NCBI RefSeq assembly: GCF_003545715.1
Contig: NZ_QVNU01000001.1
Span: 124,001 to 188,000, forward strand
Direction: 5' to 3'
Source: Taibaiella koreensis
Lineage (GTDB): Bacteria; Bacteroidota; Bacteroidia; Chitinophagales; Chitinophagaceae
DNA length: 64,000 nt
Positions 1-64,000 of the stretch are shown here, one piece after another. How positions within the stretch are numbered: position 1 is the first letter of the stretch; each line of letters begins with the position of its first letter. Under the pieces are notes generated by a model. The model saw only the letters and a program-made list of their open reading frames with translations, was not told where the DNA came from and searched no databases. The position numbers and the translations under genes were made by a program.

Positions 1-915
1 TTTGAGCTGCTGGCGCCCATCGCTACAGCGCCTTACTCTTCAGAACGCATCCGTTATTCCTGGGAGCAGTACGATCTGGGTAACTTCGAGGGTACTGAAT
101 CGGCCAACGGTAATGCCACAGATGGCCCTATTATGCGCTCATTTGCCCCCGATACTTCAAGACTGAGGACTTACCCGAGCATGGCCAACATACTGTCCGG
201 AGCTTATACAGCAGCCGGAGAGCGTCTGCCCCGCGTTGAAAGGACCGTACGCTTCAAGCTTACCGCCCGCAACGTATTCCAGGGCTGGGGTACCTTCAAT
301 TTCATTGATAGCGTTTTAAGACTTAAAGTGGCCGGAGGCGCCAGCGACTTCAGGGTGACTTCGCCCAGTTCGGATGTGAGCTGGCCTCCCGGTGAGAAAG
401 TGGAAGTGACCTGGTCGGTAGCGGGCACCGATGCCGATCCTGTCAAATGCAAAGAGGTGAATATCTATCTTTCCCTGGACAATGGTGCGACCTTCCCCTA
501 TCAGCTGGCCGCAAATGTTCCCAATAACGGAAGCTATAAGGTGAAGGCGCCCAATCTGAAGACAGAAGCCGGACGGGTGAAGGTAAAAGGCGCTGGTAAT
601 GTATTTTTCGATGTGGGGCAGGGGTTGATCGCCATCGACGGCGATCCTAATGGTATCGAGGAAGTCCAGCTGGCCGAAAGCCTTGCCTTCTATCCCAATC
701 CTGCTACAGATAAGATCCATGTGCTGACCAAGAAGCAAAATGGCAATGCATTAAAAGCGGTAATGTACAATGCCGTAGGGCAGCGTGTATGGGACGGTAC
801 CATCCAAGGCCGTACGGAGATCAATACCGGTGGCTTTGCGCGCGGCAACTACCTGATCCAGGTGCTGGATGAACATACCGGCGCCCGTACAACACACAAG
901 GTTGCATTGCAATAA
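1..915 (+). CDS. Secreted reprolysin-type metalloprotease, C-terminal part (5' end outside window)
   Basis: The frame is open from base 1, so the start and the catalytic part lie outside the window. About 304 residues remain. The N-terminal third (motifs RYSWEQYDLG and ILSGAY) and the following beta domain (VTWSVAGT, NIYLSLDNGATFP) match the region that follows the zinc metalloprotease domain in secreted reprolysin-like proteins of Bacteroidota; this is recalled family knowledge. The last 80 residues are a T9SS type A sorting domain with FYPNPATDKIHV and a closing strand ending VALQ. The product should be exported through the outer membrane by the type IX system and be surface-bound or released. 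A strong hairpin follows 23 bases after the stop. The sorting domain is certain; the protease assignment is likely, since no HExxH motif is in view. Confidence 0.75.
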   Translation, partial: FELLAPIATAPYSSERIRYSWEQYDLGNFEGTESANGNATDGPIMRSFAPDTSRLRTYPSMANILSGAYTAAGERLPRVERTVRFKLTARNVFQGWGTFNFIDSVLRLKVAGGASDFRVTSPSSDVSWPPGEKVEVTWSVAGTDADPVKCKEVNIYLSLDNGATFPYQLAANVPNNGSYKVKAPNLKTEAGRVKVKGAGNVFFDVGQGLIAIDGDPNGIEEVQLAESLAFYPNPATDKIHVLTKKQNGNALKAVMYNAVGQRVWDGTIQGRTEINTGGFARGNYLIQVLDEHTGARTTHKVALQ

Positions 916-938
916 AGGAACAAACATTTTTACCGGAA

Positions 939-971
939 GGGGCTGTCCAAAAAGTAAGGACAGCCCCTTTT
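939..971 (+). terminator. Rho-independent terminator after the metalloprotease gene
   Basis: Perfect 10-bp inverted repeat (GGGGCTGTCC / GGACAGCCCC) with a 9-nt loop, followed by TTTT. It belongs to a group of similar hairpins in this window (9099, 17230, 58013, 63327). The rest of the 304-base gap up to 1219 holds no gene I can support; a 10-bp palindrome TTGCATGCAA sits at 1172-1181. Confidence 0.85.
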
Positions 972-1219
972 GTATTCGGAAGCGTTATGGAGACCATTAA
1001 ACATTTATACAATGCTCAGAGGCTCCGTTGGTTTTTTAGCTACCTGTTTTTTTTATCCGGAGAAGGGCGCGGCTCAGGCCATAATCCTTCAATCCTGAAT
1101 ATTCCCGCTTCAGCGTGTGGTTTTCCGGCGTAGGACCTGTTGATGAGGATTGGGCTATTTGACTCGTTACCTTGCATGCAAATCATACTAACCAATTAAC
1201 CTCATTACAACCAGATTTT

Positions 1220-1819
1220 ATGAAGCAAAAGCTATTTTTACTGGCTGCTATGCTGCTGACCGTAGGCGCGGCAAAGGCGGCTACCGTTACGATCAGTGCG
1301 GCAGGCCTGGTCTTTAACCCGGCCAATGTAACCATCACGCTGGGCGACACCCTTAAGTTTGTCTATGCAAGCGGTATGGATCATACCACTACCAGCACTA
1401 CCATTCCCTCGGGAGCGGCACCCTGGAACGCCCCGCTCACACCGTCAAGCAACACCTTTATTTACGTACCATCAGTGGCCGGCAATTATGCTTATGTATG
1501 TACGCCGCATGCGTCCTTAGGTATGGTGGGAACATTTACGGTTAATGCACCTGCCGGTATCGCCGACAGAGAGATCGTTAGTGCACTTTTCGATATCTAT
1601 CCCAATCCTGCCAGTAATGTGCTTCAGGTAGCGCAAAAGAGCACTACCAGACCGGCAATCGTTACCGTTACAGATGTTAACGGACGGCAGTTGCTGCAAG
1701 CCACGACCAATGGCGGAACTGCACGCCTCGACGTGAGCGCCCTGGTGAAAGGCCTTTATTTTGTGAACATCAACCAGGACGGCAAACACTACGTTAGTAA
1801 GTTTACCGTTGATCGATAA
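1220..1819 (+). CDS. Secreted cupredoxin (plastocyanin-like) with T9SS sorting domain
   Basis: 199 residues. A Sec signal peptide (residues 1-20, ending AAKA) is followed by a plastocyanin/azurin-type beta barrel (about 21-110) carrying all four type 1 copper ligands: His55 (GMDHT), Cys94, His97 and Met102 in CTPHASLGM. The C-terminal 80 residues form a T9SS type A sorting domain (FDIYPNPASN ... YVSKFTVDR). The protein is therefore predicted to be a blue-copper electron carrier exported to the cell surface, an unusual location for a cupredoxin. The start at 1220 was chosen because it puts the signal peptide at the N-terminus; the frame opens 48 bases earlier at a TTG. It is the first gene of the redox-looking cluster ending at 9079 and has its own terminator. 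Confidence 0.85.
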   Translation: MKQKLFLLAAMLLTVGAAKAATVTISAAGLVFNPANVTITLGDTLKFVYASGMDHTTTSTTIPSGAAPWNAPLTPSSNTFIYVPSVAGNYAYVCTPHASLGMVGTFTVNAPAGIADREIVSALFDIYPNPASNVLQVAQKSTTRPAIVTVTDVNGRQLLQATTNGGTARLDVSALVKGLYFVNINQDGKHYVSKFTVDR

Positions 1820-1853
1820 GAAGTTGTACGTTGATTTGTTTGTTTAGGGAAGA

Positions 1854-1883
1854 AAAGCCATCTAATTCGGATGGCTTTCTTAT
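1854..1883 (+). terminator. Terminator between the cupredoxin and YceI genes
   Basis: AAAGCCATC / GATGGCTTT, 9-bp stem with a 7-nt loop, then TCTT. It overlaps the upstream edge of the extended YceI frame, supporting the later start at 1904. Confidence 0.7.
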
Positions 1884-1903
1884 ATTTAAGCATCAAATTC
1901 CGT

Positions 1904-2470
1904 ATGAACCGATCAGCTATACTGCGTATTTTAAGCTGCCTTATGCTATGCCTGCCCCTGGCCGGCTATGGTCAGACCGATATTTATGAGGTAAAGGCCG
2001 GGGAGATCCATTTCTTTTCCGAAGCGCCCAAAGAGTTGATCAGCGCTTCATCCAAAAAGCTGAAAGGATTTCTCGACCTGCGCCACAAAACATTTGCCTT
2101 CAAGCTCGATATTTCTTCTTTTGTAGGATTCAACAATCCTTTGCAACGGGGACATTTCAACGAAAACTATATGGAGAGCAATGTTTATCCGGCAGCTACT
2201 TTCAAAGGCAAGATCATCGAGGATGTCGATTTTGAAAAAGAAGGTAGTGCTGAGGTCAGGGCCAAGGGTAAGCTGATGATCCATGGTGTGGAACAGGAAC
2301 GAATTATCAAAGTACAGCTCACCGTAAAAAAGGCCCGGATATTGGCCAAAAGCGATTTTGCCGTGTTGCTGACCGACCATAACATTAAAATTCCCAGGGT
2401 AGTGAATGACAAGCTATCCCCCGAGATAAAAGTGGCTGTAGAGGCCATACTGCAACCTCAAGTGAAATGA
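1904..2470 (+). CDS. YceI-like periplasmic protein
   Basis: 188 residues with a signal peptide ending GYGQ. The body matches the YceI lipid-binding lipocalin-like fold: HFNENYMESNVYPAATFKGKI and KLMIHGVEQ are characteristic YceI motifs. YceI proteins bind polyisoprenoid or amphiphilic ligands in the periplasm and often sit beside cytochromes. A second paralogue lies at 7500-8051. The stop overlaps the start of the following histidine kinase in an ATGA (2467-2470), so the two genes are probably translationally coupled, which suggests a functional link between this ligand-binding protein and the sensor. The ATG at 1904 places the signal peptide correctly; an upstream in-frame ATG at 1871 lies inside the preceding terminator. 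Confidence 0.85.
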   Translation: MNRSAILRILSCLMLCLPLAGYGQTDIYEVKAGEIHFFSEAPKELISASSKKLKGFLDLRHKTFAFKLDISSFVGFNNPLQRGHFNENYMESNVYPAATFKGKIIEDVDFEKEGSAEVRAKGKLMIHGVEQERIIKVQLTVKKARILAKSDFAVLLTDHNIKIPRVVNDKLSPEIKVAVEAILQPQVK

Positions 2471-5328
2471 CCATTACCCGAGTCCTGCTCTTGTTGACCT
2501 TATGCTGTGCTGCCCTGGCAGCAACAGCGCAGCGTCCTTTTATGCAGGACATCTGGCTCAATGAGAACCGGACGCCGCTTAAAGCCAACGTATTGCTGAT
2601 CGACGACAGGGGCTATCTGCTGGTAGGAACCGGACAAGGGCTGTTTCGCTATAATGGTACGACCTTTAAGTCCACCAAAAGCAGGATGCAGGCTCCGGTA
2701 ACGGCGCTGGCTCACGACAAAGGCAAAGTATGGGTAGGCTATAAGGATGGACGCATCGGCTACCTGGCTACCTATGATTCCATAGCTGAATATCTTCCGC
2801 AGCAATACAAACCCGAAGCTGCCGTTACGGACATTTGCCCCCGCGGGGACGGAAGTCTTTGGTTGGGTACGGAAGCGGGTCTTGTTCATATACAACAAGG
2901 AAAGGCCAGCCTGCTCGGGAGAAGCGCCGGCCTCAGCGACGATTTTGTTTACCAGCTGGTATTCCGGGACGAGCAGCATTTGCTGGTGGGTACCGATCAG
3001 GGGATCAATACCCTTAGCTTCGAAGGCGGGGCGCCCAGGATCAGGACCTATTCTTCCGATCAAGGATTGCAGGACAATATCGTAAGGGTGATCGCCGCTA
3101 CAGGAGAGGCAGGGCAATATTGGATTGGTGCACAACAGGGTGGTCTGTCTTTGTTCGACAGCAAAGCGGCGCAGTGCCGCAGGCTTAAAGTGGCCGGCGG
3201 CTGGCAATGGGGCCAGGTAAACGATATTCTTCCGGTACCCGGCAAGCGCCTTTGGGTTGCTACCGATGAGGGCTATCTGCTGGAGCTTACCAGGTTGGGA
3301 AACGACTCGGCGCGGGTCAATTCCTTTGCACATCCTGATAAAAAGATCAACGATCTTGTATTGGATAAATCAGGTAACATCTGGTGCGCGACAACAAAGG
3401 GCATCAGCCTGGTTACAGCCGAGTTCCTGGATTATTTTTCCCTCAGTACGCCTTATAGTCTTACCGAGGTCTCCGCTATGTGCTGCGACCGGGACAACCT
3501 GCTGTGGCTGGCATTGAAAAATGACCTGTATTGCATCGATCTGGGCGATGAGATCAAAATGCCGCGAAAAGTATTTCATGCCATTGAGCCGGTTAGCGCC
3601 TTGTTCTGCGATCGCGATAATACTTTGTGGATGGGAACTTCGGGCGACGGCCTCTGGCGTAAAGAGGGCGGCAGCGAAAGTTTTGAAAAGGTGCCGGTTG
3701 AGCCAGGTACGGAAAATGTGCTGAGCATTGCCATATCGGATAAAACCCTGTGGGTATCGGGCCTGAATGGTGTGCGGGAATTTGAAATGCTTCCCGGAGG
3801 GCTGCGCCCCGTGCGCACACACGATAAGATAGCCGGGATCGGCAGCGACTATATCTACCAGCTTTATCCCGACAGCCGTCAGCGCCTGTGGATGGCTACC
3901 GATGGCGCCGGCGTATGCCTGTTGCACAACGGGGAATACCAGCATTGGAACATATTCAAAAGCGCCAACAGTACGGTGGCCTATACCCTTACAGAGGACG
4001 CCGCGGGCGCCATATGGGCAGGGACCCTGTACAAAGACTTGTTCCGGTACACCGGTGGGCAATGGGAAAACATCAGGAGAAAGGAGGTGCAGGATATCGA
4101 TGTGAATCTGTCGACCGTTAATGCCAATGCTACAGGGCAGGTGATAGCCGTTTACCAGCGTTGCATCGATCTCTGGTACCCCGGTAGCCGCTTCTTCAGG
4201 CATTTCAACAGCCGGCACGGGATGGGAATGGACAGCACCTCGCGTGTGCTCAATTGCAGCGCCAGGGATACCGCCGGCAATGTTTATGTTCCATTCGAAA
4301 AAGGAATGCTGGTCTTCAAGAACCAAAGTACAGTGTATGATATACGACCGGATGTACATATTCTCCGGGTCAGCAATAACCTGAAAGCCGTTCCTGAAGG
4401 ACAAACGGCTTTCGGCCCTGATGAGAATTACCTGAGCTTTTATTTCGACGGCATCAGCTATACCAATCCCGAGCGGCTCAACTACCGTTTCCGCCTCGAA
4501 GGCTATAGCGACAACTGGGTGTATACCAACGATCCGGTAGCCACTTTTCCCAAATTACCCTCCGGCACATTTACTTTCAGAGTAGAGGCTTCGCTCAACG
4601 GTGGTTTTGACAATGCCAGCGAGGCGGCCTATACATTTACCATCGCTGCACCATTATGGCGGCGCCCCTGGTTCCTGGTGATCGCCGGCATTACGCTGAT
4701 CGCTGTCGTGTATGCATTGATCCGTTTCCGTGACCGTAAAATGCAACGCCTTGCCTTGCTTGAGCAGGAGCGGATCCTGTTTGATTACGAGCATCTGAAG
4801 GGACAGGTCAATCCTCATTTCCTGTTCAATAGCCTGAATACCCTGACCAATCTTATCGAAGAAAGCCCGGAGAGCGCCGTGCGCTATACCGAGCAATTGT
4901 CGGATCTGTATCGTAATATGCTCACCTACCACAACAGAGAGCTGATTACCCTTGGCGAAGAGCTACGGCTGCTGTCGGCCTATCTCTACATACAGGAAAG
5001 CCGCTTTGGCCAGGCATTGCAGTTCCGGCAGGAAATTCCGGAAGCACTGAAGACCCGGCGGAAGATACCGCCTATGGCGCTGCAACTGTTGGTAGAGAAT
5101 GCGATCAAGCACAACGTCGTGTCGGCATCGCTCCCGCTTGTTGTCGAGATAAGCGCTACGGAGGACGAGCTGACGGTAAGAAACGAGATACATCCCAAGA
5201 TCAAGAAAGAGCCGCAATCGGGCATAGGCCTTGCCAATATCAGTAACCGTTATACCCTGCTTACCCAGAAAAAGGTATATTTCGGCCAGGAGGGCAACTA
5301 TTGGATCGTCCGGCTGCCCTTGCTGTAG
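2467..5328 (+). CDS. LytS-type sensor histidine kinase with two-component-regulator propeller
   Basis: 953 residues. Signal peptide (about 1-21, ending ATAQ), then a long periplasmic sensor built of about a dozen WxGT/LWxGT propeller repeats (residues 30-610), a Y_Y_Y immunoglobulin-like domain (about 640-715, FRLEGYSDNW), one transmembrane helix (731-753) and a cytoplasmic His_kinase domain. The phosphoacceptor is His784 in NPHFLFNSLN, followed by an ATPase region with LLVENAIKHN and GIGLANISNRY. This architecture is typical of Bacteroidota sensors paired with LytTR regulators, and that partner follows 28 bases downstream. The ligand is unknown; in the family, propeller sensors often detect polysaccharides or envelope signals. 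Coupled by ATGA overlap to the upstream YceI gene. Confidence 0.93.
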   Translation: MTITRVLLLLTLCCAALAATAQRPFMQDIWLNENRTPLKANVLLIDDRGYLLVGTGQGLFRYNGTTFKSTKSRMQAPVTALAHDKGKVWVGYKDGRIGYLATYDSIAEYLPQQYKPEAAVTDICPRGDGSLWLGTEAGLVHIQQGKASLLGRSAGLSDDFVYQLVFRDEQHLLVGTDQGINTLSFEGGAPRIRTYSSDQGLQDNIVRVIAATGEAGQYWIGAQQGGLSLFDSKAAQCRRLKVAGGWQWGQVNDILPVPGKRLWVATDEGYLLELTRLGNDSARVNSFAHPDKKINDLVLDKSGNIWCATTKGISLVTAEFLDYFSLSTPYSLTEVSAMCCDRDNLLWLALKNDLYCIDLGDEIKMPRKVFHAIEPVSALFCDRDNTLWMGTSGDGLWRKEGGSESFEKVPVEPGTENVLSIAISDKTLWVSGLNGVREFEMLPGGLRPVRTHDKIAGIGSDYIYQLYPDSRQRLWMATDGAGVCLLHNGEYQHWNIFKSANSTVAYTLTEDAAGAIWAGTLYKDLFRYTGGQWENIRRKEVQDIDVNLSTVNANATGQVIAVYQRCIDLWYPGSRFFRHFNSRHGMGMDSTSRVLNCSARDTAGNVYVPFEKGMLVFKNQSTVYDIRPDVHILRVSNNLKAVPEGQTAFGPDENYLSFYFDGISYTNPERLNYRFRLEGYSDNWVYTNDPVATFPKLPSGTFTFRVEASLNGGFDNASEAAYTFTIAAPLWRRPWFLVIAGITLIAVVYALIRFRDRKMQRLALLEQERILFDYEHLKGQVNPHFLFNSLNTLTNLIEESPESAVRYTEQLSDLYRNMLTYHNRELITLGEELRLLSAYLYIQESRFGQALQFRQEIPEALKTRRKIPPMALQLLVENAIKHNVVSASLPLVVEISATEDELTVRNEIHPKIKKEPQSGIGLANISNRYTLLTQKKVYFGQEGNYWIVRLPLL

Positions 5329-5356
5329 AAAAAGCTGTAGCTTTAAGGTACAGGAT

Positions 5357-6115
5357 ATGAGAATATTAATCATAGAAGATGAAGTGCCCGCCTACAGCCG
5401 GCTCAGCAAGCTGATCCAGGAGATGGCGCCACTTGCAGATATTGCGGAGCAGCTGGACAGTGTTGCCGCTACCCGTAGCTGGCTGGCCGTCAATAGTGTG
5501 CCCGATGTAGTCTTTATGGATATTCACCTGGCCGACGGCTCGGCCTTCGATCTGATGGAGAGCGTAAGGCTGGACTGTCCTATCATCTTTACCACAGCCT
5601 ACGACCAGTATGCTATCGACGCCTTCAGGGTATCCAGCGTCGATTACCTGCTGAAGCCCGTCAAGAGGGAAGATCTGCAACGGGCATTTGCCAAGCTGAA
5701 ACAGTTCAGGGATATGTTTAAGACGGGGTCGCCGCAGGCTGTTGCGGCTGCGCCCGGAAGCCGGCAGGAATACAAGAAGCGTTTCCTCATCCGTTTTGGT
5801 GAGCATATCAAAACCCTGAACGTAGAAGAAATATCTTATTTCTTCAGCGAGAACAGGGCAACCTTCGCCCGCAACCACGATGGGCGCAATCTTCCCGTCG
5901 ACTACAACCTGGATGCGCTTGAGGCAATGCTTGATCCCTCCCGTTTTTTTCGTATCAACCGCCAGTTTCTCATCAGCCTCGAAGCGATCTCTGAGATGAA
6001 GACCTATTCCAAGGCCAGGGTGATCGTGACCCTTAAGCCACAGGCTACCGAGCAACCGGTAGTCAGCTCCGAGCGCTCGGCCCACTTTAAGCAATGGCTC
6101 GCCGGAGAGCTGTAA
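5357..6115 (+). CDS. LytTR-family response regulator
   Basis: 252 residues. Receiver domain (1-120) starting MRILIIEDE, with phosphorylatable Asp55 in VFMDIHLADGS and the conserved Lys in YLLKPVKREDL. A LytTR DNA-binding domain (about 140-250) follows, with ISYFFSENRATFA and FFRINRQFLIS. It is the cognate regulator of the kinase at 2467-5328 and probably controls genes of the same cluster. The start at 5357 fits the receiver consensus; the frame is open 126 bases further upstream, but that stretch overlaps the kinase end and has no receiver-like sequence. Confidence 0.93.
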   Translation: MRILIIEDEVPAYSRLSKLIQEMAPLADIAEQLDSVAATRSWLAVNSVPDVVFMDIHLADGSAFDLMESVRLDCPIIFTTAYDQYAIDAFRVSSVDYLLKPVKREDLQRAFAKLKQFRDMFKTGSPQAVAAAPGSRQEYKKRFLIRFGEHIKTLNVEEISYFFSENRATFARNHDGRNLPVDYNLDALEAMLDPSRFFRINRQFLISLEAISEMKTYSKARVIVTLKPQATEQPVVSSERSAHFKQWLAGEL

Positions 6116-6219
6116 ACCGTCGCCGGATTCCCGCTTCGTTACTCCTTTTTCCCGGTTCATAGTATTACGCTTTTCTCCGGCAAAGCGATCGGATACATTT
6201 GTTTTCTGATCGCTTGCCT

Positions 6220-6615
6220 ATGAAAAAGATCCTCATTGTCCTCTTGATCCTTGTGGCGGCCGGCGTGGGCGCCGGTCTCTACCTGTGGAACAAGCCGCAT
6301 GAGAAAGCGGAAGACCGGCAGGCTATGGCAGTGACCGCAGGGGTTTTGTCTGAAGCGTTTGCCGGTAACGAGCAAAAAGCCAACGCTGCCTATCTGAACC
6401 AGGTGCTCGCAGTAAGCGGAACGGTAAGCGAGGTAAGCAGGAACCAGGATGGCAATACGGTGATCGTATTGGCAGGCAGCGACCCGTTGTCGGGGGTGCA
6501 ATGCACCATGCGGGAAGACGGTGTAAAGGCATCTGTTGGCGATAAAATGACGATTAAAGGATTCTGCAACGGCTATACCCTGGTGGTGCTGCTTAGTGAT
6601 TGTATTGTACCCTAA
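6220..6615 (+). CDS. Membrane-anchored OB-fold protein (tRNA_anti-like family)
   Basis: 131 residues. An N-terminal hydrophobic segment (about 4-24) acts as a membrane anchor or uncleaved signal; the rest resembles the tRNA_anti-like OB-fold family of Bacteroidota, with LAVSGTVSEV, a Cys in GVQCTM, and the C-terminal GDKMTIKGFCNGYT...LSDCIV. The family name is structural; a nucleic-acid role is not implied for a periplasmic protein. The stop lies 13 bases before the next lipoprotein, suggesting co-transcription with the two cytochrome-like lipoproteins. The ATG at 6220 is favoured over 6199 because it places a Lys-Lys pair directly before the hydrophobic stretch. Confidence 0.75.
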   Translation: MKKILIVLLILVAAGVGAGLYLWNKPHEKAEDRQAMAVTAGVLSEAFAGNEQKANAAYLNQVLAVSGTVSEVSRNQDGNTVIVLAGSDPLSGVQCTMREDGVKASVGDKMTIKGFCNGYTLVVLLSDCIVP

Positions 6616-6628
6616 ACCCCTTGAAGCA

Positions 6629-7048
6629 ATGAATAGAAAGATCATGACCGGATTGGCCTTCCTGACCCTGGCCCTGGCGCTGGGATGTACGCACAGCCCA
6701 TCGCCCCAGCCCGCCAACCCAGATCCCGGCCAACCTCCCGCAGGGCCCGGGCCCGCTGCCGATCCCGAGAATCCAAGCTTTAAGACGGATATCCTGCCGA
6801 TATTCCTTACCTATTGCAGTGGCTGCCACAACCAGACCACCAATAACGAAGGCTTTATTTTTATAAGCTACGAAACCATCACGGCCAAGAAATTTACGCC
6901 GGGCAATCCCGGTGATACCAAACTATACGATGCCATTACCGACGACGATGAGGAAGACCGCATGCCCAAAACGCCCAATCCGCGGCTGTCGCCCGAACGT
7001 ATAACGCTGATCCGGAACTGGATCCGGAATGGTGCACCCAACAACTGA
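6629..7048 (+). CDS. Cytochrome c-like lipoprotein
   Basis: 139 residues. A lipoprotein signal peptide ends LALGC (lipidated Cys20), followed by a Pro/Gly-rich linker (21-50). A single CXXCH heme-attachment motif is Cys63-Ser-Gly-Cys66-His67, and a likely distal ligand is Met112 in RMPK. The C-terminal LIRNWIRNGAPNN is the ending seen in planctomycete-type and Bacteroidota c-type cytochrome domains. It should be a periplasm-facing or surface-exposed monoheme electron carrier. It sits between the OB-fold gene and a second, variant heme lipoprotein with the same C-terminal signature. Confidence 0.85.
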   Translation: MNRKIMTGLAFLTLALALGCTHSPSPQPANPDPGQPPAGPGPAADPENPSFKTDILPIFLTYCSGCHNQTTNNEGFIFISYETITAKKFTPGNPGDTKLYDAITDDDEEDRMPKTPNPRLSPERITLIRNWIRNGAPNN

Positions 7049-7073
7049 TCTCATAAGCAAACAAGATACAAGC

Positions 7074-7457
7074 ATGAAAAAACTGATACTCGCATCCATC
7101 GTGATCCTTACCGGATTTGCCAGCTGCTATAAAGACAATGCAGAAGATATGTACCCTTCGGGCGGCGGAAGCAGCAGCGGTGGCTGCGATACGACCAATG
7201 TTACTTTCAGCGGCACGATCAAGCCTATTATCGATGCGCGCTGCGCGACCTCCGGCTGTCATTTTGATGCCAGCGTCACCGGTATCGATCTCTTTCACTA
7301 CAGTGGTGTGGCTGCCGTTGCCAATTCAGGCAAGCTCGTTTCTGCCATTACCCATAATGGACAAGCATCACCAATGCCCAAGGGAATGCCTAAGCTCGAC
7401 GATTGCAGCATAGCCAAGATCGTTAAATGGGTAAACAGCGGCGCACCCAATAATTAA
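7074..7457 (+). CDS. Cytochrome c-like lipoprotein with expanded CX4CH motif
   Basis: 127 residues. The lipobox GFASC gives lipidated Cys18. After a Gly/Ser linker comes a domain starting VTFSGTIKPIIDARC and ending KIVKWVNSGAPNN, clearly homologous to the preceding lipoprotein. The heme motif is not CXXCH but Cys57-Ala-Thr-Ser-Gly-Cys62-His63, i.e. CX4CH. CX4CH is a known but uncommon heme-attachment spacing. Possible distal Met residues are in SPMPKGMPK. Starts 25 bases after the preceding gene. The ATG at 7074 is chosen for the lipoprotein signal; the longer frame from 7029 overlaps the upstream gene. Confidence 0.8.
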   Translation: MKKLILASIVILTGFASCYKDNAEDMYPSGGGSSSGGCDTTNVTFSGTIKPIIDARCATSGCHFDASVTGIDLFHYSGVAAVANSGKLVSAITHNGQASPMPKGMPKLDDCSIAKIVKWVNSGAPNN

Positions 7458-7499
7458 AACCCTGCATTTTTGCCTTACATAAACAAAAATTAATACGAC

Positions 7500-8051
7500 A
7501 TGAATAAAGCAGCAGCAATTGTAGCGATGTTGTGCCTTACGGCAAGCCTGGGCCATGCCCAGAAATGGATGACCCGCACCGGCAAGGTATCCTTCTTTTC
7601 CTCCACCTCGGTTGAGAATATTGAAGCGTTCAACAATGAAGCAGCCAGTGTGATCGATGCCAAAAGTGGCGACGTGGCCTTTATTGTGCCTATCAAAAGC
7701 TTTAAGTTCGATAAAGCCCTGATGCAGGAGCACTTTAATGAGAACTATATGGAAAGTAGCAAGTATCCCAAAGCAGAATACAAAGGCAAGATCACCAATG
7801 CCGCCGATGTTAACTTCAGTAAAGATGGTACCTATAATGTAAAGACCACCGGTAAGCTCACCATGCACGGTGTAACGAAAGATGTGCCGGCTACAGGTAC
7901 GATAGTGGTGAAGTCGGGTACGGCTACCATAAAGTCCAAGTTTATGGTGGCGCCTGCCGATTTCGGTATCAAGATCCCCTCGGTGAGCGCATCCAAGATC
8001 GCATCCAAGATCGAGATCACAGTTGACAGCGTGTTGAAAGAAGCCAAATAA
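7500..8051 (+). CDS. YceI-like periplasmic protein (second paralogue)
   Basis: 183 residues, signal peptide ending LGHAQ. The YceI signature is clear: HFNENYMESSKYPKAEYKG, then GKLTMHGVTKDV and APADFGIKIPSV. It shares the HFNENYMES block with the protein at 1904-2470, so the two are paralogues within one cluster. The likely role is binding a lipophilic ligand such as an isoprenoid or quinone-like compound in the periplasm, near the cytochrome-like lipoproteins encoded immediately upstream (42 bases). The ligand cannot be read from the sequence. Confidence 0.88.
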   Translation: MNKAAAIVAMLCLTASLGHAQKWMTRTGKVSFFSSTSVENIEAFNNEAASVIDAKSGDVAFIVPIKSFKFDKALMQEHFNENYMESSKYPKAEYKGKITNAADVNFSKDGTYNVKTTGKLTMHGVTKDVPATGTIVVKSGTATIKSKFMVAPADFGIKIPSVSASKIASKIEITVDSVLKEAK

Positions 8052-8125
8052 TTTCCGGACGGCTATTGCCATCCCGGTGGTAATGGCCATTTCCAATATC
8101 CCAACAAACAATCATTTGACCGTAT

Positions 8126-9079
8126 ATGAAACGAACCACTACGCTTTTTTCTCTTTTACTCATGCTGCAGCTATGTCCGCTTATGTTGACGGCGCAGGAG
8201 CACGATACTTCATCGCACGACGGGGACGACCTGATGGCCATGCTCGCCGATGAATCCGGCGCACCCAAAAAAGAATACACGACTGCTACCTTTAAAACGA
8301 CGCGTATTGCTAACGGGCACAGCATAGAGAACGTAGGCAAAGGTATCCTCGATCTCCGGATCAATCACCGCTTTGGTCAGCTCAACGCAGGTATTAAGGA
8401 ATTTTTTGGCCTGGACAATGCTACCACGCGCATCGGGTTTGATTACGGCGTTACCGACTGGCTTATGGTCGGTATCGGGCGTAGTACCTTTATGAAAGAT
8501 GTAGATGGATTTGTGAAAGTAAAGCTGTTGCGACAAACGGAGAATGACGGTATGCCCGTAAGTGTAAGCTATATGGGCGCCATGTCGGCCCAGGATGTAA
8601 AGCTGCTGGAGCAACCCGAGGGCGCCGATTATCCATTCAGCAACCGCGTGGCTTATGTCAATCAGCTACTCATTGCCCGTAAATTTTCCAACTGGCTCTC
8701 GTTGCAGCTGATGCCCACCCATGTGCACTATAATTTCGTACAGTTCCGCGATGAGCCCAACGATATCTTCGCTATGGGCCTGGGTGGACGGATCAAGCTG
8801 ACCAACAGGATCGCCTTTACCGGCGAATATTACATGCTGATCGGCGATAAAATGAGAGGTACCCGCAATTCGCTCACGCTCGGTTTCGATATTGAAACCG
8901 GGGGTCACGTATTCCAGCTCATGTTCACCAATTCTACTGGCATTACAGAAAGAACAGTGGTGGGACAAACCACCGGCCAGTGGGAAAAGGGTGATATCCA
9001 TTTCGGCTTCAACATCTCAAGAATATTCACCATCGTAAGGCCTAAAGAATTCAAGAATTCGAGGAATAAGATATGGTAG
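8126..9079 (+). CDS. DUF5777 outer-membrane beta-barrel protein
   Basis: 317 residues, signal peptide ending MLTAQ. The mature part has alternating amphipathic strands and GYGVTDWLMVGIGRS-like segments typical of the DUF5777 barrel family of Bacteroidota, with a C-terminal strand region of ISRIFTIV. In the families I recall, DUF5777 proteins lie next to YceI and c-type cytochromes, exactly as here. I infer an outer-membrane partner of the upstream electron carriers, possibly a porin-like conduit; this is not shown directly. Last gene of the cluster before a strong terminator. Confidence 0.8.
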   Translation: MKRTTTLFSLLLMLQLCPLMLTAQEHDTSSHDGDDLMAMLADESGAPKKEYTTATFKTTRIANGHSIENVGKGILDLRINHRFGQLNAGIKEFFGLDNATTRIGFDYGVTDWLMVGIGRSTFMKDVDGFVKVKLLRQTENDGMPVSVSYMGAMSAQDVKLLEQPEGADYPFSNRVAYVNQLLIARKFSNWLSLQLMPTHVHYNFVQFRDEPNDIFAMGLGGRIKLTNRIAFTGEYYMLIGDKMRGTRNSLTLGFDIETGGHVFQLMFTNSTGITERTVVGQTTGQWEKGDIHFGFNISRIFTIVRPKEFKNSRNKIW

Positions 9080-9098
9080 TGCAGGCGATGTGTGATGC

Positions 9099-9134
9099 AA
9101 AGGAGCTGCCCCCAAAGTACGGGCAGCTCCTTTT
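9099..9134 (+). terminator. Terminator closing the YceI/cytochrome cluster
   Basis: AAAGGAGCTGCCC / GGGCAGCTCCTTT, 13-bp stem, 9-nt loop containing AAAGTAC, then T residues. Same sequence group as the hairpins at 939 and 17230. Confidence 0.85.
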
Positions 9135-9221
9135 GTATTGGGTAGTCCATCCGGCATTGATGTCATGATTCAGCAACCTCATTAGCCTTTTGGATCGCCT
9201 TCGCACAAAAGAGCGATGTCT

Positions 9222-9695
9222 TCAGCCGGCAGTATCGCTCATGTCTTCAGCTGCCTCCAGGCGGTGTACAATACCTTCGATATAATGCAGCAGGCGCTGC
9301 TTGTCGGTAAGGGCCATGGGCGCTACAATACGACGCAAAGGTTCGGGGTAGAAACCTGCCACATGTGCCAGGCGACGCCCCCATTCCGTAAGCCCGATAA
9401 GCCGGCTGCGCTTATCGCCGGGCATCGTTTTCCGGTGGATCAGCTTTTTTTGCTCCATAGACCTTAGCGCTACACTAAGGGTAGCCTTGCTGAGGTCAAA
9501 CGCAACGGCCAATTGATTGAGGGTGCAGGCTTTTTCCCTGAAATGGATATGGATAAGAATATTGACCTGCAGCGGACTTAGGCCATGTTCCATTGCCTGC
9601 ATTTTAAGCAGTTGCTCCATTAAATGACCAATGCGTTCGAGGCCGGTGACAATGCGTGCGGTAGCATCGCTCTCCGCAAATACTGGTTGCGACAT
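9222..9695 (-). CDS. MarR-family transcriptional regulator
   Basis: 157 residues. A winged-helix MarR fold: helices around RIGHLMEQLLKMQAMEHGLSP, recognition region LNQLAVAFDLSKATLSVALRSMEQ, wing IHRKTMPGDKRSRLIGLTEWG. Such proteins repress nearby genes and release DNA on binding a small ligand. The start at 9695 was chosen because the MarR core begins there; the longer frame to 9773 would run through the operator and promoter. A 15-base palindrome at 9736-9750 overlaps its -7 box, and a second near-copy lies at 9809-9823, both between this gene and the divergent TonB receptor at 9940. Autorepression plus control of the receptor is the likely arrangement. Confidence 0.88.
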   Translation of the reverse strand: MSQPVFAESDATARIVTGLERIGHLMEQLLKMQAMEHGLSPLQVNILIHIHFREKACTLNQLAVAFDLSKATLSVALRSMEQKKLIHRKTMPGDKRSRLIGLTEWGRRLAHVAGFYPEPLRRIVAPMALTDKQRLLHYIEGIVHRLEAAEDMSDTAG

Positions 9696-9731
9696 GATTG
9701 TTAATGATTTGTCAATGGCGGTGGTGTCATA

Positions 9732-9750
9732 CAAAGTTAGTAATACTAAC
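9732..9750 (-). promoter_or_regulatory. marR promoter -7 box overlapped by operator palindrome 1
   Basis: Read on the minus strand, TAACTTTG (9732-9739) is a perfect TAnnTTTG box 37 bases before the regulator start codon. It overlaps GTTAGTA-A-TACTAAC (9736-9750), a perfect palindrome with 7-bp arms, the size expected for a MarR dimer site. Binding here would block the regulator's own promoter. Confidence 0.65.
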
Positions 9751-9808
9751 GAAATGGGAAGCGCCGGTTTCATTTTATTTTGACATCAGCATTCGGCTGG
9801 TAAATAAT

Positions 9809-9823
9809 GTTAGTACTACTACC
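9809..9823. promoter_or_regulatory. Operator palindrome 2 (near-copy of operator 1)
   Basis: GTTAGTA-C-TACTACC differs from operator 1 only at the centre and at one arm base. The two sites start 73 bases apart, close to seven helical turns, so dimers would lie on the same DNA face. It lies upstream of the TonB receptor promoter at 9894. Confidence 0.55.
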
Positions 9824-9893
9824 TAAATATAGGCAAGCGCATACAAACTGCCACGGATGACCGGTTGATATTGCTAAGCCTTGCTGGCAGCGC

Positions 9894-9924
9894 TTTTGAG
9901 AATAAGCGGGCTGTGTTACCTTTG
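9894..9924 (+). promoter_or_regulatory. Promoter of the TonB-dependent receptor
   Basis: TTTTG at 9894-9898, 18-base spacer, then TACCTTTG at 9917-9924, matching the Bacteroidota -33/-7 pattern. The start codon at 9940 follows only 15 bases later, so the leader would be very short. Confidence 0.6.
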
Positions 9925-9939
9925 CCCCAAATGACCATT

Positions 9940-11940
9940 ATGCGATTACACATTACTTTTCCCCTGATCCTTGCGCTGCTCGCTTCCGGGCCGGCCTGGG
10001 CCCAGACCCCTATTAAGACCGAAGAAGACGAACCCCAATATATCAATCCCGTCATGGGAGAAGACGATGAGCTTTTCTCTACCGGTCATGCCGATACCGG
10101 CAGCGATCGTAAATATTATATCCAGCCTCTTAACGAGATCACCATTCAGGAGAACCGCCTGCAAATACCCTTTGCGGAGCAAAACCGCAACATTCGCATC
10201 CTGGACCAGAACCTGATCCGTACCCTGCCCGTAAAATCGGTGAATGAGTTGTTGAGCTACGTTTCCGGTGTAGACGTGCGCCAGCGCGGCCCCTGGGGCG
10301 TGCAAAGCGATATTGGTATCGACGGCGGCACCTTTGATGAGACGCTGGTCCTGATCAATGGCATTAAGATCAGTGATCCCCAGACCGGTCACAATATGAT
10401 GAATATTCCCTTGCCGCTGGAAGCCATTGACCGCATCGAGGTGCTGCGCGGACCGGCCGCACGCGTCTACGGGGTAAATGCCCTCAACGGCGCGATCAAT
10501 ATCATTACCAAAAAGCCGGAACGCACGGGCATTACCGCCAATGTCTATGCAGGGAGCAGCTTCAACCGCGATACCACCGATAATAAGCTGTATGGCGGCT
10601 ACGGGATACAAGTAACGGGCAGCCTGGCCGGGGAAAAGGCGCAGCATTATATTGCGCTCAGCCGGGAGCAAGCCACAGGTTACCGTTACAATACTGCGTT
10701 CTACAATAACAAAGCCTTTTATCAGAACAATATCGAACTGGGTGAGCACAGTGCGCTGCAATTCCTGGGAGGCTTTACGGGCAACGATTTCGGGGCCAAT
10801 GGCTTTTATTCCGCGCCGGGCGATAAAGAGGCGAAAGAAAAGGTCGAGACTGGCTTGCTGGGTGTCGGCGCTACCATAGCCGTCAATCCCTACTGGACCA
10901 TTAAGCCTCGTATCAGCTATCGCTATAACCATGATGACTATATCTACATCAGGCAAAAACCAGAGGTATATCATAACCGGCATGAAACGCATGTGATCGA
11001 CGCCGAGCTCAATAATACTTTTGATACCGACATCGGCACGTTTGGCCTGGGGCTGGAGCTCCGGAACGAACGTATTAACAGCAGCAGCCTGGGCAACTGG
11101 CAGCGCAGCAACTATGGCTTCTTCGGCGAATACAGCTTCAATAAGGTAAAGAATCTGCTGGTAAACGTAGGCGCCTATGCCAATTATAACTCCGAATTCG
11201 GCTGGCGTGTGCTGCCGGGTATCGATGCGGGCTACCGTTTCTATGGCGGCTGGCGGCTCTTTGCCAATGCCGGCGCAGGGCAGCGGCTGCCTACTTACAC
11301 CGATTGGTACTATAAGGGACCGCAAAATATCGGTAACGACCAGCTGCGTCCCGAATATGCCTATAATGTGGAAGGCGGTGTAAAATACAACGACCGGAGA
11401 CTCAACGCTTCTCTGAGCTATTTTACACGTCATACCGACGGCTTTATCGATTGGGTCAAGGATACGGTTACCGCTCCCTGGCAGCCGCGCAACTTCAGCC
11501 AGATCAATACCCGCGGCATAACTTTGTCGGCCGATTATCGCTGGCGCAGCGACGATGCGGCGGCGGCGCCCGTTGCTCTCATCACAGGCCTGTCCTATAC
11601 TTACCTCGATGCATCCATCAGCGCCGATGCTACAGCCAACGAGGCAACGCCGGTATTGTCGCAATATGCGTTGGAACACCTGCGGCACCAGCTATGCGCT
11701 AATATCAATGCTGAATTTTTTCATGTGCTTACCGTAACTTTTGCCGCCCGTTACCAGCAAAGGGTCAGCTATAAGGACTACGGCCTGATCGATATGCGCA
11801 TCGCGTACGTACATCGTCGCTTCAGCATTTATGCCGATGTGACCAACCTCGCCAATGTGCAGTACATTGAAGCAGGCGCTGTACCAATGCCGGGCCGCTG
11901 GGCAACCTTAGGTCTTAAATGGTCCTGGTGGCAGCGGTAA
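9940..11940 (+). CDS. TonB-dependent receptor (BtuB-like architecture)
   Basis: 666 residues, signal peptide ending GPAWAQ. A plug domain (about 70-190) has LPVKSVNELLSYVSGVDVRQRG, the strongly conserved IEVLRGPAARVYG and AINIITKK. A 22-strand barrel follows, ending in a typical terminal strand (WATLGLKWSWWQR). There is no carboxypeptidase-like N-terminal domain, so it resembles siderophore or cobalamin receptors rather than SusC. The substrate is not visible. It is divergent from the MarR regulator with the two operator sites between them, suggesting ligand-responsive control. ATG 9940 is preferred over 9931 and the upstream frame because the signal peptide begins there and the promoter lies just upstream. 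Confidence 0.9.
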   Translation: MRLHITFPLILALLASGPAWAQTPIKTEEDEPQYINPVMGEDDELFSTGHADTGSDRKYYIQPLNEITIQENRLQIPFAEQNRNIRILDQNLIRTLPVKSVNELLSYVSGVDVRQRGPWGVQSDIGIDGGTFDETLVLINGIKISDPQTGHNMMNIPLPLEAIDRIEVLRGPAARVYGVNALNGAINIITKKPERTGITANVYAGSSFNRDTTDNKLYGGYGIQVTGSLAGEKAQHYIALSREQATGYRYNTAFYNNKAFYQNNIELGEHSALQFLGGFTGNDFGANGFYSAPGDKEAKEKVETGLLGVGATIAVNPYWTIKPRISYRYNHDDYIYIRQKPEVYHNRHETHVIDAELNNTFDTDIGTFGLGLELRNERINSSSLGNWQRSNYGFFGEYSFNKVKNLLVNVGAYANYNSEFGWRVLPGIDAGYRFYGGWRLFANAGAGQRLPTYTDWYYKGPQNIGNDQLRPEYAYNVEGGVKYNDRRLNASLSYFTRHTDGFIDWVKDTVTAPWQPRNFSQINTRGITLSADYRWRSDDAAAAPVALITGLSYTYLDASISADATANEATPVLSQYALEHLRHQLCANINAEFFHVLTVTFAARYQQRVSYKDYGLIDMRIAYVHRRFSIYADVTNLANVQYIEAGAVPMPGRWATLGLKWSWWQR

Positions 11941-12228
11941 GACCCCGGGATCGGCTGCTGTCTTTCCCTAATACGAAATGCCTTACCTTTAAAGGGTGGA
12001 TGTCAAATTGAAACACAGGATTTTTTTTATTACCCGACACTATTTTAATTCAGCAATGCGTTAGTACCCCTAGATACTTTCTTTGTCTTACTGTTACATC
12101 CCGTGCTTTTTTGCTTGCCATAAAGCAATCGCGCCAAAGCCAGCTGAGCCTGCTGCGTATGATCCGGGATGTTTTTTGTGGAAAAAATAAATATTGCCGT
12201 TACCAAACTTAAAACAACCCACCCGGCA

Positions 12229-13128
12229 ATGGAATTTGGAAAAGTAACCGAACAGGAACTGGAGCACATGGATTGTAGCCTGCCTCCGGATCCCGAAATG
12301 AATCAGGCGATATTGGCCAAGGGAAAAGGGAAAACCCGTTTTTATATCGGGTGTGCCAAATGGGGAAGAAAGGATTGGGTGGGAACCATTTACAGGCCCG
12401 ACGTAGGCGAGCAGGATATGCTCCGGCATTATGCCCGTATTTTCAATACGATCGAGTTCAGCGGGTTTTACTATAACCTGCACAGCCGCGAGCAGGTGCT
12501 GCAATGGAAGAAAGCGGTCCCGCCCGGCTTTTTATTCTGTCCCAAACTGACACAGTATATCACCCACGTACGGCGACTGCGCAATGTACAGGCACAGCTA
12601 TCGGAGTTCCTGGACCTGGTTTCGGTCTTTGGGAAAAACCTGGGCCCGCTTTTCCTGATGCCGCATCCGCAATTGCTCCCGCAGGACAGAGAAACGCTGG
12701 AAACGTTTATAGACGCCATACCACCTGCGATCGACTTGTTCCTGGAGCTGCGCCACGAAGCATGGTACACATCGGGGAGCTACGACCAGAAACTTTTGCA
12801 GTTCCTGAAACAGAAAAAAAGAGGAACGGTGATTACCGATGCTGCTGCCAGGCGCGAGGCGCTCCATATGCAGCTGAGCAAGCCTGAATGTTATATCCGC
12901 TTTATCGGCAATGCGCTGCATGCAACAGATTATCATCGCATCGATCACTGGGTGACGCGGATAAAGCAATGGATGAATGCGGGTCTTGAAAAGTGTTACT
13001 TCTTTGTGCACCAAAAGGACGAACGTCATGCACCCCGGCTGATCCAATATCTCACAGAACAGCTCAATAATGTTTGCGGCGCCGGATTGCCTTTGTTATC
13101 CTTGCAAACACAGGTAGCGCACTCGTGA
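12229..13128 (+). CDS. DUF72 domain-containing protein
   Basis: 299 residues. The DUF72 TIM-barrel-like family is recognised from FYIGCAKWGRKDWVG near residue 37, HYARIFNTIEFSGFYY, a KLTQYITH segment and the ELRHEAWY block. The family is widespread, its enzymatic role is not established, and the residues resemble those of TIM-barrel nucleases. Cytoplasmic, no signal peptide. Transcribed alone as far as I can see. The start is uncertain: ATG 12229 begins just before the conserved core, and the open frame from 12169 gives 20 extra unconserved residues. The 288 bases before it show no other gene. Confidence 0.8.
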   Translation: MEFGKVTEQELEHMDCSLPPDPEMNQAILAKGKGKTRFYIGCAKWGRKDWVGTIYRPDVGEQDMLRHYARIFNTIEFSGFYYNLHSREQVLQWKKAVPPGFLFCPKLTQYITHVRRLRNVQAQLSEFLDLVSVFGKNLGPLFLMPHPQLLPQDRETLETFIDAIPPAIDLFLELRHEAWYTSGSYDQKLLQFLKQKKRGTVITDAAARREALHMQLSKPECYIRFIGNALHATDYHRIDHWVTRIKQWMNAGLEKCYFFVHQKDERHAPRLIQYLTEQLNNVCGAGLPLLSLQTQVAHS

Positions 13129-13277
13129 AGCTATAAGCAATTCCAGGTTAAAAACAGGTTTTCAAAACCAAATTACACGTTTCTTTCACAATAGTTAAAC
13201 AATATCTTAATGCCTGAGGTAATATAGCCTTAATATGAACGGGAGAATTTTGCAGCATAATCAACAATATCTGTTTT

Positions 13278-16200
13278 ATGCGAATTACTTTACGTTCAGT
13301 GTTTACTTTATTGCTCCTGTGGAGTGCCTGGATAGCCGGAGCACAGGTAACGACCGCGGGCCTTAGCGGTTTTATTAAGGATAGTGAAAATAAGGGGCTT
13401 CCGGGTGCAGCCATCAAGGCAACCCATGTACCTTCGGGTACTACCTACGGTACCATGACCCAGGCCGATGGTAACTTTGTGATACAAGGCATGCGCCCGG
13501 GTGGTCCTTATTCTGTCGAGATCAGCTATATAGGCATGGCGCCACAAAAAGTGGAAGGTATCGAGCTTGCCCTGGGCGACAGCTATGTGCTGAACAGGGC
13601 TTTGAAAGAATCTGAAGGAGAAGAGATCAAAGAGGTGCAGATCGTAGGCAACAAAAGCGCGATCCTGAATGGCGACCGTACCGGCGCTGCAACCAATATC
13701 AATTCCCGATCTATTGCCCGCCTGCCTAACGTTAACAGGAGCCTCACCGATCTTACCCGCCTCACCCCGCAATCCAGCGGCAACATTAGCCCCGCTGGCA
13801 GCAGCGGCGGTTTTGCCGGCAGGGATGGCCGTTATAACAATATCCAGATCGACGGTGCCAATTTCAACAACGGTTTTGGTCTGAGCTCAGATCCGCTGCC
13901 CGGCGGTGGTAACCAACCCATCTCTCTGGACGCGATCGACGAGATACAAGTGAATGTGGCGCCCTACGATGTGCGCCAGAGTGGCTTTACCGGCGCCGGT
14001 ATCAATGCGGTTACCCGCAGCGGTACCAACGAGCTGAGCGGATCCGTTTATGGGTTTCTCCGGCCTAAAAGCTTTACGGGTTTAAATGTCGGCGATCAAA
14101 AGCTGGATGAAGTAACACGCGTTTCGAATAAGATCGTTGGTGCACGCCTGGGCGGTCCGATTATTAAAAACAAGCTTTTCTTCTTTGCCAATTTCGAGTA
14201 CGAAAACAGGCAGTCTGCCGGCAATACCTGGCTGGCCCAGCGCCCCGGATTGAGCTACGGCGGCAATGTGACCCGTGTAAATGCCAGCGATCTGGATGCC
14301 GTAAGCAGCTATCTAAGGTCCAATTACGGTTATGATCCCGGCGCTTACGAAGGATATGCCAACAACTATACCAATAAGAACATCAAAGCGCTGCTGCGCC
14401 TCGATTGGAACATCAGCGACAAGCATAAGCTTTCGTTACGTTACAACCAGATGAACGGTACCAACGATCAGGGTACCAACGGTAACTCCGGTCCCAATCC
14501 CCGCTCCGGCGCCAACCGTATCAGTAGTGAGTCCATCTCTTTTGAAAATGCTAACTACTCGTTTAAGAATACCGTTTATTCTTTTGCAGCCGAGCTCAAC
14601 AGTACTTTCAGCTCCCGCATCAGCAACCAATTCCTGGCCACTTACAGCCGCGTCCAGGATACCCGTGAAACGCCTGGCAGCATTTTTCCCTTCGTCGATA
14701 TATGGGAAGGCGGTAAGAATTACATGAGTTTTGGCACCGAGCTGTTCTCGTACAACAACGATGTGATCAATCACAATTTCAATTTTACCGACAACTTCAC
14801 CTATATCACAGGCCGGCATACCTTTACGGCAGGCTTAAGCTTCCAGACCATGAGCTATGCCAACAGCTACCTGCGTGAGGGTACTTCTTACTACCGTTAC
14901 AATTCCCTGGCCAAATTCCTGAGCGGCGGCGCCCCCGATGTGTTTGCCACTACCTATCCCTTTGACGGCAGCGATGGCTACGCCAAGGTTAAGTTTGGTC
15001 TTGGCGGCGCTTATATACAAGACAAGATCGCCGCCAGCGAAAGAGTAAATGTTACCATCGGTGTGCGTGCCGACCTGCCCATTTACCTGGACAATCCGCC
15101 GGCCAACCCTGTGGTCGATACCCTCGCCCTGTTGAACAAAAACGGACAACGCACCAACTATACAACCGCTTCCTGGCCCAAATCCAAGCCCCTGTTCTCT
15201 CCCAGGGTGGGTGTGAACTTTGATGTGCTGGGCGATAAGACCCTGCAGCTTAGAGGCGGTAGCGGTATCTTTACCGGCAATATCCCTTTTGTATGGCTGA
15301 CGAATATGCCTACCAACGCGGGCGTGCTTCAAAATACTTTTGAGCCCGTAGACAATGCAACCCTGGGCAAGATCACCCATCTGGAAAAAGATCCCAACTA
15401 TTGGATTGACCGTCTTCCCGAAAATTTCCCCAAAAAACCGGGTACCAGAGCCCCGGGCAGCGTAGCCCTTGTTGATCCCGATTTCAAGATGCCGCAGATA
15501 TGGCGTTCCAATGTCGGCGCCGATTATAAGCTGCCCGGCCTGCCGCTGGTGGCTACCATCGACGTGATCTACAGCAAAGACATCAATGCCGTGTACCAGT
15601 TCAATGCCAATCGTAAGGAAGCCACGCAGCAGCTCGATTATTCGGGAGACCACCGCGACTATTGGGGAAGCAGTAAAAATGCTACCTACAATTCTGCCAC
15701 CGGAACGGTAATCCCTGTGCTGAGCAATACCGGCAAAGGCTACTCCTTTACCTCTTCAATAGGCGTTACCCTCAATCCTTTCCATGGCTTTGCCGGTAGC
15801 CTGTTCTATACTTATACCAATGCCAAGGATATTTCGGGCAACCCGGGTTCTGCAGCTGGTTCTGCATGGAGCAACAACTATGCGGTTAATGATCCCAATG
15901 AGTTGCTGATGGGTTGGTCGCAATATGCCGTTCCGCATCGCATCGTAGGTACATTGTCCTATCGCGTGGAATATCTCAATCACCTGGCCACTACCTTCTC
16001 TCTGTTTTACCAGGGATCAAACCAGGGACGCTTTGCCTATACGTACAACGGTGATATCAATGCCGACGGCGTGAGCCTTGACCTGCTATACGTGCCCAAT
16101 AATTCGGCTGATCTTAATTTTATAGACATCAAAGACAGCAAGGGAAATACAACCTTCACGGCAGCGCAGCAACGGCAGGCTTACGACCAGTTTGTCGCCA

Positions 16201-16631
16201 ACAGCAAGGCGCTTTCCGACAGCAAAGGCGGTTATGTAGCGCGTAATAACGGCCTGATGCCCTGGATCAACCGCTTCGACTTCCGCTTGCTGCAGGATGT
16301 ATTTGTGTCGACCGGTAAAAACAACCGTAAGCATACCCTGCAGCTGAGTCTGGACATGATCAATGTGGGCAACCTGCTGAATAAGAAATGGGGACTGTAC
16401 AAACAGCTGAGCGGAGGCTCCGACTACAACTTCCCGCTGCTTAATGTAGTAGATGCCAATGGTAAGCCTACTTCGGACAAGGATTATATTCCCTCCAATA
16501 CGCCTTCTTTCCAGATGATCACAGTGAAGGATCAGGCAGGCAAAACGGTGCTGCCTTCCGATCCCTTCCGCAACCTGTTCTCAACGGGAAGCACCTGGGG
16601 GATGCAGCTGGGCTTAAGGTATACCTTCTAG
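13278..16631 (+). CDS. Oar-like TonB-dependent receptor with carboxypeptidase-regulatory domain
   Basis: 1117 residues. Signal peptide ending AGAQ, then a carboxypeptidase-regulatory-like beta sandwich (about 25-115: GFIKDSENKGLPGAAIKA, VEISYIGMAP), a plug domain with NVNRSLTDLTRLTPQS and GRDGRYNNIQIDGANFNN, then a long barrel. The plug wording (RSLTDLTRLTP, NVAPYDVRQSGFTGAGINAVTRSGTN) is that of the Oar/OmpA-related TonB receptors of Bacteroidota and Myxococcus, which are linked in some species to export or uptake of proteins. No SusD partner is adjacent. A terminator follows 23 bases after the stop. Confidence 0.92.
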   Translation: MRITLRSVFTLLLLWSAWIAGAQVTTAGLSGFIKDSENKGLPGAAIKATHVPSGTTYGTMTQADGNFVIQGMRPGGPYSVEISYIGMAPQKVEGIELALGDSYVLNRALKESEGEEIKEVQIVGNKSAILNGDRTGAATNINSRSIARLPNVNRSLTDLTRLTPQSSGNISPAGSSGGFAGRDGRYNNIQIDGANFNNGFGLSSDPLPGGGNQPISLDAIDEIQVNVAPYDVRQSGFTGAGINAVTRSGTNELSGSVYGFLRPKSFTGLNVGDQKLDEVTRVSNKIVGARLGGPIIKNKLFFFANFEYENRQSAGNTWLAQRPGLSYGGNVTRVNASDLDAVSSYLRSNYGYDPGAYEGYANNYTNKNIKALLRLDWNISDKHKLSLRYNQMNGTNDQGTNGNSGPNPRSGANRISSESISFENANYSFKNTVYSFAAELNSTFSSRISNQFLATYSRVQDTRETPGSIFPFVDIWEGGKNYMSFGTELFSYNNDVINHNFNFTDNFTYITGRHTFTAGLSFQTMSYANSYLREGTSYYRYNSLAKFLSGGAPDVFATTYPFDGSDGYAKVKFGLGGAYIQDKIAASERVNVTIGVRADLPIYLDNPPANPVVDTLALLNKNGQRTNYTTASWPKSKPLFSPRVGVNFDVLGDKTLQLRGGSGIFTGNIPFVWLTNMPTNAGVLQNTFEPVDNATLGKITHLEKDPNYWIDRLPENFPKKPGTRAPGSVALVDPDFKMPQIWRSNVGADYKLPGLPLVATIDVIYSKDINAVYQFNANRKEATQQLDYSGDHRDYWGSSKNATYNSATGTVIPVLSNTGKGYSFTSSIGVTLNPFHGFAGSLFYTYTNAKDISGNPGSAAGSAWSNNYAVNDPNELLMGWSQYAVPHRIVGTLSYRVEYLNHLATTFSLFYQGSNQGRFAYTYNGDINADGVSLDLLYVPNNSADLNFIDIKDSKGNTTFTAAQQRQAYDQFVANSKALSDSKGGYVARNNGLMPWINRFDFRLLQDVFVSTGKNNRKHTLQLSLDMINVGNLLNKKWGLYKQLSGGSDYNFPLLNVVDANGKPTSDKDYIPSNTPSFQMITVKDQAGKTVLPSDPFRNLFSTGSTWGMQLGLRYTF

Positions 16632-16654
16632 TATAATAACTGACAATAAGAACG

Positions 16655-16686
16655 AGCGGCCGGTGACAACACAGGCCGCTTTTTTA
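16655..16686 (+). terminator. Terminator after the Oar-like receptor
   Basis: AGCGGCC / GGCCGCT stem with a 12-nt loop followed by six T residues. Confidence 0.8.
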
Positions 16687-16739
16687 CGTATGGTCTTCCG
16701 CCTAAGGGCCTTGTCCAAAGAAAGACCGGGAAGATATCA

Positions 16740-16946
16740 TCAGGCGCAGCCGCTGGTAGGGCAATTTTGCGGCCCGGTAGGGCAGTTGCCGCATACGGTC
16801 ACAGGATTCCGGGTGGGGCAGGGCGAGCAAACGGAAATGCCTGCGGTGGCGCCGCCGGCTACCTGCTTTGTTTCAGGCATGTCCAGGGCAGTGATCGCAT
16901 TCTTGTTCAGGTCCAGCTTTTTAAGCAGCATTTGTTTCTTTTTCAT
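16740..16946 (-). CDS. Lanthipeptide-type RiPP precursor with GG leader (orphan)
   Basis: 68 residues. The N-terminal part MKKKQMLLKKLDLNKNAI, then ALDMPETKQVAGG, is the Bacteroidota natural-product-precursor leader (class I lanthipeptide type) that ends in a double glycine for cleavage by a C39-peptidase transporter. The predicted core after GG (residues 32-68) is short and rich in modifiable residues: six Cys, three Ser/Thr-Pro or Cys-Pro patterns and several Thr, with the recurring block N/x-C-P-T. That composition fits thioether or disulfide crosslinking. No LanB, LanC, radical-SAM enzyme, C39 protease or dedicated transporter is encoded in the window, so maturation must occur in trans or the gene is a remnant. 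A -7 box lies at 17051-17058. Alternatives (metallothionein-like peptide) fit the leader poorly. Confidence 0.75.
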   Translation of the reverse strand: MKKKQMLLKKLDLNKNAITALDMPETKQVAGGATAGISVCSPCPTRNPVTVCGNCPTGPQNCPTSGCA

Positions 16947-17050
16947 AAATTTTGGTGTTTAAAGGTTGTTCCCCTGTCTTGACCGCCATAGGGAGCTTTC
17001 AGCGTCACGCAATGTTTGGGTTGTTGCTCTTGCAAGAAGCGATTGTGGCT

Positions 17051-17058
17051 CAAATCTA
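17051..17058 (-). promoter_or_regulatory. Possible -7 box for the RiPP precursor
   Basis: Minus strand TAGATTTG, a perfect TAnnTTTG match about 105 bases upstream of the precursor start. No convincing -33 element was found, so the call is tentative. Confidence 0.35.
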
Positions 17059-17162
17059 TGATGAATCGACGTGCTCCTGCGGGCCGCTTCACACAATAAG
17101 CCCGTTAATTGGTGGCATGCATGTTCTGCTTTGCAGCATAAGAGCGGCCGTTGGGAAAAAGG

Positions 17163-17233
17163 ATGATCTGGCAGGTCATGCCGGTCAGATCATTTTAGTG
17201 GTCTCAATGACGGTTGGGTTGTGACCACTAAAA
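17163..17233. repeat. Two tandem inverted repeats between RiPP precursor and desaturase
   Basis: First hairpin: ATGATCTG (17163-17170) with CAGATCAT (17186-17193). Second: TTTTAGTGGTC (17193-17203) with GACCACTAAAA (17223-17233), 11 perfect base pairs, sharing the boundary T with the first. They abut the desaturase terminator, so three hairpins lie within 104 bases. The 345-base gap between 16947 and 17291 contains no gene I can support. Confidence 0.6.
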
Positions 17234-17266
17234 AAAGAAGGGCTGCCCATCGTACGGACAACCCTT
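17230..17266 (-). terminator. Terminator of the desaturase gene
   Basis: On the minus strand AAGGGTTGTCC pairs with GGGCAGCCCTT (11 bp including two G-U pairs) and is followed by C and seven T residues. Orientation fits the desaturase on the minus strand. Confidence 0.8.
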
Positions 17267-17291
17267 CGGATTATGTTTTATAGAGGCGGAG

Positions 17292-18287
17292 CTATTCTTG
17301 CTCGCTTACTGCCTGTGTTGTTTTTTCTGCTTTTTTCTTACCCCTGTTGTCGCGGGCCATACGGGAGTACACCGATATTTTCTTGTCGAACAGGAACTGG
17401 AACAGCAATACGGTATAAGAGGTATGGTAGCCCAGGGTATTGTAGTAATGTCCGGCAAATTTGCGGATCTTGGGCAGCTTGTTCCAGGGGACAGAGGGGA
17501 AATCGTGGTGCTCGTTGTGATAGCCTACGTTCAGGTTTACCGTATTGAGTGGGCCGTAATAGCTTTTGGTCTCCTGGTCGCCATGGGTAAGAAAATGTTC
17601 CTGTACCCAACGCGCGCCTAAGGGATGCAGGCCGATGGAAAAGAAGAAACTGGCTACCAGGTAAACAGTGCCTTTGGCGCCGAAGAAATAGACTATCGCT
17701 GCCATAAACACGATCTGGATGATCCAGTTCACTACGGTCCAGGCGTCAAATATTTTGATCTCTTTGGTCAGGCGCAATGGGCGCAGGGCCTGGAATACCG
17801 GATAAAAAAGCAGCCACAGCGCTTTGCCTACCGGCGCATTGTTGATCAGTTTGGCCTCCCAGCGGAAAGGCATATCGGCGTCTACTGCTTCCACACCCTG
17901 GAACGAATGGTGCTTCAGGTGATATTTGGTGAACGAGATAGAGCTTGGAAATACCTGCGGCAGGTTAGCGATAAGGCTTGATATTGTATTCAGCGTGCGG
18001 TTCTTGAATAGCAGGTTGTGGGAGCATTCGTGCACGCATACATAAAGCGTGTGGCAGGCAAACGCGCCCACCAGGTAAGCTACTACGAAAATGGCCCACC
18101 AGGGCATGTCTTTGGTAAAATAGGAAAGGACTACCTGTATACCCACACATAGCAAAATGACCAGGAGCGTGTAGGGGTTCCTGCCGATAAGGTTCCTGAT
18201 CTCGGGATGTTTCTGGATGATCTCCTTGGTACGTGCTTTATGCGGCTCGGGGTTGTCCGACCAGCGAAAAGAAGTTAATTTTGCCAT
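17292..18287 (-). CDS. Sphingolipid delta4-desaturase-like membrane fatty-acyl desaturase
   Basis: 331 residues with three histidine boxes of the membrane di-iron desaturase superfamily: HECSH (86-90), HLKHH (123-127) and HNEHH (257-261), and four hydrophobic segments (about 40-57, 62-82, 185-202, 205-222). The last box lies in GYHNEHHDFP, and the N-terminus (FRWSDNPEPHKAR, KHPEIRNL) and C-terminus (ISVYSRM) resemble the eukaryotic dihydroceramide delta4-desaturase family (DEGS/DES1) more than bacterial acyl-lipid desaturases. I compare with family sequence from memory. Bacteroidota make dihydroceramides, so a ceramide-type substrate is plausible but unproven. The enzyme would act in the inner membrane with an electron donor not encoded nearby. 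Promoter box at 18315-18322. Confidence 0.85.
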   Translation of the reverse strand: MAKLTSFRWSDNPEPHKARTKEIIQKHPEIRNLIGRNPYTLLVILLCVGIQVVLSYFTKDMPWWAIFVVAYLVGAFACHTLYVCVHECSHNLLFKNRTLNTISSLIANLPQVFPSSISFTKYHLKHHSFQGVEAVDADMPFRWEAKLINNAPVGKALWLLFYPVFQALRPLRLTKEIKIFDAWTVVNWIIQIVFMAAIVYFFGAKGTVYLVASFFFSIGLHPLGARWVQEHFLTHGDQETKSYYGPLNTVNLNVGYHNEHHDFPSVPWNKLPKIRKFAGHYYNTLGYHTSYTVLLFQFLFDKKISVYSRMARDNRGKKKAEKTTQAVSEQE

Positions 18288-18314
18288 CTCAATATTCTAG
18301 CTAGAAATAATCGT

Positions 18315-18322
18315 CAAAAGTA
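18315..18322 (-). promoter_or_regulatory. -7 box of the desaturase promoter
   Basis: Minus strand TACTTTTG, a perfect TAnnTTTG match 27 bases upstream of the desaturase start codon. Confidence 0.5.
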
Positions 18323-18384
18323 ATAAATACTTAAGACATCTGGTGAAGCAATTTCCTATCGTTATATTCTAAATACCTTACACC

Positions 18385-18990
18385 ATGCGCCGTATCGCCG
18401 GATTCGTATTCCGTTCATTTCTGCAGGGATTGGTCATCCTGGGGCCTATAGGCGTTACTGCTTATGCAATCTATTTTGTATTCACCAGCCTGGACCGGCT
18501 GATCCCTTATGTGTCGGAATGGGCGCCGGGTGTGGGCTTTGTTATCGTGGTGGCCTTTATTACCCTGGTAGGCTATGCCGGTACCCGTTTCTTCTTCGGG
18601 CGCTGGATCGTGGAAGGCTTCAGCTACCTGCTGGAGCATACGCCAGGTATCAAGCATATCTATTCTTCTGTCAAGGATGTAATGGATTCATTTGTGGGCG
18701 ACAAGAAAAAGTTCAATAGCCCCGTATGGGTGCGTACCAGCGAGCAGCCCGAGATCTGGCGCATCGGGTTCCTTACCCGTCAGGAACTGGACGAGCTGGG
18801 AATGACGGGCAAGGTCGCAGTGTACCTTCCGCATTCCTATGCCATATCCGGCTGGGTAATCGTGGTGGACAGCAGCACGATAAGGCCGGTGGAGGGCATG
18901 AATGCGGCGGAGGCCATGAAATTTGCGGTAAGCGGTGGTATCGCCGGTCTGCATGCGCACGAGCACCATCACGAAGAGGCAAAAGGATAA
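18385..18990 (+). CDS. DUF502 family membrane protein
   Basis: 201 residues. Two transmembrane helices (about 10-32 and 48-70) are followed by a soluble domain with the DUF502 blocks TPGIKHIYSSVKDVMDSF and KVAVYLPHSYAISGWVIVVD. The C-terminus is His/Glu-rich (HAHEHHHEEAKG). DUF502 proteins are widespread inner-membrane proteins of unknown function. The gene is divergent from the desaturase and convergent with ispF, and appears to be monocistronic. Confidence 0.88.
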   Translation: MRRIAGFVFRSFLQGLVILGPIGVTAYAIYFVFTSLDRLIPYVSEWAPGVGFVIVVAFITLVGYAGTRFFFGRWIVEGFSYLLEHTPGIKHIYSSVKDVMDSFVGDKKKFNSPVWVRTSEQPEIWRIGFLTRQELDELGMTGKVAVYLPHSYAISGWVIVVDSSTIRPVEGMNAAEAMKFAVSGGIAGLHAHEHHHEEAKG

Positions 18991-19043
18991 TACAAGTGTG
19001 ATCCGGTACTTCAATCCACTGCCTGTGCCGGTTTAGGGCCTTA

Positions 19044-19523
19044 TCAATGCTTGTTGAGCAGTACGCTGGCATACGCCATCACGCCTTCTTCTCTGCCCAC
19101 AAAGCCTAGCTGCTCTGTAGTGGTCGCCTTGATGGATACGTCGGCGCGGGGAATGCCCAGGGTAGTGGCAATAGCGTCGATCATTTTGGGGATATGAGGT
19201 TTGATCTTGGGCTCCTGCAGGCATACGGTGCTGTCGATGTTGACCAGCCAGTATCCTTTTTCTTTGACCATATTGTAACTTCTGCGTAACAGTACCTTGC
19301 TGTCGATGCCTTTGTACCTGGCATCGGTATCGGGAAAGTGTGTACCGATGTCTCCCAATCCTACAGCTCCCAGCAAAGCATCACAGATGGCGTGCAGCAA
19401 TACATCGGCGTCAGAGTGGCCTACGGCGCCTTTATGGTGTTCCAGTTGAATGCCGCCCAGCCAGAAGGGTATGCCTTCCTGCAGGCGGTGAAAGTCGATC
19501 CCGTTTCCAATACGTAATTGCAT
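19044..19523 (-). CDS. ispF: 2-C-methyl-D-erythritol 2,4-cyclodiphosphate synthase
   Basis: 159 residues, the usual IspF length. It cyclises 4-diphosphocytidyl-methylerythritol 2-phosphate in the MEP pathway of isoprenoid synthesis. Metal and substrate motifs are intact: GNGIDFHR near the N-terminus, GHSDADVLLHAICDALLGA, GDIGTHFPDTD, and C-terminal KATTTEQLGFVGREEG. Cytoplasmic homotrimer in the family. It lies downstream of porV on the same strand, but a strong terminator between them suggests separate transcription. Confidence 0.97.
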   Translation of the reverse strand: MQLRIGNGIDFHRLQEGIPFWLGGIQLEHHKGAVGHSDADVLLHAICDALLGAVGLGDIGTHFPDTDARYKGIDSKVLLRRSYNMVKEKGYWLVNIDSTVCLQEPKIKPHIPKMIDAIATTLGIPRADVSIKATTTEQLGFVGREEGVMAYASVLLNKH

Positions 19524-19576
19524 GATGATAATTGTTGCGTTTGGATAAAATATGTGGTGTATGTATGAGCAAAAAT

Positions 19577-19620
19577 AAAAAAGCCGTTTTTACCGGACAA
19601 ATGTAAAAACGGCTTTTATC
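19577..19620. terminator. Bidirectional terminator after porV
   Basis: Perfect 15-bp stem AAAAGCCGTTTTTAC / GTAAAAACGGCTTTT with a 9-nt loop, flanked by A and T runs so that it can act on either strand; it separates porV from ispF. Confidence 0.85.
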
Positions 19621-19651
19621 AAAATGTAATTCCCTTTAGGGGAGCGTTTGG

Positions 19652-19715
19652 TAAGGTGATAGACTATCCGGTACGAAAACAGCCAATTGAATTTTGTCCC
19701 AAGCCTATCACCTTA
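19652..19715. repeat. Long-loop inverted repeat in the 3' region of porV
   Basis: TAAGGTGATAG (19652-19662) and CTATCACCTTA (19705-19715) are perfect 11-bp arms 42 bases apart, directly after the porV stop. It precedes the terminator on the transcript and could stabilise the 3' end. Confidence 0.6.
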
Positions 19716-19721
19716 GTATGG

Positions 19722-20903
19722 TTAGCTTTGCTTTTTCTGGAAAAAGGCTTTGTCAAAATCAAACAACAGTGAGAAACGCAGGGTATTGGACAGCGGGTTG
19801 CGCGCTACGCCGGAACCCGAAGGTACCAGGTAGGAGAAGTTAAGCCCGAATACGCTATAGCGTACACCCAGACCGCAGGTAAAGTATTGGCGGTCTCCGT
19901 TGTTCTTGTTCTCATAGAAATAACCGGCACGTACGGCAAATTGATCCTGGTACCAGTATTCACCACCCACAGAAATGGTAGTGCCATAGCCGGGAGGCGC
20001 CTTGGTGAAGGAGCCCAGCATACCGGATACCACACCGTCGTTGGGGATATAGCCGCCCGAATCGACGCCGCTTACATCTTTATAATAGCGGGGAGCGGGA
20101 ACCAAGGCCTTATTCAGGTCAAGCGCGGCGGTTACTTTATTGTAAGCGTCGATCTTGTAGGTATAGGCAACACCCAGGCCAAGGTTGATGGGCAGGAAAT
20201 CGCGCTGATTTTGTGAATAGCTGATCTTGGAACCCACATTGGACAACACTGCGCCGGCGCTGAAGGTACCGCTGCGGTCTTCTGTCATCTCTTTGGTTGA
20301 GGTGTAGAAAATACCCGCGTCTACGGCAAAGGCTTTACCGGGGCTATAAGCACCGGCCTCATTGGGGGCGCCAGCTGCGATATTGGAACTGATATAGCGC
20401 ATAGTCGCACCTACCGAAAGATTATTGGAGAGGCGGATGGAGTAGCCCAGGTCAAATGAAAACTCCCTGGGTTTACCGCTACCGGCAGGCTGGGCATCGA
20501 AGGTGGTATAGTCGATATTACCCAGATTGAAATAGCGAAGCGAGGCGCTGATGGCCTGGTTACTATTCTGTCCGAATTTTTTATAGGCAGAAAGATAACC
20601 CAGGAACACATCGGGAACCAGGTCCTTCAGCCAGGGGGTATAGGTTACCGAAATGCCCGCATCCTTAGGACTCATAGCCAGCTTGGCTACGTTCCAGTAT
20701 TGTGAGTTGGCATCGGGAGATATAGCAATACCGACATCGCCCATAGCGCCGCTGCGGGCATCGGGTGAAATACGTAAAAAGGGAACTGCGGTGGTGATCG
20801 CACCTACTCTTCCATCTACGCCGGTCTTGGATTGTGCAAAAGTTTGGGTACCTATTAAGCCGGTCAACATCGTCAGCCCGACAATAGCAAAGCGTTTAGC
20901 CAT
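19722..20903 (-). CDS. porV: Type IX secretion system outer-membrane protein PorV
   Basis: 393 residues, signal peptide ending QTFAQ. The body is an OmpP1/FadL-like barrel of the PorV (LptO) family, starting TAVPFLRISPDARSGAMGDVG, with SPDANSQYWNVAKLAMS, typical of PorV, and ending in a barrel strand (LRFSLLFDFDKAFFQ). PorV shuttles secreted cargo from the translocon to the attachment complex and works with the sortase PorU, encoded just upstream on the same strand. The gap of 201 bases contains a hairpin and a separate promoter, so porV can be transcribed independently. Confidence 0.95.
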   Translation of the reverse strand: MAKRFAIVGLTMLTGLIGTQTFAQSKTGVDGRVGAITTAVPFLRISPDARSGAMGDVGIAISPDANSQYWNVAKLAMSPKDAGISVTYTPWLKDLVPDVFLGYLSAYKKFGQNSNQAISASLRYFNLGNIDYTTFDAQPAGSGKPREFSFDLGYSIRLSNNLSVGATMRYISSNIAAGAPNEAGAYSPGKAFAVDAGIFYTSTKEMTEDRSGTFSAGAVLSNVGSKISYSQNQRDFLPINLGLGVAYTYKIDAYNKVTAALDLNKALVPAPRYYKDVSGVDSGGYIPNDGVVSGMLGSFTKAPPGYGTTISVGGEYWYQDQFAVRAGYFYENKNNGDRQYFTCGLGVRYSVFGLNFSYLVPSGSGVARNPLSNTLRFSLLFDFDKAFFQKKQS

Positions 20904-21014
20904 TCGTCTTCTTGTTAGTTAATAATATAGATTTAATGTAGAAGTGTCGCTGCAATAGGCTTTTCCAGAAGAGTTTTTAAATTGAGCAAATTTTGTTTTG
21001 TTAATAACAGGCTG

Positions 21015-21022
21015 CAAAGATA
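21015..21022 (-). promoter_or_regulatory. -7 box of the porV promoter
   Basis: Minus strand TATCTTTG, perfect TAnnTTTG, about 112 bases before the porV start codon and downstream of the porU terminator. Confidence 0.5.
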
Positions 21023-21052
21023 GGGTAAATATCCAGACCGGAGATTAATATT

Positions 21053-21088
21053 GTAATAAATGACCGGGCAAAATTTATGCCCGGTCAT
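21053..21088 (-). terminator. Hairpin terminator after porU
   Basis: ATGACCGGGCA / TGCCCGGTCAT, 11 perfect base pairs around a 7-nt loop, followed on the minus strand by the weak T stretch TTTATT. Read-through into porV is possible. Confidence 0.65.
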
Positions 21089-21104
21089 AGGGCAATACCA
21101 GATA

Positions 21105-24100
21105 TTAACGGAGCAAGACCAGTTTTTGGTATGCTTTAGCCGAAATTCCTTTGGCGGTTTTAGCGTCCAGACGGTAAAAATAAACGCCTTTCGACAGCGG
21201 GATGCCGCCTTCTCCCAGGCCATCCCAGGTAATCTCGGTGCGGTTACCCGCGGTGGTCAGGTTTTGCTTGATCACCTTCACCAGCCGGCCGGCGGCCGTA
21301 TAGATCGACAATGTGATATCCATGTTCTCGTCTTCCAGGTTATGCTGCAATACGAAATGTGTAATATTGGTCATGGGGTTAGGGTAATTGTAGAGGTCGC
21401 TGATAAAGCCCTTGTCTTTATTTTTTACCTCAAATACGACCGTTCCTTCTCCCGAATTGTTATAAACATCCCAGGCCTTCACTTTGATCGTATGCATGCC
21501 CTCGGGGAGATTCTTCAGCTGGAAATTGCGGATATAACCTTGCCGGTAATCATTGGCTTCCGTGGTAAAGTAGCTGCTGATCGACATCGGGTTTTGCACA
21601 TCGTCATCCAGTATGGCCACCATATCATGTCCGATAGAGCTTCCGGAGATGTTGAACCCGTTGTCGTCGTATAATTTTACAAACAGGGTAGGGTTAGGGC
21701 CTGTAACACCGCCGTTCCTGAATTTATCATCGTCTATAAAGGGTTGTACGATAGGAGCATCATTATCGTCGCCGGCTTTGTCGTTGTAGCCGCCGATAGT
21801 GAGTGCGCTGTCGACGCCGGCCGCATCTGTTACGTCGTTGTTGGCATAATAGCTGATCTTACCCTTGCCGTAGGCATAATTGATATCCTTGGGTGCGATG
21901 AAGCTGGCGGAAAAATTGCCATTGGCTACTGTTCCCTGCACCTTTGCTACAATATTGGTCTGGAGGGGAAAACTAGGAGTTGCATTGGGATCTGGGTTCA
22001 CGGTTTGTACCCGGCGCATTTTGTCATAGATGGTTACATATACCGGACCGTTAAAATTGGTCAGCACGTTGTTATTTTGATCCCTGACGGTACCGCTGAT
22101 CACATATCGTCCCAGGGCTTTGATCGTATCGGTATCAAAAGTGCTGCCATTATATTCCATTTGCAACTTTCCGGTTACCACCTTATGTACGGGCATGGCC
22201 ATCCGGAGCGCCGGGTCCCCGAGCACGGCATATTTATGGTTATTTATCGGGTCTACGGTGTACCTGTTCTTGCCTACCCGCAGCGCTTCACCCAGTGTGC
22301 GCCATTGCCCGTTTGCATCCCTGCTGAACTGTGCACCGGTATACGCTTTATTAAGCCCCCTGTTAGCGTCGGGAAAAACCACCTGCGTGGTGGTGATCAT
22401 AGCGATGGCGCCGTTGTCGGGGCTAATGGTAAGCTTAGCGCCGGCAGAGCGTTGTCCGGGATCGTCAAACCGGCCGAAATCGCATGTCGCAGTGATCATT
22501 ACAGGGAGTTTGTCCTTGTTTTTCCAGCCGCTGTAATCTTCGGAGGTAAGGATGGCTTCATGCGCCCACCGCTCGGGGCTGCCGTGGCCGGTATAGTTGG
22601 CCAGGAACGTGCCGTTGGCAATCTGGTCGTCTATTGCCTTATTGGCTGAAGGATAGCGGGGGCCGGCAGGTGTACTGATCTCGCTGAGCGCATCGCAATA
22701 GATCTTGTAGACATTGTACACGTAGGCCGAATCGTAGAAATATTTGTTTACTTGTTCGCAATCGTCCAGGTGGTTCATTACATCATTCTTCTCTGTGGCA
22801 TTATTGTCATGATCGTCGGCAACATAGCTCACCACATTCTTCCAGGGCCCAAAGGAAGCAGGACTGGTATAATGTTTTACCTTGTTGACATAATCTTCGG
22901 CTTCCTGGGCCGTATAGGCCGGGATCCTTCCCGTGCCCACATCGACGCCGTGCAGCGAGCTGCTACCCCCGTTTATATCGTCGTTCTCGTCCAACAGGGC
23001 ATAAAAATCATCGGAAGAATAAGCCGAAGTGCCTACCGTGCTGAGGTAGGTCTCGTAGGTAGGGGTAAAATTAGTGTTGAAGCCCAGCCGGTTTTTATAG
23101 TCGTACGACGCCGCCCCCATGAAAAGCACGTTCTGGATCATGCCGCTTCCGCTACTGGGGGCACGGTTGTAGAACATGCGTATAAAGTTCCTGATGCCGC
23201 CGATGTCTTGTCCGCCGGAGGAGAATTCGTTATAGATCTGGTCCAGCAATACCACGGCAACAGAAAGGCCTTCTTTTGCCCGGTGAAAGTTGGCCAGGTC
23301 ATCAGCGGCTGTCTTGAACAGCGGTGGTGTAACGATGAGAAAGTCGACTTGTCCCATGCCGTGCAGGTCCTGGTTGGCGACGCTGCCTTTGGACACCGGT
23401 GTGCCAAACTGGCTGCCATCGAAAGCAATGAATTCCTTAAGGCTTTTTCCTGCGCGGGAAAAAGTATAGCTGCCGCCGCTGGCGCTACCCTGCAGGCTAA
23501 CCGGGGAAAGCGGGTTTGTAATGTCCCATACAGTCAGGTTGGCCGGGGCGCTTTGCAGCGTATAAGAAACGTTGTCGCCTGCCGCTACAGCAGTGCTTTG
23601 CCAGGAACGGAAAGCAAATTGAGGGCCGGCATACACAGGTTGCCTGCGATAGTTGAAGCGTACATAATCGATATAGGCGGCGCCGGTACCACTGGGGAAA
23701 TACTGGAACCTTAGCGGCACGGAGCCACTGGCCCCGGGAGCATTTACAGAATCAACAGATGTCACGCTGGAAACAAGGACATAGTCGTCAGGAGCGAGCC
23801 CCAGGCTAAAGTTCTTTACCGGCACATTGTTAAAGCTCATGGATAGGCTATTGCCCGCTGCTGTGTTGATGTTGCCGACATTCGTTTTAATGGCTATTTT
23901 CCCAACAGCAGCGCCGAGGTTCACATTTATAGTTTGCGATGGATTGGTAATACCTATGGTATTCATTTTATAGCCCCACCAGATCTTTCCTATCGATCCC
24001 AGGTTGACACTATCGGCATCAACCAGGTAATAATCGTCCAGGGTGGAAACGTTGAGCGACACAGGCGCTGTGGCGGCCTCGCTGGCAATACGCTTTCCGG

Positions 24101-24878
24101 GACCGAGATCGAAATTCAGGAAATAATAACTCTGGTTCTCGTAGTAATTGGTTGTATGTTCAAAGCTTTGGTTCAGGGAATCTTTGGTCCAAAGGGTAGG
24201 TCCATTGGCATAGAAAAGGATATAGTCATTGGCCCCAAAGCTGCTGCCGGCGCTCTGCACCAGTACGGCATTCTCGATCAGGTCATCCGGCTGGTCGTTC
24301 GTTACCTTTTCCGGTAATACAGTGCCGCCATTTCCGTAAACGCGGATATTGGCAGGGTTGATGTTCCCCGGATTGATCCCCATACTTTGCAGGAAATTAT
24401 AGTCGATCTTGTAGACGCCTCTGGATGGCACCGCGATCTTGTACCAGGTGCCTGTGGCCAGTATAGAGTGGGGTATGTCTGTCGGTTTCTGTACAATGCT
24501 GCCCGAGCCGTCGTCGGTTTCAGTCACCTCCAGGTCGAAGGCTACGAGGCGTTCGGCGTGGCCGCCGGTAATCCTGTAAGCGGGTATCTCTACGTAGGCG
24601 ACCATTTGCTTGCGCTCCAGGCTGGTGGTAATATCCGGCTCGAAGCTGTTGGCCTTCCTGGCTCCGGCCGGTACCGCAATTGCCGGCTCGGTTTGTATAT
24701 TGATCAATCGTACTCCCGGTGTGCTTTTGTACTTCAGCGCGATCTTCTCCGAGATCATACCGTGGTCCGCATTGTAATTATTGACCACATGATGGGAAAC
24801 ACTCACTTCTTTTTGCTGTGCCGACAGGCAGAAAGGAACGGCACCCAATAACCAAACACACAAGAAAAATTTTTTCAT
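21105..24878 (-). CDS. porU: Type IX secretion system sortase PorU
   Basis: 1257 residues, signal peptide ending CLSAQ. The central part is a gingipain-like C25 cysteine peptidase domain (about 505-880): DFLIVTPPLF, HRAKEGLSVAVV, VLFMGAASYDY. The catalytic dyad is seen as His765 in YTGHGSPERW and Cys799 in TATCDFGRF. The C-terminus (about 1160-1257: NYPNPMTNITHFVLQHN ... KLVLLR) is an Ig-like sorting-type domain. PorU removes the C-terminal signal of T9SS cargo at the cell surface and joins the cargo to anionic LPS. Cargo with matching signals is encoded at 1, 1220 and 45390 in this window. Confidence 0.96.
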   Translation of the reverse strand: MKKFFLCVWLLGAVPFCLSAQQKEVSVSHHVVNNYNADHGMISEKIALKYKSTPGVRLINIQTEPAIAVPAGARKANSFEPDITTSLERKQMVAYVEIPAYRITGGHAERLVAFDLEVTETDDGSGSIVQKPTDIPHSILATGTWYKIAVPSRGVYKIDYNFLQSMGINPGNINPANIRVYGNGGTVLPEKVTNDQPDDLIENAVLVQSAGSSFGANDYILFYANGPTLWTKDSLNQSFEHTTNYYENQSYYFLNFDLGPGKRIASEAATAPVSLNVSTLDDYYLVDADSVNLGSIGKIWWGYKMNTIGITNPSQTINVNLGAAVGKIAIKTNVGNINTAAGNSLSMSFNNVPVKNFSLGLAPDDYVLVSSVTSVDSVNAPGASGSVPLRFQYFPSGTGAAYIDYVRFNYRRQPVYAGPQFAFRSWQSTAVAAGDNVSYTLQSAPANLTVWDITNPLSPVSLQGSASGGSYTFSRAGKSLKEFIAFDGSQFGTPVSKGSVANQDLHGMGQVDFLIVTPPLFKTAADDLANFHRAKEGLSVAVVLLDQIYNEFSSGGQDIGGIRNFIRMFYNRAPSSGSGMIQNVLFMGAASYDYKNRLGFNTNFTPTYETYLSTVGTSAYSSDDFYALLDENDDINGGSSSLHGVDVGTGRIPAYTAQEAEDYVNKVKHYTSPASFGPWKNVVSYVADDHDNNATEKNDVMNHLDDCEQVNKYFYDSAYVYNVYKIYCDALSEISTPAGPRYPSANKAIDDQIANGTFLANYTGHGSPERWAHEAILTSEDYSGWKNKDKLPVMITATCDFGRFDDPGQRSAGAKLTISPDNGAIAMITTTQVVFPDANRGLNKAYTGAQFSRDANGQWRTLGEALRVGKNRYTVDPINNHKYAVLGDPALRMAMPVHKVVTGKLQMEYNGSTFDTDTIKALGRYVISGTVRDQNNNVLTNFNGPVYVTIYDKMRRVQTVNPDPNATPSFPLQTNIVAKVQGTVANGNFSASFIAPKDINYAYGKGKISYYANNDVTDAAGVDSALTIGGYNDKAGDDNDAPIVQPFIDDDKFRNGGVTGPNPTLFVKLYDDNGFNISGSSIGHDMVAILDDDVQNPMSISSYFTTEANDYRQGYIRNFQLKNLPEGMHTIKVKAWDVYNNSGEGTVVFEVKNKDKGFISDLYNYPNPMTNITHFVLQHNLEDENMDITLSIYTAAGRLVKVIKQNLTTAGNRTEITWDGLGEGGIPLSKGVYFYRLDAKTAKGISAKAYQKLVLLR

Positions 24879-24960
24879 TCTGAAAAATTTAGGATAATAA
24901 TCCCGCAGCCGGGCTCTATATAACGTAAAATACCATTCTGTAGTATAGCGAAAAAGCTAC

Positions 24961-24993
24961 CAAAAATACACCAAAAAAGACAGATTCCGGCAA
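24961..24993 (-). promoter_or_regulatory. porU promoter
   Basis: Minus strand TATTTTTG (24961-24968) with TTG (24991-24993) 22 bases upstream; about 82 bases before the porU start codon. Confidence 0.5.
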
Positions 24994-25072
24994 GGCAAAG
25001 GTGGGGCAGCTATCCGTTATTAACGAAAGGGTAGTGTTTCCCGGTAAGAGAAGGCGATGGGTTGTGCGCCGC

Positions 25073-26260
25073 CTATATGCGTCGAAGCATATTTTTCGAT
25101 GAGCGCAGGAGCAGCAGGGTCAGCACCAGCAGCATAAGGAGCATAAGCGCACCAATGATCCAGGCATCTGCCATGTGGATCTGCAGGTCCATGGTATTCA
25201 GCCATTGCACCATAAAGCATTGAATGCCAAATGTAATTAAAGAGGCCACGACTACGGCCGAGCTGATCCAGGGTAGGAAAAAACGATTCAGGATACCTCG
25301 CAGCATACGCGGCGCATAGCCCAGTTGCTTCATCAACCGGATATGGCCGGCGGCACGTTGCACAGTGATCTCTACGAAAAGGATGAAAGAGAGGACGGCC
25401 ATGCCCACTACAATGAGCGCTACCCCGCCCACAGCGCTCACGATGGCCTGCACTATGGTACGCACACGGTTCCAGCGCAGCTGTTCCTCGTTGGTCGTAT
25501 AGTTTTTGGACTTGAGGAAGTTTACAAAGGCTTTGTCCGAAGGGTCCTGTACTTTGAGCACCAGACGCGAAGGATCGGGCGTAGCCTTGTGACCATATTT
25601 CCGGTTCATTTCTTCCATAAAGCTACGCGGCACCAGCACCGAGCTGATCCTGTCGGTAAAACCTACAATGCGGGCCCGGTATTTTTCCTGGCCCCTTGCA
25701 ATCGATATCTCGAAGGGCAGCGCCTTGATCGAGGTTTGCGACAGCTGTGGCAGGCCCTGGCTCAGCGCAAATCCGTAATTGTATAAATTGAGGAAATCGC
25801 TGGACATAATAATGGGCAGCGTAGGCTGTCCCGGCTGCCAGGCCCAGTCTTCGGGCAGCACGTCCAGGTATTTGTCCTCGACGGCGCCCAGGAACATCTC
25901 GGTGTAGAAATTCAGGTGGCCCCCCATGCTCGCTGCTACCGGGTAGCTGTTTGAAGTGAGCGGACCCACCTCGTTTACGCCTTTGATCTGTTTCAGCTCG
26001 TCGATCTCTTTTCCGGAAAACAGGTTTTCTTCCGGGGTTCGGGCCATGCTTTCGTTGGTCACCTGTTTGCCGATCACAAGATAGGCAGCCATAGTGTCTT
26101 CCCTGCTTTTCCCCGAAAGGATTGCCCTGAAATCGAACCAGGCCAGTGCCGCGGCAAACAGCAGCAGCATACCGATGCATAAGGCGATCCAGGAGCCGTA
26201 CATGCGTCCTTTTTGTTTGCCGGGTCTCAATAGTTTCAGGATGATCTTGTTCTGCTGCAC
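25073..26260 (-). CDS. FtsX/MacB-type ABC permease-like protein
   Basis: 395 residues. The topology is that of MacB/FtsX permeases: one N-terminal helix (about 21-42), a large periplasmic domain (43-265), then three helices near residues 268-292, 325-345 and 365-387 ending in basic residues. Such proteins pair with an ATPase to extrude or mechanically transmit across the envelope. No ABC ATPase gene is adjacent, so the partner is encoded elsewhere. The initiation codon is GTG; an in-frame stop lies 36 bases upstream with no ATG between, so GTG is the best start. The substrate is unknown. Confidence 0.75.
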   Translation of the reverse strand: MQQNKIILKLLRPGKQKGRMYGSWIALCIGMLLLFAAALAWFDFRAILSGKSREDTMAAYLVIGKQVTNESMARTPEENLFSGKEIDELKQIKGVNEVGPLTSNSYPVAASMGGHLNFYTEMFLGAVEDKYLDVLPEDWAWQPGQPTLPIIMSSDFLNLYNYGFALSQGLPQLSQTSIKALPFEISIARGQEKYRARIVGFTDRISSVLVPRSFMEEMNRKYGHKATPDPSRLVLKVQDPSDKAFVNFLKSKNYTTNEEQLRWNRVRTIVQAIVSAVGGVALIVVGMAVLSFILFVEITVQRAAGHIRLMKQLGYAPRMLRGILNRFFLPWISSAVVVASLITFGIQCFMVQWLNTMDLQIHMADAWIIGALMLLMLLVLTLLLLRSSKNMLRRI

Positions 26261-26297
26261 GCGAAATAGGATTTGATCTGGGATAGTTGCCTAATGG

Positions 26298-27989
26298 TCA
26301 ACGTGTAAAGGTAAAGGTATACTTCCTGGAATTGTTATTCTCATCACCTGCAGTGATAACAAGGTTGTGCTTTCCGGGCGGGCAATGCTCGTCGAAGGTA
26401 TACGTATATACATTTCCTGCCCGCACAAAGCACAGCCAGCGGCCATCCAGCTCTGCCCTGAATTGCTGAACCGAGGTCATGTTGTCGGTAACCCGGAAAC
26501 GGATCTGCTTCGCCCTGGTCAATACCGTACCTTTTGGGAGGGGGACAATAAGCGGCGCCACCGTGTCTATGCCCACTACGTAATTGCCAAAAGTACGCAC
26601 ATCGGCTTTGGCCCAGCCCTGCTCAAAGCTGGCCGCTGCCGCATCCTGGGGATTGTTGCCCGGCAAGGCCGCTGCCTTGATGCGATGAATGAAAACCAGC
26701 TTGCCGCTCAGGCTGAAGGGTAGCATCCGGTTTAGCCGGACGGACAATTTGGTGTTGCTATGCAGCGGTATCCGGGTTTCCTGTAGCTGTACTACGGACG
26801 AATAGCTCTTGGGCGAAGCCTGCTCGCTGTAGCGGAAACAGATGTCGTCGTAAAGGGCATCTGCTCCGGCCTTAAAGGAAAGCGTATTGGTCTTCAGCTC
26901 ATAGGGCTGGCCTGCTTTCCAACTTTTGCAGGTCATGGCCGGTTTAGCTTTGCCACCGGTAATGTGTCCCCTTATGTGCGTCGTATTGCCTGCGGCATCG
27001 CGGAGCTCGATATGGAGCGCATGAGGCTGACCGTCGCTAAGGTCCAGCGCACCATCTGCATCATTTAGAAAAGTGTAGTTGGCGATGTGGTTACCGGGAA
27101 TCCGGAACAAGGTTTGGTACCATCCCTTTTTGTCTTCCTTGAGCCGGTAGTCGGCAAAGGCATTGACATAGCGGTTCTCGTCAAAATTGATGTCGTCCAG
27201 CACCCAGGAAGCCTGCAGCGCATCGTCGAGGTATAGCTTCATGCTGTACACCCCCAGTGGATTGGGGCTGCCTTCCATAAAATCATCAGCCAGCACACCC
27301 AGGCGCACTTGTGCGTCTGTTGCCGTAATGCCAGGCAGCATATAGTCGTCCCCGTTTTTTAACAGCGGATAAAGAACGGGTTGCTGCTCGTAAATGCTAC
27401 CGCTGCTATACAAGGCCACGCTTTTGGGTACAGGAGCCTTGCCGTCCTTAATCGGCAGGCCAAATAAGGCTGCATTCAACACATGCTCCGTACGGGTATC
27501 CCTGATCTCAAAATGCAGGTGAGGGCCGGTACTGCCGCCCGTGGTACCGGAGTAGGCGATGAGCTGACCTTTTTTTACCGGGAACTGTCCCGGCTGCAGG
27601 TACAGGTCGCCATTCCAGCTTTCCCGTTCATATTGCTGCTGCCGCAGGTAGCGTTGCAATTCCGGGTAAAAATCGTTGAGATGACCATACAAGGTGGTAT
27701 AGCCATTGGGATGCGTGATGTAAAGGGCATTGCCATAGCCCGACCAGGAAATCGAAATACGGGATACGTAACCGTCAGCAGCGGCATACACTTTCAAATT
27801 TTCCTTCTCGTTGGTCTTCAGATCAAGCCCGGTATGGAAATGATTGGGACGGCATTCGCCAAAATTGCCAGCCAGCAGTATGGGTATGTCCAGCGGATTG
27901 CGAAAATAATCCTGGGGATAGTTTTGCTGTGCCTTCACGGTAAGCGATAATCCCAGGCCCAGTAGAAATAGCGGTAAGTAAGCTTTCAT
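26298..27989 (-). CDS. M23 family (LytM-like) peptidase
   Basis: 563 residues, signal peptide ending TVKAQQ. The M23 zinc peptidase domain lies at the N-terminus (about 40-185), with ligands His52 and Asp56 in HFHTGLD and His157 and His159 in GPHLHFE; all four positions are present. It should cleave peptidoglycan cross-links in the periplasm. The remaining 370 residues are beta-rich and probably extracytoplasmic domains; the C-terminus (KHNLVITAGDENNNSRKYTFTFTR) looks Ig-like. ATG 27989 gives the signal peptide; the longer frame to 28016 adds nine unlikely residues. Transcribed in the same direction as the permease 37 bases downstream. Confidence 0.9.
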   Translation of the reverse strand: MKAYLPLFLLGLGLSLTVKAQQNYPQDYFRNPLDIPILLAGNFGECRPNHFHTGLDLKTNEKENLKVYAAADGYVSRISISWSGYGNALYITHPNGYTTLYGHLNDFYPELQRYLRQQQYERESWNGDLYLQPGQFPVKKGQLIAYSGTTGGSTGPHLHFEIRDTRTEHVLNAALFGLPIKDGKAPVPKSVALYSSGSIYEQQPVLYPLLKNGDDYMLPGITATDAQVRLGVLADDFMEGSPNPLGVYSMKLYLDDALQASWVLDDINFDENRYVNAFADYRLKEDKKGWYQTLFRIPGNHIANYTFLNDADGALDLSDGQPHALHIELRDAAGNTTHIRGHITGGKAKPAMTCKSWKAGQPYELKTNTLSFKAGADALYDDICFRYSEQASPKSYSSVVQLQETRIPLHSNTKLSVRLNRMLPFSLSGKLVFIHRIKAAALPGNNPQDAAAASFEQGWAKADVRTFGNYVVGIDTVAPLIVPLPKGTVLTRAKQIRFRVTDNMTSVQQFRAELDGRWLCFVRAGNVYTYTFDEHCPPGKHNLVITAGDENNNSRKYTFTFTR

Positions 27990-28068
27990 GCGCGATCCGG
28001 TTGCCTGCCGGCACACTGTATAGCCGGCAAAGGCAATTGATGTTGCTGCAAGATAGCTTATTTTATGC

Positions 28069-29001
28069 TTATACCGGTAGGCTAAGCAACAATGGTTGTA
28101 TCACTTCCTTTAGAAATGCCGGTGGTAGCAGCAGAGGAAAGGGCAGTAGCAGGGAAAGCCAGGTGTAAAGCAGCCCGGTTGGTCTATGGCTACTGCCATA
28201 GCGGCGCTCGATCAATACCAGCAAGGCTTGCAGCATAAAATAGAGTAGCGGACGGCCGAAACCCGCGCCAACCGGTAAGGTAAGCGCTATTTCGTGAAAA
28301 ATACCTGACATAAGGAATGCGATCAATAATGCCGCGACTGGTTGTTTCCTACGTGCAAAAGGGATGAACAGTGTCGTGCGCGTCATTTGTATGAAAGCCG
28401 TATTCCAGCGCCGGCCCCAAAAGGCGCCCAGGTTCTCCGAGCGCCAGGGTGCCTCCATCAGCGGTATGAGGTCAACACCGGCATAGCCCCAGACCACAAC
28501 GCCGATATTACAAAGTCCGATATGAAAGATCAGGATAAAGGGTAGAAAAGAAAAAAGGCAGATGAGGTAGGGCGCTGCAAGCTGATGCTGCAACAATAAG
28601 GCCAGCAGATAGAGTAGCACGATGCCGGCAAAAAAGGATGCGATCCCCAAGTATAAAAGGCTCCTGTCTGTATTTACCTTATTCCGTTTTCCCAACAGTT
28701 CAAAGGGCTGAGGATCCATGCCGGGCCAACCCAGCGCAAAGGCAAGCCATTGCAGCCCGGTCAGCCTGCCTTTGCCGGGATACCGGTATACGGTAGTCAC
28801 GGCTTTCATGCCCGCAAACAACAACACGATAAGGATGAGCATGCGGTAGCCGGGCCGGTAAGCATGCGTAAGGCTATAACCTGCGATCACATCGCCCGCC
28901 GGTAGCAGCCAGATCAGCGTTCGCACCAGCTTCCGGCTTCCCGTCTGTGTGCAGCCATAGCCGGCGCATAGCGTGAAAAGGAGCAGGAGTAGCCACATCA
29001 T
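28069..29001 (-). CDS. Wax-synthase-like MBOAT family acyltransferase
   Basis: 310 residues, about eight hydrophobic helices. It has the two hallmarks of the wax synthase / long-chain alcohol O-acyltransferase branch of the MBOAT superfamily: FWGRRWN around residue 193 and a conserved His in SGIFHE around 236. These enzymes esterify an acyl group to an alcohol or sugar in the membrane. The acceptor cannot be named. The start codon overlaps the stop of the upstream membrane gene (TGATG at 28999-29003), so the two are translationally coupled. The longer frame to 29157 overlaps the neighbour and has no membrane-like sequence at its N-terminus. Confidence 0.8.
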   Translation of the reverse strand: MMWLLLLLFTLCAGYGCTQTGSRKLVRTLIWLLPAGDVIAGYSLTHAYRPGYRMLILIVLLFAGMKAVTTVYRYPGKGRLTGLQWLAFALGWPGMDPQPFELLGKRNKVNTDRSLLYLGIASFFAGIVLLYLLALLLQHQLAAPYLICLFSFLPFILIFHIGLCNIGVVVWGYAGVDLIPLMEAPWRSENLGAFWGRRWNTAFIQMTRTTLFIPFARRKQPVAALLIAFLMSGIFHEIALTLPVGAGFGRPLLYFMLQALLVLIERRYGSSHRPTGLLYTWLSLLLPFPLLLPPAFLKEVIQPLLLSLPV

Positions 29002-29435
29002 CACAGGACGTTTAGGTTGTACAGGGCAGCCAACGTGTATACCAACGAAAGCAGCAAAAAGAGTAGCCACAGCAACAGTTCCGCCAATACAAAAACAGTT
29101 CCTGCGGGCCGGCCTTCCGCTTTGCCGAAACGAAATTGTATCATGACCCGGCCCCACCAGTACAAAGCGGTGAATAGGGTTACCGCAACCGATAGCGGAG
29201 AACGGTCACAGAGCAAGGCCGGCATGGCCATACTGGTGATCCCCAGCCATACATTGGTACCGAAAATGTAGACAGAATAGGTATAAAAGATATTGCGGGT
29301 AAGCGCGTTGACCTTACGCATTTCCCGTTTCCAGTCCAACACAAAGGGAATAGCGATACTGCCCAATGCCAGCAGGAGCTGGGCAAGGCCGGCGAAGAAA
29401 ATAATAAAAGGTAAGGCGGTAATAAACTTACTCAT
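29001..29435 (-). CDS. Small membrane protein paired with the acyltransferase
   Basis: 144 residues with four predicted transmembrane helices (about 5-30, 52-70, 78-98, 112-138). I do not recognise a named family. It is translationally coupled to the wax-synthase-like gene by the overlapping TGATG, so it is probably a partner or accessory of that enzyme. No catalytic motif is visible. Confidence 0.7.
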   Translation of the reverse strand: MSKFITALPFIIFFAGLAQLLLALGSIAIPFVLDWKREMRKVNALTRNIFYTYSVYIFGTNVWLGITSMAMPALLCDRSPLSVAVTLFTALYWWGRVMIQFRFGKAEGRPAGTVFVLAELLLWLLFLLLSLVYTLAALYNLNVL

Positions 29436-29561
29436 AGGGATAGGACATAAAGTAAAGTTATTGCTTTGTTACCCTTTCCTATGAGAAAAGTTGATAAACG
29501 GTTATATGATGATGATCAAAGGGCGCTACTGCTCCATATTGAATAAGCCTGGTCAGATTGA

Positions 29562-32207
29562 TTAAAACAGCTCTTCCAGGTGTTTGTCCAACTCGTATTC
29601 CGTGGTGATGAGCACATCACGGGGTTTGCTGCCTGAAGCCGGCCCTACGATCTGCGCCGCTTCCAGCTGATCCATAATACGGCCGGCACGGTTGTAGCCC
29701 AGGTTAAACTTCCGTTGCAGCATAGAGGTCGAGCCACTCTGTGAATTGACTACCAGGCGGGCACAGTCTTCAAACATCTTATCCCGCTTGCTGAGATCAA
29801 CCATTTCCCTTTCTTTTTGCTCGTCTTCGGCGCCTTCATACTCGGGCAGCTCAAATGCGGAGGGATAGCCGGCCTGGTTACCTATGAATTCCACGATACG
29901 CTCTACTTCCGGTGTGTCTACAAAGGCGCACTGGAGGCGCAGCAACTCGCTGCCATGCGATACCAGCATATCGCCGCGGCCGATCAATTGCTCGGCGCCG
30001 CCCGCATCCAGGATAGTGCGGCTATCGACCTTGGCCGATACTTTGAAGGCGATACGGGCAGGGAAGTTGGCTTTGATAATACCGGTGATCACATTCACCG
30101 AAGGGCGTTGGGTGGCGATAATGATATGGATGCCCACGGCACGCGCCAGCTGGGCCAGGCGGGCGATCGGCATCTCTACCTCTTTGCCGGCCGTCATGAT
30201 GAGGTCGGCAAACTCATCGATCACCAGCACTATGAACGGGAGATATTTGTGGCCGTTGTTGGGGTTGAGCCGCCTGCGGATGAATTTATCGTTGTATTCC
30301 TTAATATTCCTGGCGCCGGCGTCTTTAAGCAGCTCGTAGCGGTTGTCCATCTCGATACAAAGCGCGTTCACCGTATTGATCACCTTTTTGGTATCGGTAA
30401 TGATAGGCTCTTCCTCGTTGGGCAGCATGGCCAGGTAATGTTTTTCGATCAGCCGGTAGATGGAAAGCTCTACTTTCTTAGGGTCGACCATCACGAATTT
30501 CAGCTGCGAAGGGTGTTTTTTATAGAGCAGCGATACCAGTATGGCGTTGATCCCTACCGATTTACCCTGGCCTGTAGCGCCCGCCATGAGCAAGTGCGGC
30601 ATGGTAGCCAGGTCTACAATGTAATTTTCGTTGTCGATCTTTTTACCAAGTGCGATCGGCAGGCTCATCTTGTTGTTGACAAACTTTTCGCTGGACAGGA
30701 GCGTGCGCATCGATACGATCTGCTTGTTGGTATTGGGCACCTCTATACCGATGGTACCTTTGCCTGGTATGGGTGCAATAATACGGATGCCGAGGGCAGC
30801 CAGGTTAAGGGCGATATCGTCTTCCAGATTGCGGATCTTGGAAATACGAACGCCCTCAGCCGGTACGATCTCATATAGGGTAACGGTAGGCCCTACCGTA
30901 GCGGTAATGCGCTGGATTTCGATGCCGAAGCTGCGCAGCGTATTGATGATCTGGTTCTTATTCTTTTCCAGCTCTTCCCTGTCAAGCGATATAGCGCCCT
31001 GTTCAATATCTTCGAGCAGGTCCAGTGTTGGGAATTTGAAGTTAGGGAGATCCAGGGCGGGGTCGTAAGGCTCACCGCTTTGCACGGTAATGTGCGCGCC
31101 ATGTGCGGGAACGGCGGAAACTTCTTCTACTGTCCTGATCTCGAAGTCCATCTCTGCCGGTTGCTCTTCCTCTGTGCTTTCTTCCTCGTCTTCATATAAC
31201 TCCTCCCCATAAGCATCTGCATCTTCTGTTATATCGGGCTCCGGTTCATTGTTCACGTACAAAGCTTCCTGGGGAAGTTCCAGGTGGATGCCGTCTTTTT
31301 CCCGCTTAGGAGCAGTGGTATGCTCTTCCGGTTTTTCAATGATGGTCATTTCAAATGGCACATCTGCTTCTTCCTCCTCTTCGATGGCTATGTCTTCACG
31401 GTCGTCGGTCTTCAACTTATTGCTGCCGATGTTGCTCGCGGCAGGTGGCTGCTCTTCTTCTCCTTCTTCTTCAAAACCGGCCACTGTAGCCGGGGCGGGC
31501 TGCTGTACAGTTGTTGCCGGCTGCTGTCCGTTGCCGGTGAAAGGCACATCGGCCACATCAACGCGGCGTGCAGGGATCAGGTTTCTCGCCCGTTGCAGCA
31601 AAGGTTTGATGTCCCATTGGAATACAATGAAGGCAAAGAAGCAGAATACGGTGATGAGCAGGAACAGACTGCCGGCCTTGCCCAGGAAGCCGTTGCTCCA
31701 GTCGACAAGCCCGTTGCCCAGCGCGCCGCCCAGGGGGAAAGCGCTATTGGGAAAGGCGAAGGAAAGCAGGGGGCAGATGAATAAAAAGCCTAAGGCCATC
31801 CAGCGCACCCATTTCATGGTGGGAATCACTTTACGGCCATACACCAGATTGATGCCCCAGGCGCTTAACCATACCGTAAACAGCAGTGCAGCAATGCCTA
31901 CGCCACGATACACCAGCAAGTGCGCGGCTGCTGCACCCAGTCGCCCGCACCAGTTTTCCACCGGCGATTTGTCGTGGAACAGGAAATTGACAATGCCTTT
32001 GGTAGAGATCAGGTGATTCTGATCCTGTTGCCAGGTGAGGCAATAGCTGATGATCGATAAAGTGAAAAAGCAACCGATAAGGAGACAGATAAAGCCCGCT
32101 GCAAGCCGGATATTCCGCTTTTGCGTCGCTGCTGTTTTCGTATCCTTGCCTGTTGAAGCGGTTTTTTTCGAAGAAGTATTATTTTTCTTTGTTTTGGGAG
32201 CTGCCAT
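29562..32207 (-). CDS. ftsK: DNA translocase FtsK/SpoIIIE
   Basis: 881 residues. The N-terminal domain has about four to five transmembrane helices (residues 33-195), followed by an acidic, low-complexity linker (about 230-405), the motor domain with Walker A GATGQGKSV (Lys549) and Walker B VLVIDEFADLIM, and a C-terminal winged-helix gamma domain (SGSTSMLQRKFNLGYNRAGRIMD, within residues 815-880). It pumps chromosomal DNA through the division septum and activates dimer resolution. The gene starts near a divergent ABC exporter; a -7 box lies at 32254-32261. Confidence 0.96.
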   Translation of the reverse strand: MAAPKTKKNNTSSKKTASTGKDTKTAATQKRNIRLAAGFICLLIGCFFTLSIISYCLTWQQDQNHLISTKGIVNFLFHDKSPVENWCGRLGAAAAHLLVYRGVGIAALLFTVWLSAWGINLVYGRKVIPTMKWVRWMALGFLFICPLLSFAFPNSAFPLGGALGNGLVDWSNGFLGKAGSLFLLITVFCFFAFIVFQWDIKPLLQRARNLIPARRVDVADVPFTGNGQQPATTVQQPAPATVAGFEEEGEEEQPPAASNIGSNKLKTDDREDIAIEEEEEADVPFEMTIIEKPEEHTTAPKREKDGIHLELPQEALYVNNEPEPDITEDADAYGEELYEDEEESTEEEQPAEMDFEIRTVEEVSAVPAHGAHITVQSGEPYDPALDLPNFKFPTLDLLEDIEQGAISLDREELEKNKNQIINTLRSFGIEIQRITATVGPTVTLYEIVPAEGVRISKIRNLEDDIALNLAALGIRIIAPIPGKGTIGIEVPNTNKQIVSMRTLLSSEKFVNNKMSLPIALGKKIDNENYIVDLATMPHLLMAGATGQGKSVGINAILVSLLYKKHPSQLKFVMVDPKKVELSIYRLIEKHYLAMLPNEEEPIITDTKKVINTVNALCIEMDNRYELLKDAGARNIKEYNDKFIRRRLNPNNGHKYLPFIVLVIDEFADLIMTAGKEVEMPIARLAQLARAVGIHIIIATQRPSVNVITGIIKANFPARIAFKVSAKVDSRTILDAGGAEQLIGRGDMLVSHGSELLRLQCAFVDTPEVERIVEFIGNQAGYPSAFELPEYEGAEDEQKEREMVDLSKRDKMFEDCARLVVNSQSGSTSMLQRKFNLGYNRAGRIMDQLEAAQIVGPASGSKPRDVLITTEYELDKHLEELF

Positions 32208-32253
32208 TTTTAAAATATGCCGGAACTATTTTGAACGGGGGGGAAAGCCCAGG

Positions 32254-32261
32254 CAAAATTA
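32254..32261 (-). promoter_or_regulatory. -7 box of the ftsK promoter
   Basis: Minus strand TAATTTTG, perfect TAnnTTTG, 47 bases before the ftsK start codon. Confidence 0.45.
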
Positions 32262-32331
32262 ACCTTATTCCTTGGATTATAGATTGAATTAATCCCGCTA
32301 TTGCCGGCCTGTTCCATGCCCGAAATCCACG

Positions 32332-32339
32332 TAACTTTG
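32332..32339 (+). promoter_or_regulatory. -7 box of the ABC exporter promoter
   Basis: TAACTTTG, perfect TAnnTTTG, 103 bases upstream of the ABC exporter start; divergent from the ftsK promoter. Confidence 0.45.
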
Positions 32340-32442
32340 CCCGGAATTTTGCGAAAATATCAAATGCAAAGTAGTCCTAAAACAGGCTTTGCAATATTGG
32401 CAAACGTTTAGCGATTACCTGTAGCAATTTAAAAAAATAATC

Positions 32443-34200
32443 TTGGATTCTAAGAAGAACGGCGGTTTCAATACATTAAAGCGGATTTTCTCTTTCGCGC
32501 GTCCCTATAAGGCACGGTTGTTCAGCAGCATTACCCTCGCCATTGTTCTGGCGGCCCTGGCACCCGTGCGGCCTTATCTCATCCAGCTTTCCGTGGATCA
32601 CTATGTTGTGAACGGACTGTTGCGGAGCCTTATCTGGATCACGGTGATCCAGCTTGGTATCCTGCTTGCAGAAACTTTGCTGCGTTTTATTTTTATGTAC
32701 ATCACCAACTGGCTGGGACAAACTGTGGTGAACGATATGCGGCAAAAAGTATTTCAGAAGATCATTCATCAGAATCTCTCTTATTTCGATAATACGGCAA
32801 TCGGTACCCTGACCACACGTACCGTCAACGATATCGAAGCGATCAATGACATTTTTTCCGAGGGCCTCATTTCGATCATCGCCGATGTGCTGACGATTGT
32901 AGCGATCATCAGCGTTATGTTCTACACCGACTGGAAGCTTACGCTCATTAGTCTTGCGGCCTTCCCGCTGCTGATCATTGCCACGTATTTTTTCAAGGAA
33001 AGCGTGAATAAGTCCTTTCACCAGGTACGTAATGCGGTGGCCCGGCTCAATGCCTTTGTACAGGAACATATTACAGGTATGTACGTGGTGCAGGTGTTCG
33101 CCGCGGAGAACAGGGAGGTGAAGAAATTCACGGAGATCAATAAAGATCACCGCAATGCCAATATCAAAGCCATTTTTGCCTATTCCGTATTCTTTCCCAT
33201 AGTCGAGATCATCCTGGCCATGTCGATGGGTATGCTGGTATGGTCGGGTGCTTCCCGCATGCTGGATTATCATGTGACCCAGGGCGTGATCATTGCCTTT
33301 ATCATGTATCTTAACCTGCTTTTCCGTCCCCTGCGTATGCTGGCCGATAAGTTCAATACGCTGCAAATGGGTATGGTAGCAGGAGAACGCGTGCTGGGCG
33401 TGCTGGACAGCGAAGAATACCTGCATGACAACGGTACCTATGCACCCACAGAGATCAAAGGCCGGGTAACTTTTGAAAACGTTCACTTCGAATACAAAAA
33501 GGATGTGCCCGTATTGCGTGGGATCTCTTTCGAAGCCGCTCCCGGCGATACCATTGCCCTGGTAGGACATACCGGCGCCGGGAAAACCTCGATCATCAGC
33601 ATTCTTAACCGGCTGTACGAGATCAGATCGGGACGGATCCTGATCGATGGCCACGAGCTTGGGGAATATCGTATCGAGTCGTTGCGCAGCCGCATCGGCA
33701 TCGTGCTGCAGGATGTATTTCTGTTTTCCGGCTCCATTTACGAAAACATCACCCTGCGCAACGATAGTATATCGCTGGAGCGGGTAAAAGAGACCTGCCG
33801 GTTGCTGGGCATACACGATTTCATCATGAGGTTGCCCGGCGATTACCATTTCAACGTAAGGGAGCGGGGCAATATGCTTTCGCAGGGACAGCGCCAGCTG
33901 CTCTCCTTTGCCCGCGCGCTGCTCTACGATCCTGCCATTCTTATCCTCGACGAGGCCACCGCCTCAGTCGATACCGAATCGGAGATACTGATCCAGCAGG
34001 CCATTGAAAAGCTGATCTCGGGCCGTACGGCAATTGTTATCGCCCACCGGTTGTCGACCATACGCAAAGCCGACCAGATCATCGTCCTGGACAAAGGGCA
34101 AATCATCGAGCAGGGTGATCATGAGCAGCTGCTCGATCTGAAAGGCGTTTATCAAAAAATGTACACTACCGCTATAGCTTCTGAGCAGCAGCTGGCGTGA
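32443..34200 (+). CDS. MsbA-like ABC exporter (permease-ATPase fusion)
   Basis: 585 residues. Six transmembrane helices (residues 20-310) are fused to an ATPase domain with Walker A GHTGAGKTS (Lys381), signature LSQGQRQL, Walker B ILILDEATASVD and an H-loop His in AHRLST. Homodimeric lipid or drug exporters have this form. The initiation codon is TTG: an in-frame TAG lies 21 bases upstream and the next in-frame ATG is about 80 residues downstream inside the first membrane domain. The substrate is not evident. Promoter box at 32332. Confidence 0.93.
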   Translation: MDSKKNGGFNTLKRIFSFARPYKARLFSSITLAIVLAALAPVRPYLIQLSVDHYVVNGLLRSLIWITVIQLGILLAETLLRFIFMYITNWLGQTVVNDMRQKVFQKIIHQNLSYFDNTAIGTLTTRTVNDIEAINDIFSEGLISIIADVLTIVAIISVMFYTDWKLTLISLAAFPLLIIATYFFKESVNKSFHQVRNAVARLNAFVQEHITGMYVVQVFAAENREVKKFTEINKDHRNANIKAIFAYSVFFPIVEIILAMSMGMLVWSGASRMLDYHVTQGVIIAFIMYLNLLFRPLRMLADKFNTLQMGMVAGERVLGVLDSEEYLHDNGTYAPTEIKGRVTFENVHFEYKKDVPVLRGISFEAAPGDTIALVGHTGAGKTSIISILNRLYEIRSGRILIDGHELGEYRIESLRSRIGIVLQDVFLFSGSIYENITLRNDSISLERVKETCRLLGIHDFIMRLPGDYHFNVRERGNMLSQGQRQLLSFARALLYDPAILILDEATASVDTESEILIQQAIEKLISGRTAIVIAHRLSTIRKADQIIVLDKGQIIEQGDHEQLLDLKGVYQKMYTTAIASEQQLA

Positions 34201-34269
34201 CCGGTAGATAATTTTGAATAAGCTGTAAATATATATAATAAAGTAGTACTTTTTGTTTTCCCGGTGGTC

Positions 34270-34277
34270 TATATTTG
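34270..34277 (+). promoter_or_regulatory. -7 box before the outer-membrane protein gene
   Basis: TATATTTG, perfect TAnnTTTG, 17 bases upstream of the start codon at 34295; the gene has a short leader. Confidence 0.55.
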
Positions 34278-34294
34278 AGTAACACAGCCACTTA

Positions 34295-35128
34295 ATGAGA
34301 AAGACTACTTTACTGGCCCTGCTGGGATGTATCCTGTTTACTGCTGCGCGGGCGCAAAGTGTATTTGACTACGACGATGCCGCTGCCAATGGTATCAAAG
34401 CAGGGATACTAACCTCGCTTTCCCTTAATTCCAGCGCGCCTATGGTGAAGAAAGGCGATGGCTATTCGCATACGGCCAAAGGTGCGATAAGTATGAATCC
34501 TTCTTTCGGCGGCTTTATCCAGATGGGGCTGGGGCAGCGGTTTTCGGTCAGGGGATCGGTGGTCTTTGGCTACAGCTCCTATGCTTATAAATATGGTAAG
34601 ACCTTTGATAGCCTCACCGATAATTTTACGCCCGTACTCAGCTCAAAGTACAGCAAGTATACCACAGTGAAACACGGGTCGGCCTATGTGATGCCGCAGC
34701 TCGATCTGGGCTATCTCTTCGGCCCTTTTAAAAAGGTATACCTGGTTGAGCTGCGCGGCGGGGTAGGCTTGCATGCTTACCTGGGACAAAGCAATGATTC
34801 GATCGCAAAAGGTGAAGGTAAGGTCACCGATCCCAAGAATCGTTATACCTACCAGTATTACAATACCGAGTCGGCTACTTACGGACAGCCCAATACCTGG
34901 GGCAGCCTTACCGGCAATGTTTATGTAGGCCTGCGCTGGTACAAGACCACTTCCGATTTCCTCAATCATTTTGCAATAGGTATACAGGCTGTATTCCCCA
35001 TTTATACACAGCAGGCGGGCTATGCTACGCTTGAGTATAAAAATTATGCCTATGAGGTGATCACGAGAGAAAAGGTGGAGATGAGCCTGTTCAGCTTCGG
35101 GATCAGGGCCAGCTACAGCTTCCTATAA
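34295..35128 (+). CDS. Outer-membrane beta-barrel protein of unknown function
   Basis: 277 residues, signal peptide ending AARAQ. The mature part has alternating hydrophobic/polar strands, aromatic girdles and a C-terminal strand ending in Phe-Leu (GIRASYSFL), the pattern of small outer-membrane barrels of the PorT or OmpA type. I do not recognise a specific family. It lies between the ABC exporter and the small DUF4834-like gene, with its own promoter. Confidence 0.7.
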   Translation: MRKTTLLALLGCILFTAARAQSVFDYDDAAANGIKAGILTSLSLNSSAPMVKKGDGYSHTAKGAISMNPSFGGFIQMGLGQRFSVRGSVVFGYSSYAYKYGKTFDSLTDNFTPVLSSKYSKYTTVKHGSAYVMPQLDLGYLFGPFKKVYLVELRGGVGLHAYLGQSNDSIAKGEGKVTDPKNRYTYQYYNTESATYGQPNTWGSLTGNVYVGLRWYKTTSDFLNHFAIGIQAVFPIYTQQAGYATLEYKNYAYEVITREKVEMSLFSFGIRASYSFL

Positions 35129-35177
35129 GGTTTATGTTAAAACGGTGGTCTGGCAGATAAATCCTTCCCGATTGCCG

Positions 35178-35185
35178 TACCTTTG
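35178..35185 (+). promoter_or_regulatory. -7 box with start codon 4 bases downstream
   Basis: TACCTTTG, perfect TAnnTTTG; the ATG at 35190 follows after only four bases, so the transcript should be leaderless or nearly so. Confidence 0.6.
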
Positions 35186-35189
35186 GGTT

Positions 35190-35399
35190 ATGATTGTCAG
35201 AATTGTTCTTTTCCTGGTCGTTTTATTCCTGGTACTTCGTTTCCTGATGCGCTTTATCCTGCCTATCATGAAAATGACCCGGATGACACACCAGCATATG
35301 ACCGACATGCGAAAAAAGATGGACGAGATGCAGCAAGGGCAGGCACGGCAGACCAAAAGGGTCGACGGCGACTATATCGACTACGAAGAAGTAAAATAA
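35190..35399 (+). CDS. Small DUF4834-like membrane protein
   Basis: 69 residues. An N-terminal transmembrane helix (about 3-27) is followed by a charged, Met/Gln-rich segment and the C-terminal motif GDYIDYEEVK, reminiscent of the DUF4834 family of short Bacteroidota membrane proteins. The in-frame upstream start at 35145 would precede the promoter box, so ATG 35190 is chosen. Function unknown. Confidence 0.7.
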   Translation: MIVRIVLFLVVLFLVLRFLMRFILPIMKMTRMTHQHMTDMRKKMDEMQQGQARQTKRVDGDYIDYEEVK

Positions 35400-35423
35400 T
35401 CGTTCCGGGTTGTTTCTCCGGCA

Positions 35424-35469
35424 ATAAAGCAAATAGCCTGCAATGTGTGTTGCAGGCTATTTGCTTTAT
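35424..35469. terminator. Strong bidirectional terminator between convergent genes
   Basis: Perfect 20-bp inverted repeat (arms 35424-35443 and 35450-35469) around a 6-nt TGTGTG loop, between the DUF4834-like gene and the sigma factor gene, which converge. Confidence 0.85.
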
Positions 35470-35491
35470 CTAAAGCCGGCCAGGCTGCGGT

Positions 35492-36076
35492 TCAACGCAG
35501 CACCATTTTATATTCATTGATCATCTTACGCAGGTTGATAAGGGCATAGCGCATACGGCCCAGGGCTGTATTGATACTCACGCCGGTAATGTCTGATATC
35601 TCCTTAAAGCTCATCTCGCCGTATACCCGCATGATCACCACCTCCTTTTGCTCTTCGGGCAAATGGTCGATGATCTGCTGGACATTGTGCTCGGATTGAC
35701 GACGGATGATCCGTTCTTCCACATGCTCTTCTTTCAGGGGGAGCAGTGCAAAAAAATCGGAACCATCGGCCAGGGTGATCTTAACCTGCTGCTTTACCTT
35801 CCGGAAATGATCGATGCAGAGATTGTGGGCGATGCGCAGGGCCCAGGGCAGGAATTTGCCCTGCTCCGAATATTTATTGTTCCGGATATTGTTCACGATC
35901 TTCAGGAAGGTATCCTGGAACAGGTCTTCGGCAATGTATTTATCCTTTACCATCAGGTAGATAGAGGTGTACACATTGCTTTGATACCGGTAAACCAACT
36001 CTGTTATTGCTGCTTCGCTTCCGTTACGGAATAAATGTACCAGGTCCTGGTCTGAGTGCTGCTTCAGGCTATTCAT
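35492..36076 (-). CDS. ECF-type RNA polymerase sigma factor
   Basis: 194 residues. Region 2 (DLFQDTFLKIVNNIRN, FLPWALRIAHNLCIDHFRK) and region 4 (MSFKEISDITGVSINTALGRMRYALINLRK) of sigma-70 ECF factors are intact. The C-terminus is short. No anti-sigma gene is adjacent, unlike the usual FecI/FecR pair. Start 36076 is preferred because it is closest to the conserved part; ten further residues are possible up to 36106. A perfect -7 box lies at 36195. Confidence 0.9.
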   Translation of the reverse strand: MNSLKQHSDQDLVHLFRNGSEAAITELVYRYQSNVYTSIYLMVKDKYIAEDLFQDTFLKIVNNIRNNKYSEQGKFLPWALRIAHNLCIDHFRKVKQQVKITLADGSDFFALLPLKEEHVEERIIRRQSEHNVQQIIDHLPEEQKEVVIMRVYGEMSFKEISDITGVSINTALGRMRYALINLRKMINEYKMVLR

Positions 36077-36194
36077 ATAAGTTTGTCTACAAAAAGATTT
36101 AAACAATAACAGCGTGTGTGCTTACGCCTGGGGGAATTGATTAAAATAAAAAGTGTAGATAATATGCCTATAAGCGTTGTCTATAAGAAGGTGG

Positions 36195-36227
36195 CAAATA
36201 TAGTTCTTTCTTCAAAAGATAATTCAA
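36195..36227 (-). promoter_or_regulatory. Sigma factor gene promoter
   Basis: Minus strand TATATTTG (36195-36202) with TTG (36225-36227) 22 bases upstream. The leader would be about 115 bases. The 280-base gap to the next gene holds no other feature. Confidence 0.5.
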
Positions 36228-36356
36228 CTTTCGTCTGCGAAAATTTAATTTTTCCTTTTGTTAATAGTATAGACGAAGCCTGTTCTGCGCTCGTTGGGTG
36301 CTTTTCGAATATATATTTTTGATAATCAAAAAGGTTTGGCAGTGACGCGGTAAGCC

Positions 36357-37535
36357 TTATACTTTTTTTGTCTTCCGGAGAGAGAAGCTGGCAATGACCG
36401 GGTAGTGGTCCGACAGATCAACATCGGGCCTTTCATAGCCCTCGATCTTCAGCATGGCAGGATCGTAAAAAATGTAATCGATGCGCAGTGTGGGGAAAAT
36501 ATGGCGGTAGGTGCGGCCCAGGCCGGCGCCTTTGGCCGTAAAGGCATCGGAAAGCTTTCCTTTCACCTTGGTATAAGCATAGGAGCCGGGAACATCGTTG
36601 AAATCTCCGCAAATGATCTGGGGATAATCCATGCGTCTTTTCAGCGAATCTATCCTGTTGGCCAGCAGCGCTCGGTTGGCGGCAGCATCACGCAGCTTGC
36701 GCAGGAGCGATTTGGATTGGCTTTCGTCCTGGGCATCTATTCCGTTGTTCTTTACCTCCGAAATGTATTCCATTTCCTTCCGCCCGAAGCCCACAGAGGT
36801 AAGGTGTACTACGTTAAGGTTGAAAATATTACTGCTGTCGATCACTACTTCGACTCCCAGCATGTTATAGGTTTGCCTGAACAGGGGATAGCGTTGCTGG
36901 TTGCGCAAAGGGTATTTGGAAAATATGGCATGGCCGATATTGATCAGCTCGTTTTTGCCGGCTGCGCTGGTGATAAAGCCTTTGTGCATTTTGTTTTCTT
37001 CAGAAAAGGCGACAAACGGATAACCCAGCTGCTGCAGGATCTCTGTATAGGGTTGGGAACGGTCCTGGTCTTCCCAGTAGAACTCCTGCAGGCAAAGGAT
37101 ATCGGGGTTCTCTTCTTTGATCAGCTTCAGTATTTTTACTTTAGCAGCCTTATCTTTTGTCCACTCGCCCAGGTCGAACATATGCACGTTCCAGGTCATT
37201 ATTTTCAGTCCCAGGTCATTGGTTACCGAAACGGGCTTGTTGCCAAAGTAATTCAGTCCGAAAAGAGGACGGATCAGTGTCCAGCAAAGAATAAGCGGTA
37301 TTAGCGAAAGCAGGATCCGTATCTTTTTCCGGGTAAACAGCCAGGCCAGGATAAGAAGAAGATTGGCTATTACGGCAAAAAAACAGGAAAAGCTAAGTAG
37401 GCTAAGCAGGCTGGGCCTACCCGCAACGTCGGATAAAGAAGCCCATTTGCACAGCAGCAGCCACACTACCGCACCAATGTTCAGTATCAGGAGTGTGCTT
37501 CGGGCGATACGGGAAAGAACGGCGGTTTTTTTCAA
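36357..37535 (-). CDS. Membrane-anchored endonuclease/exonuclease/phosphatase family protein
   Basis: 392 residues. Three N-terminal transmembrane helices (about 12-30, 42-65, 70-92) are followed by an EEP domain (about 108-390) with MTWNVHMFDLG, ILCLQEFYW, IICGDFNDVPGS and C-terminal DLSDHYPVIASF, which carry the metal-binding and catalytic Asn, Glu, Asp-Asn and His residues. It is a Mg-dependent phosphodiesterase or phosphatase facing the periplasm or membrane surface. Substrate unknown. In many Bacteroidota this gene follows two rhomboid genes, as here. Confidence 0.9.
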   Translation of the reverse strand: MKKTAVLSRIARSTLLILNIGAVVWLLLCKWASLSDVAGRPSLLSLLSFSCFFAVIANLLLILAWLFTRKKIRILLSLIPLILCWTLIRPLFGLNYFGNKPVSVTNDLGLKIMTWNVHMFDLGEWTKDKAAKVKILKLIKEENPDILCLQEFYWEDQDRSQPYTEILQQLGYPFVAFSEENKMHKGFITSAAGKNELINIGHAIFSKYPLRNQQRYPLFRQTYNMLGVEVVIDSSNIFNLNVVHLTSVGFGRKEMEYISEVKNNGIDAQDESQSKSLLRKLRDAAANRALLANRIDSLKRRMDYPQIICGDFNDVPGSYAYTKVKGKLSDAFTAKGAGLGRTYRHIFPTLRIDYIFYDPAMLKIEGYERPDVDLSDHYPVIASFSLRKTKKV

Positions 37536-37593
37536 AACGGTGTCGGGGTGAAAGGTGTAAAAACGACTGCGATCAAAGCCTTACTGCATATTG

Positions 37594-38520
37594 TCAATTG
37601 TCTTTACTGGCCTTCATCAGCTGCTCTTTTTCTTCTGCCGTGAGCGAATCATAGCCTTTCTGGTTGATCTTGTCCAGCAGCAGGTCTATCGACTCTTCAC
37701 GGCTGCGTGTCTTCTGCTGGATCTGGCGAAAGGTTTCCAATCGCTTCTTCTGGTGCTTTTCGGCATTGAACTCATCGGGCGTGAACCAGCCTTGTATGCG
37801 GCTGCCGGATTGGTATAGCCAGGCGCCCGGTTTGCTGCCGGTGCGCAGCAGGCGTATATAGGCAAAACCTGTAAGACCGCCGCCTGCGGCAAGGATCATC
37901 ATGTCGTAGCGGTTGGGCGCGTAATTCATAAGGTTGAGCACCAGGTAGATGGCCAGCATCGCCCATAGCGGAATAGAAAAGCGGTCGCCCAGGTAGAAGC
38001 GGAACTTCGGCGTCAGCGTAATGGCGCCGAAAGCAAACCCCATAATGGCCGGAGTAGCGCCCAGCGCCGGTCCTGTATAGATGAGCCCGGGCCATATAAC
38101 AGTAGCGGCCAGGTACAGGCAGCCGCCCAGGATATAGCTGAAAATAAACAAAGGGATAATTTCCCGGTAGCCCACCAGCGACTGGATCACCGAGCCAAAG
38201 CAATACAGCCACAGCATATTGCTGAGCAGGGTAAAGAAGCTGGCATGCGCCCATACATAGGTCAGCAGCGTCCAGGGTTTGTGCAGGAAGGCTTGGAACG
38301 GCTGCAAGCCAATATTGGGACTGATCACATTGTGAAAGGTGACCTTTTGTGCGATATGATTGATTTCGATCTGCTGGTTGGGGCTCAGCACCAGTACGAT
38401 AACATACATGGCATAGGCGAGCACAAAGGTGACAGCATTGGCAATAATCAACTGGATCAATGCATTTTGCCCATAATTGGACATCAAATTTCTACGCTGT
38501 CTGGTAAACACTGTTTTCAT
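37594..38520 (-). CDS. Inactive rhomboid-like membrane protein (pseudoprotease)
   Basis: 308 residues with about six membrane helices in the rhomboid order and a C-terminal cytoplasmic tail (220-308). All catalytic positions differ from active rhomboids: the GxSG block is GATP (Thr156 replaces the nucleophile Ser), the HxxxN motif reads TLLSN, and the C-terminal His position is Gly (GGGLTGF). It is therefore predicted to lack protease activity and may regulate or bind membrane proteins. It lies directly downstream of an active rhomboid. Start 38520 is uncertain; 38484 is an alternative. Confidence 0.85.
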   Translation of the reverse strand: MKTVFTRQRRNLMSNYGQNALIQLIIANAVTFVLAYAMYVIVLVLSPNQQIEINHIAQKVTFHNVISPNIGLQPFQAFLHKPWTLLTYVWAHASFFTLLSNMLWLYCFGSVIQSLVGYREIIPLFIFSYILGGCLYLAATVIWPGLIYTGPALGATPAIMGFAFGAITLTPKFRFYLGDRFSIPLWAMLAIYLVLNLMNYAPNRYDMMILAAGGGLTGFAYIRLLRTGSKPGAWLYQSGSRIQGWFTPDEFNAEKHQKKRLETFRQIQQKTRSREESIDLLLDKINQKGYDSLTAEEKEQLMKASKDN

Positions 38521-38608
38521 ATAGCACCGGGGCAATTCCCCAGCAAATTAACAATAATTCGGTTAAAACAGTTGCCTCAAAGCCAATTTAACGATCGCTT
38601 TGTACCCG

Positions 38609-39349
38609 CTAATAACGCCACATATTGCGGCTGGACAACTTCCAGGCCCGCAGCAGAAGGAAGGCGAACAGCATACCGCCAAGATGAGCGAAGTGAGCTA
38701 CCTGATCGACAGGGCTGTTGCGGAATCCGGAGAACAGTTCAATAACGGCATATATAGCGACAAAGTATTTGGCTTTGAGCGGGAAGATGAAAGAAATATA
38801 GATCATCATGTTAGGGAACAGGTAGCCGAATGCAAAAAGCACACCGAAAATGGCGCCTGAGGCGCCCAGCATAGGTATAAACATAGGTGCTGCCGGTGCG
38901 TAAACAGATTCTCTATTTGAATTGATAAATTGCGTCATAATGGTTTGTTTGTCTGGGTCGCTTAAGTGAGCATACCAGTTAATTGCGGAAACGTTTTCCC
39001 AGCTGAACACAAGCATATGACATATAGCTGCGCCAAGACCACATACGAAGTAAAAGATCAGAAAGCGTTTCGCCCCAAGGGTATTTTCTATCAAGTTGCC
39101 AAACATCCAAAGCGCAAACATATTAAATAAGAGGTGGGTCAGGTTACCATGCATGAAAAGGTGAGTTACCAATTGCCAGGGTTTGAAGAACGGAGAACGC
39201 CAATGAAAAAGTGCCAGATAATAATCAAGATCGATAATGCCGGCTTTCCTGAAGACATAGGTAGCAGCAAAGACAAGAACATTGATGATGATCAGATTTT
39301 TAATGACCGGGGGGAGAATCTGGAATCCTCCCAGGCGATATTCACTCAT
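38609..39349 (-). CDS. Rhomboid family intramembrane serine protease
   Basis: 246 residues, six or more transmembrane helices. The catalytic Ser164 in LGASGAIFG and His222 in FAHLGGM are present, with the oxyanion helper HLLFN (His72, Asn76). Rhomboids cleave transmembrane substrates within the membrane. Substrate unknown. It is the upstream member of a rhomboid pair with the inactive protein at 37594. Divergent from the nucleotidyltransferase gene. Confidence 0.95.
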   Translation of the reverse strand: MSEYRLGGFQILPPVIKNLIIINVLVFAATYVFRKAGIIDLDYYLALFHWRSPFFKPWQLVTHLFMHGNLTHLLFNMFALWMFGNLIENTLGAKRFLIFYFVCGLGAAICHMLVFSWENVSAINWYAHLSDPDKQTIMTQFINSNRESVYAPAAPMFIPMLGASGAIFGVLFAFGYLFPNMMIYISFIFPLKAKYFVAIYAVIELFSGFRNSPVDQVAHFAHLGGMLFAFLLLRAWKLSSRNMWRY

Positions 39350-39395
39350 AAGCGTTGATTTGGGTATGGAAAGCCTTTGGCTTTTCTAAAGAATT

Positions 39396-39403
39396 CAAAA
39401 TTA
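39396..39403 (-). promoter_or_regulatory. -7 box of the rhomboid promoter
   Basis: Minus strand TAATTTTG, perfect TAnnTTTG, 46 bases before the rhomboid start; TTG at 39420-39422 may be the -33 element (16-base spacer). Confidence 0.45.
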
Positions 39404-39460
39404 AGAAAAAGAGGGATTACAACAGGAGCCGTTGGGAATTGTTTATAGCGGCCTGCTGCA

Positions 39461-39490
39461 TTGCCGTTCGGGAAATCATTGCTTACTTTG
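39461..39490 (+). promoter_or_regulatory. Promoter of the nucleotidyltransferase-aminotransferase operon
   Basis: TTG at 39461-39463, 19-base spacer, then TTACTTTG at 39483-39490 (seven of eight consensus bases counting free positions) and the common downstream CAGCC. The start codon is 20 bases further. Confidence 0.5.
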
Positions 39491-39510
39491 CAGCCACTGA
39501 GTCATAATGC

Positions 39511-40245
39511 ATGAAAGCTTTACTCTTATCCGCGGGGCTGGGCACCCGTCTGAAACCCTTTACCGATCATCATCCCAAGGCGCTGGCGCCGGTGAACGGC
39601 CGTAGCCTGCTGGAATGGAATATCCGCAACCTGCAGCGTTTCGGCATCTACGATGTCGTGATCAATGTGCATCATTTTGCGCAGCAGATCATCGATGTGC
39701 TGGAAGCTGAAAAGGGTTTCGGCAGCCGTATAGAAATATCCGATGAGACCGATGCTGTGCTGGAAACCGGCGGCGGACTGATGAAGGCGGCGCCGTTCCT
39801 GGAGCAGGAACCGGTATTTCTGGTCATGAATGTCGATATCCTTACCAATACCGATATCGGCAAGCTGATCGCCCATCATCGCGAGCATCCCTGCTGGGCT
39901 ACCCTTGCGGTGCAGCAACGCAGCTCTTCCCGTTATTTCCTCTTCGACGAACAATTGGAGCTGAAAGGCTGGGAAAATGTACAGACCGGCGAAGTGCGCC
40001 TGCCTGCCGGAGTCCGGGAGCCGTCATGGTCTTCCTATGCCTTTTCTGGTATACACGCCATGAGCCCCGCACTGCTGCAGCATATACGGCAAAAGGACAA
40101 ATTCTCCCTGGTCGACGTCTACCTCGACCTTTGCTCTTCGGGGCAGATCAGGGGCTGGGACCATACCGGCGACCTGCTGATCGATGTAGGCAAGCCCGAA
40201 AGCCTGGAAAAGGCGAGTTCCCTCTTTGCCCATTTAACCCTTTAA
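39511..40245 (+). CDS. Sugar-1-phosphate nucleotidyltransferase family protein
   Basis: 244 residues. The nucleotide-binding motif LSAGLGTRLKPFT followed by KALAPVNGRSLLEW is that of NTP transferases; the metal-binding Asp lies in LVMNVDILTN. The family activates sugar 1-phosphates as NDP-sugars; closest types are MurNAc-1-P uridylyltransferase (MurU) and mannose-1-P guanylyltransferase. Which sugar is used cannot be read. It is 22 bases before a class III aminotransferase and likely co-transcribed. Confidence 0.88.
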   Translation: MKALLLSAGLGTRLKPFTDHHPKALAPVNGRSLLEWNIRNLQRFGIYDVVINVHHFAQQIIDVLEAEKGFGSRIEISDETDAVLETGGGLMKAAPFLEQEPVFLVMNVDILTNTDIGKLIAHHREHPCWATLAVQQRSSSRYFLFDEQLELKGWENVQTGEVRLPAGVREPSWSSYAFSGIHAMSPALLQHIRQKDKFSLVDVYLDLCSSGQIRGWDHTGDLLIDVGKPESLEKASSLFAHLTL

Positions 40246-40267
40246 TGACCGGCACTTTTTTGAATAT

Positions 40268-41470
40268 ATGACCGAAAGACAATTATTCCAGCAGCACCTC
40301 GCGCCTACCTCTACCGAGCCGATGGCCTTCCCGGTCAGCCGTGCGAAGGGTGCTTTGTTGTACAACGATACCGGCAAAACCTTTATCGACCTTATCGGGG
40401 GCATCAGCGTGTGCAACGTGGGGCACTGTCATCCCGCAGTGGTGGCCGCCATCCAGGCCCAGGCCGCCGAATACCTGCATGTAATGGTTTATGGAGAAGC
40501 GGTACAAAGCCCGCAGGTGCAATATGCCGCCTTACTGGCCGGACATTTGCCGCCTTCCCTCGATTGTGTCTACTTTACCAATTCCGGGGCCGAAGCCGTA
40601 GAAGGCGCTATGAAGCTGGCAAAGCGGCTTACAGGCCGTGCAGAGATCGTCGCTTGTCACAACAGCTATCATGGGTCCACTCAGGGCGCGTTGAGCCTGC
40701 TGGGCGACGAATACTGGCGCAGCGCTTACAGGCCCCTGCTGCCGGGCATCAGGCATATCCGTTATAATAACCGGGAAGACCTGCAACAGATTACAGTGCA
40801 TACGGCATGTATTATACTGGAGACGGTGCAGGCAGAGGCGGGCGTGGTGGCTCCCGACCCTGGTTGGATGCTGGCGCTGCGGCAACGTTGCGATGAGACC
40901 GGCGCCCTCCTGGTGCTGGACGAAATACAGGCAGGTTTTGGCCGTACCGGTACGTTATGGGCTTTTACGCAATACAATATTATTCCCGATATCCTGTTAT
41001 TAGGTAAAGCGCTGGGCGGCGGCATGCCATTGGGCGCTTTCATCTCTTCCCACGATAAGATGCAGGCTCTGGCCGATAAGCCAGTGCTGGGGCACATTAC
41101 CACCTTCGGAGGGCACCCAGTGAGTTGTGCGGCCGGTAAGGCCGCCCTGGAAGCGCTGCTGGCAGAGCAGATGGTCGAAAGCGTTGCGGCCAAAGAGCAG
41201 TTATTCCGTTCCCTGTTGCAGCATAAGGCTATTAAGGCGGTCAGAAGCTGCGGCCTCATGCTGGCTGTAGCGCTCGAAAGCTATGAGCAGGTGAAAGCGG
41301 TAATCGGCTATTGCCTGAACACGCCGGGGGAATTGGGGGTCTTTACCGACTGGTTCCTGTTTGCCCCCGATTGCATTCGCCTGGTGCCACCGCTGGTCAT
41401 CTCGGAAGCCGAAATAAAACAAGCTTGTGTTATTTTGTTGAAAGCACTGGATCAATGTGTTGGGGAATAA
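40268..41470 (+). CDS. Class III PLP-dependent aminotransferase
   Basis: 400 residues. It is an acetylornithine/ornithine-type aminotransferase: VYFTNSGAEAVEGAMKLAK, VLDEIQAGFGRTGTLW, and the PLP Schiff-base Lys247 in LLGKALGGGMPLG. It transfers an amino group from a terminal amine of a substrate such as ornithine, GABA or lysine to an oxo acid. Specificity is not clear from sequence alone. The pairing with a nucleotidyltransferase may be only transcriptional. The C-terminal half is complete (KALDQCVGE). Confidence 0.92.
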   Translation: MTERQLFQQHLAPTSTEPMAFPVSRAKGALLYNDTGKTFIDLIGGISVCNVGHCHPAVVAAIQAQAAEYLHVMVYGEAVQSPQVQYAALLAGHLPPSLDCVYFTNSGAEAVEGAMKLAKRLTGRAEIVACHNSYHGSTQGALSLLGDEYWRSAYRPLLPGIRHIRYNNREDLQQITVHTACIILETVQAEAGVVAPDPGWMLALRQRCDETGALLVLDEIQAGFGRTGTLWAFTQYNIIPDILLLGKALGGGMPLGAFISSHDKMQALADKPVLGHITTFGGHPVSCAAGKAALEALLAEQMVESVAAKEQLFRSLLQHKAIKAVRSCGLMLAVALESYEQVKAVIGYCLNTPGELGVFTDWFLFAPDCIRLVPPLVISEAEIKQACVILLKALDQCVGE

Positions 41471-41586
41471 AATAAATGGACGATAACATTTTTTTGGCTA
41501 AACTTTACCGTCCTTTACTAAACGAATGGACCTGTCTAAGGTCTATAGTAAGTATCATGTTCAGATTATTTTTAAATGACATAGCT

Positions 41587-43101
41587 ATGAAAATGCTCAG
41601 CAACCGGACAGGCGGATGGATTCCTGCTCTCATTTTTGCTGTTCTGATGGTAACGACGACAGGATTGACCGTTTCGAAAGTTAATGCTCAGGACTATAAC
41701 GCTCAGGACTATAACCAAGACAATTATGGTGATTACGGCGATTACCAGGAGTTTTACGACGATCTTTCTCCCTATGGCCAATGGATGAACGACCCTCAAT
41801 ACGGGTATGTATGGACACCGAATGTCGGTAACGATTTCAGACCCTATTATTCCAATGGCTATTGGGTAATGACCGACTACGGCAATATGTGGATGTCTGA
41901 TTATGCCTGGGGCTGGGCGCCGTTCCACTATGGCCGTTGGGCGCAGAGCAGCATGTACGGCTGGATCTGGATCCCCGGCAGGCAATGGGGCCCCGCATGG
42001 GTAAACTGGCGGCAGGGCGGCGGCTATTACGGATGGGCGCCGATGGGGCCCGGCATCAGCATCAATATTTCTTTCGGCTCCGGCTACGACATACCTACGC
42101 CCTGGTGGACTTTCATCCCTTGCGGCAATATCTATTCACGCAATTATTCCCGGTATTATTCTCCCCGTCGCACGGTTAATATTATCAACAATACGACCAT
42201 AATCAACAATACCTACGTTGATAATCGCAGCCGCTCTACCTATATTTCCGGTCCGAGGCGCAGCGATGTGGAAGCGTATACCCGCCAGCGGGTACCGGTC
42301 TACAGCGTTAATAACCGTACCCGTGCCGGCGCTACCCAGGTGAGTGGCAGCCAGGTAAGTGTATATCGCCCTGCTATTAAGGCAGTAGCGCGCAACAGCC
42401 AGGAAATGGCAGCGCCCAGGCAGGTGAAAAATGTGGAGCGTTCGGTGATCACCAATGCAGGAGGTGGCCGTCCGCCGGCAAGAGTAGCCAATCCTGCTGC
42501 CCGCCAGCAATTACAAAACGGTCAGCAATTGCAGCAGCAAAGAGCGGCGCAGCAAACCCAGAGGAGTCAGCAGCCCCAGTTGCAGCAAGTACAGCGTGAC
42601 CAGCAAATGCAGCAACAAAGAGCGGCACAGCAAACCCAAAGGAATCAGCAGCTCCAGATGCAGCAGGCGCAACAGCAAAGAGCCGTGCAACAACAGCGCG
42701 ATCAGCAGATGCAGCAGCAACGGGCTGCACAGCAGCAGGCGCAAAGAGATCAGCAGCTCCAGATGCAGCAGGTACAGCGTGATCAACAGGTGCAGCAGCA
42801 GCGGGCTGCTCAACAGCAGGCGCAAAGAGATCAGCAATTACAGATGCAGCAGCAAAGGGCACAGCAACAACAAATGCAGCAGCAACAGCGGGCACAGCAG
42901 CAACAGATGCAGCAGATGCAACAACAACGGGCGCAACAACAGCAGATGCAGCAACAACGGGTTCAGCAACAACAGCAGATGCAGCAGCAACGGGCGCAAC
43001 AACAACAGCAAATGCAGCAGCAACGGGCTCAGCAACCGCAAAGAAGTGTAGAGCGCGCCGAACCGCAAAGCGTGGAAAGAAGCGCTCCCCGTGGCCGTTA
43101 A
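41587..43101 (+). CDS. DUF6600 secreted protein with glutamine-rich repeat tail
   Basis: 504 residues, signal peptide ending KVNAQ. Residues about 50-185 carry the tryptophan/glycine-rich repeats typical of the DUF6600 family: YGQWMNDPQYGYVW, WAPFHYGRW, WIWIPGRQWGP, YYGWAPMGP. Residues from about 305 to the end are almost pure Gln with Arg, Ala and Met in repeating QQQRAQQQQMQ-type units, which makes the tail basic. It should be exported; function unknown. The first in-frame start at 41476 gives no signal peptide, so ATG 41587 is used. The CAG/CAA-rich tail is prone to slippage. Confidence 0.85.
   Translation: MKMLSNRTGGWIPALIFAVLMVTTTGLTVSKVNAQDYNAQDYNQDNYGDYGDYQEFYDDLSPYGQWMNDPQYGYVWTPNVGNDFRPYYSNGYWVMTDYGNMWMSDYAWGWAPFHYGRWAQSSMYGWIWIPGRQWGPAWVNWRQGGGYYGWAPMGPGISINISFGSGYDIPTPWWTFIPCGNIYSRNYSRYYSPRRTVNIINNTTIINNTYVDNRSRSTYISGPRRSDVEAYTRQRVPVYSVNNRTRAGATQVSGSQVSVYRPAIKAVARNSQEMAAPRQVKNVERSVITNAGGGRPPARVANPAARQQLQNGQQLQQQRAAQQTQRSQQPQLQQVQRDQQMQQQRAAQQTQRNQQLQMQQAQQQRAVQQQRDQQMQQQRAAQQQAQRDQQLQMQQVQRDQQVQQQRAAQQQAQRDQQLQMQQQRAQQQQMQQQQRAQQQQMQQMQQQRAQQQQMQQQRVQQQQQMQQQRAQQQQQMQQQRAQQPQRSVERAEPQSVERSAPRGR
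42530..43050 (+). repeat. CAG/CAA-rich tandem repeat encoding the Gln-rich tail
   Basis: About 520 bases of short, imperfect units such as CAGCAGCAACGGGC and CAACAACAGCAGATGC. Repeat copies differ by silent CAG/CAA exchange, the pattern of slippage combined with selection for glutamine. Reverse strand reads as Leu-rich ORFs that are not genes. Confidence 0.8.
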
Positions 43102-43129
43102 ATATTTTGAAATTTCCAGTTGTTTTGAA

Positions 43130-43158
43130 GGAAAGCGCCAGCTATGGCGCTTTTCCTT
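43130..43158 (+). terminator. Terminator after the DUF6600 gene
   Basis: AAAGCGCCA / TGGCGCTTT with a 4-nt loop followed by TCCTTTT. Confidence 0.7.
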
Positions 43159-43196
43159 TTTGTTCAAAAAAAAATCAAAGAAATTTTTGAAATGGC

Positions 43197-43227
43197 TTTG
43201 CTTTTCAAAAAGAATATTCTATCATTG
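43197..43227 (+). promoter_or_regulatory. gldJ promoter
   Basis: TTTG at 43197-43200, 19-base spacer, TATCATTG at 43220-43227 (7 of 8 consensus). The leader would be about 85 bases. Confidence 0.5.
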
Positions 43228-43316
43228 TAACTCATTTTATACAAGTTAATCTTTATCGTTGCAGGGAATTTTACATTGCAATTGTTTTTTACAGCAAAAC
43301 ACACTGTTTTTTTATT

Positions 43317-44834
43317 ATGAAAAGAACACTATTAGGCTTGAGTATGTTGTGCGTCGGAACAGCGACCATCTTTCCGGCCTGTTCATCCAAAACGAAGGGC
43401 GTTTCGGATAAGACCGGATGGAACTACAACGACCCCCGTCTGGGTGGATTCGATGTAGCCAACTACCCCGGCCAGCAGACAGGACCAGGTCTGGTACCTG
43501 TTGAGGGTGGACGCTTTACCATGGGGCAGACTGAAGAGGACGTCACTTATGAGCGTAATAACATTCCCCGCGATGTAACGGTTTCTTCTTTTTATATGGA
43601 TGAAACAGAGGTGGCTAACGTGCATTACCGCGAATATATATACTGGCTGCAGCGTTCTTACGGAGCGGATTATCCCGAAGAAGTAAGCAAGGCCTTACCC
43701 GATACTGCTGCCTGGCGCGAAGCTCTGGCTTTCAATGAGCCGCTGGTAACCAACTATTTCCGTCACGCCGCTTATAATTTTTACCCCGTAGTGGGTGTAA
43801 ACTGGTACCAGGCCAATGCTTATTGCAAATGGCGTTCGGACAGGGTAAACGAAATGATCCTCATCAAAAACGGTATGCTGAAGAAGAATCAGAACCAGGT
43901 GAACGAGGATGTCTTCAACTCCGAAACCTATACCAACGGACAATACCTGGGAACACCCGGCCGTGGCCAGAAACGTGACCTGGATCCCAATGGCGCCGGT
44001 AGAAGAAACACAGCCTATGCTGATGGCTACCTGCTTCCCAATTACCGCCTGCCTACAGAAGCAGAATGGGAATATGCAGCCTATGGCCTGATCGATAAAA
44101 ACCCTGCTCCCCGTACCAAACGCCGTCGCGGCGAAGAAGCCATTACCGATCGTAAAGTATATCCCTGGAGCGATGTGCGCAGTCCCCGTTACCAGAACCG
44201 TGGAACCTATCGTGGCGAATATCTCGCCAACTACAAGCGTAGCAGCGGTGATGCGATGGGCGTTGCCGGCGGTTTGAACGATAATGCAGACCGGCCCGCT
44301 CCCGTTTACTCCTATGGCGCCAACGCCTTTGGCCTGTACAATATGGCCGGTAATGTGAGCGAATGGGTACTGGATGTATATCGTGCTACTTCGCATCAGG
44401 ATGTAAATGACCTCAATCCTTTCCGTGGTAACCAGTTCTATAAAAATACAATGGAAGCCGATGGTACCTTAAGCGAGAAAGACAGCTTGGGTAATATGGT
44501 AAAAGTACATATTGATTCTACTGATCTGATAGGCCGTTACGATCGCGATTATGTAGGTTATGATGCCCGCGGCGCTGAAGATGGCGATTCCACTTCCGGC
44601 TATGTTTATGAATATGGTAAGACTTCATTGATTAACAACGATAGCCGTGTAATCAAAGGCGCTTCCTGGAACGACCGCGCTTACTGGCTGTCGCCTGGTA
44701 CCCGCCGTTTCATGCAGGCCAGCCATACCAGCAGCAAAGTAGGTTTCCGCTGCGTAATGGATCGCCTGGGTAGCCCTGGTTTCAATAACGATCCCGGTGG
44801 CAACCACTTCGGTAAACGCAAGCGCAAAGGATAA
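43317..44834 (+). CDS. gldJ: Gliding motility / T9SS-associated lipoprotein GldJ
   Basis: 505 residues. Lipobox FPAC gives lipidated Cys22. It has the GldJ signature TGWNYNDPRLGGFD, EGGRFTMGQ and SSFYMDETEV, then a SUMF1-type fold with RLPTEAEWEYAA, NMAGNVSEWV and VGFRC at the end. The two catalytic Cys residues of formylglycine-generating enzymes are not conserved (the equivalent region reads NDRAYWLSPG), which fits a structural lipoprotein. GldJ stabilises GldK and supports gliding and T9SS in Bacteroidota. Distinguishing GldJ from GldK relies on the WNYND and GPGLVPVEGG blocks and is likely but from memory. Followed by a clear terminator. Confidence 0.85.
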   Translation: MKRTLLGLSMLCVGTATIFPACSSKTKGVSDKTGWNYNDPRLGGFDVANYPGQQTGPGLVPVEGGRFTMGQTEEDVTYERNNIPRDVTVSSFYMDETEVANVHYREYIYWLQRSYGADYPEEVSKALPDTAAWREALAFNEPLVTNYFRHAAYNFYPVVGVNWYQANAYCKWRSDRVNEMILIKNGMLKKNQNQVNEDVFNSETYTNGQYLGTPGRGQKRDLDPNGAGRRNTAYADGYLLPNYRLPTEAEWEYAAYGLIDKNPAPRTKRRRGEEAITDRKVYPWSDVRSPRYQNRGTYRGEYLANYKRSSGDAMGVAGGLNDNADRPAPVYSYGANAFGLYNMAGNVSEWVLDVYRATSHQDVNDLNPFRGNQFYKNTMEADGTLSEKDSLGNMVKVHIDSTDLIGRYDRDYVGYDARGAEDGDSTSGYVYEYGKTSLINNDSRVIKGASWNDRAYWLSPGTRRFMQASHTSSKVGFRCVMDRLGSPGFNNDPGGNHFGKRKRKG

Positions 44835-44858
44835 TGTTTCCGCAATAAATTTGTTTTA

Positions 44859-44890
44859 AAGGCCCCTTCCGGAAAGAAGGGGCCTTGTTC
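44859..44890 (+). terminator. Terminator after gldJ
   Basis: AAGGCCCCTTC / GAAGGGGCCTT, 11-bp stem with a 6-nt loop, then GTT. Confidence 0.75.
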
Positions 44891-44909
44891 AATATAGATA
44901 GTATAAACT

Positions 44910-45317
44910 ATGAAGCATTTTAATGTGCGTGTATATGGCCTCTGGTTAGATCGGGGACAAGTATTGGTCAGCGAAGAGCTGATCAGGGGACAAAAGATCA
45001 TTAAATTTCCGGGGGGAGGCCTGGAGTGGGGAGAAGGCACTCTCGACGGCCTGAAACGGGAATGGCAGGAAGAAATGGGGCAGGCGATTCATGTCAAGGC
45101 ACACTTTTATACCACAGATTTCTTTCAGCCTTCGGCCTGGGATCAATCGCAGGTGATCAGCATTTACTACCTTGTTGCGCCGGTGAATGCCTTATCTTTG
45201 CCCTATCATAACGGGCAGGAACATTTTTATTTTCTTCCCCTGACAGAAGATCTGCCTGGTTTGCTCAGCTTGCCCATCGACAAAGTTGTCGCCCACCAAT
45301 TGGTACAGGCTACTTGA
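44910..45317 (+). CDS. NUDIX hydrolase
   Basis: 135 residues. The Nudix box is seen as GGGLEWGEGTLDGLKREWQE followed by EMGQAI, matching Gx5Ex7REUxEExGU, with intact catalytic Glu residues. It hydrolyses a nucleoside diphosphate linked to another group; the specificity is not clear. Cytoplasmic. It starts 20 bases after the gldJ terminator, without a clear promoter. Confidence 0.92.
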   Translation: MKHFNVRVYGLWLDRGQVLVSEELIRGQKIIKFPGGGLEWGEGTLDGLKREWQEEMGQAIHVKAHFYTTDFFQPSAWDQSQVISIYYLVAPVNALSLPYHNGQEHFYFLPLTEDLPGLLSLPIDKVVAHQLVQAT

Positions 45318-45389
45318 TTCCCGGATAGACAGTATACTATAAAGGCATTATTATACGTTACAGGAGAGCGTGTTTGCTCGTAATTATTT

Positions 45390-47189
45390 ATGAAGTACTG
45401 GTCCGGCTTACTGATCCTTTTTGTCTTCGGCGTGTTTGACGCCAACGCGCAGCTGTTGCCCCCCAACCGTCCCGAACAGGACGCCTGCGGTGCGCTGGAA
45501 ATTTGCGGAAATGGTTTTTACAGTCCTTATAGCTATCAGGGACATGGCCTTGTCTTCGATCTACCCAATACGCCTTGTAACTCACCCGGAGGGTCGCCAC
45601 CCGGCGCCGGCGAAGATAATGCGATGTGGCTCAAGCTAAAGGTAACCGCTCCCGGAACTATCGTTTTTACCATTACCCCGGTAATGTCGCTGGATGATTA
45701 CGACTGGGCCATGCTGTCTTTGGGCACCACGCCCTGCAGTGCAGTATCCTCGGCAAACGTGATCCGCTGCAATTTCAACAACAATGTTCCTATAGGCGGG
45801 GCGCCGCCTAACAACGGGATTACCGGCCTGAACAATACCTCTACCCTTATCTCCGTACCTGCCGGTTTTTCCGGTAATCCTTACTGCAGGCGGATAGATG
45901 CCGTTGCCGGTGAAGTATTCCTGATCATGATCAACAATTTCGGCGCCGGCGGAACACCTAGCTCTGGTTTTCGTATTGATTTTTCGGGCTCTACTGCCGT
46001 GTTCAACGATCAGATCCCGCCCCGTATGGTAAGTGTGAGCTCTTCCTGCTTTACTGCGACCGAAGCCATTGTGCAGCTGTCTGAAGCGATCAAGTGTTCC
46101 TCAATTGCGCTCAACGGCAGCGATTTTGCGATACCAGGGGCCACGATCAGCGCGGCTGAGGGGATCAATTGCAATGCCAGCAACCAGGGTTATACCGATA
46201 GGATACGCCTGACCTTCAGCCCGGCGCTTGCCGGCGGCGTATATAGCCTGCAGGCCAGGACCGGCAGCGACGGTAATACGCTGCTGGACCTATGCGATAA
46301 TCCCCTGGCCCTGCCGGCCTCGTTGGTACTGAATGTTTTTCCCGACAACAGCGTGACCCACACGCTGGATACCATCGGTTGCGGGTCCTTGGTCTATAAA
46401 GGTGTTACCTATACGCAAAGCACCGTGCTGCGCGATACGATACGGGGGCAGGGCGGCTGCGACAGTATTTACAATGTAACCAATATAAAGGTCTACCGCG
46501 AGCCGGACCGGTTCGAAGAGACGGTAGGCGATTGTGATACCGTGATCTTCAGGGGTAAAACATACCTGGAAGATGCAACCGTGATCGATACGTTCCGCAG
46601 TCAGCAGGGCTGCGATAGTTTCCTTCATATCTACAATATCTATGTCGAGCACTTTGAGCTTTCGGTAACGGCCGATCCGCCGGAGCCTGTAAAAGGCGAC
46701 TATGTATTGTTTACCACCTCGGCCAATGTGCCCGATTACAGCATCAACGCCTGGTATCCGCAAAATGTGTTTCCCAGGCAATTCGGGAAAGACCATAGCA
46801 TTCTCATACAGCAATCGGATACGGTAAAAGTGATCGGGACCAGCGCGCTAGGCTGCGTGGATACAGCCGTGCTCTATATTAAGGCCGACTCATTGATCCC
46901 GGTATTCATTATGCCCAATGCCTTTTCTCCCAATGGCGACGGGCTCAACGATGTGTTTGAGCCGAAGTTTGTGAATAAGAGCGGCTATGTGGTCAAAAGC
47001 TTTAAGATATTCAACCGTTGGGGACAATTGGTATACCTGGCAGAAGGAACCCGCAAGGCTAGCTGGAACGGCTATTACTATAATAAAGACAAGCGCGCAG
47101 AACCGGGCACCTATTACTATTACATTCGCGTGGAGTTTATCGATGGGACCAAGGATACCGTTAAAGGCGATGTGACGATTGTGCCTTAA
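45390..47189 (+). CDS. Secreted surface protein with T9SS type B (CHU_C) C-terminal domain
   Basis: 599 residues, signal peptide ending DANAQ. The N-terminal domain (about 25-200) has ALEICGNGFYSPYSYQGHG and a conserved Cys pattern that recurs in Bacteroidota secreted proteins with a PKD-like region. The C-terminal 90 residues form a gliding-motility-associated CHU_C domain (MPNAFSPNGDGLNDVF, FKIFNRWGQLVY, YYYIRVEFIDG), the type B sorting signal. It should be exported by T9SS and stay on the surface, perhaps as an adhesin. It is large, so its role in adhesion is only inferred. Confidence 0.9.
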   Translation: MKYWSGLLILFVFGVFDANAQLLPPNRPEQDACGALEICGNGFYSPYSYQGHGLVFDLPNTPCNSPGGSPPGAGEDNAMWLKLKVTAPGTIVFTITPVMSLDDYDWAMLSLGTTPCSAVSSANVIRCNFNNNVPIGGAPPNNGITGLNNTSTLISVPAGFSGNPYCRRIDAVAGEVFLIMINNFGAGGTPSSGFRIDFSGSTAVFNDQIPPRMVSVSSSCFTATEAIVQLSEAIKCSSIALNGSDFAIPGATISAAEGINCNASNQGYTDRIRLTFSPALAGGVYSLQARTGSDGNTLLDLCDNPLALPASLVLNVFPDNSVTHTLDTIGCGSLVYKGVTYTQSTVLRDTIRGQGGCDSIYNVTNIKVYREPDRFEETVGDCDTVIFRGKTYLEDATVIDTFRSQQGCDSFLHIYNIYVEHFELSVTADPPEPVKGDYVLFTTSANVPDYSINAWYPQNVFPRQFGKDHSILIQQSDTVKVIGTSALGCVDTAVLYIKADSLIPVFIMPNAFSPNGDGLNDVFEPKFVNKSGYVVKSFKIFNRWGQLVYLAEGTRKASWNGYYYNKDKRAEPGTYYYYIRVEFIDGTKDTVKGDVTIVP

Positions 47190-47313
47190 GCGCCTTGTTG
47201 CTACTCTTTGATGCGTTCTGTTCAGGGTGCTGTAAAATATGCTTCCTTATTTCCGCAGCAACACCGTAATTTTAAAGCCGGGAGCCTTGTCGCTATCCCA
47301 ACCAATCTGGGAA

Positions 47314-47772
47314 ATGATAAAGAAAACGGAAATCGCTTTGGTACTGCTGGCCTTGCTCAGTCTTGTGCTGCGTGTCTCTTCAGTGCCGGGCAGCGAATGG
47401 TTTTCCACTGCGGCCTTTGGCTTGCTGGCACTCTTCTATCTTGTGTTTGCGGGGCTGCGTTTTGATACATCTTCCGGTTTGCCAGATACCCTGTCGCCGT
47501 TGTCGCGGCAACGGGAACAAGCCTTTCGCCGGTTCCTGGCCATAGCCGGAGGCGTTGTTTTTGGCATTGCCTTAATAGGTATTTTGTTCGTGCTGAACTA
47601 TTGGCGGCTGGCTGCTTTTTTCTGGTGCCTGGGCATGTTCTTCACGGTGCCGGTAGGGGCGCTTAGTCTGGGTAAGCACCTGTTGCAACCTTCCCCCTTT
47701 TACAAGGCGCTGGCCATAAGGGCCGGCTTGTTGCTGCTAACCGGCATTGGCCTGGTAGCGGCGCAGATGTAG
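47314..47772 (+). CDS. Small membrane protein of unknown function
   Basis: 152 residues with four predicted membrane helices (about 6-24, 30-48, 72-98, 105-125) plus a C-terminal hydrophobic segment. I do not recognise a family. The start is uncertain: ATG 47314 gives MIKKTEIALVLLALLSL, a natural membrane-protein beginning, whereas the frame is open from 47239. It follows the type B surface protein by 124 bases and may share its transcript. Confidence 0.6.
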   Translation: MIKKTEIALVLLALLSLVLRVSSVPGSEWFSTAAFGLLALFYLVFAGLRFDTSSGLPDTLSPLSRQREQAFRRFLAIAGGVVFGIALIGILFVLNYWRLAAFFWCLGMFFTVPVGALSLGKHLLQPSPFYKALAIRAGLLLLTGIGLVAAQM

Positions 47773-47805
47773 ACTTTCCTCTTTTTCGTGATTAAATCGT
47801 GCCGA

Positions 47806-47838
47806 TAAAAAATGCTGCCTGGTCGCCCCGGCAGCATT
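47806..47838 (-). terminator. Terminator after the glucosaminidase gene
   Basis: AATGCTGCC / GGCAGCATT, 9-bp stem with a 10-nt loop; on the minus strand it is followed by five T residues. Confidence 0.75.
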
Positions 47839-47859
47839 ACTAATCGTTTGGCCGCAGCA

Positions 47860-49584
47860 CTATTTGGCTACTTTGAGCTTCATGCCCGGCTGGATCTTTT
47901 TGTTGCCATGCAATTGCTTGTTCATCTTTTGCAGCTCAGAAACGCTGAGATCATATTTCTGTGCGATCTCAAATAAGCTTTCCCCTTTCCTTACGGTATG
48001 GCTTTTGGCTTTGGCCTTTGCTTTTGGCTTTACTTGCTCCCTGCCTTTCTTCTGACCTGCAGTTTTCTGCTCTTCCTTCGTCGCACGCCGGGCTGTTTCG
48101 ACGGTCCGGGTGTTGTTTCGGGCGGGTACCGTAACGGCTTCTTCAGTGCCGGCAGCGGTTTCCTCATAATGGCCCGAGGTTTTAGGCTCAAAGTCACGAT
48201 TGGCATAAACGGTCTTATCCATATGCGCCTTCAGCTTCTCGAGCGGGGTCATCTTGCTTTCGTCTTTTGCGGGGGCCTGATTGCGGCGTTCTTCGGCAAT
48301 GGTCTCTTCGACGGGCCGCTCATTGGCGATGTTTACCCTGTCGTTGTTGGCGGCAGCTTGTGCTTCGGCGGTAGTGGTTTCGGGTTCATCGCCTATGTTC
48401 ACCTCCGGTACGGATTCGGGTTTCTTGCCGGCAGGAACAAAGCCATCGTCGTTGCTGAGCCTGGGACTCTTGGTAGGTTTGTACGTGTTTTTGCGGGTGA
48501 CGCCGGCAGTGTATAACTCAGGCTTGCTCTCTGAAGTGGTTTGCAGATTAAGGACCGTGCCGGAGACGGGCTCCTCGCCTTTTTCAAGATGGTTCAGCAA
48601 CCGTAGCTGCTGCAGCTGGATACCTTCCTGCTGCGCTACCTGGATCAGGGTTTCCCCATCTTCCATTGTATGGGTCGGATTTTGCGCGGTTTTGGCCTTG
48701 CGTTCGAGATAGACGAACATGTCGGCTTCCAGCGGTGCATCGGGCAGGTCGTTCAGCTCAAGCAGCTTGGCATAGCGTATCTTGTTCTTGATCGCATATT
48801 CCAGCAGCATATCGCCTTTCTTACCATAAAAACCCTTGATGTTATTTTTTGTAGTTACCCGGTAATAGTCGGTCACATTGCCCGAGGCCTGCTCCTGGTA
48901 GCTGGCTTTCTCTACGTAAAGCTCATCGCTTTGCTCTGCGGCGCTGGCACCCGGGCCGTAGCCATCGTCAGCGGGGATATGCTCGCCTGGCGTCCTTGCG
49001 CTTTTGCGGGGTAGTGGTATTTCCTTTGCCGATGCCAGCAATATCTCATCGTCGTTATTGTTGTTGAGCGCAGCATAAGTGTATTCCTGCAGCCTGAAGT
49101 CCTCGATGGTTTTGATCAGCTTTTTGGCATATTGCGGGTTGGTCGCATAGCCGCAACGCTTCAGGCCGTAGGCCCAGGCAGCATAGTCGGTAGGCGACAA
49201 GTCGAATAGCGAGCTATACCGCTTGTTGTTCTTCAGGAAATCGGAATGATCCTTGTAGGAATGGACGGCCGAGACATATTTCCGGAAACATTCGTCCTTG
49301 GCGTCGTCGGTATACGTATAGGTTTCTCCCGTCCAGGTGTTTTTGCACTTAATGCCAAAATGGTTACTGGCATTCTGGCATAGTTCGCTGCTGCCCGCAG
49401 CCGTTTCAAAGATACCCTGCGCCAGTGTAATGGACGCCGGTATCCCGGTCCGTTGCTGCTCGGTTATGGCCAGCGATTTATATTGAGCGATATAGTCCTG
49501 CACCTGCTCGTTATACGATTTCTGGGCAAAGCCGGTGAAGGTGCAGGCGCTTAAAGCAATAAAGAATAGATACTTGCGGATCAT
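47860..49584 (-). CDS. Glucosaminidase with LysM domains
   Basis: 574 residues, signal peptide ending TGFAQ. The N-terminal domain (about 25-165) is a Lyz2/FlgJ-type N-acetylglucosaminidase with the catalytic Glu60 in GIFETAAGSSELC and GIKCKNTW. Two internal LysM-like segments (about 222-275 and 285-330) and a C-terminal LysM (SHTVRKGESLFEIAQKYD, last 48 residues) bind peptidoglycan. The region between about 330 and 520 is low-complexity and charged. It is expected to cleave glycan strands in the periplasm during cell wall turnover. Confidence 0.92.
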   Translation of the reverse strand: MIRKYLFFIALSACTFTGFAQKSYNEQVQDYIAQYKSLAITEQQRTGIPASITLAQGIFETAAGSSELCQNASNHFGIKCKNTWTGETYTYTDDAKDECFRKYVSAVHSYKDHSDFLKNNKRYSSLFDLSPTDYAAWAYGLKRCGYATNPQYAKKLIKTIEDFRLQEYTYAALNNNNDDEILLASAKEIPLPRKSARTPGEHIPADDGYGPGASAAEQSDELYVEKASYQEQASGNVTDYYRVTTKNNIKGFYGKKGDMLLEYAIKNKIRYAKLLELNDLPDAPLEADMFVYLERKAKTAQNPTHTMEDGETLIQVAQQEGIQLQQLRLLNHLEKGEEPVSGTVLNLQTTSESKPELYTAGVTRKNTYKPTKSPRLSNDDGFVPAGKKPESVPEVNIGDEPETTTAEAQAAANNDRVNIANERPVEETIAEERRNQAPAKDESKMTPLEKLKAHMDKTVYANRDFEPKTSGHYEETAAGTEEAVTVPARNNTRTVETARRATKEEQKTAGQKKGREQVKPKAKAKAKSHTVRKGESLFEIAQKYDLSVSELQKMNKQLHGNKKIQPGMKLKVAK

Positions 49585-49660
49585 AAGATTTTTCTGTTTT
49601 GAAAAATGGCCATGAGGCGCTTCGCTGAAGCTGATGGAAGGCTCAGTTGAAAGTGTCGGT

Positions 49661-50308
49661 TTATTTTTTACGGATCAGCATAAGGCCATCGCGAACGGGC
49701 ATAATTACCTGTTCCACGCGGTCGTCGGCCGCAATCTTCTTGTTGAATTCGTGAATGTGGCCTGCTGTATTGCTCTGCTGGTCTTTGGGAAGGATCACCT
49801 CCCCGTGAAACAGCACATTGTCGGCAATCATAAAACCACCGGCTGGTATACGGTCGATCAGCAGGTCAAAGTAATGACTGTAATTTTTTTTATCAGCATC
49901 AATAAATACCAGGTCAAAATCGCCTTTGATCTTGGGGATCAGGGTGGCGGCCTCGCCTATATGCTGCACGATGCGGTCTTGTAAGTTGGCTTCGTTCCAG
50001 TATTTGTTGCGCATATCCTGCAGGTAAGGATCTATATCGATCGTGTGCAGCTTACCACCTGGCTTGAGCCCCCTGGCCAGCGAAATAGCAGAGTAGCCTG
50101 TATAGGTACCCAGCTCCAGCACTTGTGTAGGCGCTATCATGTGGCTGAGCATTTGCAGCACTGTGCCCTGGAGATGGCCCGATATCATTTGCGCGCCCTT
50201 TACCTGCGCGTGGGTTTCCCGGTTCAGCGAGGCCTGCACCGTATCTTCAGGTGTGGTATACTGCTCTGCGTAGAAATTGATCGGATCGGGTGTAATGATG
50301 TGCTGCAT
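49661..50308 (-). CDS. Class I SAM-dependent O-methyltransferase (CCoAOMT type)
   Basis: 215 residues. The SAM motif VLELGTYTGYSAISLA, the metal-binding DLVFIDADKKNY and ADNVLFHG are those of the caffeoyl-CoA O-methyltransferase/catechol O-methyltransferase family. Members methylate catechol-like hydroxyls with Mg2+. The natural substrate in Bacteroidota is generally unknown. Length is typical. It lies between the glucosaminidase and LOG genes on the same strand with spacings of 76 and 74 bases, so shared transcription is possible. Confidence 0.93.
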   Translation of the reverse strand: MQHIITPDPINFYAEQYTTPEDTVQASLNRETHAQVKGAQMISGHLQGTVLQMLSHMIAPTQVLELGTYTGYSAISLARGLKPGGKLHTIDIDPYLQDMRNKYWNEANLQDRIVQHIGEAATLIPKIKGDFDLVFIDADKKNYSHYFDLLIDRIPAGGFMIADNVLFHGEVILPKDQQSNTAGHIHEFNKKIAADDRVEQVIMPVRDGLMLIRKK

Positions 50309-50382
50309 GGCTGAGCTGTTTAAGGATTAACGGTATACAGATGGCTTCAAACAGGTTTCCGGCTACACCCGGATAAGGCGTC

Positions 50383-51081
50383 TTAAAAATTCGGTTTCAG
50401 CTTATTGTGTGTATAGAACTCACCAATATAGTTGACTACTTCATCGGCGGTATCGTATATCTTGACCAGGTCGAGATCGCCGGGGCTGATATTGCTCTCT
50501 TGTTCAAGCATCACCTTTTTCATCCATTCGAAAAGGCCGCCCCAGTAATCCGTTCCCATACAAACCAGGGGTGTCTGGGTGAATTTCCGTGTCTGGATCA
50601 GTGTTGCTACCTCAAAGAACTCGTCCATAGTTCCCCAGCCGCCGGGCATCATTACAAAGCCCTGGGCGTATTTGGTAAACATGACCTTGCGCACAAAAAA
50701 GTAATCGAAGTTGAGGTTTTTATCGCTATCGATATACGGATTGAAATGTTGCTCGAAGGGAAGGTCGATATTGAGGCCTACGGATTTGCCGCCGGCAAGG
50801 TTAGCGCCTTTATTGGCGGCTTCCATAATGCCGGGGCCACCGCCGCTGATGATACCAAAGCCTTCTTTGGAAAGCTTTTGTGCTACTTCCACCGCCAGCT
50901 CATAATAGTGGTGGCCGGGTTGGGTACGGGCCGAGCCGAATATGGAAATGCAAGGTCCTATTTTGGCCAGCTTCTCAAATCCCTCTACAAATTCGGCCAT
51001 TATTTTAAAAAGCTGCCAGCTGGAGTGTGCCTGGGGTTCTGTCCAGTCGCGTAGCTTTATTTTCTGAAGTTGATCTTTCAT
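50383..51081 (-). CDS. LOG family protein (cytokinin riboside 5'-monophosphate phosphoribohydrolase-like)
   Basis: 232 residues. It has the LOG signature PGGWGTMDEFFE with the upstream Arg-Lys catalytic region VRKVMFTKY and the fold start ISIFGSARTQPG. LOG enzymes hydrolyse nucleoside monophosphates to a base and ribose phosphate; in bacteria they likely salvage or degrade nucleotides. The start 51081 was chosen because the upstream 63 bases show no family similarity. Divergent from tgt, with a promoter box at 51142 and a small palindrome next to it. Confidence 0.92.
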   Translation of the reverse strand: MKDQLQKIKLRDWTEPQAHSSWQLFKIMAEFVEGFEKLAKIGPCISIFGSARTQPGHHYYELAVEVAQKLSKEGFGIISGGGPGIMEAANKGANLAGGKSVGLNIDLPFEQHFNPYIDSDKNLNFDYFFVRKVMFTKYAQGFVMMPGGWGTMDEFFEVATLIQTRKFTQTPLVCMGTDYWGGLFEWMKKVMLEQESNISPGDLDLVKIYDTADEVVNYIGEFYTHNKLKPNF

Positions 51082-51141
51082 TAAGCGATTTGAAATACAG
51101 TCTGCAATCGGGCCGGCTACAGCCGGCAATTCCGGATGAGG

Positions 51142-51168
51142 CAAAGATAAGTTTAAATTATTTTAAAC
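51142..51168 (-). promoter_or_regulatory. LOG promoter -7 box with adjacent palindrome
   Basis: Minus strand TATCTTTG (51142-51149), 60 bases before the start codon. Immediately upstream lies GTTTAAA-ttat-TTTAAAC (51151-51168), 7-bp arms, a possible operator in the divergent promoter region of LOG and tgt. Confidence 0.45.
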
Positions 51169-51245
51169 GCTGTGCGTAAGATGTAAAGGAGATGTTGTGC
51201 GTAGGACAAACTGGTCTTGAAGAATATGCTTAATTTCGCAGCCGC

Positions 51246-52376
51246 ATGGAATTTGAACTTATTGCCCGGGATCCCGAAACCGGCGCGCGGGCAGGCCTGC
51301 TGCACACCGATCATGGAACCATCGAAACGCCGATCTTTATGCCGGTGGGCACAGTGGGCACCGTAAAGGCCGTAATGCAGGAACAACTGGTGCACGATGT
51401 AAAAGCCCAGATCATCCTGGGAAATACCTATCACCTGTACCTGCGTCCCGGTACCGGAATACTGGAACAGGCAGGTGGCCTGCACCGTTTCAACGGCTGG
51501 AACAAGCCTATCCTTACCGATAGCGGCGGTTACCAGGTATTTTCACTTTCCGCCAACCGGAAGCTAAAGGAGGAGGGCGCCCTGTTTCAATCCCATATCG
51601 ACGGTTCGCGGCACCTGTTTACGCCCGAAAACGTAATGGACATCCAGCGGAGCATCGGCGCCGATATCGTCATGGCCTTTGACGAATGCACGCCTTATCC
51701 CTGCGATTACCGGTATGCGCAGCAATCGATGGAGCTCACCCACCGCTGGCTGGCCCGTTGTATGAAGCGCTTCAACGAAACGGAGCCCAGGTATGGCTAT
51801 AACCAAAGTTTGTTTCCCATTGTGCAGGGCAGCACCTATAAGGATCTCAGAACGCAATCGGCCGAGTTTGCGGCCGGCATGGAAGCCGACGGCAATGCGA
51901 TCGGCGGCTTGTCGGTAGGGGAGCCCGAGCAGGACATGTACGAAATGTGCGCGCTGGTATGCGACATACTGCCCCGGGAAAAACCACGTTATTTAATGGG
52001 TGTAGGTACGCCCTGGAATATACTCGAGTGCATAGGACTGGGGGTCGATATGTTCGATTGCGTGATGCCAACGCGTAATGGACGTAACGGCATGTTGTTT
52101 ACTACCGAAGGGGTAGTCAATATTAAAAACAAGCGTTGGGCCGATGATTTTTCACCCATTGACCCGGGGCTGGAAGAGGGACCCAGTACGGTCTATACAA
52201 GAGCTTACCTGCGGCACTTGTTCGTTGCCAGTGAAATACTGGGCCTGCAGCTGGCCAGCTTGCAGAACCTTTCGTTCTACCTGCAGCTGGTAAAGCAGGC
52301 GCGGCAGCATATTATCGACGGCGACTTCGGCGCCTGGCGCAGGCAAATGCTGGAAGTAGTCAAGAGAAGATTGTAA
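51246..52376 (+). CDS. tgt: tRNA-guanine(34) transglycosylase
   Basis: 376 residues, full length for bacterial Tgt. It exchanges guanine for the queuine precursor preQ1 at the wobble position of GUN-anticodon tRNAs. Catalytic features: Asp92 in ILTDSGGYQVFS and the nucleophile region FDCVMPTRNGRNG. The three zinc-ligand Cys residues that enterobacterial Tgt carries before RAYLHH are absent: the segment reads DPGLEEGPSTVYTRAYLRHL, keeping only the His. From memory, other Bacteroidota Tgt proteins also lack them, so activity is still expected. The next gene starts 34 bases after the stop. Confidence 0.96.
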   Translation: MEFELIARDPETGARAGLLHTDHGTIETPIFMPVGTVGTVKAVMQEQLVHDVKAQIILGNTYHLYLRPGTGILEQAGGLHRFNGWNKPILTDSGGYQVFSLSANRKLKEEGALFQSHIDGSRHLFTPENVMDIQRSIGADIVMAFDECTPYPCDYRYAQQSMELTHRWLARCMKRFNETEPRYGYNQSLFPIVQGSTYKDLRTQSAEFAAGMEADGNAIGGLSVGEPEQDMYEMCALVCDILPREKPRYLMGVGTPWNILECIGLGVDMFDCVMPTRNGRNGMLFTTEGVVNIKNKRWADDFSPIDPGLEEGPSTVYTRAYLRHLFVASEILGLQLASLQNLSFYLQLVKQARQHIIDGDFGAWRRQMLEVVKRRL

Positions 52377-52410
52377 CCCCGGTTGTTGCCTACAGCCGAA
52401 ACATTTCCCA

Positions 52411-53499
52411 TTGCTCAAGCGATATATTAAAATACTCGACCTGTTTATCCTGAAGAAGTTCCTCTCGACCTTCTTCTTCGCCATTATGATACTGGCGATA
52501 ATTGCTTGTGTAATCGATTACTCCCAGAAGATCGACTACTTTGTGGAAAATAAAGCGCCAACAGGAGCTGTCGTGTTTTATTTCATAAACTTTGTGCCGC
52601 ACATTACGGCCCTCCTGTTTCCACTGTTCATTTTCATTTCGACCATTTTCTTTACTTCGAAAATGGCTTACAAGACGGAAGTGATCGCTACATTGGCTGC
52701 AGGCGTATCGTTCCAGCGTTTTCTGCGCCCCTATGTCATCGGTAGCTTCCTGCTCGGCATCCTTTCTCTGCTGGCCAATCACTGGGTAGTGCCCGAGGCC
52801 AATAAGAATATCACGGAATTTCATATCAAATACATCTGGCCCAAGAAAGTGTCGACGGATAATAATGTCCACCTGCGGCTCAATCCGCATACCTATGTGT
52901 ATATCGAAGGCTACAATTTCAACGATGGTTTTGGCCGTCGCCTGGCCGTGGAAACGGTTGAGGGCACTTTGCTGAAGGAAAAGATCATGGCTGACCGGGC
53001 GTATTACGATAGTGCAAAAAAGGAATGGCGATTGACCAATGTTCAGATCCGTACCAATGACGGTCTGAAGGAAACGCTGGTAGTAAAACCGGAGCTGCGC
53101 CGGAAATTTCCATTCTCCCCTGAAGACCTGGATGACGATGACCGCAATAAGGAAGCGCTCACAACGCCTGAATTGCTCCGCTATACTGAACGGGAGCGGC
53201 AACGGGGGCGTGAGAGCGTCAATTATTACCTGATAGAGCTGCATAAACGCACAGCCCAGCCTTTTGCAGGCTTTATCCTTACCATTATCGGCGCTTGCAT
53301 CGCTTCGCGCAAAGTAAGGGGTGGAAGCGGGTTTCACCTGGCTATGGGCATTGTGATGAGTGCCTTATATATGTTGTTCATGCAGTTTGCACAAACCTTT
53401 TCGACCAATGCCGGTTTGAATCCGCTGATCGCTATGTGGATACCCAATGTTATTTTTGGTATTGTCGCGCTTTATTTGTTCTCCAGGCAAATAAAATAG
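52411..53499 (+). CDS. LptF/LptG family permease
   Basis: 362 residues. Three N-terminal membrane helices (about 12-40, 52-78, 95-120), a periplasmic beta-jellyroll domain (about 130-255), and three C-terminal helices (about 278-300, 308-330, 338-360) are the layout of the LptF/LptG permeases that lift LPS out of the inner membrane with LptB and LptC. F versus G cannot be decided here. The initiation codon is TTG: no ATG precedes the first membrane helix in frame. It lies 34 bases after tgt. Confidence 0.92.
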   Translation: MLKRYIKILDLFILKKFLSTFFFAIMILAIIACVIDYSQKIDYFVENKAPTGAVVFYFINFVPHITALLFPLFIFISTIFFTSKMAYKTEVIATLAAGVSFQRFLRPYVIGSFLLGILSLLANHWVVPEANKNITEFHIKYIWPKKVSTDNNVHLRLNPHTYVYIEGYNFNDGFGRRLAVETVEGTLLKEKIMADRAYYDSAKKEWRLTNVQIRTNDGLKETLVVKPELRRKFPFSPEDLDDDDRNKEALTTPELLRYTERERQRGRESVNYYLIELHKRTAQPFAGFILTIIGACIASRKVRGGSGFHLAMGIVMSALYMLFMQFAQTFSTNAGLNPLIAMWIPNVIFGIVALYLFSRQIK

Positions 53500-53532
53500 A
53501 CCTGTCGCGTTACTACATTTCCTAAAAAGGGC

Positions 53533-53540
53533 TACTTTTG
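53533..53540 (+). promoter_or_regulatory. -7 box before the His-rich protein gene
   Basis: TACTTTTG, perfect TAnnTTTG, 29 bases upstream of the start at 53570, followed by the common CTACC. Confidence 0.5.
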
Positions 53541-53569
53541 CTACCTCGTTTTAAAAGAATTAAAAGCAT

Positions 53570-53899
53570 ATGTCGCATCCAGTACAAGCTGAAAAACCCA
53601 ATATCTCAAGCGCTTCTGCATTATGGGCAGTGCTGATATTTGCCGGCCTTATTATTGCCGCTATTAATTTCGTACAAGCCGAAAGCAACAGCGAAGGTCA
53701 TGGTGGTCATGGCGCAGCTACGGAACAGCATGATGGCGCCGGCGCCCACGACGAAGGTCATGAAGCCGGTAAGGAGGCACAGGCGCCCGCGCATGGCGCC
53801 ACCGAACAGGCTGCACCTGCAGCAGAAGGTCATGACAGCGCCCAGGGAACGCATGAAGCGCCGGCAGAAAAACCTGCTCACGAAGAAGCGCACCATTAA
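53570..53899 (+). CDS. Small single-pass membrane protein with His/Glu/Ala-rich tail
   Basis: 109 residues. A single transmembrane helix (about 16-36) anchors a C-terminal tail of about 70 residues that is rich in His, Glu, Ala and Gly, with 11 His (GHGGHG, EAHH). The N-terminus is cytoplasmic, so the tail faces the periplasm. Such tails bind metals such as nickel, copper or zinc, but this is inference from composition only. I recognise no family. It is placed between an LptF/G permease and hldD, both of LPS assembly. Confidence 0.7.
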   Translation: MSHPVQAEKPNISSASALWAVLIFAGLIIAAINFVQAESNSEGHGGHGAATEQHDGAGAHDEGHEAGKEAQAPAHGATEQAAPAAEGHDSAQGTHEAPAEKPAHEEAHH

Positions 53900-53919
53900 T
53901 TCACCCATACAACCGATCT

Positions 53920-54903
53920 ATGGGAACAGAAGATGTAATTGCCATTACCGGCGCAGCAGGGTTCATTGGCAGTTGCCTGGTGGCGCATCTCAATCACCTT
54001 GGCTTTGAGCAGCTGGTGCTGGTCGATGATTTTTCCGACGAAAAGAAAGTATTTAACCTCAGGGATAGCAAATACCTGTACAAGGTACATCGCGAGCAAT
54101 TTGCAGAATGGCTGAAAACCCATCCTGACAAGATTAAGGCCGTCTTTCATCTTGGCGCACGCACCGATACTACCGATCCCGACTATGAGGTGTTCCGCAC
54201 GCTGAACCTGGAATATTCAAAAGGTATATGGGAATATTGTGTGGCGCACCATGTGCCCCTGGTCTATGCTTCGTCGGCGGCAACTTATGGCAAAGGAGAG
54301 CAGGGATATAAAGATGACGAAGCGTTGATCCCCAAGCTGAAGCCGCTCAATGCTTACGGTATTTCCAAAAACGAATTCGATATCTGGGCGCTTGAGCAAA
54401 AGCACCGGCCGCCTTTCTGGGCAGGGCTTAAATTTTTCAACGTTTACGGCCCCAATGAATATCATAAGGGTCGCATGGCTTCCGTGATGTTCCATGCTTA
54501 TCAGCAGATCAAGGACAGAGGTTATATCCGCCTGTTCCGCTCCCATAACCCGGAGTATAAGGATGGCGCTCAGCTGCGTGATTTTATCTACGTAAAAGAC
54601 TTGTTGTCCGTAATGGTATGGCTCATGAAGCAACGTCCTCAGAACGGGATCTATAACCTGGGCACCGGGGTGGCCCGTACCTTTAACGACCTTGCCAATA
54701 CCCTATTCTCCGTCTTGAATATTCCCGGTAAAATTGAATATATCGATACACCCGAAGATATCCGCGAGAATTATCAGTACTATACTGAGGCCGATATGAG
54801 CAAGCTGCGTGAAGCCGGTTACGATCAACCTTTCTTTACGCTGGAGCAGGGTATCGCCGACTATCTCGTGCGTTATCTTGAGTTGGCCCGGTACTATAGC
54901 TAG
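53920..54903 (+). CDS. hldD: ADP-L-glycero-D-manno-heptose 6-epimerase
   Basis: 327 residues. Extended SDR fold with TGAAGFIG at the N-terminus, YASSAATYG, and the YxxxK motif in LNAYGISKNEFD. FNVYGPNEYHKGRMASV is characteristic of HldD (RfaD), which epimerises ADP-D-glycero-manno-heptose at C6 for the inner core of LPS. It is 20 bases after the His-rich gene and separated from tonB by a strong terminator. Assignment is based on motifs and on the whole-length pattern. Confidence 0.93.
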   Translation: MGTEDVIAITGAAGFIGSCLVAHLNHLGFEQLVLVDDFSDEKKVFNLRDSKYLYKVHREQFAEWLKTHPDKIKAVFHLGARTDTTDPDYEVFRTLNLEYSKGIWEYCVAHHVPLVYASSAATYGKGEQGYKDDEALIPKLKPLNAYGISKNEFDIWALEQKHRPPFWAGLKFFNVYGPNEYHKGRMASVMFHAYQQIKDRGYIRLFRSHNPEYKDGAQLRDFIYVKDLLSVMVWLMKQRPQNGIYNLGTGVARTFNDLANTLFSVLNIPGKIEYIDTPEDIRENYQYYTEADMSKLREAGYDQPFFTLEQGIADYLVRYLELARYYS

Positions 54904-54959
54904 TCCATCTATTGCCGGGGATTTTCGTCTGCCGGTAATCAAAAATATCAACGCAATTA

Positions 54960-54996
54960 CCAGGCCGCCCGTTGCAACGGGCGGCCTGGGTGTTTT
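54960..54996 (+). terminator. Terminator after hldD (perfect palindrome)
   Basis: Thirty-base perfect palindrome (54960-54989) of two 15-base arms with no loop spacer, then GTGTTTTA. The RNA would form a small loop by unpairing the central bases. Confidence 0.75.
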
Positions 54997-55041
54997 ATGG
55001 AAATTTTGTAAAGCTGCTTCAGTAAGATAAACGACTATCTT

Positions 55042-55884
55042 ATGAAAAGCGAAAACATTCTCAGGGCCGATTATCTCGATCTCATCTTTGCTCATCGCAA
55101 TAAGCAATATGGCGGCTATGAATTGCGTAAGCACTACAATAGCCGCGCCCTGAAAGCATTGGGAATTACCTGTCTGCTACTGTTGCTGGGGATCGGTATC
55201 CCCGTATTGCTAGGTAAGACGAAACCCGTACCACTTGCCGGATCTACAGTGGTACGGGACGTAGAGATCCATTCGCTGGATATACCCAAAACAACCGAGG
55301 CGCCCAAACCGCCGGAGCATAAGGCTTCGGTTGCGCCTTCAGTAGCCAATACAGTACGGAGCGTAACTCCGGAAATTGTACCTAATCATTTGGTAAAGCC
55401 TGATATGGAGCCGCCTACGCCCGAAACGCTTGACCATGCTGTTGCGGGACCGGTTACCAATCCCGGTAACGGCGGGGATAATCCTGCTGCAACGGTCGAT
55501 AAGCCCGAAGGGCCTGCAGGCAGCGGCGACCGGACGGGCCATAGCGCCGGTGGTGATGCCGGTAATGAGCCGCCGCAGACCATCGTGGACGAAATGCCGG
55601 AATTTCCCGGCGGTGTCAAAGCCTTGATGGCCTATTTGCAAAAGAACCTGTCGTACCCGGCGGCAGCGCGGGCCGATGAGATACAGGGAAAGGTGCTGAT
55701 CCGTTTTGTGGTAGGTATCGATGGAAAAATTGAGCAGGCTACCGTATTGCGGGGTATCGGCGGCGGCTGTGAAAAGGAAGCCTTAAGGGTGGTCAATGCC
55801 ATGCCCCGTTGGAAGCCCGGGCGGCAAAACGGTCATAATGTAAAGGTCTATTATTCGCTGCCTGTCTCCTTCAGGTTGAATTAA
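55042..55884 (+). CDS. tonB: Energy transducer TonB
   Basis: 280 residues. Cytoplasmic N-terminus (YLDLIFAHRNKQYGGYELRKHY, typical of Bacteroidota TonB), one transmembrane helix (about 38-58), a Pro/Gly-rich periplasmic linker (60-190) and a C-terminal TonB domain (about 190-280) with EFPGGVKALMAYLQKNLSYP and GKVLIRFVVGIDGKIEQ. It carries proton-motive-force energy from ExbBD to outer-membrane receptors such as the three encoded in this window. ExbB/ExbD are not encoded nearby. Confidence 0.94.
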   Translation: MKSENILRADYLDLIFAHRNKQYGGYELRKHYNSRALKALGITCLLLLLGIGIPVLLGKTKPVPLAGSTVVRDVEIHSLDIPKTTEAPKPPEHKASVAPSVANTVRSVTPEIVPNHLVKPDMEPPTPETLDHAVAGPVTNPGNGGDNPAATVDKPEGPAGSGDRTGHSAGGDAGNEPPQTIVDEMPEFPGGVKALMAYLQKNLSYPAAARADEIQGKVLIRFVVGIDGKIEQATVLRGIGGGCEKEALRVVNAMPRWKPGRQNGHNVKVYYSLPVSFRLN

Positions 55885-55896
55885 GCCGAAGAAAAG

Positions 55897-55937
55897 AAAA
55901 GGGTATCTCCCGGTTGCAGCAGAGATACCCTTTTTTT
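55897..55937. terminator. Terminator between tonB and a convergent gene
   Basis: AAAAGGGTATCTC / GAGATACCCTTTT, 13-bp perfect stem with a 12-nt loop, then three more T residues. Suits both convergent transcripts. Confidence 0.85.
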
Positions 55938-55956
55938 ATGGGTCGAAAATGCCTGG

Positions 55957-56349
55957 CTAGTTAATGCGTACCCATATCGCCCCCGATGCGATAGGCCCGT
56001 TCAGCTGGAAAATATTAAGGCCGGGTTGTATGCTGATCACGCCATCGGGTGTGCTGGAGCTGCTGTTGTAGATAGCGGCCTTGGCGCCTACCGGTGGGTT
56101 GCTGAAAAACAAGGCTACGGTAACATCATCCTGGATCACATAATGCAATATACCTGCCTGAGTGCCGCCGGATGCAGCGATATTGCTGAAAGACACCATG
56201 TCGATAGGAGAAGTAAAGCTGATGTTCGTCAATGTTGCAGCCGAGTTGTTCTCGACCCAAAGGTCGCACGCGGAATGCTGAGCGGCAGCTTTGAAGCCGC
56301 AGAGGGACAGGAGGGTCAGTACGACTAGGGACAGGAAGGTTTTGCGCAT
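55957..56349 (-). CDS. Small secreted protein of unknown function
   Basis: 130 residues, signal peptide ending KAAAQ. The mature part is about 107 residues, Ser/Ala/Gly-rich with predicted beta strands (AILTNISFTSP, GVISIQPGLNIFQL); the Cys in SACDLW is single. I recognise no family. ATG 56349 is chosen because the signal peptide begins there; the longer frame extends through noncoding-looking sequence. Convergent with tonB. Confidence 0.65.
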   Translation of the reverse strand: MRKTFLSLVVLTLLSLCGFKAAAQHSACDLWVENNSAATLTNISFTSPIDMVSFSNIAASGGTQAGILHYVIQDDVTVALFFSNPPVGAKAAIYNSSSSTPDGVISIQPGLNIFQLNGPIASGAIWVRIN

Positions 56350-56569
56350 AATTGTTTGGTTTTTACTGTTTGGTTTTTGATGATTAGTCCTGTGAAGATA
56401 TTTGATTTGCACTGGGTAGGTATCAGTGAAAACATGCTCTTTTTCGGAGTAAGAAAAAAAGAAAACCATTTATTTTTTATAGCCAGTTATTTGCAGGAGC
56501 AAATAATAATAGCCTGAAAAAATAAATGGTTTTTGCTGGAAGTAATGGCTAGTGTTTTGCCTGTAGCAT

Positions 56570-57001
56570 TTAGGCCGCCTGTACTTTTGCCTGCCGTTCC
56601 GGGGTACCTTCATATTTCACGAAGAAGGCGATCCATATCGAACGGGAAAGTCGCATAAGAACAGGTTGTATCAGTATTGTAGCAACGATGTTGCTACCCA
56701 GCCACCAGAAAATGCGGTTGTCGTGCAAGGAAATGCCCACAGTGCCGATCCAAAGCAGGAAGGAGATAATGCTGAACAGTACCGAAAGACCATAGCTCAC
56801 AAAGCCGGTGCCGTAATAAAAGCCGACTTCGACTTCGGTAGCCTGGCCGCATACCGGGCAATGCTCCGGCATTTTGGTTACCTTGCTGAGCCGGTAAGGA
56901 TTGGCATGGGTAAAAAGGTTGCCTTTGCGGCAACGGGGGCATTTATTGCCCAGGACGCTTAATAGAAGCCCGGGTTTGCGGGCGGAATCTGGAATGTTCA
57001 T
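56570..57001 (-). CDS. DUF983 zinc-ribbon membrane protein
   Basis: 143 residues. A zinc-ribbon with CPRCRKGNLF and CPVCGQ in the first 55 residues (four Cys), then two transmembrane helices (about 65-90 and 95-120), as in DUF983 proteins. Function unknown. Its ATG overlaps the stop of the AraC gene (4 bases, TCAT on the plus strand), so both are in one operon. Confidence 0.88.
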   Translation of the reverse strand: MNIPDSARKPGLLLSVLGNKCPRCRKGNLFTHANPYRLSKVTKMPEHCPVCGQATEVEVGFYYGTGFVSYGLSVLFSIISFLLWIGTVGISLHDNRIFWWLGSNIVATILIQPVLMRLSRSIWIAFFVKYEGTPERQAKVQAA

Positions 57002-57900
57002 ATAGCGGAGGCTTTAGGCAAAGGATTGGCCAGCGCTTTCCGGAATGCTTCTGGCGTGATCCCTGTTTGCTTTTTAAAGAACTTGGTAAAATAAGAGTTG
57101 TCGGCAAAATGAAGCTGCCATGCGATCTCGTTGATGTGGACTGAGGCGTTAACGAGCAGGCGCTTGGCTTCGAGCAATATCCTGTCGCGGATCACCTCGC
57201 CTGCCGGTTTGCCCAGGAGCTCGTTGCACAAAGCATTGAGGTGATTGGGCGTAATGTATAGCTGCGCAGCATAGTCCTTGGGCAGGTGCATGCTGGCATA
57301 ATGCTGTTCGACCAGCTTGCGGAATTGTCTCAGGGTAATATCGCTGCCAGGGCCGGCCGTGCGTTCCTGGTGCGGACTGTTCCTTGCGGTAAGAATAAAC
57401 AGCTCGAGCAACAGGAGGCGCAAGCGCTCTGTTTGCCACCTGTCTTTTATTTTTCTTTCCAGCAGCATTTCCTTCATCAGTTGCACAGACTTTTTTACCG
57501 CCCCGGGGTCCAACTGTATCACCGATTGCGCTGCCACGCCTTCAAGGAAAGAAAAGCCCTCGAGTGGTGAAGCCTGTCCGGCCGGCACAGGGAAGAAGGC
57601 TTCCGAAAAATTGATAACGTAACCATCGACATCATCGCGAAACTGCCAGCTATGCACCTGGCCGGGCACCATAAAGTACAGCTGCCCCTTGCTTACCGCA
57701 AACTGTTCAAAGTCGATGGTATGACTACCGCTACCGGCGGTAAAAAGTACCAGGTGATAGAAGTTGTGCCGGTGTGGAATAAAAAGATTGGGATGACGTT
57801 TCAGGTACGCCGCGAAAGGCTCTATCAGGAAATCGTCCTGCCGCTGCTGCTCCTGTAGCGAGCACAGATCGTAGACTGGTATCCTGTTGTCCTTTTTCAT
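56998..57900 (-). CDS. AraC family transcriptional regulator
   Basis: 300 residues. An N-terminal cupin-type ligand domain (HNFYHLVLFTAGSGSHTID, about 45-105) is followed by the C-terminal double helix-turn-helix (about 200-295), with AAQLYITPNHLNALCNELLGKP and the second motif INEIAWQLHFADNSYFTKFFKKQTGITP. It senses a small molecule and activates or represses unknown targets. It overlaps the DUF983 start by four bases. The promoter box is only four bases before the ATG, so the transcript is essentially leaderless. Confidence 0.93.
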   Translation of the reverse strand: MKKDNRIPVYDLCSLQEQQRQDDFLIEPFAAYLKRHPNLFIPHRHNFYHLVLFTAGSGSHTIDFEQFAVSKGQLYFMVPGQVHSWQFRDDVDGYVINFSEAFFPVPAGQASPLEGFSFLEGVAAQSVIQLDPGAVKKSVQLMKEMLLERKIKDRWQTERLRLLLLELFILTARNSPHQERTAGPGSDITLRQFRKLVEQHYASMHLPKDYAAQLYITPNHLNALCNELLGKPAGEVIRDRILLEAKRLLVNASVHINEIAWQLHFADNSYFTKFFKKQTGITPEAFRKALANPLPKASAI

Positions 57901-57904
57901 AATG

Positions 57905-57912
57905 CAAAGATA
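57905..57912 (-). promoter_or_regulatory. -7 box of the AraC gene, start codon 4 bases away
   Basis: Minus strand TATCTTTG (57905-57912) followed by CATT and then ATG at 57900. This is the classical near-leaderless arrangement. Confidence 0.6.
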
Positions 57913-58012
57913 CAATGCCTGTAATAGCTGCAGTGGTAGCGGGGCTTCGTTTTGTGGTACTTTTTACTGGTTGCGGAAAAGCGCTGCAGGCATGCCGAGG
58001 CCTGGTTTTAAT

Positions 58013-58049
58013 AAAAAAGAGCTGCCTCCGGTGACAGAAGACAGCTCTT
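58013..58049 (-). terminator. Terminator of the outer-membrane receptor gene
   Basis: On the minus strand AAGAGCTG pairs with CAGCTCTT; with G-U pairs the stem extends to 13 bp. It is followed by TTTTTT. It resembles the hairpin group described at 939. Confidence 0.7.
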
Positions 58050-58066
58050 GGTATTTTGTATTTCTA

Positions 58067-61036
58067 TTAGCGCATACCGCCCGGAGGAGGCATCATGGGT
58101 GGTACGCCCGGCGGTGGTCCGTCCATCATACCCGGTCCGGGGCCGGGAAAGTCGCCGCGGCGGTTCCGGTCGCTGTTTTCCACATCCTTCATCGAGGCGC
58201 CACCTTTGAAGAAGCGCAGGTTGTAGGTGAATGTCAGCAGGAAGTACTGGCGCAGTACATTGGTCTGCGTGTACTGGGTATAGCTTTCGGTTACGGTAGG
58301 TACGATGCTGTTGTTCTGCTTCAGGAGGTCATATACAGACAACTTGATCTCGCCTTGTTGCTTCTTGAACAGTTTTTTGGCAAGGCTCATGTTCCAGAGC
58401 AGGAAGTTCTGGTTGAAGCCCGCCGAGAGTCCTGTATAATACTGGTGGTTAAGCTCCGTATTGAACACGATACCTTTCCAGAAAATATAGTTGATCGAGA
58501 GCCGGCTGGCCTGGTTAAAGAAGCGGTTATTCGATGCGGTCAGCAGCGTATTGTTGACGATATTATAATTGCTGTTGCTGGACAGGGTAAAGTCGATCTT
58601 TTCGCTGATGTTGCTGCTGATCACCAATCCAAGCCCCAATGCCGTGTTGCCGGCGTAGTTCTTTTGCTCGTTGATGATGCCGGGAGTGCGGGTATAGGTA
58701 GCGCTGGCATTAACGTTCAGGTTGGATTTAAGCGCTGTCACGGGCAAGCCATAGGTAACAAAGCTGCGCAGGTTGTAATAGCCATCCATATTGACCGGCC
58801 GGGTAAACTGATCGCCGACACCCAGCTTTACACCGTTTTCCAATTGCATGGGCGCGCCGGCAATAATGGTGCTGTTGGCGATGTAGTGCTGCGTCGCGGT
58901 TCCCGACAGCATGGCGAAGAAGGTGCTGCCAAGCTTGGTATTGGTAGCGCTATACCGCATCATCAGCATGTGCTGGTAGCTTTGCACTAGGTCGGGGTTA
59001 CCGGTAGATTGCTGTACAGGATTGGTATTGTTGATCACATTCTGCAGCTGGTCTACAGATGGCGCTGTGGTCGACGTGCGGTAAAACAGTCGGAGATTCT
59101 TCTTCTTGTCAAAATTATATTGGAGCCGTGCCGAGGGCATAATGGTATTGAAGCTGCGCTGCAGGTTGCTGTTATAAGGCAGTATCCGTTGGTTGTCCAG
59201 GTTGGCATTCTGGAAGTCGACGCCTACGTTGAAGTTAAACGACGTATCGGAATAGCGGTAGGTGAGGCCACCCCTATGTGTGAGATAGTCGGTATTAAAG
59301 GTATTGCTCAGCAGGGTGTCGGGATCGGTATAATCGTTGGTGATATCGGAAAAATTATAGGTACGCTTGTCCGACTTGCTCTGCTGGTAGTTGAGGCCAT
59401 ATTGGATCTGAAGGAAGCTCTTGCGGGACAAGGGCTCGGTATAGTTCAGGTTGGAGTTGATGTTCCAGCCATTCTTCAGGTAATCGGCTTTCTGGTTGAG
59501 CACATAGCTGGTGTCGGTATTGGTGACCGGCGCATATAAGTTACTGTTACCATCGCTGCGGTTGTAGCCGCCGTTGGCAAAGAGCGAGAGGGTCCTGCCC
59601 TTTTTCTTAAACTTATGGCGATACAGGAATAAGCCGTTCATATTGTAGCCCGACAGGTCGCTGTTGTACGTGTTGTTTGATGAATTGAGCATATCCGAAT
59701 TCCTGTCAAGCGTTTTGATATCCTGGAAGGAGCTGCTGTTATTGCTTTGGAACGACAGGGACGGCACGAAGAGTATCGAATTGGACGAATCGATCGTATA
59801 GTTGAACCGCATATTGAACCGGTGGTTGTTATTCACCGTATGGGATGAGTTGCTTTCGTGATAGGTCTGTCCCAGCAGTTGGGGTGTCACATAGTTGCCG
59901 CGCTCGATATCCTGCGTGGTCACGTTGTCGCTATTGTTGAAGAAATAGCTGGCAGTCACATCGATCTTTTTGCCCCATTTGTCGGAATAATTAAGGCCTA
60001 TGGCATTGGTTTTCGAGATGCCGTTCTGGGTGCCTACGTTAAAGGCATTGTTGCCGCCACCCATCATACCGCCACCGCCGCTGCCGCCACGGCCCATGCC
60101 TCCGCCACCACCGAAGCCGCGACCACCGCTGCCTCCCGATATACCCAGCAGATCCTGGGGCGAGAAGTTCTGGATGTTGATGTTATTGGTCTGGCCTATC
60201 AGGCTGATCCTGCGGTTACCCTCAAAGAAATTGATGTTACCACCGGCATTATACTTAAAGTCCCGGCTGGCGTCGTTGTCGGTAACCCCGTCGCTGCCAC
60301 CGCCGGCATATACCTTGCCAAAAACGCCCTGGCGGCGGTTGGCCTTGGTAATGATATTGATGGTTTTTGAAGTATTGCCATCATCGAAGCCTGTAAACTG
60401 CGACTGGTCGCTTTTTTCATCATATACCTGGATCTTGTCGATCACTTCTGCCGGCAGGTTACGGAGTGAGGAGGTCGGGTCATCGCCGAAGAAAGGCTTG
60501 CCATCGACCAGCACTTTGGCTACCTGCTCTCCTTGTGCCTGCGGTTTGCCCGTGCTCAGGTCCATGCCCGGCATCTTGCGGATCAGGTCTTCCGCGGTAG
60601 CATCGGGATTGACTTTATAGGAACCTGCATTGAATTGGGTAGTATCTTCTTTCTGTTGTACCGGCGGTATCCGTTCCACGATCTTAACCTCGTTGAGCTT
60701 GGTTGATTGGGATACCGACATCTTAATAATGCCGAGATTGACCTCTGCATCCAGCACATTGACCTCCTTATTGTAATCGTCGTAGCCTAGGTACGAGATC
60801 GTGAGCCGGTAAGGACCCGAAGGGACATCGGCGAGCGCAAAATGACCGTCAAGGTCGACCGAAGTACCGGCAATGGCTGAGTCCTTACCATTCTTCAGGG
60901 AAACAGAAGCGCCGATGAGCGTTTCGTTAACGTTATCCTTTACGATACCGGAGATCGTATAGCTACCCTGGGCCTGCACCGTACCGGTAGCCAGGAACGC
61001 AAGAAATAGCATAAGCAATAATGGACGGCGATGCAT
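58067..61036 (-). CDS. Outer-membrane beta-barrel receptor with carboxypeptidase-regulatory domain
   Basis: 989 residues. Signal peptide ending TVQAQ, a carboxypeptidase-regulatory-like domain (about 25-105: GIVKDNVNETLIGASVSL), a plug with LIRKMPGMDLSTGKPQ, then a large barrel (OMP_b-brl_3 type), ending in a Pro/Gly/Met-rich tail (PPPGVPPMMPPPGGMR). A Gly-rich insertion (GGSGGRGFGGGGGMGRGG) lies in the plug-barrel junction around residue 300. Oriented against MATE. The signal peptide sets the start at 61036; the frame is open to 61096. Confidence 0.88.
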   Translation of the reverse strand: MHRRPLLLMLFLAFLATGTVQAQGSYTISGIVKDNVNETLIGASVSLKNGKDSAIAGTSVDLDGHFALADVPSGPYRLTISYLGYDDYNKEVNVLDAEVNLGIIKMSVSQSTKLNEVKIVERIPPVQQKEDTTQFNAGSYKVNPDATAEDLIRKMPGMDLSTGKPQAQGEQVAKVLVDGKPFFGDDPTSSLRNLPAEVIDKIQVYDEKSDQSQFTGFDDGNTSKTINIITKANRRQGVFGKVYAGGGSDGVTDNDASRDFKYNAGGNINFFEGNRRISLIGQTNNINIQNFSPQDLLGISGGSGGRGFGGGGGMGRGGSGGGGMMGGGNNAFNVGTQNGISKTNAIGLNYSDKWGKKIDVTASYFFNNSDNVTTQDIERGNYVTPQLLGQTYHESNSSHTVNNNHRFNMRFNYTIDSSNSILFVPSLSFQSNNSSSFQDIKTLDRNSDMLNSSNNTYNSDLSGYNMNGLFLYRHKFKKKGRTLSLFANGGYNRSDGNSNLYAPVTNTDTSYVLNQKADYLKNGWNINSNLNYTEPLSRKSFLQIQYGLNYQQSKSDKRTYNFSDITNDYTDPDTLLSNTFNTDYLTHRGGLTYRYSDTSFNFNVGVDFQNANLDNQRILPYNSNLQRSFNTIMPSARLQYNFDKKKNLRLFYRTSTTAPSVDQLQNVINNTNPVQQSTGNPDLVQSYQHMLMMRYSATNTKLGSTFFAMLSGTATQHYIANSTIIAGAPMQLENGVKLGVGDQFTRPVNMDGYYNLRSFVTYGLPVTALKSNLNVNASATYTRTPGIINEQKNYAGNTALGLGLVISSNISEKIDFTLSSNSNYNIVNNTLLTASNNRFFNQASRLSINYIFWKGIVFNTELNHQYYTGLSAGFNQNFLLWNMSLAKKLFKKQQGEIKLSVYDLLKQNNSIVPTVTESYTQYTQTNVLRQYFLLTFTYNLRFFKGGASMKDVENSDRNRRGDFPGPGPGMMDGPPPGVPPMMPPPGGMR

Positions 61037-61193
61037 GAGTAGTGTTTTGAACAAAGGCCTTTTGACTTGGCAAATATCTGTTAGTTTAAGCTTCATTAAG
61101 AGATAATTCCAGTGAAATTTAGTTATTCGTATGTGAACAGTTAAACTATTTCCTTTTTGGAAGCAAATAAGAATAAACTATTGATCAATAAAG

Positions 61194-61201
61194 CAAAAAT
61201 A
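61194..61201 (-). promoter_or_regulatory. Possible -7 box of the receptor gene
   Basis: Minus strand TATTTTTG, perfect TAnnTTTG, about 158 bases upstream of the chosen start. No -33 box seen. Confidence 0.3.
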
Positions 61202-61244
61202 AAATACCGGATTCTTAATAAAAGGCATAGTGGCCGTACTTTCT

Positions 61245-61252
61245 TATATTTG
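61245..61252 (+). promoter_or_regulatory. -7 box of the MATE transporter
   Basis: TATATTTG followed by CAGCC, perfect TAnnTTTG, 91 bases before the start at 61344. Confidence 0.5.
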
Positions 61253-61343
61253 CAGCCCCTTTTTTAAAGAGTAACCGGAAAGCAATCGCGGTTCCGGTTT
61301 TTCTCCCCCGGCATTATTGGTTATCCATTTTATTGAACAGGCT

Positions 61344-62684
61344 ATGTTACGCGAAGAAGCAGGTAAAACGATCAGGCTGGCGCTACCCATCATATTTGGC
61401 GAGCTGGCGCAAATGGCGCTCCACATTATCGACAGTGCTATGGTAGGCCGTGTCGGCTACAAAGAGCTGGCTGCTGCAGCTTTGGTGATGAGCGTGCTCA
61501 ATATTCCTTTTGTGATCGGCATCGGCATCACCATTGCCGTGTCCCAAATGGTATCGATGGCGCATGGCCGCCGCGACGGGCAGCAAGTATCGCATTACCT
61601 GTACAATGGTTTCTGGCTGTGTGCTGCTTCGGCGCTGGTTATCTCACTGGCGCTGGAACTGGGCAAGAATGTGCTGTTTCACCTGGGGCAGGACCCAGAG
61701 GTAGGCCGCCTGGCTGTTCCTTTTCTGCAGTTGATGGGCTGGTCTGTTATTCCCATGATCCTTTTCATGACACTGAAGCAATTTACCGACGGGCTGGAAT
61801 TTACACGTACAGCCATGCTGTTGTCGGTGCTGGCGCTTCCCATTAACGTATTCATCAACTGGCTGTTGATCTTCGGTAACCTGGGGGCACCCCGGTTGGA
61901 GCTGGTAGGCGCCGGTTGGGGTACGCTCATCACGCGTACCCTGATCTTCCTGGTGATGGGTACCGTTATTTTTACGCACAAGACCTTCCGCAGGTATATT
62001 GCGGTACGTAGCAACCAATGGAAGCTGAAATGGAAGACGATTAAAGAGCTGCTGCATATCGGCATTCCCAGCAGCCTCCAGGTGGGTATGGAGGCCGGCG
62101 CCTTTGCCGTATCCGGTATTCTTATCGGTACCATAAGCCCGGTAGCGCAGGCAGCGCACCAGATCGCGCTGGTTTGTGCCTCCTTTACCTTTATGGTATC
62201 GATGGGGCTGGCTCAGGGCGGTTCGATACGCACCAGCAATGCTTTTGGGCGCAACAGTTGGGCGCACATCAATGCGATTGGCAAAAGCACGCTCATCATG
62301 GCATTAATGTATGGCCTTTTTTGTGCGATCAGTTTTATTTCCTTACGGAATGTGCTGCCCTTCGCCTTCAACGATGAAAAGGTTGTGGTGGAAATGGCTT
62401 CGATGCTGCTGCTTTTTGCAGCTATATTCCAGATCTCCGACAGCACGCAGGCGATAGCAGCCGGTCTGCTGCGCGGCATCAAGGATGTGAAAACACCTAC
62501 TATCCTTATTGCCGTTGCTTATTGGGTAGTAGGAATACCAGTGGGTTGCCTGCTGGCTTTCACCTTTAATATGGGCGCTTCGGGCATATGGCTGGGCTTC
62601 ATTACCGGCCTTACCCTTTCGGCCCTTTTCCTGTCGCTGCGCTTTTTGCGGATGACGGGAAAAAAGCACATGGCTACTGTGTAA
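61344..62684 (+). CDS. MATE family multidrug efflux transporter (NorM-type)
   Basis: 446 residues with twelve predicted membrane helices. The N-terminus (TIRLALPIIFGELAQMALHIIDSAMVGRVG) is the MATE signature, with acidic and polar residues in the helices (E33-type pattern). It exports cationic drugs with sodium or proton exchange. ATG 61344 replaces the longer frame from TTG 61317, which has no membrane helix sequence before it. Divergent from the receptor. Confidence 0.93.
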   Translation: MLREEAGKTIRLALPIIFGELAQMALHIIDSAMVGRVGYKELAAAALVMSVLNIPFVIGIGITIAVSQMVSMAHGRRDGQQVSHYLYNGFWLCAASALVISLALELGKNVLFHLGQDPEVGRLAVPFLQLMGWSVIPMILFMTLKQFTDGLEFTRTAMLLSVLALPINVFINWLLIFGNLGAPRLELVGAGWGTLITRTLIFLVMGTVIFTHKTFRRYIAVRSNQWKLKWKTIKELLHIGIPSSLQVGMEAGAFAVSGILIGTISPVAQAAHQIALVCASFTFMVSMGLAQGGSIRTSNAFGRNSWAHINAIGKSTLIMALMYGLFCAISFISLRNVLPFAFNDEKVVVEMASMLLLFAAIFQISDSTQAIAAGLLRGIKDVKTPTILIAVAYWVVGIPVGCLLAFTFNMGASGIWLGFITGLTLSALFLSLRFLRMTGKKHMATV

Positions 62685-62721
62685 GAAAGCCGCTCCCGGA
62701 TTGTTTTTAGGTATTTTGATT

Positions 62722-62755
62722 TTGATAATCCTGTAACGATAAATTCGTTACTTTG
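62722..62755 (+). promoter_or_regulatory. Promoter of the toxin-antitoxin module
   Basis: TTG at 62722-62724 (within TTTTG), 23-base spacer, TTACTTTG at 62748-62755, then a 20-base leader before the antitoxin start. Confidence 0.5.
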
Positions 62756-62775
62756 TAGAATAATCACAGATAGGT

Positions 62776-63027
62776 ATGAACACAGCGGCCATCAGAGAGC
62801 AGCTCTACGATTATATAAGAGTTGCAGATGAAAAAAAAATCAGGGCGATCTATATGATGCTGGAGGACGATATTGTTGAAGAAAAGGAATGGTGGAAGGA
62901 TAACATTTTAATGGAGGAACTGGATCGGAGGTATACAGCCTGGGAAAGTGGTGGAGAGAAGGGTTTTACTTTGTCTGATATAGACACCTCTATTGCACAA
63001 TTGAAAAAGAAACGTGTGCATCGATGA
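62776..63027 (+). CDS. Addiction-module antitoxin-like protein
   Basis: 83 residues. Similar in size, charge and arrangement to the addiction-module component/RelB-ParD-like antitoxins: an N-terminal helical part (IREQLYDYIRVADEKKIRAIYMMLED) followed by a charged tail with FTLSDIDTSIAQLKKKR. No ribbon-helix-helix motif is clear. Its stop overlaps the start of the toxin frame by ATGA (63024-63027), as in many type II modules. Broad assignment; subfamily not sure. Confidence 0.75.
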   Translation: MNTAAIREQLYDYIRVADEKKIRAIYMMLEDDIVEEKEWWKDNILMEELDRRYTAWESGGEKGFTLSDIDTSIAQLKKKRVHR

Positions 63028-63323
63028 GTTTTACCATTCTGCTTGCTGCAAAAGCCCGTCAGGAATTTTTAAAAGCATGGCAATGGTACGAAGACCGGCA
63101 GCCTGGGCTCGGCGACAGATTCAGGGAGGAAGTGTACAAACAAATTGCTGCTATCTCACAATTTCCCGAACGTTATCCTGAACAGAAAAAGAACTATTGG
63201 GAAATAGGCATTCCTATTTTTCCCCTATCTCATTATCTATAGGATCAGGAAAAGAAGCGAGGAGCTACTGATCGTTTCCATTTTCATACCAGCCGCAATC
63301 CACGAAAGCGGTATTCGAAATGA
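63024..63323 (+). pseudogene. RelE/ParE-type toxin disrupted by two compensating frameshifts
   Basis: The reading frame begins MSFTILLAAKARQEFLKAW and keeps the family motifs WYEDRQPGLGDRF and FPERYP, but stops at 63240-63242 after 72 residues. The expected rest is in other frames: YLIIYRIRKRSEELLIVS is in the +1 frame (about 63221-63280), and HTSRNPRKRYSK followed by TGA at 63321 is back in the original frame. So one extra base near TTTTTCCCC (63215-63223) and one missing base near CATTTTCA (63279-63286) explain it. The complete product would be 99 residues, the usual ParE length. Both indels lie in homopolymers, so a sequencing error cannot be excluded. Confidence 0.8.
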
Positions 63324-63326
63324 GAT

Positions 63327-63390
63327 AAAGAGGCTGTCTAAAGTAGTGATTTTTTGTCAGGCTTAAAACCCTTTTAGACAGCCTCTTTGC
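63327..63390. terminator. Long palindromic hairpin between toxin and serine hydrolase
   Basis: AAAGAGGCTGTCTAAA (63327-63342) and its exact reverse complement (63373-63388) flank a 30-base spacer. It may terminate both convergent transcripts. Its GAGGCTGTCTAAA core resembles the terminal repeats of some insertion sequences and the other hairpins in this window. Confidence 0.65.
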
Positions 63391-63424
63391 GTTTGGCCTT
63401 TAGCGTTGTGCCATTAGGCTTGGT

Positions 63425-64000
63425 TTACTCCCTGGTAAACAAAAATGTCCCGCCGCCCTGTTTCAGGGTCATTTCCTTTTGCTTTGGGCTAAACTCCAGC
63501 ACAATGCCGGCCGCATCAAATTTGAATTGATCCGGGGCAACGGCATCCAGCCGGAAAGCGCTCTGCCCGGTGGCCTGGGCGGTCAATGAGGCGCCTTCTT
63601 TCCCGATCGTGATCTTAAGCGGCAGCTGCTTGCTGCCGTATGTTCCGGTATATTGGTCCAGCTGTTCGGCAGTTAGTGTTAAGGTATTGAATGTTGGAAT
63701 AGCATAAGGCTTGTTGTAGTAAATACTGAGCGCACCCAGCATAATGTCGTTGGTACTGTAGCCGCCCTGGCCATTGCCGCAATAGGCAATAGTCATTTTG
63801 TCTGCCGGTATATAGCCAAGCAGGGAGCTGAACCCGTCGATCCCACCGTTGTGGCCATAGGCCTTTTTATCGTCGAAGGGAAAAGTGAACATGCCCAGGC
63901 CATAGCCATCTTTTATCGTTTTCATCAGCTCCAGGCTGGAGATTTTGATCAGCTTACCGGCAAACAAGGCTTCTATAAACTGGTCCAGCTCACATGGCGT
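63425..64000 (-). CDS. Serine hydrolase (class C beta-lactamase-like), C-terminal part
   Basis: The frame is open through base 64000, so the start is outside the window; about 191 residues remain. The KTG-equivalent box is HNGGIDGF preceded by YG, as in S12 serine hydrolases and beta-lactamase-related esterases. The catalytic SxxK and YxN motifs would be upstream. The C-terminal 90 residues (LTAEQLDQYTGTYGS) are the DUF3471-like extra domain often found in Bacteroidota serine hydrolases. Probably periplasmic or outer-membrane, hydrolysing peptides or esters. Confidence 0.85.
   Translation of the reverse strand, partial: TPCELDQFIEALFAGKLIKISSLELMKTIKDGYGLGMFTFPFDDKKAYGHNGGIDGFSSLLGYIPADKMTIAYCGNGQGGYSTNDIMLGALSIYYNKPYAIPTFNTLTLTAEQLDQYTGTYGSKQLPLKITIGKEGASLTAQATGQSAFRLDAVAPDQFKFDAAGIVLEFSPKQKEMTLKQGGGTFLFTRE

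Follow-up and report, generated by a model that had tools for sequence, protein, structure and literature searches.

A solitary six-cysteine precursor gene of Taibaiella koreensis belongs to a large, dispersed family with class I lanthipeptide leaders and follows a conserved pseudoknot RNA element

How might a peptide precursor be matured when neither LanB nor LanC is encoded near it? The question is raised by a 68-codon open reading frame (positions 16740 to 16946, minus strand) in a 64,000-nucleotide stretch of the Taibaiella koreensis genome, hereafter the window. It encodes a 32 residue leader (16851 to 16946, minus strand; MKKKQMLLKKLDLNKNAITALDMPETKQVAGG) ending in QVAGG, and a core (16743 to 16850, minus strand; ATAGISVCSPCPTRNPVTVCGNCPTGPQNCPTSGCA) with six cysteines in the spacings C-SP-C, C-GN-C, and C-PTSG-C. 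The peptide length, the leader end, and the cysteine spacings agree with a preliminary description of the locus, which gave no strand; the core length is 36 residues and not the 37 given there. Leader residues 1 to 32 score 31.9 bits against NF038153, the NCBIfam model for class I lanthipeptide leaders, whose cut-off is 22. LDLNKNAITAL exactly matches the LxLxKx5L motif of Bacteroidetes class I LanAs; many of these LanAs have a GG site and a C39 protease encoded in the same cluster (PMC7268733, Walker et al. 2020). The model proposed earlier as support, rSAM-type TIGR04149, gives 16.8 bits against a cut-off of 25, leaving NF038153 as the only model for which the leader exceeds the cut-off; there is no Nif11 match in Pfam or NCBIfam, and a Pfam profile search with the precursor returned no match.

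The gene is solitary, flanked by an outer membrane receptor-like gene (13278 to 16631, plus strand) that is convergent to it, and by a desaturase-like gene (17292 to 18287, minus strand). An orthologue in Taibaiella helva is 81% identical and lies in the same gene order; conservation of the core in relatives, on which the earlier reading hung, is evident there, the C-terminal half being almost unchanged despite a five residue insertion near the N-terminus. Given the NF038153 leader score and this syntenic orthologue, the reading frame is not a chance ORF. The start codon, the pseudoknot described below, and a putative Bacteroidota-type -7 promoter box (TAGATTTG, consensus TAnnTTTG; 17051 to 17058, minus strand) are kept between the two species, while the rest of the intergenic region has diverged. 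A near-perfect palindrome (GCTCTTGCAAGAAGC, window positions 17026 to 17040) lies between the -7 box and the pseudoknot, and is poorly kept in T. helva.

The preliminary description called the gene an orphan, which it is not. A search for further copies of the leader in the source genome (G000; 24 contigs, 5.94 Mb) yields 129 NF038153 matches, 93 of them over the curated cut-off (counting three raised by in-frame neighbors) and one weak match being a metalloprotease; a leader HMM built in this analysis finds 131 small ORFs in stretches around the matches, with the strict leader motif in 111 and a GG end in 128. The precursors are spread over some 95 places, 68 of which are single genes, and for roughly 120 of the 131 the nearest LanB or LanC is over 15 kb away. 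We conclude that the genome encodes about 125 dispersed NF038153-type precursors, the window gene among them. The three congeners examined differ sharply: there are 79 matches in G001, 71 in G003 (T. helva), and none in G002, which lacks LanB and LanC just as it lacks the leaders, whereas G001 and G003 have all three. Any NF038153 match at all occurs in just 13 of 299 genomes of the order and, the window genome aside, these have 1 to 11 each, mostly clustered. This congener pattern and the rarity across the order indicate that the precursor expansion is lineage-specific and tied to the enzymes.

Where, then, are the enzymes? The claim that the 64 kb hold no maturation genes stands for LanB, LanC, and C39, whose profile matches all lie elsewhere, and the genome-wide search advised earlier finds two LanB-type dehydratases, four LanC-like cyclases (all LANC_like matches are proteins of about 400 to 450 residues), and two C39 domains, of which one belongs to a complete ABC exporter. 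An operon on contig C16 consists, in order, of a precursor, a LanB with both domains (1074 residues), a C39-ABC transporter (731 residues), and an HlyD protein (444 residues), without a LanC; the LanB is 89% identical to its counterpart in G003 and 56% to that in G001, and the C39-ABC 96% and 84%, respectively. The four LanCs are located elsewhere, each near precursors, with WCYG and CHG zinc-site motifs intact. Linkage of precursors to LanB and LanC is usual, yet chemically not required, and the window contains neither. The second LanB, a divergent protein of 922 residues (L028 7703 to 10471; contig C20, about 115.7 to 118.5 kb), adjoins genes for a LytTR regulator, a histidine kinase, and RteC, with no neighboring precursor, LanC, or exporter. 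We considered it as a hub enzyme and rejected it: it is about 25% identical to the others, has no adjacent C39 exporter or precursor, and lacks a close counterpart in G003.

Dispersal on this scale could reflect little more than decay. The number and scatter of the precursors, and a few stop-interrupted or truncated copies (e.g., C16:155127), would fit a family in which most members are decaying copies of one clustered precursor that recombination has scattered, and make no product, but we regard this as highly improbable. Nearly all copies are open, and their promoters, operators, and pseudoknots are conserved. Within the genome, paralogous leaders are 44% identical and cores only 28%, against 26% for shuffled cores; between species, in 51 orthologous (reciprocal best) pairs, core identity is 76% and leader identity 72%, although the pairs were picked from the core alone, which somewhat favors the former. 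That choice does not account for the contrast between residues in the orthologous cores, where 295 of 302 Cys (98%) are conserved along with Thr (85%), Pro (83%), and Ser (81%), compared with 63% of Leu and 55% of Val. Core dN/dS in the 51 pairs is low, about 0.10 (NG86) to 0.20 (YN00), and together with the conservation between species this argues that the cores are individually maintained, and not decaying.

Maintained cores might still leave the cell unmodified, with the C39-ABC transporter cutting and exporting them, disulfides stabilizing them, and the LanBs serving neighboring precursors only. A GG site and a Cys-rich core would need the C39 exporter alone, and most precursors have no linked modification enzyme; moreover, trans modification has to reckon with some 125 substrates for just one LanB operon with an exporter, with LanCs that lie outside the C16 operon, and with the existence of a second, divergent LanB. 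A test in which Cys positions were fixed and all other core residues shuffled speaks against unmodified export. Ser or Thr stands five residues before Cys in 273 of 809 cases (167.5 expected, z 9.8) and is not enriched five residues after it (z -1.8); the one-sided signal holds for the 120 unlinked precursors by themselves (z 10.3) and with one core per similarity group (z 8.0), and points in the same direction in a small set of partnerless G003 cores (z 2.3). Disulfides would not favor Ser or Thr at a fixed distance, whereas thioether rings from dehydrated upstream Ser or Thr, as far as sequence statistics can speak to them, would explain it. Ser and Thr are also conserved far above Val or Leu, the leader has a LanB-type motif, and G002 lost LanB and LanC together with the leaders. 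We consequently think unmodified export unlikely, if less so than decay. We wish to stress that the -5 signal belongs to the family as a whole, and is not proof for the window gene: the window core has three pairs in the favored S/T-x4-C spacing (S6-C11, T18-C23, and T25-C30), no Ser or Thr lies five residues upstream of its other three cysteines, and crosslinking of this particular core is presumed from its sequence.

We hold it to be quite probable that the window gene specifies a class I lanthipeptide precursor, one member of a family that is dispersed over the genome and modified in trans. The earlier proposal that the peptide is an unlinked substrate, modified by a remote system, is thus supported, since LanB, LanC, and C39-ABC are all encoded elsewhere, and since the leader, the core conservation, and the S/T-x4-C signature in unlinked precursors agree with it. 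In such a pathway a shared LanB dehydratase, for which the 1074 residue enzyme on C16 is the likeliest candidate, would be recruited by the constant leader (LxLxKx5L...GG); one of the four stand-alone LanC cyclases would act with it in trans, the two linking Ser or Thr to Cys with a preference for S/T-x4-C; cleavage after GG would fall to the C39 domain of the transporter beside the C16 LanB; and the C39-ABC with its HlyD partner would export a polycyclic core, which might serve in antagonism or signaling. Expression would be set by a pseudoknot in the 5' UTR, as for the window gene, or by a CTGCA-n-TGCAG operator over the promoter.

The pseudoknot is an H-type RNA element (16966 to 17007, minus strand; with flanks, CGCUGAAAGCUCCCUAUGGCGGUCAAGACAGGGGAA) located 19 nucleotides before the ATG of the window gene, where it is recovered by models R1 (E 7e-8) and R2 (E 2e-8) and is kept in T. 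helva. We found 31 such elements in three genomes, each 17 to 31 nucleotides before a precursor start; the descriptor search that returned them also gave about 60 chance matches with no precursor ATG, and a spurious row (L154) was left out of the alignment. Stem P1 (YGCY/RGYR) is crossed by stem P2 (CCCC/GGGG), and unpaired GAA and GACA are conserved between the covarying stems. In an alignment of 44 sequences, whose first 31 rows were chosen partly on pairing and to which twelve genus members were added by a model without P2 pairing, 91.8% of cells pair, compared with 38 to 50% in slid registers, and there are 61 double changes versus 19 in shuffles. A model without P1 pairing collected 15 elements in other genera, 14 of which were new, and their P1 cells nevertheless pair in 100% of cases, with seven double changes. 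Weak R1 and R2 matches in coding sequence (e.g., G000:C10:839415 and C18:427205; L200 to L205 and L252 to L255) were treated as chance. We were unable to match the pseudoknot to Rfam 15, even at permissive thresholds, either in the window or among the related loci that we scanned, and consider it uncatalogued, its newness being judged against Rfam 15 alone.

Over 61 relatives, the three expanded genomes have 21, 15, and 13 pseudoknot matches, and G002 has none. The 21 matches in the window's genome comprise 15 before lanthipeptide precursors, four before another GG-leader family, and two that are chance-like. Among 398 Chitinophagales genomes the element occurs in 18, with one or two copies each outside the genus, and the strong matches there are mostly upstream of short peptides: some with lanthipeptide-type leaders (KKLQLVKIKIANLS, from genus g7), others with other GG leaders, and also Sec-type signal proteins. 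This prevailing position before GG-leader and secreted peptides leads us to conclude that the pseudoknot marks exported-peptide genes. The other GG-leader family preceded by it in the window's genome (G000:C23:11357 and 11718, C16:229331, and C17:533219; L226, L228, and L229) has the leader form K[FL]..L....M..V.GG, with weak similarity to lichenicidin and TIGR04149.

What does the pseudoknot sense? We put at about even chances the full proposition that one class I machinery diversifies some 125 dispersed, individually conserved peptides and that the pseudoknot is a new class of regulatory RNA, possibly a riboswitch, controlling exported-peptide genes throughout the Chitinophagaceae, all of them answering to a single common signal. 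With its conserved unpaired GAA and GACA and its covarying stems, the H-type element does recall the architecture of small riboswitches, a resemblance and nothing further. The element is also small (about 40 nucleotides), sits some 20 nucleotides upstream of the ATG, and precedes exported peptides instead of the genes of one metabolic pathway, so that we incline slightly toward a pseudoknot which is not a metabolite riboswitch, and which would instead coordinate exported-peptide genes as a protein landing site, or by controlling ribosome access or RNA stability.

Roughly one precursor in four has, in place of the pseudoknot, a CTGCA-n-TGCAG or CTGAA-n-TTCAG palindrome centered about 50 nucleotides before the ATG (e.g., L035, L036, L060, and L104 in G000). 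There are 30 such sites in G000 against 2.2 expected and 18 in G003 against 1.8, and none was seen in the G001 precursor loci examined. Standing beside a TAnnTTTG-like -7 box, the palindrome looks like the operator of a repressor or activator. The window gene lacks the palindromic operator and carries the pseudoknot instead, and our best reading is that the dispersed precursors are under at least two shared regulatory circuits. Separately, two TPP riboswitches (RF00059) occur in L031 (5610 to 5699 and 3556 to 3650, minus strand, 68.9 and 59.6 bits; G000:C10, about 624.6 to 626.7 kb), one ahead of a lanthipeptide precursor and LanC and the second ahead of a TonB-receptor-like gene, which suggests a thiamine-controlled lanthipeptide unit.

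Pinensins are a clustered two-peptide system. Made by Chitinophaga, they are class I lanthipeptides of the same bacterial family, with leaders of family NF038180 and not, as in the window, NF038153. The Bacteroidota class I lanthipeptides already described (PMC7268733; NF038153) share with the Taibaiella set the leader motif, the GG site, and the presence of LanB, LanC, and a C39 exporter in the genome, but those precursors lie within 7 genes of a LanC by design of the search, in contrast to the remoteness of nearly all Taibaiella precursors from LanB and LanC and to a LanB operon that has no LanC. Cluster-based mining would miss the Taibaiella system because its precursors are unlinked. The pseudoknot recalls both the Downstream-peptide motif (RF01704, PMC2864571), likewise a 5' UTR RNA before short peptide genes, and the SAM-II and SAM-V riboswitches (PMC6061858), which share the H-type build; it differs from them in having no Rfam 15 match and in being found, among the genomes scanned, only in Chitinophagaceae, before GG-leader or secreted peptides. 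It provides a new handle on the timing of exported-peptide production, and could serve to find more peptide genes that have no enzyme nearby.

In the open-licence literature searched, we found neither lanthipeptides from Taibaiella nor any class I system of the prochlorosin kind described. Prochlorosins and synechococsins (ProcM/SyncM; PMC10783134, PMC9872173) are similar in that one or a few promiscuous enzymes serve dozens of dispersed precursors with a constant GG leader and dissimilar cores. They differ in being cyanobacterial products of the class II enzyme LanM, with Nif11 leaders and up to 83 precursors per genome (PMC10783134), the largest set in that literature, whereas the larger Taibaiella set pairs with class I LanB/LanC in Bacteroidota and has cores well conserved between species. 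That conservation suggests that each peptide has a function of its own, making the purpose of such peptide libraries testable gene by gene, and a LanB tolerant of so many cores would serve well as an engineering enzyme. In organization, the prochlorosins are the nearest parallel to the Taibaiella set, which works in a similar way and yet is not a member of that family.
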